The notes below the pieces were generated by a model. The model made no database searches and had not been told where the DNA came from. It worked only from the letters and a program-made list of their open reading frames with translations. DNA of 35,420 nucleotides from an actinobacterium SCGC AAA028-A23. Lineage in GTDB: Bacteria; Actinomycetota; Actinomycetes; Nanopelagicales; Nanopelagicaceae. Each line of letters opens with the position of its first letter. The first letter of the stretch is position 1. Made by a program: the position numbers and the translations under genes. Positions 1 to 35,420 of this stretch are shown here, piece after piece. Where the stretch lies: NCBI GenBank assembly GCA_000378905.1, contig KB900542.1, positions 1 to 35,420 of the forward strand, in the 5' to 3' direction.

Positions 1-624
1 ATTGCCGAGATAAAAAGATCATCGCCGAGTAAAGGCACTTTGGCAGAAATTGATGATGCCAAATTTTTGGCAAGTAAGTACCAGGATGGTGGCGCTGATG
101 TGATCAGCGTTTTAACAGAAGAGCGTAGATTTAAAGGAAGTATTTCTGATTTTATCGATGTTCGAAATTCGATTGAGTTACCAGTACTTCGAAAAGATTT
201 TATCGTCACTGAGTATCAAGTTTTAGAGTCCAGAGTTTTAGGAGCGGATCTAATTTTGCTCATTGTCGCGGCCTTGACTGATTCACAATTAAAGGATTTT
301 TATCAACTATCAACTGAACTTGGCATGGATGTATTAGTAGAGGTACATGATTTAGATGAAGCTGAAAAAGCTTTGAATATTGGATCTAAAATCATTGGCG
401 TAAATTCAAGAAATCTTAAAACCTTGGAAGTCAGTGAGAAGTCATTTGAATTGATCCTGCCACAGCTTCCAGAGAGCGTCTTGAAAGTTGCAGAGTCAGG
501 AATCAGTACCGGTGAACAAGTTGCAAAGGTTCAAGATTTGGGGGCAAAGGCGGTTCTAATAGGCGAGAGTTTGGTTAAATCAGGTAATCCAGTTCATACG
601 ATTAATCAACTTCTAAATCGATAG
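1..624 (+). CDS. trpC: Indole-3-glycerol phosphate synthase, 5'-truncated
   Basis: TrpC closes the pyrrole ring of CdRP to give indole-3-glycerol phosphate, the step before tryptophan synthase. The reading frame is open from base 1, where it encodes IAEIKRSSPSKG, the family's substrate-binding lysine/SPS motif that normally lies some 50 residues into the protein, so only the N-terminus is missing. Further on are PVLRKDFI (catalytic lysine strand), LVEVHD, IGVNSRNL and the phosphate-binding VAESGIS and AVLIGESL segments, in the normal order of the (beta/alpha)8 barrel. The TTG at base 40 is internal and not a real start. trpB follows after 20 nt and trpA overlaps trpB, so this is the tail of a trp operon whose promoter lies outside the window. 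Confidence 0.96.
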   Translation: MAEIKRSSPSKGTLAEIDDAKFLASKYQDGGADVISVLTEERRFKGSISDFIDVRNSIELPVLRKDFIVTEYQVLESRVLGADLILLIVAALTDSQLKDFYQLSTELGMDVLVEVHDLDEAEKALNIGSKIIGVNSRNLKTLEVSEKSFELILPQLPESVLKVAESGISTGEQVAKVQDLGAKAVLIGESLVKSGNPVHTINQLLNR

Positions 625-644
625 AGATCCAATAAACTATCGTT

Positions 645-1859
645 ATGAGCACTGGTAGCTATAGAGAAGTTCTGAACGAATCTGCGGTCGGACATTTTGG
701 TCCTTACGGCGGTCGTTTCGTACCGGAAGCTTTAATATCTGCTTTGGATGAACTTGCTGCTGCACACACTGCTGCACAATCTGATCCTATTTTTCAATCT
801 GAATTAGCGGAGTTACATAAGAGTTACACAGGTCGTCCAAGTATTTTGACTGATGCGAAGAGATTTTCTGAACATGCCGGTGGTGCAAGAATTCTCTTAA
901 AGCGTGAAGATTTAAACCACACTGGCAGCCATAAAATAAATAACGTTTTAGGTCAGGCACTTCTGACAAAAAAGATGGGCAAGAAAAGAATTATTGCCGA
1001 AACTGGTGCGGGTCAACACGGCGTAGCCTCAGCAACTGCAGCTGCACTTTTTGGTCTTGAATGTGTGGTTTACATGGGAGAGGCAGACACTCAGCGGCAG
1101 GCATTAAATGTGGCCCGAATGAAATTGCTCGGAGCAACAGTTGTTCCTGTAACCCAAGGTTCTAAAACACTTAAAGATGCAATTAATGAAGCGATGCGAG
1201 ATTGGGTAACAAATGTAGAGACTACGCATTACTTACTTGGAACTGTTGCTGGACCACATCCATTCCCAACCATGGTGCGAGATTTCCAGCGAATAATTGG
1301 AGTTGAAGCAAGGGAACAAGTTTTATCGTTAACTGGGAAACTTCCTGATGCGGTGTTGGCTTGTGTTGGTGGCGGCTCAAACGCAATTGGTATTTTTCAT
1401 CCATTTATTGATGATAAAACTGTTCGGCTAATTGGATTAGAAGCAGGTGGAAAAGGAATAGAAACTGGATTGCATGCTTCAACTATTTCAGGTGGTAATC
1501 CAGGGGTATTGCATGGAACTCGTTCATATGTTTTGCAAGATCAAGATGGCCAAACTGTTGAGTCTCACTCTATTTCTGCAGGTCTAGATTATCCTGGAGT
1601 TGGACCAGAACATGCTTATCTAAATGACATTGGCAGAGCTGAGTACCGATCAATAACAGATGATCAGGCTATGTATGCGTTCTCGTTGATGTGCAAATCT
1701 GAAGGAATTATTCCAGCGATTGAAACAGCTCATGCTTTAGCAGGTGCATTAGAGCTTGGTCATGAACTTGGTAAAGATGCAACAATTCTTATTAACCTCT
1801 CAGGTCGAGGCGATAAAGATGTTCAAACTGCAGCTGATTACTTCGGATTACCGCTCTAA
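645..1859 (+). CDS. trpB: Tryptophan synthase beta chain
   Basis: The beta subunit condenses indole with L-serine to make tryptophan, using PLP. The 404-residue protein has the normal length of the TrpB1 type. HTGSHKINN carries the PLP lysine (Lys97), preceded by the KREDLNHTG strand; ETGAGQHG and the glycine-rich GGGSNAIG phosphate cup are present, and the N-terminal [10 protein letters not shown] block is typical of TrpB. Its stop codon shares one base with the trpA start (TAATG), which implies translational coupling of the two subunits of the alpha2beta2 complex. No odd features were seen. Confidence 0.98.
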
Positions 1860-2662
1860 TGCCAACAGCTCTTGAAGAATTGTTTGTCAAAACTAAAAGC
1901 CAAAATCGTGCTGTTCTAATTGGCTATATTCCAGCGGGATTTCCAAATCAGAAAAGTTCAAAGAAAATTCTAAAAGCAATGATCGATGGTGGTATCGATG
2001 CAGTTGAAATTGGATACCCATACTCAGATCCAGTTATGGATGGACCAGTTATTCAGGCTGCCTCTGAGGAAGCCATCAAAAATGGTGCAGGCGTAAATGC
2101 TGTTTTTGATCTACTTCAAGAAGGGGTCAAGCAAGGTATTCCTTCGATGGTTATGAGTTACTGGAGTCCAATCGAAAAATATGGTGTTGAGAATTTTTCA
2201 AAAAAAGTTTCAGAGTTGGGTGGGAGTGGCGTAATTACTCCTGACCTGACAGTTGAAGAATCCAATGAATGGCTTAGTTATTCAAGAACGTTTGACTTAA
2301 ATCGGATATATGTCGTAGCTCCTAGCTCATCAAGTGAGCGGTTGTCCAAAGTTACTGAACAGTGCTCTGGATTTATTTACGCTGCCAGTCTTATGGGTGT
2401 AACAGGTACCAGAGATTCTGTTTCTGGAAATGCTAAATCATTGGTGGAACGAATTCGTAAGGTAAGTAAAACGCCCGTAGCTGTTGGGCTTGGTGTTTCT
2501 ACAAAAGAACAAGCAAGCGAGGTTGCTAAGTATGCTGATGGTGTCATTGTCGGTTCTGCATTTATAAAAATTATTCAAGAATTCGGAGCCGGCAGAACTG
2601 GTTTAAAGAAAGTCAAGCAACTGGCAAAATCTCTCTCAGAAGGAGTTAGAAATGTTAAATAA
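1859..2662 (+). CDS. trpA: Tryptophan synthase alpha chain
   Basis: The alpha subunit cleaves indole-3-glycerol phosphate to indole and glyceraldehyde-3-phosphate and channels indole to TrpB. The protein has 267 residues, the usual length. The catalytic acids can be placed: Glu50 in AVEIGYPYSDP and Asp61 in VMDGP, spaced 11 residues apart as Glu49/Asp60 in the E. coli enzyme. The phosphate-binding end is visible as GVTGTRD, VGLGVSTKEQ and GVIVGSAF. The start overlaps the trpB stop by one base. The 3' end overlaps the next gene by 11 nt, so the following membrane-protein gene is co-transcribed with the trp genes. Confidence 0.97.
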   Translation: MPTALEELFVKTKSQNRAVLIGYIPAGFPNQKSSKKILKAMIDGGIDAVEIGYPYSDPVMDGPVIQAASEEAIKNGAGVNAVFDLLQEGVKQGIPSMVMSYWSPIEKYGVENFSKKVSELGGSGVITPDLTVEESNEWLSYSRTFDLNRIYVVAPSSSSERLSKVTEQCSGFIYAASLMGVTGTRDSVSGNAKSLVERIRKVSKTPVAVGLGVSTKEQASEVAKYADGVIVGSAFIKIIQEFGAGRTGLKKVKQLAKSLSEGVRNVK

Positions 2663-3110
2663 ATTTAGAACCTATCAACCATGGCTTACCTTACTTTCTC
2701 GCCTAATTCTAGGTGGAGTTTTGTTCGCTGCAGGAGCTTTAAAAATTGGCAACCTTCAAAAATCCGCAATGGCAGTAAGAGCTTATGAAATGTTGCCTGT
2801 TGAATTAGCTAACTTTCTGGGTTACGCATTACCTTGGATTGAAATTGGAATTGGCCTACTTCTAATCGTCGGAGCTTCGGTGAAGATCTGCGGTTTGCTA
2901 GGGGCATTTACTATGTTGGCATTCATTATTGCCATTGCGCAGGCATGGGCACGCGGGCTGAGTATTGACTGTGGATGTTTTGGTGGCGGGGGAACGATTG
3001 ATCCTGAGGAAACTAAGTATCTTTCTGAGATAATTCGGGATATAGGATTACTGGCTATGGGAGTTTTTCTATATTACTTCCCAAAGGGTAAATTAAGCCT
3101 AGATCGATAA
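2652..3110 (+). CDS. MauE/DoxX-family membrane protein
   Basis: A 152-residue integral membrane protein with about four hydrophobic segments (approximately residues 14-30, 52-75, 79-100 and 126-144). The pair Cys107/Cys109 in DCGCFGGGG after the third segment, and the N-terminal LSRLILGGVLFAAGALKI stretch, match the MauE-type branch of the DoxX superfamily. MauE proteins are linked to disulfide formation in periplasmic partners. The start ATG overlaps the trpA end by 11 nt and has an excellent ribosome site (AAGGAG, 2639-2644). The next gene encodes a membrane-anchored DsbA-like protein, so a role as the membrane partner of that thiol oxidoreductase is a reasonable inference, not a demonstrated one. 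Confidence 0.82.
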   Translation: MLNKFRTYQPWLTLLSRLILGGVLFAAGALKIGNLQKSAMAVRAYEMLPVELANFLGYALPWIEIGIGLLLIVGASVKICGLLGAFTMLAFIIAIAQAWARGLSIDCGCFGGGGTIDPEETKYLSEIIRDIGLLAMGVFLYYFPKGKLSLDR

Positions 3111-3129
3111 TCGATAACGGGGAGATGCA

Positions 3130-3804
3130 ATGGCAACCAATTCTGGAGCTGATAAAGGAACTCGCAATTTAGTAATTGTGATGGTTTTGTTTATCGTCGC
3201 AGTAGGAGTGATTTTTTCATTAATTAGCAGTCGTTCAAATTCAACTGCGGCTATCCCAGCTGCCGTTTCAGAAGCCGACGGCTATGGAATAGTTCTAAAT
3301 CCTGAAAGCACTCCAAAAATTGATGTCTATGTAGATTATCAGTGCCCTGCTTGTCGTTCCTTTGAACTAATTAATGGCAAATATTTAAATGAAGTTATTG
3401 AGGCAAAAAAAGCAAAGGTTGTATTCCATCCAATGACATTTATTGGCCCAGAATCAATCTTGGCAGCTAATGCAGCAGCTTGCTCTGCAGATGAAAATAG
3501 GTTTGTTGCTATGAATTTAGCTCTTTTCCAAAACCAACCTTCTGGTGAAAACACAGGTAAATGGCAAAATCCATTCTTTATCGAATTGGGTAAATCCATT
3601 GGTATTAACTCAACAACTTTTGAATCCTGCGTGAATGACGGAAAATATGTTGATTGGACGACAAACGTTGCTTCAGCCTCCGCAAAGGCCGATGTCAATT
3701 CAACTCCAACTGTATTAATCAATGGCAAGCCACTTGATCGAAATACTCAGTATGGAGACCCTGCAAATTTCAAGGCAGCACTTGAGGCAGCTGGCGTTAA
3801 GTAA
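3130..3804 (+). CDS. Membrane-anchored DsbA-like thiol oxidoreductase
   Basis: A 224-residue protein with an N-terminal uncleaved-looking hydrophobic anchor (residues 14-33) and an extracytoplasmic thioredoxin-fold domain of the DsbA/thioredoxin_4 type. The CXXC active site is CPAC (Cys72-Cys75) in VDYQCPACRSFE, and the cis-proline loop is STPTVLINGK (Pro193). Two further cysteines (Cys118, Cys167) may form a structural disulfide. The gene has a good ribosome site (GGGGAG, 3119-3124) 19 nt after the MauE-like gene. It probably catalyses disulfide exchange in exported proteins, with the upstream membrane protein as redox partner. Whether it acts as oxidase or isomerase cannot be told from the sequence. 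Confidence 0.9.
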   Translation: MATNSGADKGTRNLVIVMVLFIVAVGVIFSLISSRSNSTAAIPAAVSEADGYGIVLNPESTPKIDVYVDYQCPACRSFELINGKYLNEVIEAKKAKVVFHPMTFIGPESILAANAAACSADENRFVAMNLALFQNQPSGENTGKWQNPFFIELGKSIGINSTTFESCVNDGKYVDWTTNVASASAKADVNSTPTVLINGKPLDRNTQYGDPANFKAALEAAGVK

Positions 3805-3815
3805 TTTTACTTAAC
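3796..3815 (+). promoter_or_regulatory. Stem-loop between dsbA-like gene and lgt
   Basis: A perfect 8-bp inverted repeat, GTTAAGTA (3796-3803) and TACTTAAC (3808-3815), with a 4-nt loop. It spans the stop codon of the DsbA-like gene and ends directly before the lgt ribosome site AAAGG. It has no following T-run, so it is not a classical terminator. It could affect mRNA processing or coupling between the two genes. The structure is seen directly; its function is inferred. Confidence 0.4.
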
Positions 3816-3828
3816 AAAGGTGCAGCAA

Positions 3829-4653
3829 TTGATTCCAAGTCCATCCCGTTCTGCTTTTGAGATTGGTCCACTGACCATACATTTTTATGCTCTTTGCATA
3901 ATTTTAGGTATTGCAATTGCGGTTTGGTTGGGTAGTAAGCGATACCAAGCACTAGGTGGAAATTCAGATGATGTATTTGAGGTTGCCATTTGGGCTGTAC
4001 CTTTTGGAATTATTGGCGGGCGCATTTACCACGTAATCACTTCACCAGCCCCATACTTTGGTGAATTTGGAAATCCAACGGATGCCCTTCGAATTTGGAA
4101 GGGTGGACTTGGAATTTGGGGAGCGATATCACTTGGAGTGCTTGGTGCATATCTTTACTTCAAGACTCATAAAACTTCACTAACTTTTGCGCAATTACTA
4201 GACAGCTTGGCTCCAGGAGTAATCATTGCTCAAGCAATTGGACGTATTGGCAATTATTTCAATCAAGAGGTGTTTGGCAAACCAACTGATTTGCCCTGGG
4301 GGCTGAAGATTGATTTGTTTAACAGACCTGTTGGATTTGAGCAATTTACAACCTTTCACCCCACTTTCGCTTACGAATTAATTTGGTGTTTAATTATTGC
4401 CTTCCTATTGATAAAGATGCCAGGATTTATATCTAGGTTATGCACTCGAGCAGGTGATGTGTTTGTACTTTATATAATTGGGTACACCAGCGGCAGATTA
4501 TGGATAGAGACGCTAAGGATTGATGAAGCAAACACCTTATTTGGGTTGCGAGTAAATATTTGGGTCAGTTTATGTGTACTGCTTTGCGCATCGTTGTATC
4601 TTTATAGAAACTTTCGCCGTGGCAGCATGAAGAAAGAAGCTCAAGCCAGTTAG
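3829..4653 (+). CDS. lgt: Prolipoprotein diacylglyceryl transferase
   Basis: Lgt transfers a diacylglyceryl group from phosphatidylglycerol to the lipobox cysteine of prolipoproteins in the cytoplasmic membrane. The signature GRIGNYFNQEVFG is present, with about seven hydrophobic segments and a basic C-terminus. I prefer the TTG at 3829, because it gives the family-typical N-terminus MIPSPSRS and sits 9 nt after AAAGG (3815-3819 region). The alternative GTG at 3820 abuts that ribosome site and would add only three residues. It is the usual neighbour of the trp genes in Actinobacteria. The product is 274 residues long. Confidence 0.94.
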   Translation: MIPSPSRSAFEIGPLTIHFYALCIILGIAIAVWLGSKRYQALGGNSDDVFEVAIWAVPFGIIGGRIYHVITSPAPYFGEFGNPTDALRIWKGGLGIWGAISLGVLGAYLYFKTHKTSLTFAQLLDSLAPGVIIAQAIGRIGNYFNQEVFGKPTDLPWGLKIDLFNRPVGFEQFTTFHPTFAYELIWCLIIAFLLIKMPGFISRLCTRAGDVFVLYIIGYTSGRLWIETLRIDEANTLFGLRVNIWVSLCVLLCASLYLYRNFRRGSMKKEAQAS

Positions 4654-4662
4654 TATTTCTAC

Positions 4663-5367
4663 ATGGGTTTAGAAGAAGTCCAAATGAGAAATTTGGAGCA
4701 CCGCGCAAATCGAGCGGGATGGCTTCGAGCAGCGGTATTGGGTTCAAATGATGGCTTAGTTTCGACTGCCAGTTTAATGATTGGTATTGCCGCTGCAAAT
4801 AAAAGCGAATTTCTTATCACTGCTGGCCTTGCCGGTATAGCGGCTGGTTCAATGTCAATGGCAGTAGGAGAGTATGTCTCTGTTAAATCCCAAAATGATA
4901 TTGAGAAATCAGATCGAGAAATAGAAATTAAACAACTGGCAACTGATCTTGAAGGTGAATTTGCCGAGTTGGTTGATATCTACATGAAGCGTGGTTTAAC
5001 AGAAGAGTTAGCAAAACAGGTTGTAAGTGCAATGCATAAAAAGGATCCGTTAGAAGCGCATCTTCGAGATGAACTTGGCCATTTTGATCATACAAGAGCA
5101 AGACCTTTACAAGCTGGAGTGGCTTCTGCAATTGCATTTACAGCAGGAGGCATTGTTCCCTTGCTCGGAGCATTAATTTCATCAAAGAATCAAATTGAAC
5201 TGATTTTATTTTTTACAGCGCTAGGTTTGCTAATTGCAGGATTTATCTCTGCAAAAATTGCAGCATCTCCGATACCTAAAACCATTGCCAGGATTTTTCT
5301 AGGCGGGGCACTTGGAGTTGCAATTACCGCTGGAATTGGCTGGCTGGTAGGGCTTACTGGAGTTTGA
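4663..5367 (+). CDS. VIT1/CCC1-family iron/manganese transporter
   Basis: A 234-residue membrane protein of the vacuolar iron transporter family. The first pair of helices carries the family motif GSNDGLVSTASLMIG and GSMSMAVGEYVSVKSQ. A charged cytoplasmic insertion follows (about residues 85-145, rich in Glu, with EGEFAELVDIYMKRG and DELG), corresponding to the metal-binding domain of VIT proteins. Three hydrophobic segments follow (about 150-172, 178-200 and 210-232). Family members export Fe(II) or Mn(II) from the cytoplasm by proton antiport; the substrate here is not determinable. The ribosome site is weak; ATG 4684 (seven codons later) is an alternative start. It follows lgt after 9 nt. 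Confidence 0.88.
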   Translation: MGLEEVQMRNLEHRANRAGWLRAAVLGSNDGLVSTASLMIGIAAANKSEFLITAGLAGIAAGSMSMAVGEYVSVKSQNDIEKSDREIEIKQLATDLEGEFAELVDIYMKRGLTEELAKQVVSAMHKKDPLEAHLRDELGHFDHTRARPLQAGVASAIAFTAGGIVPLLGALISSKNQIELILFFTALGLLIAGFISAKIAASPIPKTIARIFLGGALGVAITAGIGWLVGLTGV

Positions 5368-5371
5368 TCAC

Positions 5372-5439
5372 CCTGCTACTATTTGCAGGTAGTTTGAAGT
5401 AGTTGGGCCACTGTCGTCCCGACCCTTAACGGGAGCGAC
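5372..5439 (+). promoter_or_regulatory. Two stem-loops in the gltB leader
   Basis: The 79-bp gap before gltB holds two inverted repeats. The first is CCTGC/GCAGG (5372-5376 and 5385-5389) with an 8-nt loop. The second is a longer stem, GTCGTCCCG (5413-5421) against CGGGA-G-CGAC (5430-5439), with one bulge and an 8-nt loop. The only plausible ribosome site for the TTG start (GGGAG, 5431-5435) is inside the 3' arm of the second stem. A TACTAT -10-like hexamer (5377-5382) lies in the first loop. Control of gltBD translation by this fold is inferred. The second hairpin could also be a weak terminator for the upstream gene. Confidence 0.4.
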
Positions 5440-5446
5440 CCTTTTC

Positions 5447-8400
5447 TTGGATTCTAAATCAGTTTTTTCTGCCACTCCAAAATCAGTTGGGTTATACAAC
5501 CCTGAGTTTGAACATGACGCATGCGGTGTTGCGATGGTGGCTACCCTAAAAAAGATTAGAAGTCATGAGATTGTTAGTTTGGCACTTACTGCCTTGAGAA
5601 ATTTAGAGCACCGGGGCGCTTCAGGTGCTGAGCCCGATAGCGGTGACGGGGCTGGCATATTAATTCAAATTCCAGATAAGTTTTATCGTTCAATTGTAGG
5701 TTTTGAATTACCAAAGCAGGGTAATTATGCAACTGGCATTTTCTTTGTTGAATGCTGGAGTGAAGAGATTGAACAGCAAATAAGGCAAATTGCGACCGAA
5801 GAGGGCTTAAAAATTCTTGGTTGGAGAGATCTGCCAATAAATACAAAGTCCATTGGCAAAACGGCACTGTCTGTGATGCCAACTTTTAAGCAGATTTTTA
5901 TTTGCGGAGTTAAAGGTGAAATTGATCTTGAATTAGAACGACTCGCGTTTTGTTTGCGAAAGCGAATAGAGCATTCACTTCCAATTTATGTGCCCTCGCT
6001 ATCATCAAAAACTATTGTTTATAAAGGAATGCTCACAACTGGACAGCTAGAGGAGTTTTTTCCAGATTTATCTAATCAATTAGTTGAATCCTCATTGGCT
6101 TTAGTGCACTCAAGATTTTCAACAAATACATTTCCCTCTTGGCCACTTGCACATCCATATCGCTACATCGCGCATAATGGAGAAATCAATACAGTTAAGG
6201 GTAATCGGAATTGGATGCGCGCTCGAGAAACTTTGTTGGAAAGTGATCTGATACCAGGTGATTTAAAACGACTATTTCCAATAATAAACAACTCTGGAAG
6301 TGATTCTGCATCTTTTGATGAAGTACTTGAATTACTTTATCTTGGTGGCAGGAGTTTGCCTCATTCAATTTTAATGATGATTCCAGAAGCTTGGGAAAAT
6401 CACAAAACTATGTCTCAGGAGCGAAAAGACTTTTACGCTTTTCATTCAGCACTGATGGAGCCATGGGATGGACCGGCATGTGTAACCTTCACAAACGGAA
6501 ATCAAATAGGTGCTGTTTTAGATCGCAATGGTTTGCGTCCTTCAAGATATTGGGTAACTGATGAAGGTTTAGTTGTTCTAGCTAGTGAGGTTGGAGTTTT
6601 AGATTTCAAACCTGAATCAATTACTCGTAAAGGCAGATTGCAGCCAGGCAAGATGTTTTTAGTGGATGTTGAACAGGGAAGAATTATTGAAGATGATGAG
6701 ATAAAGCAAGATTTGGCTACAGCCAAACCTTATTCAGATTGGCTGCATGCTGGTTTAGTGAAGTTAAGTGAATTGCCGGCACGTGAACATATTGTTTATC
6801 CGCACTCCTCTGTTGTTAGGAGACAAAGGGCGTTTGGATATACCGAAGAAGAAATCAGATTGATCATCACTCCAATGGCCAAAAATGGCGCAGAACCATT
6901 AGGTTCAATGGGAACAGACACTCCAATTGCTGCCTTGTCAGAAAAGCCAAGATTGCTTTTTGATTATTTTGCTCAACTCTTTGCTCAAGTAACTAACCCG
7001 CCATTAGATGCGATCCGCGAAGAACTTGTTACCTCACTAGGGGGTTCAATTGGTCCTGAACATAATTTGCTTGAACCAGGTCCATCTTCATGTAGACAAA
7101 TATCTCTTCAATTTCCGGTAATCGATAATGATGAACTAGCAAAGATTATTCACGTAAATGCCGATGGCGACCAACCTGGATTTGCTTGCCATGTTGTTCG
7201 GGGTTTGTTCCCAATTGCAGGTGGCGGTAGATCTCTAGTTGCTCGTCTTGAGCAAATTAGGCAAGAAGTTTCAAATGCCATCAACGATGGAGCTCGAATC
7301 ATAGTTTTGTCAGACCGCGATGGTGATGCTGAAAATGCACCAATTCCTTCACTACTACTTACTTCAGCGGTTCACCATCATTTGATAAGAGAGAAGTCCC
7401 GAACAAAGGTTGGTTTAGTTGTTGAAAGTGGTGAGGTTCGCGAAGTTCACCATGTTGCATTGTTAATTGGATTTGGTGCAGCTGCGGTCAATCCATATCT
7501 AGCTATGGAAAGTGCCGAAGATTTGGTTCGACAAGGAGTGATTTCAGGAATTACACCTGAAAAGGCTGTCAGAAATTTAATTAAATCCTTGGGCAAGGGA
7601 GTTCTAAAAGTTATGTCAAAGATGGGTGTCTCCACGATTGCCTCATATACGGGTGCACAAATTTTTGAAGCTATTGGTCTATCTAATGAAGTAATCGAGG
7701 AGTATTTTGTTGGGACTACTTCACGTCTTGGTGGTGTTGGGATTGAAATCATTGCCCAGGAAACCATTAAACGCCATCACATTGCCTATCCACCTGGGGG
7801 TGGGATTCCAGGTTCAAAGAAGTTACAAATTGGTGGTGAGTATCAATGGCGACGAGAGGGTGAACCTCACCTTTTCGATCCAGAAACTGTATTTACCCTT
7901 CAGCATGCAACTAGATCAAAACGTTTTGATGTATTCAAAAGGTATACAACAAGAGTTGACGATCAATCCAAACGATTAATGACATTGCGGGGTTTACTAA
8001 CTTTGAAGCAAGGCGTAAGAACTCCAATTCCGATCGATGAAGTTGAACCAGTTTCTGAAATTTTGAAAAGATTCGCTACGGGGGCGATGTCTTATGGATC
8101 TATCTCACAAGAGGCTCATGAAACTTTAGCAATTGCAATGAATCGAATTGGTGGAAAATCAAATACTGGCGAAGGCGGAGAAGATCCAGCCCGAAACATT
8201 GTTGATCAAAATGGAGATCTGCGTCGCTCAGCAATAAAGCAAGTTGCAAGCGGAAGATTTGGTGTTACAAGTGAATACCTTGTTAATGCTGATGATATTC
8301 AAATCAAAATGGCTCAGGGTGCAAAACCTGGCGAGGGCGGACAACTGCCCGGAAACAAGGTTTATCCGTGGATTGCAAAAGTTAGATATTCAACTCCTGG

Positions 8401-9973
8401 TGTTGGATTAATCTCACCACCACCGCACCATGATATTTACTCAATTGAAGATTTGGCTCAGTTGATTCATGATCTAAAAAATGCCAATGATCAAGCTCGT
8501 ATTCACGTCAAATTAGTTGCTGAGGTTGGTGTTGGAACTGTTGCTGCTGGAGTAAGCAAAGCACATGCAGATGTTGTTTTGATTTCAGGCCATGATGGCG
8601 GAACGGGTGCCTCGCCATTAACATCCTTAAAGCACGCGGGTGCACCTTGGGAGTTAGGACTTGCAGAAACACAACAAACATTGATGCTTAATGGTCTTCG
8701 AGATCGAATAGTTCTGCAAGTTGATGGTCAAATGAAAACTGGCCGAGATGTTTTGATAGCAGCTTTACTAGGTGCTGAAGAATTTGGTTTTGCAACCGCG
8801 CCATTGGTTGTATCTGGATGCGTAATGATGCGGGTCTGTCATTTAGATACCTGTCCAGTTGGGGTAGCTACTCAGAATCCAGAGCTGCGCAAGAAATTCA
8901 ACGGTAAGCCAGAGTTCGTGGAAACTTTCTTTGAGTATATTGCTGAAGAGGTAAGAGAATTATTAGCGCAACTTGGATTCAAAAAACTTGAAGATGCAAT
9001 TGGACAAGTTGAATTACTAGATACCAATGCGGCAGTAAGTCACTGGAAGGCCAACGGTTTAGATTTGGCGCCAATATTGATTGCACCCGAAAAAGGCGCA
9101 GCTCGTAGAAATACCATAACGCAGAACCATGGCCTAGAAAATGCCTTAGATAATGAGTTGATTACCTTGGCCAAAGAAGCCCTTGAAAACTCTAAAGAGG
9201 TAAGAATTGAAATGCCGGTTAGAAATGTAAATAGAACTGTTGGAACAATGCTTGGTACTGAAATTACCAGAAAATTTGGCGGCACTGGATTGCCATCGGA
9301 CACTATTGATATAACTTTTCATGGCTCTGCCGGACAATCTTTTGGAGCATTTATTCCACCAGGATTAACTTTAAGACTTTATGGCGATAGCAATGATTAT
9401 GTCGGTAAAGGTTTGTCAGGCGGACGAGTAATCATTCGCCCAGATGAACGAGCCGGTTTTGCCTCCGGAGAAAATGTCATTGCTGGAAATGTAATTGGGT
9501 ACGGGGCTACATCAGGTGAGCTATTAATAAGTGGCAAAGTTGGCGAAAGGTTTTGTGTCAGAAATTCCGGGGCTCACGCAGTTGTTGAGGGAGTTGGCGA
9601 TCATGGATGTGAATATATGACCGGAGGAACAGTTCTTGTGCTTGGTAAAACTGGTCGTAATTTTGCTGCTGGAATGTCGGGTGGAATGGCATTTGTTTTA
9701 GATTTAGATCCTGCCCTAGTAAATACAGAGATGGTTGATTTACTTACGCTGACCGATAAGTACGAAGAGTTTGTCAAAACAAGCATTTCGAAATTCTTCA
9801 CTGAAACTGGTTCTAAAGTAGCGCATGAACTACTTAAGGACTGGGATAAGAGCAAAAATCGAATCACCTTAATTATGCCCAGGGATTACGCTCGCGTAAT
9901 AGAAGTAATGGCGAAAGCGCAGCGCGAAGGTTTACCAGTTGAAAGCGCAGTTATGGCGGCTATCAGTGGCTGA
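5447..9973 (+). CDS. gltB: Glutamate synthase, large (alpha) subunit
   Basis: GltB converts glutamine plus 2-oxoglutarate to two glutamates, with electrons from GltD. The 1508-residue protein shows the full domain order: class II glutamine amidotransferase with the N-terminal nucleophile Cys26 in [10 protein letters not shown] after a short propeptide; central domain; FMN/2-oxoglutarate synthase domain with [18 protein letters not shown] and [11 protein letters not shown]; the 3Fe-4S cysteines in [12 protein letters not shown] (spacing C-x5-C-x4-C); and the C-terminal GXGXG beta-helix ([25 protein letters not shown]). The start is TTG 5447: the frame is closed by TAG at 5390 and no ATG or GTG lies between. 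It is coupled to gltD by an 8-nt overlap. Confidence 0.97.
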
Positions 9974-11423
9974 TCCAAAGGGCTTTATCAATACTCCACG
10001 TGAGCTTCCAAAACGACGTCCAGTTGATGTAAGAATTAAAGATTGGAAAGAGGTTTACCAAGAACAGGAATTTTCTCATCTTCAAAAACAGGCTGGCCGC
10101 TGCATGGATTGTGGAATTCCATTTTGTCACCAAGGCTGTCCGCTAGGGAATCTGATTCCGGAGTGGAACGATTTAATCTGGCGAGGCGAAAAACCTGAGG
10201 CAATCGATCGACTGCATGCAACCAACAATTTTCCAGAGTTCACCGGCAGATTGTGCCCTGCCCCCTGCGAAACTGCGTGTGTGGTTGCAATCAACGCCGA
10301 AGCGGTAACCATTAAGCAAGTTGAGTTGCGAACTATCGAGGAGGCGTTTTTAGAAAAAAGAATCGTTCCACTAATTCCAGATCGCTTAACAGGCAAAACA
10401 GTTGCGGTTATTGGCTCTGGCCCCGCAGGTTTAGCAGCTGCGCAGCAGTTAACTAGAGCAGGTCATACAGTGGCCGTTTATGAGCGTGCGGACAAAATTG
10501 GAGGATTGCTACGTTATGGAATCCCTGAGTTTAAAATGGAGAAATCTATTGTGGATCGACGTCTTTATCAGATGGAACAAGAAGGAACTAGATTTAGAAC
10601 CAATGTAAATGTTGGAAAGGATATAACTGGATCAGCTTTGCGGAGTAAATATGATGCAGTGGTAGTGGCAATCGGAGCTACTAATTGGCGTGATTTAAAT
10701 ATCCCAGGCCGCGAAGCGAAGGGTGTGTACCAAGCCATGGAGTATTTACCGTGGGGCAATAAACAAGCATTAGGAGAATTAGAAGATACTCCTGAGATAA
10801 ATGCTGCTGGAAAAAATGTAGTGATCTTAGGTGGCGGTGATACTGGAGCAGATTGTCTCGGTACTGCAATTCGTCAGGGAGCTAAATCGGTTACGCAGAT
10901 TGAAATTATGCCTCGCCCAACGCAAGAGCGACCAGGTAATCAACCATGGCCAACTTATCCGATGATTTATCGAGTAAGCAGTGCGCATGAAGAAGCAGGT
11001 GAGCGAGTTTATTCCGTTTCAACTCAGGAATTTTTAAAGGATAAAGAAGGTAATTTATCTGGGATTAAACTGATCGAAACTAAACTCATTGATGGTAAGT
11101 TTGAACCAGTTGCCAATAGTGAAAAAATTATTCCAGCAGATCTAGTATTTCTTGCACTTGGTTTCACAGGTCCAGAAAAAACAGAGCTTTTAACCCAACT
11201 TGAAGTAGATCTTGATGATCGGGGGAATATTGCTCGGGATGAAAGCTATGCCACCTCAGCCGACGGAGTCTTTGTTTGCGGTGATGCAGGACGCGGTCAA
11301 TCCCTAATAGTTTGGGCGATTGCTGAAGGCCGCAGCGCGGCTTCATCCGTTGATAAGTACCTGACTGGAAACACGCAGTTGCCTTTTCCAATTGAACCGA
11401 CTGCACGTCCATTGATGGTTTAA
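9966..11423 (+). CDS. gltD: Glutamate synthase, small (beta) subunit
   Basis: GltD oxidises NADPH on FAD and passes electrons through Fe-S clusters to GltB. The N-terminal cysteine motifs [15 protein letters not shown] and CPAPCETAC bind the 4Fe-4S clusters. The FAD site is [15 protein letters not shown] with [14 protein letters not shown], the NADPH site is [13 protein letters not shown], and the C-terminal FAD contact is [14 protein letters not shown] place the start at GTG 9966 ([17 protein letters not shown], as in homologues), overlapping the gltB end by 8 nt; a longer frame begins at TTG 9939 but adds non-conserved residues. The product is 485 residues long, normal for the family. Confidence 0.96.
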
Positions 11424-11433
11424 GGTTTTTATC

Positions 11434-12876
11434 ATGCGTCGCGCGAAAATAGTTTGCACCATCGGTCCAGCCGTGGAATCAATTGAGAAAATTACCGAAT
11501 TGGTCGATGCTGGTATGAACATGGCACGGTTGAATCTATCTCATGGCGCTCACGCAGAACATCAAACTCGTTTGGATAATGTTCGTACGGTTGCTAAAAA
11601 ATCAAATAAAGCTGTTGCAGTATTAGTGGATTTGCAGGGACCAAAAATACGGCTAGGGAGATTCAAAAATGAACCTCATGATTTAGCCAAGGGCGACATA
11701 TTTGTTATCACCACAGAGGAAATTGAAGGAACCAAGGAAAGAGTTGGCACTACTTATAAAGGTTTACCTGGGGATTGCCGTACCGGGGATAAAATCATGA
11801 TTGATGACGGAAAAGTTACGGTAGAGGTTATTGAAGTAAAAGGAAATGATGTTGTCACCAAAGTTATTCAACCCGGCGCAGTAAGTAATAACAAGGGTAT
11901 CAATCTGCCAGGGGTTGCTGTCTCTGTACCTGCTATGTCTGAGAAAGATATTGCAGATCTCAAATGGGCTTTAAAAGCAGGAGTTGATTTCATTGCTTTG
12001 TCATTTGTTAGAAATGCAAAAGATGTTAACGATGTTCATAAAGTTATGGATGAAATTGGTGTTCGCCTTCCGATTATTGCCAAGATTGAAAAACCGCAAG
12101 CAGTTGAGAATCTTCAAGAAATAGTTGATGCCTTCGACGGTATTATGGTTGCGCGAGGTGATTTGGGCGTTGAACTTCCAATTGAAGATGTACCAATGGT
12201 TCAAAAACGTTGCATTACTTTGGCAAGGGAGTCTGCAAAACCCGTAATTGTTGCGACCCAAATGTTGGATTCAATGATTAGCAATTCACAACCAACTAGG
12301 GCGGAAGCAACAGATTGCGCAAATGCTGTTTTAGACGGCGCTGATGCCTTGATGCTTTCTGGTGAAACCAGTGTCGGAGATTTTCCAATTGAATCGGTAA
12401 AAATCATGGCAAGAATAATTGAGAGAACTGAAGAGATTGCACTTGATCAAATTCCACCACTGAAACATTCACCTGCTACTAAAGGTGGTGCAATTACAAA
12501 GGCTGCAACAGAGGTAGGACTTACAGTTGGAGCTAAATATTTAGTCGCATTTACTCAAAGTGGTGATTCTGCTCGAAGAATGTCCCGATTGCGTTCACCA
12601 ATCCCGATGCTTGCACTTACGCCAGATTCAGGTACATATAATCGTTTGGCACTGTCCTGGGGAGTGGAGTCCATGTTGACTTCAGTTGTGAATCATACTG
12701 ATGAGATGGTTATGCAAGTTGATACTATTTTGATTAATTCAAAACGTGTAAATATTGGTGATTTAGTATTGATCGTTGCCGGTTCACCACCTGGAATTCC
12801 TGGTTCAATCAACGCAATGCGTGTTCACAAAATTGGTGATGCAGTATCTGGGGTTGCCCCCGCTTATCGCAAGTAA
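11434..12876 (+). CDS. pyk: Pyruvate kinase
   Basis: Pyruvate kinase makes ATP and pyruvate from phosphoenolpyruvate, the last glycolytic step. The 480-residue protein begins MRRAKIVCTIGP. It has the substrate and cation residues of MNMARLNLSHG, the B-domain, the catalytic strand IIAKIEKPQAVEN, the metal-binding MVARGDLGVELP, and TRAEATDCANAV followed by DALMLSGETSVGDFP. The C-terminal regulatory domain ends VSGVAPAYRK. It lies 10 nt after gltD. TAAGGT at 11421-11426 can be read as a ribosome site or as a -10 element 7 nt before the ATG, so it may be read through from gltD or have its own start. Confidence 0.97.
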   Translation: MRRAKIVCTIGPAVESIEKITELVDAGMNMARLNLSHGAHAEHQTRLDNVRTVAKKSNKAVAVLVDLQGPKIRLGRFKNEPHDLAKGDIFVITTEEIEGTKERVGTTYKGLPGDCRTGDKIMIDDGKVTVEVIEVKGNDVVTKVIQPGAVSNNKGINLPGVAVSVPAMSEKDIADLKWALKAGVDFIALSFVRNAKDVNDVHKVMDEIGVRLPIIAKIEKPQAVENLQEIVDAFDGIMVARGDLGVELPIEDVPMVQKRCITLARESAKPVIVATQMLDSMISNSQPTRAEATDCANAVLDGADALMLSGETSVGDFPIESVKIMARIIERTEEIALDQIPPLKHSPATKGGAITKAATEVGLTVGAKYLVAFTQSGDSARRMSRLRSPIPMLALTPDSGTYNRLALSWGVESMLTSVVNHTDEMVMQVDTILINSKRVNIGDLVLIVAGSPPGIPGSINAMRVHKIGDAVSGVAPAYRK

Positions 12877-12904
12877 TTTAGCAATAAAACCTTTCCACTA
12901 TAAA
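12877..12904 (+). promoter_or_regulatory. Likely promoter of the tRNA gene
   Basis: TATAAA at 12899-12904 matches the -10 consensus at five of six positions, with a weak -35 (TTTAGC, 12877-12882) 16 nt upstream. Transcription would begin near 12911, about 9 nt before the tRNA, a normal arrangement for a tRNA promoter. It would also drive the ANTAR regulator gene directly behind the tRNA. The hexamers are seen; the promoter call is inferred. Confidence 0.45.
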
Positions 12905-12919
12905 CTACATACCTCTTCC

Positions 12920-12992
12920 GCCTCGGTACTCCAACGGTAGAGAGGACGGTCTCAAAAACCGTATAGTGTCGGTTCGAATCCGACTCGAGGCA
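12920..12992 (+). tRNA. tRNA with anticodon CAA, class I fold (nominal tRNA-Leu)
   Basis: The 73-nt sequence folds as a complete cloverleaf. The acceptor stem is GCCTCGG with TCGAGGC (one G-U), discriminator A73. The D-arm is CTC/GAG with a loop containing GG and a T-A pair region. The anticodon stem is ACGGT/ACCGT with the seven-base loop CTCAAAA, giving anticodon CAA (positions 12953-12955), which reads UUG leucine. The variable region is only ATAGT, and the T-arm is GTCGG/CCGAC with loop TTCGAAT. CCA is not encoded. Leucine tRNAs are normally class II with a long variable arm, so the amino acid identity is uncertain although the gene itself is clear. The next gene's ATG begins at 12994, after a single intervening base. 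Confidence 0.9.
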
Positions 12993-12993
12993 C

Positions 12994-13584
12994 ATGAATA
13001 ACAAAGCAGAAAAATTACGCATCTTAGTTGCCGAGGATGAAACTATTATTCGATTAGATTTAGTTGAGATGCTAACTGAATCTGGCTATGAAGTTGTTGC
13101 GCAAGCTGAAAATGGGGCAGTTGCAGTTGAGTTGGCAAAGCTGCATAAACCTGATCTTGCAATTTTGGATGTGAAAATGCCAGAAATGGATGGAATTACT
13201 GCAGCTGAGCAAATAATTTCGATCGCTCCAGTATTAATGCTCACAGCGTTTAGTCAAAGGGATTTAATTGAAAGAGCACGTGATGCTGGAGTAATGGCAT
13301 ATGTTGTTAAACCATTCTCGATCAATGACCTTTTACCGGCAATAGAAATTGCCATAAGTAGACATCGACAAATGAAATCTCTTGAGTCAGAGGTTGCAGA
13401 TCTATATGATCGATTGGAAACTCGAAAGATTATTGATCGTGCAAAAGGTATTCTTATGAAAGCGATGAATTTATCAGAACCTGAAAGTTTCAACTGGATC
13501 CAAAAAACTGCAATGGATAGAAGAATTTCAATGAAACAGGTAGCTCAAGCCGTTATATCTCCGGAGTCAGCTCCGGATCGTTGA
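12994..13584 (+). CDS. pdtaR: ANTAR-domain response regulator (PdtaR-like)
   Basis: A 196-residue two-domain regulator. Residues 8-125 form a CheY-like receiver, with acidic pocket VAEDE (Glu14, Asp15), phospho-acceptor Asp59 in LAILDVKMPEMDG and the conserved lysine in YVVKPFS. Residues about 135-192 form an ANTAR RNA-binding domain (LETRKIIDRAKGILM, then ISMKQVAQAVI). ANTAR proteins bind paired hairpins in nascent or messenger RNA. The M. tuberculosis homologue PdtaR (Rv1626) is controlled by the kinase PdtaS; no kinase gene is in this window. The ATG lies 1 nt after the tRNA with no room for a ribosome site outside it. The stop abuts the stop of the convergent thioesterase gene. Confidence 0.92.
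   Translation: MNNKAEKLRILVAEDETIIRLDLVEMLTESGYEVVAQAENGAVAVELAKLHKPDLAILDVKMPEMDGITAAEQIISIAPVLMLTAFSQRDLIERARDAGVMAYVVKPFSINDLLPAIEIAISRHRQMKSLESEVADLYDRLETRKIIDRAKGILMKAMNLSEPESFNWIQKTAMDRRISMKQVAQAVISPESAPDR
13560..13577. terminator. Hairpin at the convergent gene junction, possible terminator
   Basis: TCCGGAG (13560-13566) and CTCCGGA (13571-13577) form a perfect, GC-rich 7-bp stem with a TCAG loop. It lies in the last codons of the ANTAR regulator gene and just beyond the end of the thioesterase gene coming from the other side. No T-run follows on either strand, so it is not a canonical intrinsic terminator, but a bidirectional barrier at a zero-gap convergent junction would make sense. 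Function is inferred. Confidence 0.35.
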
Positions 13585-13989
13585 TTACCGCTCTGCCAGA
13601 ATTAGGCAGGTTATTCTTGCGCTACAGGTTCGTTCGCCTTTGTCATTAGTAATCTCTACTTCATAACAGCATAGAGTTTTTCCTAGCGTGACCGCCGTCG
13701 CAACAGCTGTAACGATTCCTGAAGTTGCAGATTTATGATGGGTTGCATTTATATCAACCCCAACAATTCTTCGATTTGGACCTGCATGCAGTTGAGTTCC
13801 AATCGAACCTAAACTCTCGGCTAGAACCACATTGGCGCCACCATGCAAGAGGCCAATCGGTTGGGTATTACCTTCAACCGGCATAGTTCCAACTAATCTG
13901 TTGGGTGAGGCCTCAGTTATTTCAATGCCCATTTTCTTATCTAAGGCACCTGAACCTCGTTGTCGAATAATCTCCAAATAATCGCTCAT
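13585..13989 (-). CDS. PaaI-type hotdog-fold thioesterase
   Basis: A single hotdog domain (134 residues from ATG 13989). The signature QPIGLLHGGANVVLAESLGS matches the 4HBT/PaaI family, in which HGG and the following acidic residue bind and hydrolyse the acyl-CoA thioester. A second conserved block is VDINATHHKSA. The physiological acyl-CoA is unknown. A longer frame starts at ATG 14016, but I prefer 13989 because a -10-like TAAACT ends 8 nt before it, which fits a leaderless start. The gene diverges from polA and converges without any gap on the ANTAR regulator gene. Confidence 0.88.
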   Translation of the reverse strand: MSDYLEIIRQRGSGALDKKMGIEITEASPNRLVGTMPVEGNTQPIGLLHGGANVVLAESLGSIGTQLHAGPNRRIVGVDINATHHKSATSGIVTAVATAVTLGKTLCCYEVEITNDKGERTCSARITCLILAER

Positions 13990-13996
13990 GTTCTGA

Positions 13997-14023
13997 AGTT
14001 TATCCTGTTGGGGCAATTAGAAT
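13997..14023. promoter_or_regulatory. Divergent -10 elements for thioesterase and polA
   Basis: On the plus strand TAGAAT (14018-14023, five of six to consensus) is separated by 6 nt from the polA ATG at 14030. On the minus strand TAAACT (14002 to 13997) is separated by 7 nt from the thioesterase ATG at 13989. Neither gene has a Shine-Dalgarno sequence. The spacing puts both transcription starts at or next to the A of the start codon, the pattern of leaderless actinobacterial promoters. No good -35 is visible for either. The motifs are seen; the starts are inferred. Confidence 0.5.
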
Positions 14024-14029
14024 CCCAAT

Positions 14030-16603
14030 ATGAGTGATGCTACAAAGCGATTATTGCTTATAGATGGTCATTCCATGGCATATCGGGCTTTTTTTGCCCT
14101 GCCGGTTGATAATTTTAAAACCTCTGATGGGCAGCCAACCAATGCTGTTTATGGTTTCGCTTCTATGCTGATCAATCTAATTAAGGAAGAAAAACCAACT
14201 CACATTGCCATTGCTTTTGACGTCTCTCGCAAAACCTTTCGTACTGAGAAATTTCCTGAATATAAAGCGAATCGAGCAAGCACGCCAGATGAATTTAGAT
14301 CCCAAATGTCTCATATCAATGAAATGGTAGATTGTTTTGCAATAAAGCATTTTGAACTACCAGGTTTTGAGGCAGATGACATTATTGCCACTTTTGCAAA
14401 GAAGGCAGAGGCTCAAGGTTTTGAGGTTTTGATTTGCACTGGAGATCGCGATTCCTTCCAGTTGGTGAATGATCAAACTACAGTTTTGTATCCCAAGAAA
14501 GGTGTTACAGAAATGTCTCGGATGACACCAAATGCAGTCTTTGAAAAATATGGGCTAACTCCGACTCAGTATCCAGATTTCGCAGCATTGCGAGGGGACC
14601 CTAGCGATAATCTGCCATCAGTTCCCGGGGTTGGTGAAAAAACTGCAACTAAATGGATTGCAGATTACGGATCACTAAGTAATCTGTTAGAGCACGCAAG
14701 TGATATCACCGGCAAAGTAGGGGAGTCATTACGAGCAAATATTGATTCGATAAAATTGAATCGAGAACTGACTCATTTATTGGATGATTTGGAATTGCCA
14801 ATAGACATACCAGAGCTGAATTGGGATGGATTTAATGCAGATTTAATTGGTAAGTTCTTTGAGAAATTAGAGATTAAAGCATTGCGAGAGAGAGTTAAAT
14901 CCTTGCCGCAAAAAGGGCAAGTAGAGGTTAAAGAAATACCAATACAGGTTAGAGAGTTAAACTCAGAAGCGTTGGAAGATTTACTTTCAACCCATGAGCT
15001 TCCAGTGGCTGTTTCGTTTCACTTTCTAGAAAACAAACTACAAGAGTATTCTGTAGCGCTCTCAACAAATGAAGTTATTTTAGTTAAATCTGAGAAAATC
15101 GGAAAATGGATTGAGAACAAAAAATTGGCAAAGTATGTCCATGGCGCCAAACCTGCAATCAAAATTTTGGGAATGCTGGGATTAAAAGCAGATATTGAAT
15201 TGCTGGCTTATTTAGTAAACCCAGGAAATAGAAATTTGGGGTTGTTGGATTTGTCGGAAAGATTATTGGGTGTTAATTCTAATTCTGCAGATTTATTCTC
15301 CGATTTCGAACCTTTGAGTGCATCATGGATATTACAAATTCATTCCATTCTGCAATCTGAAATTGAAAGTAAGGAAATGCAGAACCTGTATCTAGAGCTT
15401 GAACAACCAACCCTCTTGTTGCTTTCCGAAATGGAAGAAGTGGGAATAGGAGTGGACACAAAGAAATTGTCAGATTTGTCTGATCATTTTTCGGGAATCG
15501 TTTCCTTGGAAACTCAATCTGCATATCGGGAAGCTGGCAGAGAATTTAATGTTGGATCGCCTAAGCAATTGCAGGCAATTCTTTTCGATGAGTTAAAACT
15601 TCCAAAAACTAAGAAGATTAAAACAGGCTTCACAACTGATGCTGAAAGTTTGGAATGGTTGTTGTCTAAAACCAAACACCCTTTGCTGAAACATCTTTTG
15701 AGGATTAGGGAAACTAGTAAATTGCTCACAACTATTGATGGATTAATTGGTACAACTGATGCGAAGGGAAGAATTCACACAAATTTTCAGCAGACCGTAG
15801 CGGCGACTGGACGGCTATCCTCAACAGAACCAAATCTGCAGAACATCCCGGTAAGAACAGAAGAGGGACGAGGGATTCGTGATTGCTTCATTCCTCAATA
15901 TCCTTTTGCCGAATTGCTAACCGCTGATTATTCTCAAATTGAAATGAGGATTATGGCTCATTTCTCAGATGATAAGGGTTTAATTTCTGCTTTCGAATCA
16001 GGGGAGGATTTACACTCAACTGTTGCATCGCAAGTATTTGGTGTTCAAAAAAATGAAGTTGATTCTGAAATGCGGCGAACTATTAAGGCAATGTCATACG
16101 GTTTGGCATACGGTTTGTCTTCATTTGGCTTGGCCCAACAATTAGATATTGACCCAAATGCAGCAAGTGAACTTATGAGTAAGTATTTTGAAAGATTCGG
16201 TGGAATACGAGATTATTTAAAAACTGTTGTAGTTGAGGCTCGCGATAAGGGCTACACAGAAACCATATTAGGACGAAAAAGATACTTACCTGACTTGAAT
16301 CATGAGAATCGACAACGGAGAGAAATCGCAGAGAGAGCAGCTCTTAACGCCCCTATCCAAGGTTCAGCTGCAGATATTATTAAGATAGCAATGCTTAATG
16401 TGGACAGTCATATTAAACAGTTGAATCTAAAATCAAGATTGCTTTTACAGGTTCATGATGAACTGATTCTAGAAGTTGCGCGAGGAGAGAGCGCTGACCT
16501 ATCTAGGATCGTTAAGGAACAGATGTCTAACGCTTTCAAGCTTCGCGTACCTTTAGATGTGAATATTGGAATTGGTAAAAGTTGGGATGCGGCGGCTCAC
16601 TAA
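14030..16603 (+). CDS. polA: DNA polymerase I
   Basis: Pol I fills gaps in excision repair and removes Okazaki primers. The 857 residues comprise an N-terminal 5'-3' exonuclease/flap domain (LLIDGHSMAYRAFFA, FEADDIIAT, CTGDRDSFQL, GDPSDNLPSVPGVGEKTA), a middle 3'-5' exonuclease-like domain, and the polymerase domain. The middle domain lacks the DxE proofreading motif (the expected place reads VAVSFHFLENK), so proofreading is probably absent, as in other actinobacterial Pol I. The polymerase domain has motif A TADYSQIEMR, motif B RRTIKAMSYGLAYG and motif C QVHDELILE. Tyr690 occupies the place of E. coli Phe762. The last 54 bases recur inverted at the right end of the window. Confidence 0.96.
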   Translation: MSDATKRLLLIDGHSMAYRAFFALPVDNFKTSDGQPTNAVYGFASMLINLIKEEKPTHIAIAFDVSRKTFRTEKFPEYKANRASTPDEFRSQMSHINEMVDCFAIKHFELPGFEADDIIATFAKKAEAQGFEVLICTGDRDSFQLVNDQTTVLYPKKGVTEMSRMTPNAVFEKYGLTPTQYPDFAALRGDPSDNLPSVPGVGEKTATKWIADYGSLSNLLEHASDITGKVGESLRANIDSIKLNRELTHLLDDLELPIDIPELNWDGFNADLIGKFFEKLEIKALRERVKSLPQKGQVEVKEIPIQVRELNSEALEDLLSTHELPVAVSFHFLENKLQEYSVALSTNEVILVKSEKIGKWIENKKLAKYVHGAKPAIKILGMLGLKADIELLAYLVNPGNRNLGLLDLSERLLGVNSNSADLFSDFEPLSASWILQIHSILQSEIESKEMQNLYLELEQPTLLLLSEMEEVGIGVDTKKLSDLSDHFSGIVSLETQSAYREAGREFNVGSPKQLQAILFDELKLPKTKKIKTGFTTDAESLEWLLSKTKHPLLKHLLRIRETSKLLTTIDGLIGTTDAKGRIHTNFQQTVAATGRLSSTEPNLQNIPVRTEEGRGIRDCFIPQYPFAELLTADYSQIEMRIMAHFSDDKGLISAFESGEDLHSTVASQVFGVQKNEVDSEMRRTIKAMSYGLAYGLSSFGLAQQLDIDPNAASELMSKYFERFGGIRDYLKTVVVEARDKGYTETILGRKRYLPDLNHENRQRREIAERAALNAPIQGSAADIIKIAMLNVDSHIKQLNLKSRLLLQVHDELILEVARGESADLSRIVKEQMSNAFKLRVPLDVNIGIGKSWDAAAH

Positions 16604-16644
16604 ATATTCAACCTTGATTTTTATTTGACGTAAACCTAATTAAA
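16550..16644 (+). repeat. 95-bp inverted repeat, arm 1 (polA 3' end)
   Basis: This stretch (last 18 codons of polA including the stop, plus 41 bp downstream) is identical at every base to the reverse complement of 35326-35420. The match stops at 16644/16645 and is cut at the other side by the end of the window. This arm is the native one, because the polA frame runs through it unbroken. Confidence 0.97.
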
Positions 16645-16657
16645 CAGATTCAAATCA

Positions 16658-16682
16658 GATCCCCAAAAAGGCCACGGGGGTC
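16658..16682 (+). other. Stem-loop downstream of polA
   Basis: GATCCCC (16658-16664) can pair with GGGGGTC (16676-16682) in a 7-bp stem with one G-U pair and an 11-nt loop. It lies 55 nt after the polA stop. It has no T-run, so it is at best a weak or factor-assisted terminator. In the 237-bp gap between polA and rpsA I otherwise see a smaller hairpin (CCAGT/ACTGG, 16723-16736), the rpsA promoter candidate and no convincing gene. Confidence 0.3.
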
Positions 16683-16761
16683 AGAAATGAGGTAATTTGC
16701 AGGCCCACTTTGATGATTCTTGCCAGTTTCTACTGGTAAACCCAATCTGAATCTGACCAGT

Positions 16762-16791
16762 TTGACCCCTACCTGCGTTGGAAAGTACTCT
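16762..16791 (+). promoter_or_regulatory. Candidate rpsA promoter
   Basis: TTGACC (16762-16767, five of six to the -35 consensus) and TACTCT (16786-16791) are separated by 18 nt. This predicts a transcription start near 16798 and a leader of about 43 nt that includes the ribosome site GGAG (16825-16828). A strong own promoter is expected for a ribosomal protein gene. The -10 match is only moderate. Confidence 0.42.
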
Positions 16792-16840
16792 TGCCCGTCC
16801 CTGTCCCTACTAGTTGTTTTACCCGGAGTACACCTACCTA

Positions 16841-18175
16841 ATGACACCCTCTCAAATTGCTGTAAATGATGTTGGATCTGCAGAAGATTTCTTAGCCGCT
16901 ATCGAAGGCACAATCAAGAATTTTAATGATGGTGATCTAGTCTCTGGAATAGTAGTTCAAATTGACCGTGAAGAAGTTTTACTTGATATTGGTTATAAAA
17001 CCGAAGGCGTTATTCCATCTCGTGAATTATCAATCCGACATGATGTTGACCCAAGCGAATTAGTAAAAGTAGGAGATCGAGTAGAGGCTTTAGTTTTACA
17101 AAAAGAGGATAAAGAAGGTCGCTTAATTCTTTCTAAGAAGCGCGCCCAATATGAACAAGCATGGGGCGATGTTGAAGGTAAAAAAGAGCGCGATGAAGTT
17201 GTTACCGGAACTGTTATTGAAGTTGTTAAGGGCGGACTAATTGTAGATATCGGTCTTCGTGGTTTCTTGCCTGCATCATTGGTAGAAATGAGACGAGTAA
17301 GAGATCTAACTCCATATATCGGCCAACAAGTAGAGTGCAGAATTATTGAATTAGATAAAAACCGTAACAACGTAGTTTTGTCTCGTCGCGCTTTCCTAGA
17401 ACAATCTCAATCAGCTTCTAGAACCACATTCCTAAATCAACTTCAAAAGGGCCAGGTACGTTCTGGCGTGATTTCATCAATTGTTAATTTTGGTGCTTTC
17501 GTTGATCTTGGCGGAGTAGATGGCTTAGTTCACGTATCTGAACTTTCATGGAAGCACATCGATCATCCATCAGAGGTTGTAGAAGTAGGCGATGAAGTTA
17601 CCGTTGAAGTACTTGAAGTAGATTTTGAGAGAGAGCGCGTATCACTTTCTTTGAAGGCTACGCAAGAAGATCCATGGCAAGCATTCGCTAGAACTCACAC
17701 AATTAATCAGGTAGTTCCAGGTGAAGTTACTAAGTTGGTGCCATTCGGTGCATTTATCAAAGTTTTTGAAGGCATTGAAGGTCTAGTACATATCTCAGAG
17801 TTAGCCGAAAGACATGTTGAAATTCCTGAGCAGGTTGTTCAGGTTGGAGACAAGTTGTTTGTAAAGATTATTGATATTGATTTAGAGCGTCGCCGTATCT
17901 CTTTATCTTTGAAGCAAGCTAATGAAGGCCAAGAGGTTGAAATTGAAGCCTTTGATCCAACTCAATACGGAATGCCAGCTCGTTACGATGCAGCAGGAAA
18001 CTTTATTTATCCAGAAGGTTTTGATCCTGAAACTCAGGAATGGAAACCAGGTTTTGAAAGCCAACGTGAAGAGTGGGAGCGTCAATACGCAGAAGCCCAA
18101 TCACGCTTTATGGCTCACAAAAAGCAGAAGGCTGAGGCTAAGGCCGCTGACGCAGCCGCTCCAGCTGCGGAGTAA
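16841..18175 (+). CDS. rpsA: 30S ribosomal protein S1
   Basis: S1 helps the 30S subunit bind and unfold mRNA. The 444-residue actinobacterial form has four S1 RNA-binding domains, starting near residues 33 (GDLVSGIVVQIDREEVLLDIG), 118 (TGTVIEVVKGGLIVDIG), 208 (SGVISSIVNFGAFVDLGG) and 295 (PGEVTKLVPFGAFIKV), and a disordered Ala/Glu/Lys-rich tail. The start is ATG 16841 (MTPSQIAVNDVGSAEDF), as in homologues; a TTG at 16814 would add nine non-conserved residues. The gene has its own candidate promoter and ends at a strong intrinsic terminator, so it is probably a single-gene unit. Confidence 0.96.
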   Translation: MTPSQIAVNDVGSAEDFLAAIEGTIKNFNDGDLVSGIVVQIDREEVLLDIGYKTEGVIPSRELSIRHDVDPSELVKVGDRVEALVLQKEDKEGRLILSKKRAQYEQAWGDVEGKKERDEVVTGTVIEVVKGGLIVDIGLRGFLPASLVEMRRVRDLTPYIGQQVECRIIELDKNRNNVVLSRRAFLEQSQSASRTTFLNQLQKGQVRSGVISSIVNFGAFVDLGGVDGLVHVSELSWKHIDHPSEVVEVGDEVTVEVLEVDFERERVSLSLKATQEDPWQAFARTHTINQVVPGEVTKLVPFGAFIKVFEGIEGLVHISELAERHVEIPEQVVQVGDKLFVKIIDIDLERRRISLSLKQANEGQEVEIEAFDPTQYGMPARYDAAGNFIYPEGFDPETQEWKPGFESQREEWERQYAEAQSRFMAHKKQKAEAKAADAAAPAAE

Positions 18176-18189
18176 TCATTATCAACTAT

Positions 18190-18217
18190 GGCCCCAGAAA
18201 TCTGGGGCCTTTTTTTT
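18190..18217 (+). terminator. Rho-independent terminator after rpsA
   Basis: GGCCCCAG (18190-18197) pairs perfectly with CTGGGGCC (18202-18209) around a 4-nt loop and is followed by eight T residues (18210-18217). It lies 14 nt after the rpsA stop and is the only textbook intrinsic terminator in the window. It separates rpsA from coaE, which therefore needs its own promoter. Confidence 0.93.
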
Positions 18218-18223
18218 ATTGTG

Positions 18224-18229
18224 TAGGGT
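18224..18229 (+). promoter_or_regulatory. Candidate -10 element for the coaE-uvrBAC transcript
   Basis: TAGGGT is separated by 7 nt from the coaE ATG (18237) and lies directly behind the rpsA terminator, where a new promoter is required. The spacing fits leaderless transcription. The same bases could serve as a weak ribosome site (AGGG), so the reading is uncertain. The place of a -35 is occupied by terminator sequence with no match. Confidence 0.35.
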
Positions 18230-18236
18230 TTAACTT

Positions 18237-18833
18237 ATGTTAATCGTCGCCTTAACCGGGGGTATTGGATCCGGTAAATCAACTGTGGGTGAGTTATTCC
18301 AGCAGTTAGGTGCGGTGGTTGTGGATTCTGATCAACTTGCTCGCGAGGTGGTAGAAAGAGGCAGTTCGGGTTTTGAACAAATAGTTACTTTATTTGGGGA
18401 TGAAATTCTAAAAAATGGTGAAATAAATAGATCCTTGCTGGCTGAGATTATTTTTAAAGATCCAGCAAAGCGAAAGAATCTTGAGCAAATCACCCACCCC
18501 TTAATCCGCAAAGCCTTCGCCGATATTGTCGCAAAATCAGGTGATCAGATGATTGTGATAAACCAGATACCTTTATTGGTTGAGTCCAAATATGAATACA
18601 ACTTTGACCATGTAATTGCCGTATCAACCTCCGAAGATAAGCGAATCGCAAGGCTTTTAGCTAAGGGGTATACCCAGGAGCAAATTCACAACCGAATGAA
18701 ATCTCAGGTCAGTGATGCAGCTCGGGAGAAGATTGCGGATTCAATAATTCAAAATAATGAAAGCGAAAAAGAGTTATTGCCGCAAGTTGAGAAAATATGG
18801 GAGCAACTTCAGTCCAAGCTAAAGAGTAAATAA
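18237..18833 (+). CDS. coaE: Dephospho-CoA kinase
   Basis: CoaE phosphorylates dephospho-CoA at the 3'-hydroxyl, the last step of coenzyme A synthesis. The 198-residue single-domain P-loop kinase begins [21 protein letters not shown] (Walker A, residues 8-16). The substrate-binding [13 protein letters not shown], the HPLIRKAF block, and [19 protein letters not shown] follow in the normal order. There is no C-terminal GrpB-like domain as found in mycobacterial CoaE. The stop overlaps the uvrB start by one base (TAATG), linking it to the excision-repair genes, a common actinobacterial neighbourhood. Confidence 0.95.
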
Positions 18834-20902
18834 TGCGCCCAATCTCCGACCTAACTCGAAGAGTTGAACCTTTTCAGGTAATCAGTGATTATGTTCCTGC
18901 CGGTGATCAACCAACCGCAATTGCCGAACTGGTATCACGTTTAGCAAAAGGTGAACAGGATGTTGTGCTTCTAGGAGCAACTGGAACAGGTAAATCTGCG
19001 ACTACAGCTTGGTTGATAGAACAAGTGCAAAGACCAACTTTAGTAATTGCTCCCAATAAAACATTGGCTGCCCAATTGGCAAATGAGTTTAAAGAGTTAC
19101 TACCTAATAACGCGGTTGAGTACTTTGTTTCATATTATGACTACTATCAACCCGAAGCCTACGTTCCTCAAACAGACACCTTTATTGAAAAAGACTCATC
19201 TATAAACGATGAAGTAGAAAGATTGCGACACTCTGCCACAAATTCACTGTTAACTAGGCGCGATGTAATTGTAGTTGCAACAGTCTCTTGTATTTATGGT
19301 CTTGGCACGCCACAGGAATACATAGATCGAATGGTTAAGTTAAAAATTGGAGATTCCATAGATCGCAATACATTACTTAGAAAATTTGTTGATATTCAAT
19401 ACAAGAGAAATGACATGGCGTTTGAGCGAGGAACATTCCGAGTGCGCGGAGATACTATCGAGATCATTCCCATGTATGAAGAGTTAGCTTTAAGAATTGA
19501 AATGTTTGGCGATGAAATTGAGAAGATCATGACTCTACATCCGTTAACTGGAGAGATTATTCGTGATGAAACTGAGATGTACGTTTTCCCAGCAACTCAT
19601 TACGCAGCAGGTCCAGAAACTATGGAGAGAGCGATAAAGGAAATTGAGTCTGAACTGGAAAAGCGCGTAGATGAGTTTGAGCGCTCAGGCAAATTACTTG
19701 AAGCACAGCGAATAAAGATGCGAACTACCTTTGATATTGAGATGATGAAACAACTTGGTTTTTGTTCAGGGATCGAGAACTATTCAAGGCATCTTGATGG
19801 CCGAGCAGAGGGATCAGCGCCTAATTGTTTGTTGGATTACTTCCCAGAAGATTTTCTAGTAGTTATCGATGAATCTCATGTGACTGTTCCCCAGATAGGA
19901 GCTATGCATGAGGGTGACGCTGCAAGAAAACGCACTTTAGTAGAACATGGATTTCGTTTACCAAGTGCAATGGATAATCGCCCTCTGAAATTTGCTGAGT
20001 TTTTAGATAGATGTGGCCAAAAAGTTTACTTATCTGCTACTCCAGGAAAATATGAACTTGAAAAAACAAATAATGATGTAGTTGAACAAGTCATTAGACC
20101 AACTGGTTTGGTGGACCCAAAAATTGTCATAAAACCAATAAAAGGGCAAATTGATGATTTGATTGCCGAAATTAGAATTAGGGCAGAGAAGAATGAAAGA
20201 GTATTAGTAACAACTTTAACCAAAAAAATGTCTGAAGATCTAACTGATTACATGCTGGAGATGGGCGTTAAGGTTAGATATCTACATTCTGAAGTTGATA
20301 CCTTGCGAAGAGTTGAATTACTTAGAGAGTTACGAACTGGTGAATACGATGTATTAATAGGAATAAATCTTCTTAGAGAAGGCTTGGATCTACCAGAAGT
20401 TTCATTGGTTGCAATTTTAGATGCTGATAAAGAGGGATTCTTAAGATCTGCAACTTCGTTGATTCAGACGATTGGGCGAGCAGCACGAAATGTTTCAGGC
20501 GAAGTTCATATGTATGCCGACAACATTACAAAATCAATGGCCAAAGCAATTGATGAAACAAATAGGAGGCGAGCCAAGCAGGTTGCCTATAATCTTGAAC
20601 ACGGGATTGATCCAACTCCGCTGCGCAAGAAGATTGCAGACATCACAGATTTGATCACTAAAGAGGTAGATGACACAGAGGAATTGTCAGCAAAAACCAA
20701 GAAAATCGGTTTTACTAGTGGGGTTAATCTGAAGAATGCCCAATCACTTCCTAAACAGGAGCTAATTGCGTTGATTGAGTCTCTTACAGATCAAATGAAA
20801 TTGGCAGCCTCTGAGTTAAGTTTTGAATTAGCGGCTAGATTAAGAGATGAAATAAGAGAACTAAAGCGAGAGCTAAAGGGAATGCACGAGGCAGGCAATT
20901 GA
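18833..20902 (+). CDS. uvrB: Excinuclease ABC subunit B
   Basis: UvrB is the helicase-like damage-verification subunit of nucleotide excision repair. The 689 residues include Walker [12 protein letters not shown] (near residue 45), the beta-hairpin region [21 protein letters not shown], the DEAD-type motif VVIDESHVT, helicase motif III LSATPG, motif [11 protein letters not shown], and a C-terminal UVR domain ([18 protein letters not shown]) that contacts UvrC. It is coupled to coaE by 1-nt overlap and its TGA overlaps the uvrA ATG by one base, so UvrB and UvrA are made from adjacent coupled frames. Confidence 0.98.
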
Positions 20903-23742
20903 TGAATGATCGCTTAATAGTTCGCGGTGCCCGTGAGCACAACTTAAAAAATGTTTCCCTTGATATGCCTCGAAACTCGCTTATCGTTTTTACAGGTTTA
21001 TCCGGTTCCGGAAAATCATCTTTGGCTTTCGATACGATATTTGCTGAAGGCCAACGTAGATATGTTGAATCACTTTCAGCTTATGCTCGACAATTTCTTG
21101 GTCAAATGGATAAGCCTGATGTTGATTTTATTGAGGGACTATCTCCAGCGGTTTCAATTGATCAAAAGTCCACCAACAGAAACCCAAGATCAACAGTTGG
21201 AACTATTACTGAAGTTTATGATTATTTACGGTTACTTTTTGCAAGAGCGGGTAAGCCTCACTGTCCAAAATGTGGAAAAGCGATTGCCAAGCAAACTCCA
21301 CAAAACATCGTGGATCAGATATTGCAAATGGAAGAAGGATTAAAATTCCAAGTTTTGGCTCCCGTAATTCGGGCAAGAAAGGGAGAGTTCCTGGACCTGT
21401 TCAAAGATTTCACAACACAGGGTTATTCCAGAGTTAGAGTTGATGGCACTACATATCAGATTTCCGAAGTGCCAAAACTAAAGAAACAAGAGAAACACAC
21501 AATTGAGGTTGTTGTTGATCGTTTAAGCGTGAAATCTGAAAGCAAATCAAGAATCACCGATTCGATCGAAACGGCACTGAAACTTGCAAGTGGTTTAGTC
21601 ATTCTTGATTTCGTGGATGCTAAAAAAGATTCACCAGATAAAGAAAAATCATTTAGTGAGCATATGGCTTGCCATGAATGCGAGCTATCTTTTGAGGAGT
21701 TAGAGCCACGTTCGTTTTCTTTCAACTCTCCATTTGGAGCCTGCCCTGAATGCACTGGTATAGGAACAAAACTTGAGGTAGATGAAGAATTGATCATTCC
21801 CGATGATTCTTTATCAATTGATGATGGTGCAATTGCGCCTTGGTCAGGTGGTCAATCTTCAGAGTATTTTCTGCGCTTGCTCGAAGGTTTATCTGCTGAT
21901 TTAAAGTTTTCGTTAACGGTTCCGTGGAAGAAATTATCTGAGAAGGCAAAAGGTGCAATCTTAAATGGCTGGGATTATGAAGTGCATGTTAAATACAAAA
22001 ATCGTTATGGTCGCGTAAGGAATTATTCAACGGGTTTCGAAGGAGTTATTCCGTTTATCCATCGTCGCCATGGTGAAACAGACAGTGATTACAGCCGCGA
22101 TAAATATGAGGCATATATGCGGGAAACTCCATGTCCTTCATGTAAGGGGAGTAGGTTAAAACCTGAAGTACTTGCTGTAACGCTCGGTGGTAAAAACATT
22201 GCGCAGATCTGTGATTACTCAATCGCTGAATGCGCAGTATTTCTTAAAGAGATATCTCTGACAGCTCGAGAGAAAAAAATTGCCGAACGAGTGCTTAAAG
22301 AGGTTCATGCACGCTTGGGATTTTTACTAGATGTCGGTCTAGATTATCTATCTTTAGCCCGACCTGCAGCCACATTATCTGGTGGCGAGGCCCAGCGAAT
22401 TCGTCTTGCTACTCAAATCGGTTCTGGGTTAACAGGAGTTTTGTATGTGCTCGATGAACCAAGTATTGGATTACATCAACGTGATAACCGGAAATTGATT
22501 GAAACTTTAACAAGGCTTAGAGACTTAGGTAATACGTTGATTGTGGTTGAACATGATGAAGACACGATTCGAACTGCTGATTGGATTGTAGATATCGGAC
22601 CTGGCGCAGGCGAGCACGGTGGCAAAGTTGTATCTTCTGGAAGTTATGGAGATCTGATTGCGAGCAAAGAATCTATAACTGGTGCATATCTATCAGGCAA
22701 ATCAGTCATTGCAATTCCTAAAAAACGTAGAGCAATAGACATGAAAAAATCTCTAACTGTTAAGGATGCTAAGGAGAATAATTTACAGAATATTGATGTG
22801 ACATTCCCGCTTGCTGCATTTATCGCCGTAACCGGTGTTAGCGGATCTGGAAAATCAACTCTGGTTAATGACATTTTGTACTCAGTTTTGGCTAACAAAT
22901 TAAACGGAGCAAGGATTGTTCCTGGTCGCCATAGAACTATTACTGGTCTTGACCAATTAGACAAGGTAGTTCATGTGGACCAATCGCCAATTGGTCGAAC
23001 TCCGCGTTCTAATCCCGCAACATACACAGGTGTTTTTGACAAGGTGCGCGCTTTGTTTGCAGAAACTAGTGAAGCTAAAGTCAGAGGTTACCAACAAGGC
23101 CGTTTCTCTTTCAATGTTAAAGGTGGCAGGTGTGAAAACTGCTCTGGCGACGGAACTATAACCATCGAAATGAATTTCCTCCCAGATGTTTATGTGCCTT
23201 GTGAAGTTTGCCATGGAGCAAGATATAACCGTGAAACTTTAGAGGTGCACTACAAGGGAAAAACAATTGCTCAAGTTTTAGATATGCCGATTGAAGAGGC
23301 AAGTAAGTTCTTTGAATCTGTCCCAGCTATAGCAAGATTTCTTACAACCTTGTGCGATGTTGGTCTTGGATATGTCAGGTTGGGTCAATCAGCCCCGACG
23401 CTTTCTGGAGGAGAAGCTCAGCGCGTAAAACTGGCAACAGAGTTACAACGCCGCTCTACTGGACGCACTATTTATGTACTTGATGAACCTACAACCGGTT
23501 TGCATTTTGAGGATGTGAGAAAGCTGCTTTTGGTTTTGAATCGATTAGTGGATACAGGTAACACCGTTATCGTCATCGAACATAATCTAGATGTAATTAA
23601 ATGTGCTGATTGGGTAATAGATCTTGGCCCAGAAGGTGGATCCGGTGGCGGTTTAGTTGTTGCAGAAGGACGCCCGGAAGATATTGTTAAAAACCAAAAG
23701 AGTTATACCGGAAAGTTTCTAGCCAACGCGCTTAAGAAATAA
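20902..23742 (+). CDS. uvrA: Excinuclease ABC subunit A
   Basis: UvrA is the dimeric ABC-type ATPase that finds DNA damage and loads UvrB. The 946-residue protein has two ATPase modules, Walker [10 protein letters not shown] near residue 31 and GVSGSGKST near 650, each with an LSGGEAQR signature and a LDEP Walker B. Zinc modules are seen at CHECEL with CPECTG (after FNSPFGA) and at CENCSGDG with [10 protein letters not shown]; a further CPKCGKA pair lies near residue 115. The start is ATG 20902; the longer frame begins one codon earlier at TTG. It lies between uvrB and uvrC with gaps of -1 and 3 nt. Confidence 0.98.
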
Positions 23743-23745
23743 CCC

Positions 23746-25659
23746 ATGAGTGATCCAAAAAGCTACCGACCTACCAACCTTCCGAATGATCCTGGTGTGT
23801 ATCGGTTCTTTGATAAGAACGACAAGATTATTTATGTGGGTAAAGCTAAGAACATAAAAAATCGACTTAACTCCTATTTTGGCAGCAATTTACAAATAAA
23901 AACTCGAAGAATGGTAAACACTGCAGTTCGGGTTGATTGGACAGTTGTTAACACTGAAGTAGAGGCACTTCAGTTGGAGTTCACATGGATAAAGCAATAT
24001 AGCCCAGATTTCAATGTGCAGTTCAAGGATGATAAGTCATATCCATATTTAGCGATAGATTTGAATTCTGAATATCCACGATTGTTCATATCCAGGGCAA
24101 AGAAAATTGCAGGTGTCAAATACTTTGGACCGTATTCGCATGCCTGGGCTTTGCGAAGCACATTTGAAACCCTTATCAAGATTTACCCTGTGAGAACTTG
24201 CAGTGAATCTAATTTTCAAACTGCTAAAAGAAATAAACGACAGTGCTTGCTAGGTGATATTGGTAAATGTGTAGCACCATGTGTGGAATGGGTAGACCAA
24301 TCTGAGCATAGGAAATTAGCAACGGATTTGGCATCATTCTTAGAAAAGTCTCCTGAAGAAATATCATTACGAATTGAAGAGGAAATGAAAGTTGCTTCAA
24401 ATATGCAGGAGTATGAGCGTGCTGCAAAATTACGCGATCAGCTTGAAGCAATAAATAAAGCATTTGAATCTACAGATCGTTTTTTGAACCAGAATATTGA
24501 TGCTGACGTACTAGCTATACATGAAGAGATCACGCATGCTGCATTATCGCAATTTATTATTTCATCTGGAAGAATTACTGGTTCACGATCTTGGATTATT
24601 GATCGCGCCAATTTACTCGAAGATGAATCAATAATCTCGGCATTGATAGGAAAAGTTTATGGAGACAGTATTCCTCCCAGCGAGATACTAGTTGATTCTT
24701 TACCAGTTGATCATGAGGTGCTTGAAACTTGGTTAAGTGAGAAGCGTGGGAAATCTGTTGAGTTAATGCAGCCTTCACGGGGTGAAAAATTTGATTTAGT
24801 GCAAATGGTGAAAAGAAATGCCAATCAATCGTTAATACAGTATTTAAGTAAAAGGGCTAATGATGCTGCGGTTAGTGGATCAGCTCTGGCTGAAATAGCA
24901 GAGCAGCTTGAGTTGGTAGAACTACCGCTTAGGATTGAATGTTTTGATGTGTCTAATATTCAAGGAACATCAATGGTAGCTTCAATGGTTGTGTTTGAAG
25001 ATGGTCAACCAAAAAAGAGTGATTATCGAAGGTTCTCAATATCCGATGACTTAGATTTTGATGATACAAAAGCGATGTATCACGTAATTACGCGGCGGTT
25101 TAAGAGATATCTGGAAGAAAAAGATGTAGATCTTGTTGATTCAAAGATTGCAGGTGGTACGCGGCCAAAATTTGCTTATCCTCCTCAATTAGTTGTTGTA
25201 GATGGCGGTAAGCCTCAGGTGAATGCTGCTGCGAAAGCTTTACAAGATCTAGGAATCACAGATGTTGCATTGTGCGGCTTAGCAAAACGACTGGAAGAGG
25301 TGTGGTTACCAAACAATAGTGAACCAGTAATTTTCCCAAGGCATAGCGAGGCTTTGTACTTATTGCAGAAGATCCGAGATGAAGCACATCGGTTTGCGAT
25401 TAATTTTCATAGAAGTAAACGATCTAAGTTAATGCTTGAATCTCTACTTGATGATTTAAGTGGATTAGGCGAGGCCCGGAAAAAGGCATTACTTACACAT
25501 TTTGGATCAGTAACTGCTTTACGTAGTGCAACTGAATCTGATATTTCTGAGATCCCAGGGATTGGCGAAAAAATGGCAAAATCGATAGTTGAACAACTAA
25601 AAGTAGTAATCAATGCGAACAAAATCGATACTGAAACAGGCGAAATTTTGGGTGCTTGA
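23746..25659 (+). CDS. uvrC: Excinuclease ABC subunit C
   Basis: UvrC makes both incisions around the lesion. The 637 residues carry the N-terminal GIY-YIG nuclease (GVYRFFDKNDKIIYVGKAKN), a cysteine cluster (RTCSESNFQTAKRNKRQC, CVAPC), a UVR domain that binds UvrB (YERAAKLRDQLEAINKAF, near residue 225), the RNase H-like second nuclease (IECFDVSNIQGTSMVASMVV, VVVDGGKPQVNAA) and a C-terminal double helix-hairpin-helix (LDDLSGLGEARKKALLTHFG, ISEIPGIGEKMAKSI). Having uvrB, uvrA and uvrC consecutive in one unit is tighter than the scattered arrangement of many bacteria. Confidence 0.97.
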   Translation: MSDPKSYRPTNLPNDPGVYRFFDKNDKIIYVGKAKNIKNRLNSYFGSNLQIKTRRMVNTAVRVDWTVVNTEVEALQLEFTWIKQYSPDFNVQFKDDKSYPYLAIDLNSEYPRLFISRAKKIAGVKYFGPYSHAWALRSTFETLIKIYPVRTCSESNFQTAKRNKRQCLLGDIGKCVAPCVEWVDQSEHRKLATDLASFLEKSPEEISLRIEEEMKVASNMQEYERAAKLRDQLEAINKAFESTDRFLNQNIDADVLAIHEEITHAALSQFIISSGRITGSRSWIIDRANLLEDESIISALIGKVYGDSIPPSEILVDSLPVDHEVLETWLSEKRGKSVELMQPSRGEKFDLVQMVKRNANQSLIQYLSKRANDAAVSGSALAEIAEQLELVELPLRIECFDVSNIQGTSMVASMVVFEDGQPKKSDYRRFSISDDLDFDDTKAMYHVITRRFKRYLEEKDVDLVDSKIAGGTRPKFAYPPQLVVVDGGKPQVNAAAKALQDLGITDVALCGLAKRLEEVWLPNNSEPVIFPRHSEALYLLQKIRDEAHRFAINFHRSKRSKLMLESLLDDLSGLGEARKKALLTHFGSVTALRSATESDISEIPGIGEKMAKSIVEQLKVVINANKIDTETGEILGA

Positions 25660-25680
25660 CAGATATAGCAAGATATTCAT

Positions 25681-26559
25681 ATGACGAGTGATACAGAAAT
25701 TTTAGTTATCTCTGGCATGAGCGGGGCAGGGAGATCAACGGTTGCCCATAGCTTGGAAGATTTAGGTTGGTATGTTGTCGATAATCTTCCCCCTGCCCTT
25801 GTTGGTGATTTAATTGAATTAGTAGAAAAATCAGTTCAGAAAATTGCAGTAGTAATTGATGTTCGAGGTAGAGCTTTTTTTGATGACTTAACAAATGCAC
25901 TTGCCGATTTGGCCGAACAAGGAATTTCAAGAAAAATACTTTTTGTCGATGCGGCCGATGATGCTTTGGTTCGCCGATTTGAGTCGACTCGAAGACCCCA
26001 TCCTTTGCAAGGCGGTGGAAGAATCCTTGACGGCATAAGCAAAGAACGTGTTCGTTTACAAGAAATTAGAAACGCAGCGGACATAGTTATTGATTCATCT
26101 GCGTTAAACATTCATCAACTCGAAAAGAAAGTAAATGATTATTTCAACCAAAGCTCAGATGTTGATCTTAAAGTGAATATTCTTTCCTTTGGCTATAAGT
26201 ATGGGATACCTGTTGATGCAGATTTAGTCATGGATTGTCGGTTCATAGCAAATCCTCATTGGGACCCTAAATTGAGACCATTAACTGGAATGGATAAATC
26301 CGTTAGTAAAGCTGTTTTGGAAAGTGCGAATGTCGAGGAATTCTTGGAGAGATACCAATTGCTTTTTGACACTTTAGCTAAAGGTTTCATTACTGAAGGT
26401 AGAAAATTCTTAACTCTTGCAATTGGGTGTACAGGAGGAAAGCATCGATCAGTGGCAATAACTGAGGAGTTGGTTACTCGATTAGCTAATGGAAAAAATC
26501 TCTCTAATTATCGAATCCAAACTCATGGCATACATCGGGATTTGGGAAGAGAAATTTAG
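25681..26559 (+). CDS. rapZ: RNase adapter / nucleotide-binding protein RapZ
   Basis: RapZ-family protein of 292 residues. The N-terminal P-loop is SGMSGAGRST, with Arg18 where the Walker lysine normally is, a variation I recall from other actinobacterial members. NLPPALV, RRPHPLQ and the C-terminal domain blocks SFGYKYGIP, DCRFIANPHWDP, LTGMD and IGCTGGKHRSVAITEEL are all family hallmarks. In E. coli RapZ binds GlcN6P and guides RNase E to GlmZ; its role in Actinobacteria is less defined. It follows uvrC after 21 nt, abuts yvcK and precedes whiA, the conserved rapZ-yvcK-whiA trio. Confidence 0.95.
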   Translation: MTSDTEILVISGMSGAGRSTVAHSLEDLGWYVVDNLPPALVGDLIELVEKSVQKIAVVIDVRGRAFFDDLTNALADLAEQGISRKILFVDAADDALVRRFESTRRPHPLQGGGRILDGISKERVRLQEIRNAADIVIDSSALNIHQLEKKVNDYFNQSSDVDLKVNILSFGYKYGIPVDADLVMDCRFIANPHWDPKLRPLTGMDKSVSKAVLESANVEEFLERYQLLFDTLAKGFITEGRKFLTLAIGCTGGKHRSVAITEELVTRLANGKNLSNYRIQTHGIHRDLGREI

Positions 26560-27492
26560 ATGCTTCAAAATCCAAAAGTAGTTTGCCTAGGTGGAGGTCA
26601 CGGATTGGCTGCCACATTATCGGCAATGAGGAATGTAACTAAGAATGTAACTGCGGTAGTAACTGTTGCAGATAATGGAGGTTCCTCTGGAAGATTAAGG
26701 GAAGAGTTTAATTCGTTGCCGCCTGGAGATTTACGAATGGCATTAGCAGCTTTGTGTGCCGATGATGAATGGGGAAGAAGCTGGGCAGAAATAATGCAGT
26801 ACCGATTCACAAGCGAAGGTCCAACTAATAACCACGCTGTGGGGAATTTATTGTTGACTGCACTGTGGGATCGCAATCAAGATCTAGTAAATGGTCTGGA
26901 TCGCATTGGTGATTTACTAAAAGTTGTGGGTCGGGTTTTACCAATGGCACTTGAACCATTGGATATAGAAGGAAAATTTGAGAATCATGACCAAGCTTCT
27001 GTTGTTAGAGGTCAGGTTCAAGTTGCTGTGGCAACTGGAAAGGTTAAAGAGCTTCGACTAATTCCAAGTAATCCAAAGGTAACGCCTGAGGCGATCGCAG
27101 CAATTGCTGATGCCGACTGGATAACATTTGGTCCAGGCTCGTGGCTATCCAGTGTTATGCCACATTTCTTATTCAAAGAACAAGCAGATGCCTTTAAGAA
27201 TAGTTCAGCAAAGAAAATTATGATTTTTAATTTGCCTGACAAATCTACATCCGATGAGTTCTCAGGTATTTCTCTCGAAGAGCATTTGCAGTTGGTCCTT
27301 GATCATGTGCCAGATCTAACATTTGATATTGCGTTGATTGATAAAGTGTTTGAAGGTAAAGAACCTGGATTTAGTCAGTTGGTAGAGAAATGTGGTGGCA
27401 GAGTCATTACTCTTGACCTAGCAGATAATGTTGTTAATTTCCACCATGATAAGAATAAATTAATTTCTGCTTTCGCCCACATTTTTAGCTAA
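26560..27492 (+). CDS. yvcK: YvcK/CofD-like gluconeogenesis factor
   Basis: A 310-residue protein of the CofD/YvcK superfamily. Family motifs visible are the N-terminal nucleotide-sugar loop CLGGGHGLAATLSAM, the VADNGGSSGRLREEF block, PPGDLRMALAAL, NHAVGNLLL and the ITFGPGSWLSSVMPH strand. YvcK proteins bind UDP-GlcNAc and are required for growth on gluconeogenic carbon and for correct cell-wall synthesis in Gram-positive bacteria. The CofD transferase activity is not expected. The ATG directly follows the rapZ stop with no gap. Confidence 0.94.
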   Translation: MLQNPKVVCLGGGHGLAATLSAMRNVTKNVTAVVTVADNGGSSGRLREEFNSLPPGDLRMALAALCADDEWGRSWAEIMQYRFTSEGPTNNHAVGNLLLTALWDRNQDLVNGLDRIGDLLKVVGRVLPMALEPLDIEGKFENHDQASVVRGQVQVAVATGKVKELRLIPSNPKVTPEAIAAIADADWITFGPGSWLSSVMPHFLFKEQADAFKNSSAKKIMIFNLPDKSTSDEFSGISLEEHLQLVLDHVPDLTFDIALIDKVFEGKEPGFSQLVEKCGGRVITLDLADNVVNFHHDKNKLISAFAHIFS

Positions 27493-27532
27493 TACCTGCT
27501 TAGATATCCCATAGACGATAGGAGGAACATTT

Positions 27533-28510
27533 ATGGCAATGACAGAAGCGGTTAAAGATGAATTGGGCAGGTTGTCCATTTCAAAGCCTTGTTGTCGTAA
27601 AGCTGAAGTTTCTTCAATACTCCGTTTTGCCGGTGGATTACATATCGCAGCAGGCAAAATAATCATCGAAGTGGAATTGGACGCGGCCCAAAGCGCCCGC
27701 AGATTACGCAAAGATATAGCTGAAATCTTTGGTCATGAGAGTGAACTATCAGTTGTCTCTTCAAGTGGAATTCGTAAGGGAAGTAGATACATAGTTCGAG
27801 TTTTAGTAGATGGTGATGCGTTAGCACGACAAACTGGATTAGTTGATGCCAATAACAGGCCAATTAGAGGATTACCGCCTCAGGTTGTATCGGCAGCTAT
27901 TTGTGATTCAGAGGCTGCTTGGAGAGGTGCATTCTTAGCACATGGTTCCTTGACTGAACCAGGCCGCTCATCAGCACTTGAAATTACCTGTCCAGGACCT
28001 GAAGCTGCTTTAGCGTTAGTTGGCGCAGCAAGAAGATTGGGAATTACTGCAAAAGCTCGCGAAGTTAGAAGTGTCGACCGAGTTGTGATTAGAGATGGAG
28101 ATGCAATCGGAGCTTTGTTAACTAGGTTGGGTGCGCATGAAACTGTCTTGGCATGGGAAGAAAGAAGAATGCGCCGTGAAGTACGCGCAACTGCAAATAG
28201 GTTGGCTAATTTTGATGATGCGAATTTACGGCGTTCTGCACGCGCTGCCGTAGCAGCATCAGCAAGAGTTCAACGCGCGATGGAAATATTGGGATCGGAA
28301 ATTCCTTCACATTTAAAAGAAGCTGGTGAATTACGAGTTAATCACGGTCAGGCTAGTTTGGAAGAATTAGGATCCTTAGCTACACCGCCCATGACAAAGG
28401 ATGCGATTGCAGGCAGGATACGAAGGCTTTTAGCGATGGCTGATAAGAGAGCCAGGGAATTAGGAGTACCCGATACTGAGGCTAGCATCAGCCCAGATCT
28501 ATTGAATTAA
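27533..28510 (+). CDS. whiA: WhiA-family DNA-binding protein
   Basis: WhiA combines an N-terminal LAGLIDADG-like domain without nuclease function (about residues 1-210, including [13 protein letters not shown] and [18 protein letters not shown]) with a C-terminal helix-turn-helix ([24 protein letters not shown], residues about 270-300). It controls cell division and sporulation genes with WhiB in Streptomyces; in non-sporulating bacteria it affects division and chromosome segregation. The start has the strongest ribosome site of the window (AGGAGG, 27521-27526) 6-7 nt before ATG 27533. A second ATG two codons later is less well placed. The 40-bp gap to yvcK holds no clear promoter. Confidence 0.96.
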
Positions 28511-28543
28511 ACAAGATTTAAGAAATGGTAAGATAATTTCCTC

Positions 28544-29592
<1,049 letters not shown>

Positions 29593-29597
29593 ATTAG

Positions 29598-30782
29598 ATG
29601 AGTATAAAAAACTTCTCTGAAATCATTCCGCAAAATAGAAGAGTAATACTGCGTTGTGATTTAAATGTACCGGTTAAAAATGGTGTAATCGGCGATGATG
29701 GACGAATTGTTGCCTCACTTAGCACCATAAAGGAGCTTCTAGATAACAACTGCTCAATAGTTGTTATCGCCCACCTAGGACGGCCAAAAGGTCAAATAAA
29801 TCCTGATCTATCACTGCAACCAATAGCAAAAAAACTAGGTGAGCTTTTAAATCGAGAGGTTAAATTCTCCACGGAAATACTTGGAATAAAAAATGTTGCG
29901 CAAAGCTTGGCTCCGGGTGAAATTCTTATGTTGGAAAATATTCGTTTCTTAGAAAATGAAACTAGCAAGGATGAGGCTTTGCGAAATAAACTTGCCACGG
30001 AACTTTCAGAGTATGGTGATTTCTACGTTGGGGATGGATTTGGTGCTGTTCACCGTAAGCACGCCTCAGTTTATGAACTTGCAAGACTGTTGCCACACTG
30101 TGCAGGTAGCCTAATTTCCAATGAAGTTAAGGTTCTAGAGAAATTAAGTTCAAATCCTGATAGACCATATGGTGTGGTATTAGGTGGAGCAAAAGTGTCA
30201 GACAAAATAGGTGTTATTTCAAATCTGCTAGATAAAGTTGATGTGCTCATTGTTGGTGGAGGTATGGTGTTTACCTTTCTTGCGGCAAACGGAATGCAGA
30301 TTGGTAAATCTCTCGTTGAAACGGATTTGGTTCCTACTGTGAAAGATTTGTTGCTTCGTGCTAATTCTTTGGGCGTGAAGATCTTATTGCCGAGTGACAT
30401 AGTTGTTGCCAAGGAGTTTGCAGAAAATTCACAGCCATCAGTGGTTTCATCTGACCAAATCCCCATGGATCAGATGGGACTTGATATCGGACCAGTTAGT
30501 GCAAGTGCTTTTGCGGATGAGATTAAGAAATGTAAAACTGTGTTTTGGAATGGTCCGATGGGGGTTTTTGAGTTCGCGAATTTTTCCAATGGCACAAAGG
30601 TTGTTGCACAGGCTTTGACTGAGGTTAAGGGTTTAGCAGTGGTCGGCGGGGGAGATTCGGCAGCGGCTGTTCGTAAACTAGGATTCGAGGATAATCAATT
30701 CGGATATATCTCAACTGGTGGCGGTGCATCTCTTGAGTATCTTGAAGGGAAAGAACTCCCAGGATTGAATGCTTTAGGTTAA
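29598..30782 (+). CDS. pgk: Phosphoglycerate kinase
   Basis: Pgk makes ATP from 1,3-bisphosphoglycerate. The 394-residue protein has the N-domain substrate site ([43 protein letters not shown]) and the C-domain nucleotide site ([31 protein letters not shown], and GGGDSAAAV followed by [18 protein letters not shown]). It starts 5 nt after gap with no ribosome site in the gap, so its translation is presumably coupled to gap. tpiA follows after 10 nt. Confidence 0.98.
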
Positions 30783-30792
30783 GGATGATCAG

Positions 30793-31575
30793 ATGCGTAA
30801 ACCATTAATTGCCGGTAATTGGAAGATGAATTTAAACCATCTGGAAGCCATCGCTGTCACACAAAAATTGGCTTATTCATTAGAAGACAGAGATTATGAT
30901 GCGGTAGAGATTGTTGTTATCCCTCCTTTTACTGATATTCGTTCTGTTCAAACTTTGGTAGATGGCGATCGCTTGAGATTGGTTTATGGCGCACAAGATT
31001 TATCAGCTTCAGAATCTGGTGCGCATACAGGTGATATATCTGCTGGCATGCTTGCAAAGTTGGGTTGCACATATGTTTTGGTTGGACACAGTGAAAGACG
31101 CACAAATCATCAAGAAGATGATCAGTTGGTGAATAGAAAGATTAAAGCAGCATTAGCTCATGAGTTAAGACCTATTCTGTGTGTAGGGGAAGATTTATCA
31201 ATCCGCGAAGCAGGAACACACATCGAACACGTGTTATCTCAGTTAAGAAATTCATTAAAGGGTTTTCATAAGCCAGATCTTAAAAAGATAGTTATTGCCT
31301 ATGAACCAGTTTGGGCAATTGGGACTGGCAAAACAGCTACCCCAGAAGATGCTCAAGAGGTTTGTGGCGTTATAAGAAATGAGTTGCGCAGTATTGGAAG
31401 TGATGAAATCGCTGATAACTGTCGAATTCTTTATGGTGGATCGGTTAAATCAATAAATACTCTAGATATTATGAAGGAGCCTGATATTGATGGTGCGTTG
31501 GTGGGCGGCGCATCACTAGATCCTGAAGAATTTGCTCGGATATCTAAGTTTCATCGAGTTTTGAACAAGGTTTGA
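30793..31575 (+). CDS. tpiA: Triosephosphate isomerase
   Basis: TpiA interconverts dihydroxyacetone phosphate and glyceraldehyde-3-phosphate. The 260-residue TIM barrel shows the catalytic residues in their motifs: Lys in AGNWKMN, His in VGHSERR, Glu in [18 protein letters not shown], and the phosphate-binding YGGSVKS and [12 protein letters not shown]. The ribosome site AAGGATGA (30781-30788) precedes the ATG. It is the third gene of the glycolytic run and is followed by an 83-bp gap before secG. Confidence 0.98.
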
Positions 31576-31605
31576 AGGTCAAATTATTGAATTTTGATTG
31601 CGGGA

Positions 31606-31635
31606 TAGTATCCTAGGGCGGTAGAACAACTGCCC
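31606..31635 (+). promoter_or_regulatory. Possible secG promoter -10 and leader hairpin
   Basis: TAGTAT (31606-31611) matches the -10 consensus at four of six positions. It is followed at 31616-31635 by GGGCGGT/ACTGCCC, a 7-bp stem with one G-U pair and a 6-nt loop. The hairpin could end tpiA transcripts weakly or form the 5' end of a secG-rbpA mRNA. No good -35 is visible, so both readings remain open. The rest of this gap holds only the secG ribosome site AAAGG. Confidence 0.3.
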
Positions 31636-31658
31636 AGACTCTAAGTAAAGGCGAATAA

Positions 31659-31886
31659 ATGACTTTAGCGTTATCCATTATTTTGGTTCTTACTAGTATC
31701 TTGATGATAATTTTGGTTTTGCTTCACAAGGGTAAAGGATCTGGATTGTCTGATCTTTTTGGTGGCGGCATTTCCTCTACCTACGGAGGCAGTTCTGTTG
31801 TAGAGAAAAACTTAGATCGAATCACAATCGTTGTTGGTGGTATTTGGTTTGCAGCTGTAATTGCTCTGAGTTTGTTGCTTAAGTAG
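31659..31886 (+). CDS. secG: Preprotein translocase subunit SecG
   Basis: SecG is the small accessory subunit of the SecYEG channel. The 75-residue product has two hydrophobic segments (residues 3-22 and 52-73) joined by the conserved loop HKGKGSGLSDLFGGGIS and a Ser/Gly-rich stretch, exactly the family pattern. It lies between tpiA and rbpA, its usual actinobacterial position. rbpA follows 22 nt later. Confidence 0.95.
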   Translation: MTLALSIILVLTSILMIILVLLHKGKGSGLSDLFGGGISSTYGGSSVVEKNLDRITIVVGGIWFAAVIALSLLLK

Positions 31887-31908
31887 TAATTCAAGTAGAG
31901 GAGAGATC

Positions 31909-32250
31909 ATGGCCGGTGGAAGTGCAATACGTGGAAGTCGCGTCGGTGCTGGCCCAATGGGTGAGGCTGAGCGTGGTGAATCCATTGCGCGATTTAGAGT
32001 TTCATACTGGTGTGCAAATGGTCATGAAACTAAACCATCTTTTGCCGAAGATGGAACAGTAGAAGTTCCGGCAGAATGGGATTGTCCTCGCTGTGGTTTT
32101 CCAGCTGGTCAAGATAAAAATAAACCTCCAATGCCAATGAAAAATGAACCTTATAAAACACATTTAGCTTATGTTAAAGAACGTCGTACCGAAGCTGAAG
32201 CCACGAAAATACTAGATATCGCCCTGAAGAAGATCCGCGGAGAAGAGTAA
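31909..32250 (+). CDS. rbpA: RNA polymerase-binding protein RbpA
   Basis: RbpA is an actinobacteria-specific transcription activator that binds the principal sigma factor and stabilises the open complex. The 113-residue protein has the N-terminal tail (AIRGSRVGAGPMGEAERGE), the core fold with zinc-type ligands Cys35, His39, Cys59 and Cys62 (YWCANGHE, WDCPRCG), a basic linker (KNKPPMPMKNEPYKTHL) and the C-terminal sigma-interaction helix (RRTEAEATKILDIALKKIR). The ribosome site GAGGAGAG is strong. It is strong evidence for actinobacterial origin. Its stop abuts the pgi stop of the opposite strand with no gap. Confidence 0.97.
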   Translation: MAGGSAIRGSRVGAGPMGEAERGESIARFRVSYWCANGHETKPSFAEDGTVEVPAEWDCPRCGFPAGQDKNKPPMPMKNEPYKTHLAYVKERRTEAEATKILDIALKKIRGEE

Positions 32251-33759
32251 CTAGTTAAAATCTGTAAGTAGTTTTGCGATTCCAGTTTTAGTGTTTTTAA
32301 GATGTATTCGCACTACCGGTAAATTTCGTTCAGCCAGAGCAGCTCCATCGCCTAAAGCTTGTGCCATAATCAATTGAGAAAATTTATAGCCTCTACCTGG
32401 AATTTCTAGATCATCAACCATCTCAGCGGTTACTTGAATAAAAGCTCCGTTCATTTGCCCGCCCTTGTGGAGTTGGCCTGTTGAATGAAGAAATCTGGGC
32501 CCCCAACCGAATGTCACGGGCTTACTTGTTTTTAAAGATATCAGTTGCCGTAAAACTTTAACTTCATCATCGATGCCTTTTCCTAAATAAGCCATGATTG
32601 AAAAGTATGCCGGAGTTGATGTTAAAAAATCTGATGGGTGAGCGATTTTCATATTCGAAAAAAGAGAGTAATTCGCAGTTTCCAAAATCGGTTTATCGGC
32701 TTTGAATTGTTGATCGATCATCAAGGCCAGAATTTTTCCGGTACGTTCCTTCGCCTCAGCAACGTTAGGTTGGTTGAAGGGATCAACTTGAAGCAAGTAA
32801 CACAGCAGCACCGTGGCCCATTCCCAGAGAATGAAATGTTCTCCGAGGGAAGCTTCGATAATTACATCAAAATCACCAGATGTGAATCCAATCGAAAATC
32901 CGCCAAGTGCTTCTGATTTTTTACTCACTACTACTGGCAAACGTCCAACCTGATTTTTGCCGGTTGATTCAGCAACAAGCTGTTCTATCCAGTCAGATAA
33001 ACCGGGGCAGTTTGAGTTCTCCTCACAAAGATTAAATATTTGATCTGTCTTAGAAAATAGCAGAGCAGCTAAAATAATTGCTGGGGAGTCGGCTTTACTC
33101 AATGAATTGGATAATTCCTCCGCATCATCTAGTAAAACAGAGATATCTATTCCTAGAAGTGCAGCCGGAACTAGACCAAAGGCGGAAAGTGCGCTAAATC
33201 TTCCACCAACTTGAGGATCTGCATTGATAACTCGATATCCAGATATTTTAGATGTTTTCTCTAACTCAGTACCGGGATCGGTAATAATCACCAGATGATT
33301 CTTGGCAGCCAGACCTTCCTTTTCTAGAAGTGAAACAAAAAGATCGAGATGTGAGATTGTTTCTATAGTGGTTCCAGATTTGGAACCAATAACAATTACC
33401 GAATTTTTCAGCGTATTTGGAACAGAATTAAGTATCTGGCCCGGATAAGTTGAATCGATCACTACTAAATTCTTTTTATAAGTTGATGAGATCACCTCTG
33501 GTGCAAGTGATGAGCCTCCCATCCCGCATAAAACAACTTGAGTCAAATTGTTACTTCTTGCCCAAGCAGACAGAGAATCTAATTGTGGCAATAAGTCACG
33601 AGAAGCTGTAGGTAGATTTACCCAATTTAATCGATTGGCAGCCTCGGTATTAGCTCCCCAGATAGTTGAATCCATATCAGACAAACGCTGAGCAATTGGG
33701 ATTAAACTTGCAATCAATTTAGAATCAACTTGCTCCACCAATGGGCCAACAAGCCTCAT
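32251..33759 (-). CDS. pgi: Glucose-6-phosphate isomerase
   Basis: Pgi interconverts glucose-6-phosphate and fructose-6-phosphate. The 502-residue protein has two SIS folds: the first includes VVLCGMGGSSLAPEV and IGSKSGTTIETISHLDL, the second VGGRFSALSAFGL and the C-terminal QLHKGGQMNGAFIQ block with the catalytic lysine/histidine region. It is shorter than the classical 550-residue enzyme and resembles the divergent form placed next to tal in Actinobacteria. Its start overlaps the tal stop by 4 nt (ATGA), so tkt, tal and pgi form one coupled unit. Confidence 0.93.
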   Translation of the reverse strand: MRLVGPLVEQVDSKLIASLIPIAQRLSDMDSTIWGANTEAANRLNWVNLPTASRDLLPQLDSLSAWARSNNLTQVVLCGMGGSSLAPEVISSTYKKNLVVIDSTYPGQILNSVPNTLKNSVIVIGSKSGTTIETISHLDLFVSLLEKEGLAAKNHLVIITDPGTELEKTSKISGYRVINADPQVGGRFSALSAFGLVPAALLGIDISVLLDDAEELSNSLSKADSPAIILAALLFSKTDQIFNLCEENSNCPGLSDWIEQLVAESTGKNQVGRLPVVVSKKSEALGGFSIGFTSGDFDVIIEASLGEHFILWEWATVLLCYLLQVDPFNQPNVAEAKERTGKILALMIDQQFKADKPILETANYSLFSNMKIAHPSDFLTSTPAYFSIMAYLGKGIDDEVKVLRQLISLKTSKPVTFGWGPRFLHSTGQLHKGGQMNGAFIQVTAEMVDDLEIPGRGYKFSQLIMAQALGDGAALAERNLPVVRIHLKNTKTGIAKLLTDFN

Positions 33760-34838
33760 TGCTCACCAGTTACTATTTTGTTCACGGAATTCATCAATTC
33801 TATCCAGGATTTTTCAAATTTTTCGACACCATCAAGTTCTAACTCATTGGTAATTTTGTCTAGATCTATTCCAGCAAGTGCTAGCTTTGCCATTATCTGT
33901 TTTGCTTTACCAATATTTGGCGTAATGGAATCACCTAAAAAAACTCCGTTTACTTTAACCGCATTCAATGTATTTTCAGGCATTGTATTCACTATTTGTT
34001 TTGCAACAAGTTGCATAACATACCGGGTTGGATCGTACTTTGGATCTTTAACTCCTGTGGAGGCCCACAAGGGACGTTGCGAATTAGAACCTTTGATTTT
34101 GAGATTCTTCCATCTATCAGATAGTTCGAACTTTAAGAAAGCATCATAAGCAAGAATCGCATTAGATATGGCGACTGCGCCTCGTAATTCCGAATTCTTG
34201 TCTAACAAAGCATCTACTGCAGAGTCAATTCGGCTAATGAAGAATGAAGCAACTGAGTGTATTTCTCTAATACTTCTATTTGCTGCGATTCTCATTTCAA
34301 GACCATCTGCATACGCTGCTAGCACTTGCTGGTATCTTTTCACCGAGAATATCAAAGTAACATTAACGCTGATTCCTTCTGCTGTTAGTTGAGTTATTGC
34401 AGGTAAACCAGCAAGAGTGGCTGGTACCTTTATTAAAAGATTTGGACGATCGATCAAGTTCCATAGTTGTGTACCTTGGTCGATTGTCGCCTTCGTGTCA
34501 TTTGCAAATCTTGGATCTACTTCAATTGAAACTCTGCCATCTTGATTGTTTGTATCGTAAGCATCTCGAAAGAGGTCACAAGCGTCACGTACATCATCGG
34601 TAGTGAGCTTTGTAATAATCTCTTCAATTGAATCTGACTTATGCTGCAATATGTCTGATTTATAAAGTTGTGAAGTGCTGATAGCGGAGTTAAATATGCT
34701 CGGATTAGTTGTAACTCCAACTACGTTGAATTCCTTGATTAACTGTTTTAGAGAACCGCTGACTAACCTCTCCCGAGAGAGATCATCTAACCAAATTGCC
34801 ACACCTGCATTTGATAGATCTTCTAGAACTTTAGCCAT
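33756..34838 (-). CDS. tal: Transaldolase
   Basis: Transaldolase moves a dihydroxyacetone unit between sugar phosphates in the non-oxidative pentose phosphate pathway. The 360-residue protein matches the actinobacterial TalB-like form, with IWLDDLSRERL, the signature GVTTNPSIF, the Schiff-base lysine Lys137 in NLLIKVPAT, and NVTLIFSVKRY. It overlaps tkt by 8 nt upstream and pgi by 4 nt downstream. Nothing unusual was seen. Confidence 0.96.
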   Translation of the reverse strand: MAKVLEDLSNAGVAIWLDDLSRERLVSGSLKQLIKEFNVVGVTTNPSIFNSAISTSQLYKSDILQHKSDSIEEIITKLTTDDVRDACDLFRDAYDTNNQDGRVSIEVDPRFANDTKATIDQGTQLWNLIDRPNLLIKVPATLAGLPAITQLTAEGISVNVTLIFSVKRYQQVLAAYADGLEMRIAANRSIREIHSVASFFISRIDSAVDALLDKNSELRGAVAISNAILAYDAFLKFELSDRWKNLKIKGSNSQRPLWASTGVKDPKYDPTRYVMQLVAKQIVNTMPENTLNAVKVNGVFLGDSITPNIGKAKQIMAKLALAGIDLDKITNELELDGVEKFEKSWIELMNSVNKIVTGEQ

Positions 34839-35325
34839 TTACTTTAGCAATACTTTCTTTTGCTGCTTTAACGATGTTTTCGACGGTGAAACCAAACTCT
34901 TTGAAAAGCAAAGGTGCACTAGCGGACGCTCCAAAATGTTCTAATGAAACTGCAACGCCTGCATCTCCTAAGAATCTGTACCAAGGCTGAGCTATTCCCG
35001 CTTCAATGCTAACTCGAGCTTTGACTACATTTGGCAGCACTTGCTCACGATAACTTGCAGGTTGTTCCATAAACCATTCAAGGCAGGGTGCGCTAACAAC
35101 CCGAGCTTTAATTCCCTTAGAAAGTAATTCTTCTTGGGCAGATAAAGCTAAATAAACCTCTGATCCTGTGGCAATTAAGATTACTTGGCAATTGTTTTGA
35201 TCTGAATTATCAGCATGTGACAATACATAAGCTCCGTATTTTGATCCAGATGTACTTTCATACCTACTTCGATCAATTACAGGCAAATTCTGTCGAGACA
35301 ATGCAAGTCCTGCTGGTTTGCCTCT
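34831..35325 (-). CDS. tkt: Transketolase, C-terminal part, broken by an artefact-like junction
   Basis: The C-terminal 164 residues of transketolase: KPAGLALSRQNLPVIDR (end of the pyrimidine-binding domain) and the C-terminal domain with VILIATGSEVYLAL, RVVSAPCLEWF and EHFGASASAPLLFKEFGFT. The frame stays open for about six codons past 35325 and then meets a TGA at 35353-35355 inside an inverted copy of the polA end. The gene is therefore cut off, not merely running off the window. The last few bases before the junction (35326-35337) could still be native tkt by chance identity. The rest of tkt must lie elsewhere in the genome. Confidence 0.9.
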   Translation of the reverse strand, partial: RGKPAGLALSRQNLPVIDRSRYESTSGSKYGAYVLSHADNSDQNNCQVILIATGSEVYLALSAQEELLSKGIKARVVSAPCLEWFMEQPASYREQVLPNVVKARVSIEAGIAQPWYRFLGDAGVAVSLEHFGASASAPLLFKEFGFTVENIVKAAKESIAKVNG

Positions 35326-35420
35326 TTTAATTAGGTTTACGTCAAATAAAAATCAAGGTTGAATATTTAGTGAGCCGCCGCATCCCAACTTTTACCAATT
35401 CCAATATTCACATCTAAAGG
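35326..35420 (-). repeat. 95-bp inverted repeat, arm 2 (misplaced polA end)
   Basis: The reverse complement of these 95 bases is identical to 16550-16644, so they carry the last 18 codons of polA, its stop and the following 41 bp, pointing the other way. They begin where the transketolase frame breaks and run to the last base of the window. This is best explained as a chimeric join, not as native sequence. Confidence 0.95.

Follow-up and report, generated by a model that had tools for sequence, protein, structure and literature searches.

According to the usual rule, every bacterial leucine tRNA is a long-armed, class II molecule, with a variable arm of 10 nt or more. In Escherichia coli, mutation and selection experiments have established that leucylation requires A73, A15-U48, G18G19, and A20a, and that the long arm is not needed (PMC9976931). 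Mitochondrial tRNA-Leu(UUR) is likewise devoid of a long arm, and its identity rests on A73 and A14 (PMC9976931). In bacteria, a short variable loop has been found on a tRNA-Leu(UAG) from a mycobacterial tRNA cluster gained by horizontal transfer (PMC6582537), and for Mycobacterium tuberculosis it has been remarked that tRNA-Leu-2, -3, and -5 are the long-loop ones (PMC11541572). Another process relevant to the present locus is the tRNA punctuation of animal mitochondria, in which a leaderless mRNA acquires its 5' end through excision of a tRNA.

Here we describe a short-armed leucine tRNA gene and its junction with a regulatory gene in the actinobacterium SCGC AAA028-A23, judged from its closest matches to be an acI-type member of the Nanopelagicales. 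The available assembly has 833 kb in 64 contigs and is 69% complete. The window, that is the whole stretch of DNA analyzed, consists of 35,420 nt of contig KB900542.1 and includes the following features:

11434..12876, forward strand: pyruvate kinase gene, the conserved upstream neighbour (open reading frame; identified by its sequence)
12901..12906, forward strand: candidate -10 element TAAACT, 19 nt before the tRNA (from TANNNT conservation)
12920..12992, forward strand: tRNA-Leu(CAA) with a class I body, tRNA positions 1-73 (ARAGORN, Rfam RF00005, identity elements, and covariation)
12993..12993, forward strand: encoded C74, the first C of CCA, immediately ahead of the ANTAR start codon and a putative site of 3' processing (from the sequence)
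12994..13584, forward strand: ANTAR response regulator gene, PdtaR/Rv1626-like, with its ATG abutting C74 (open reading frame; Pfam Response_reg and ANTAR)

The tRNA gene is called as tRNA-Leu(CAA) by ARAGORN at 12920-12993 and matches the Rfam tRNA model (RF00005) at 12920-12992 with 57.6 bits and an E-value of 5e-11. It is 73 nt long and has the anticodon CAA, A73, and a variable loop of 5 nt (AUAGU); the remainder of CCA after C74 is not encoded. The first-pass annotation had reported this anticodon, loop length, and discriminator base together with a C10-G25 pair, and all of these are confirmed. Its description of a perfect fold was slightly overstated, since C13.A22 is a non-pair and a G.U wobble occupies 7-66. 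In the D stem, C10-G25, U11-A24, and C12-G23 form three pairs, followed by C13.A22; the D loop reads AACGGUAG. This D arm is of the leucine type that is also found in class II leucine tRNAs.

The closest bacterial counterparts are class II leucine tRNAs, for example the class II CAA tRNAs that occupy this locus in Arthrobacter and Kineosporia. These share with the window tRNA the leucine anticodon, A73, A14, A15-U48, G18G19, A20a, G21, the non-pair of position 13 with A22, and the genomic neighbours. The window tRNA differs from them by its 5-nt variable loop and by A9, C12-G23, and C13, where class II tRNAs have G9, G12-C23, and G13. In view of these opposed D stems (C12-G23 and C13 versus G12-C23 and G13), it is unlikely that the window tRNA arose from a class II CAA tRNA merely by losing the arm. 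In contrast to the mycobacterial tRNA-Leu(UAG), which is accessory and probably phage-derived, the window tRNA is chromosomal, conserved, and the only decoder with a CAA anticodon. Mitochondrial tRNA-Leu(UUR), in turn, belongs to an organelle with its own LeuRS, whereas here the host is a free-living bacterium in which the LeuRS would also serve class II leucine tRNAs.

The leucine identity elements described for E. coli (A73, A14, A15-U48, G18G19, and A20a) are all present in the window tRNA. Among the 26 distinct tRNAs of its own genome, the full leucine set occurs only in the four tRNAs with leucine anticodons, two of which are class I (CAA, UAA) and two class II (UAG, GAG). Across all loci analyzed, the set is complete in 46 of 49 class I and 36 of 38 class II leucine tRNAs and in none of 110 non-leucine tRNAs; of the three class I tRNAs that lack it, two have a compensated G15-C48 in place of A15-U48. 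When the anticodon and the variable loop were left out, all 76 leucine tRNAs still formed one clade in the resulting tree (support 0.93), with a single cysteine tRNA as an intruder. Since bacterial LeuRS recognizes A73 and the elbow formed by the D and T loops (A14, A15-U48, G18G19, A20a) rather than the long arm or the anticodon, one ordinary bacterial LeuRS would be expected to accept the short-armed tRNA-Leu(CAA). The locus would then amount to a natural experiment showing that a bacterial leucine tRNA can do without the long arm, in agreement with the E. coli identity work.

Codon usage and gene content point the same way. TTG makes up 28% of the leucine codons in six genes of the window. 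In alignments with orthologs from outside the order, leucine accounts for 61% of the aligned residues at TTG sites and 62% at TTA sites, a test that is insufficient by itself to identify the amino acid carried by tRNA-Leu(CAA), as the class I UAA tRNA could read UUG by wobble. Each of four complete Nanopelagicales genomes encodes exactly four leucine tRNAs, with the class I tRNA as the sole one bearing CAA, and each complete Nanopelagicales relative has one LeuS; no LeuS was found in the 69% complete assembly of the host itself. The first-pass annotation had suggested looking for a class II CAA or UAA tRNA that also covers UUG. In the host genome both anticodons sit on class I bodies, and the four complete relatives have no class II CAA tRNA; absence of such a hidden tRNA from the incomplete host assembly proves little in itself.

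Leucine charging of tRNA-Leu(CAA) is thus strongly inferred, because the identity set is complete, the tRNA is the sole CAA tRNA beside one LeuRS in relatives, and UUG is aligned with leucine; very probably, the gene encodes a functional tRNA that would be charged with leucine and read UUG. Of the options raised in the first-pass annotation, an unusual leucine tRNA is therefore the one that holds. Its other suggestion, a different amino acid or a different use altogether, is not supported. Charging with a different amino acid would imply mistranslation of UUG. Variants of proline tRNA with foreign anticodons reportedly mistranslate in Streptomyces, and the variable loop of the window tRNA does have the length seen in non-leucine tRNAs. 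However, this reading has to contend with a set of leucine identity elements found in no other isotype of the genome, with a grouping among leucine tRNAs that needs neither anticodon nor variable loop, and with a sole CAA tRNA facing a codon that is frequent and lies at leucine positions. We regard mischarging as very improbable and, in view of the identity elements and UUG usage, reject it. Even less probable is a degenerate or unexpressed copy, or a tRNA-like element that serves only as the leader of the ANTAR gene. Such a view could appeal to the abutting open reading frame and to the single-sequence minimum free energy fold, which does not yield the cloverleaf; this fold is uninformative, and the same happens with some other tRNAs. 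On the other hand, all 20 stem pairs are kept in nine distinct homologues, two of them from Streptomyces, with 100% of cells paired and changes on both sides in nine of the 20 pairs, far above shuffled and slid controls. The cloverleaf is not a product of chance. The anticodon stem covaries fully, and the gene is therefore not a pseudogene with broken stems released from selection; a degenerate copy, which the first-pass annotation had named as a possible outcome, is not borne out. Only eight variants of tRNA-Leu(CAA) exist among 64 Nanopelagicales loci, a promoter-like element lies upstream of the tRNA, and complete genomes have no other CAA tRNA, all of which also speaks against decay or a mere leader function. 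The preferred reading remains that of a working leucine tRNA.

The window tRNA belongs to a class I tRNA-Leu family that we assembled from 49 sequences with CAA, UAA, CAG, or UAG anticodons. All 49 have C12, C13, A22, and G23, and 48 have A9; the window tRNA shows the whole suite of family traits, namely a variable loop of about 5 nt, A9, C12-G23, C13.A22, and the leucine D loop. At least 108 of 396 sampled Actinomycetota genomes match the class I model strongly; this is a lower bound, because scoring was limited to the top 12 candidates of each genome, and the model was built from family members. The matches that were fetched are CAA or UAA leucine tRNAs. The class I body occurs on tRNA-Leu(UAA) in Nanopelagicales (including the host), Arthrobacter, Mobilicoccus, and Kineosporia. 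In all three genomes checked that have a class II CAA tRNA, the UAA tRNA is class I; Streptomyces shows the reverse arrangement, with a class I CAA tRNA and a class II UAA tRNA of the bldA type. Streptomyces JJ38 and Kineosporia babensis add short-armed leucine tRNAs whose anticodons are UAG and CAG; the short-armed CAG tRNA adjoins a tRNA-Trp gene in a genome that encodes a class II CAG tRNA as well. Altogether, Actinomycetota, where the class I family is widespread, do not conform to the assumption that leucine tRNAs of bacteria are always class II, and the rule of an invariably long arm has to be removed. Annotation tools that flag an isotype conflict would misjudge a normal actinobacterial gene. 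In our literature search this family was not described as such, and most subscription papers lay outside the coverage of the search, so that this is no proof of absence. The short-armed tRNA-Leu(CAA) is old, ordinary for Actinomycetota, and barely described in the searchable literature.

The age of the tRNA is also reflected in its genomic context. A homologue of the pyruvate kinase gene lies beside tRNA-Leu(CAA) in relatives, and the neighbourhood of tRNA-Leu(CAA) and the ANTAR gene contains a class I tRNA in all Nanopelagicales and in Streptomyces, and a class II tRNA in Arthrobacter, Kineosporia, Mobilicoccus, and others. Among the class I CAA genes fetched in the phylum survey, 13 of 14 are adjoined by an ANTAR gene, among them genes from families outside the class Actinomycetia. 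The earlier conjecture that recurrence of this neighbour in other Actinobacteria would mark the oddity as old is thereby confirmed across classes of the phylum.

The junction between the tRNA and the ANTAR gene is the more surprising part of the locus. At 50 of 63 Nanopelagicales loci, C74 is followed without a gap by the first in-frame start codon, exactly one base past A73; 42 of these starts are ATG, eight are GTG, and none is TTG. The tail ahead of the receiver motif in the ANTAR protein varies from 4 to 22 codons, and the start position is therefore fixed relative to the tRNA. At the other 13 loci, the start lies mostly 28-55 nt downstream, and several of these have Shine-Dalgarno-like leaders. 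A TANNNT element is present between -24 and -11 of the tRNA in 48 of 64 loci, compared with a mean of 16 and a maximum of 26 in shuffled sequences. In two complete relatives, C74 is encoded after N73 in 40 of 40 and 38 of 38 tRNA genes, and full CCA in 12 tRNA genes per genome; C74 in 78 of 78 genes versus CCA in 24 of 78 would fit retention of C74 for 3' processing. In the same two genomes, start codons likewise adjoin tRNA-Arg(UCU), tRNA-Lys(UUU), and tRNA-Leu(GAG) directly, as one does tRNA-Ala(UGC) in P. versatilis. The open reading frames that abut C74 of other tRNAs in the complete genomes start with ATG or GTG and have at least 170 codons. Counts of the RTG pattern directly after C74 and three bases further on in 61 genomes include matches both to tRNA genes and to other sequences and were given no statistical weight.

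We propose that in Nanopelagicales a promoter just upstream probably transcribes tRNA-Leu(CAA) together with the ANTAR regulator, that a cut after C74 would free an mRNA beginning at AUG or GUG, and that this mRNA may be translated without a leader. This is suggested by the abutting starts, the conservation of C74, the promoter-like TANNNT, and two published results. In Streptomyces coelicolor, the cut in tRNAs that have CCA falls between the two Cs (PMC4681348), a finding made on CCA-encoding Streptomyces tRNAs and not on CCA-less ones such as those of Nanopelagicales; in mycobacteria, leaderless translation needs no more than an RTG at the 5' end (PMC4633059). The likeness to animal mitochondria would lie in tRNA excision setting the mRNA start, and the difference in the free-living host, in the restriction to few genes, and in processing that is deduced here from sequence patterns. 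We consider the chances that tRNA processing creates a leaderless ANTAR mRNA to be about evenly balanced. The competing explanation, that the abutting arrangement reflects genome compactness only and that translation of the ANTAR gene uses its own or an unprocessed leadered transcript, is a substantial possibility, albeit short of even. It is favored by the streamlined genomes with their short intergenic spacers and by the 13 relatives with separated starts, several of them preceded by Shine-Dalgarno-like sequences. However, compactness does not readily account for distances that are not graded, with 50 starts directly after C74 and the rest mostly 28-55 nt away, for the exclusive use of RTG starts, or for the recurrence of the same junction after the other tRNAs mentioned above. 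Punctuation, if real, would have a broader reach. Freshwater free-living Actinobacteria may have linked tRNA maturation with the ANTAR regulator and, in relatives, with genes that follow tRNA-Arg, -Ala, -Lys, and a further tRNA-Leu, while at the fixed locus short-armed leucine tRNAs may have replaced, or been replaced by, class II tRNAs; this combined picture could equally well prove right or wrong. The junction of tRNA and start codon is a directly testable case of leaderless mRNAs arising from tRNA processing in free-living bacteria.

A possible ribosome site was also considered in the acceptor stem, where GAGG lies only 3 nt before the ATG; it is badly spaced, and we rejected it as a Shine-Dalgarno sequence. 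Finally, loci that resemble those of Nanopelagicales or Arthrobacter occur in some public records under the titles Bifidobacterium breve and Vibrio cholerae, and these titles look wrong.
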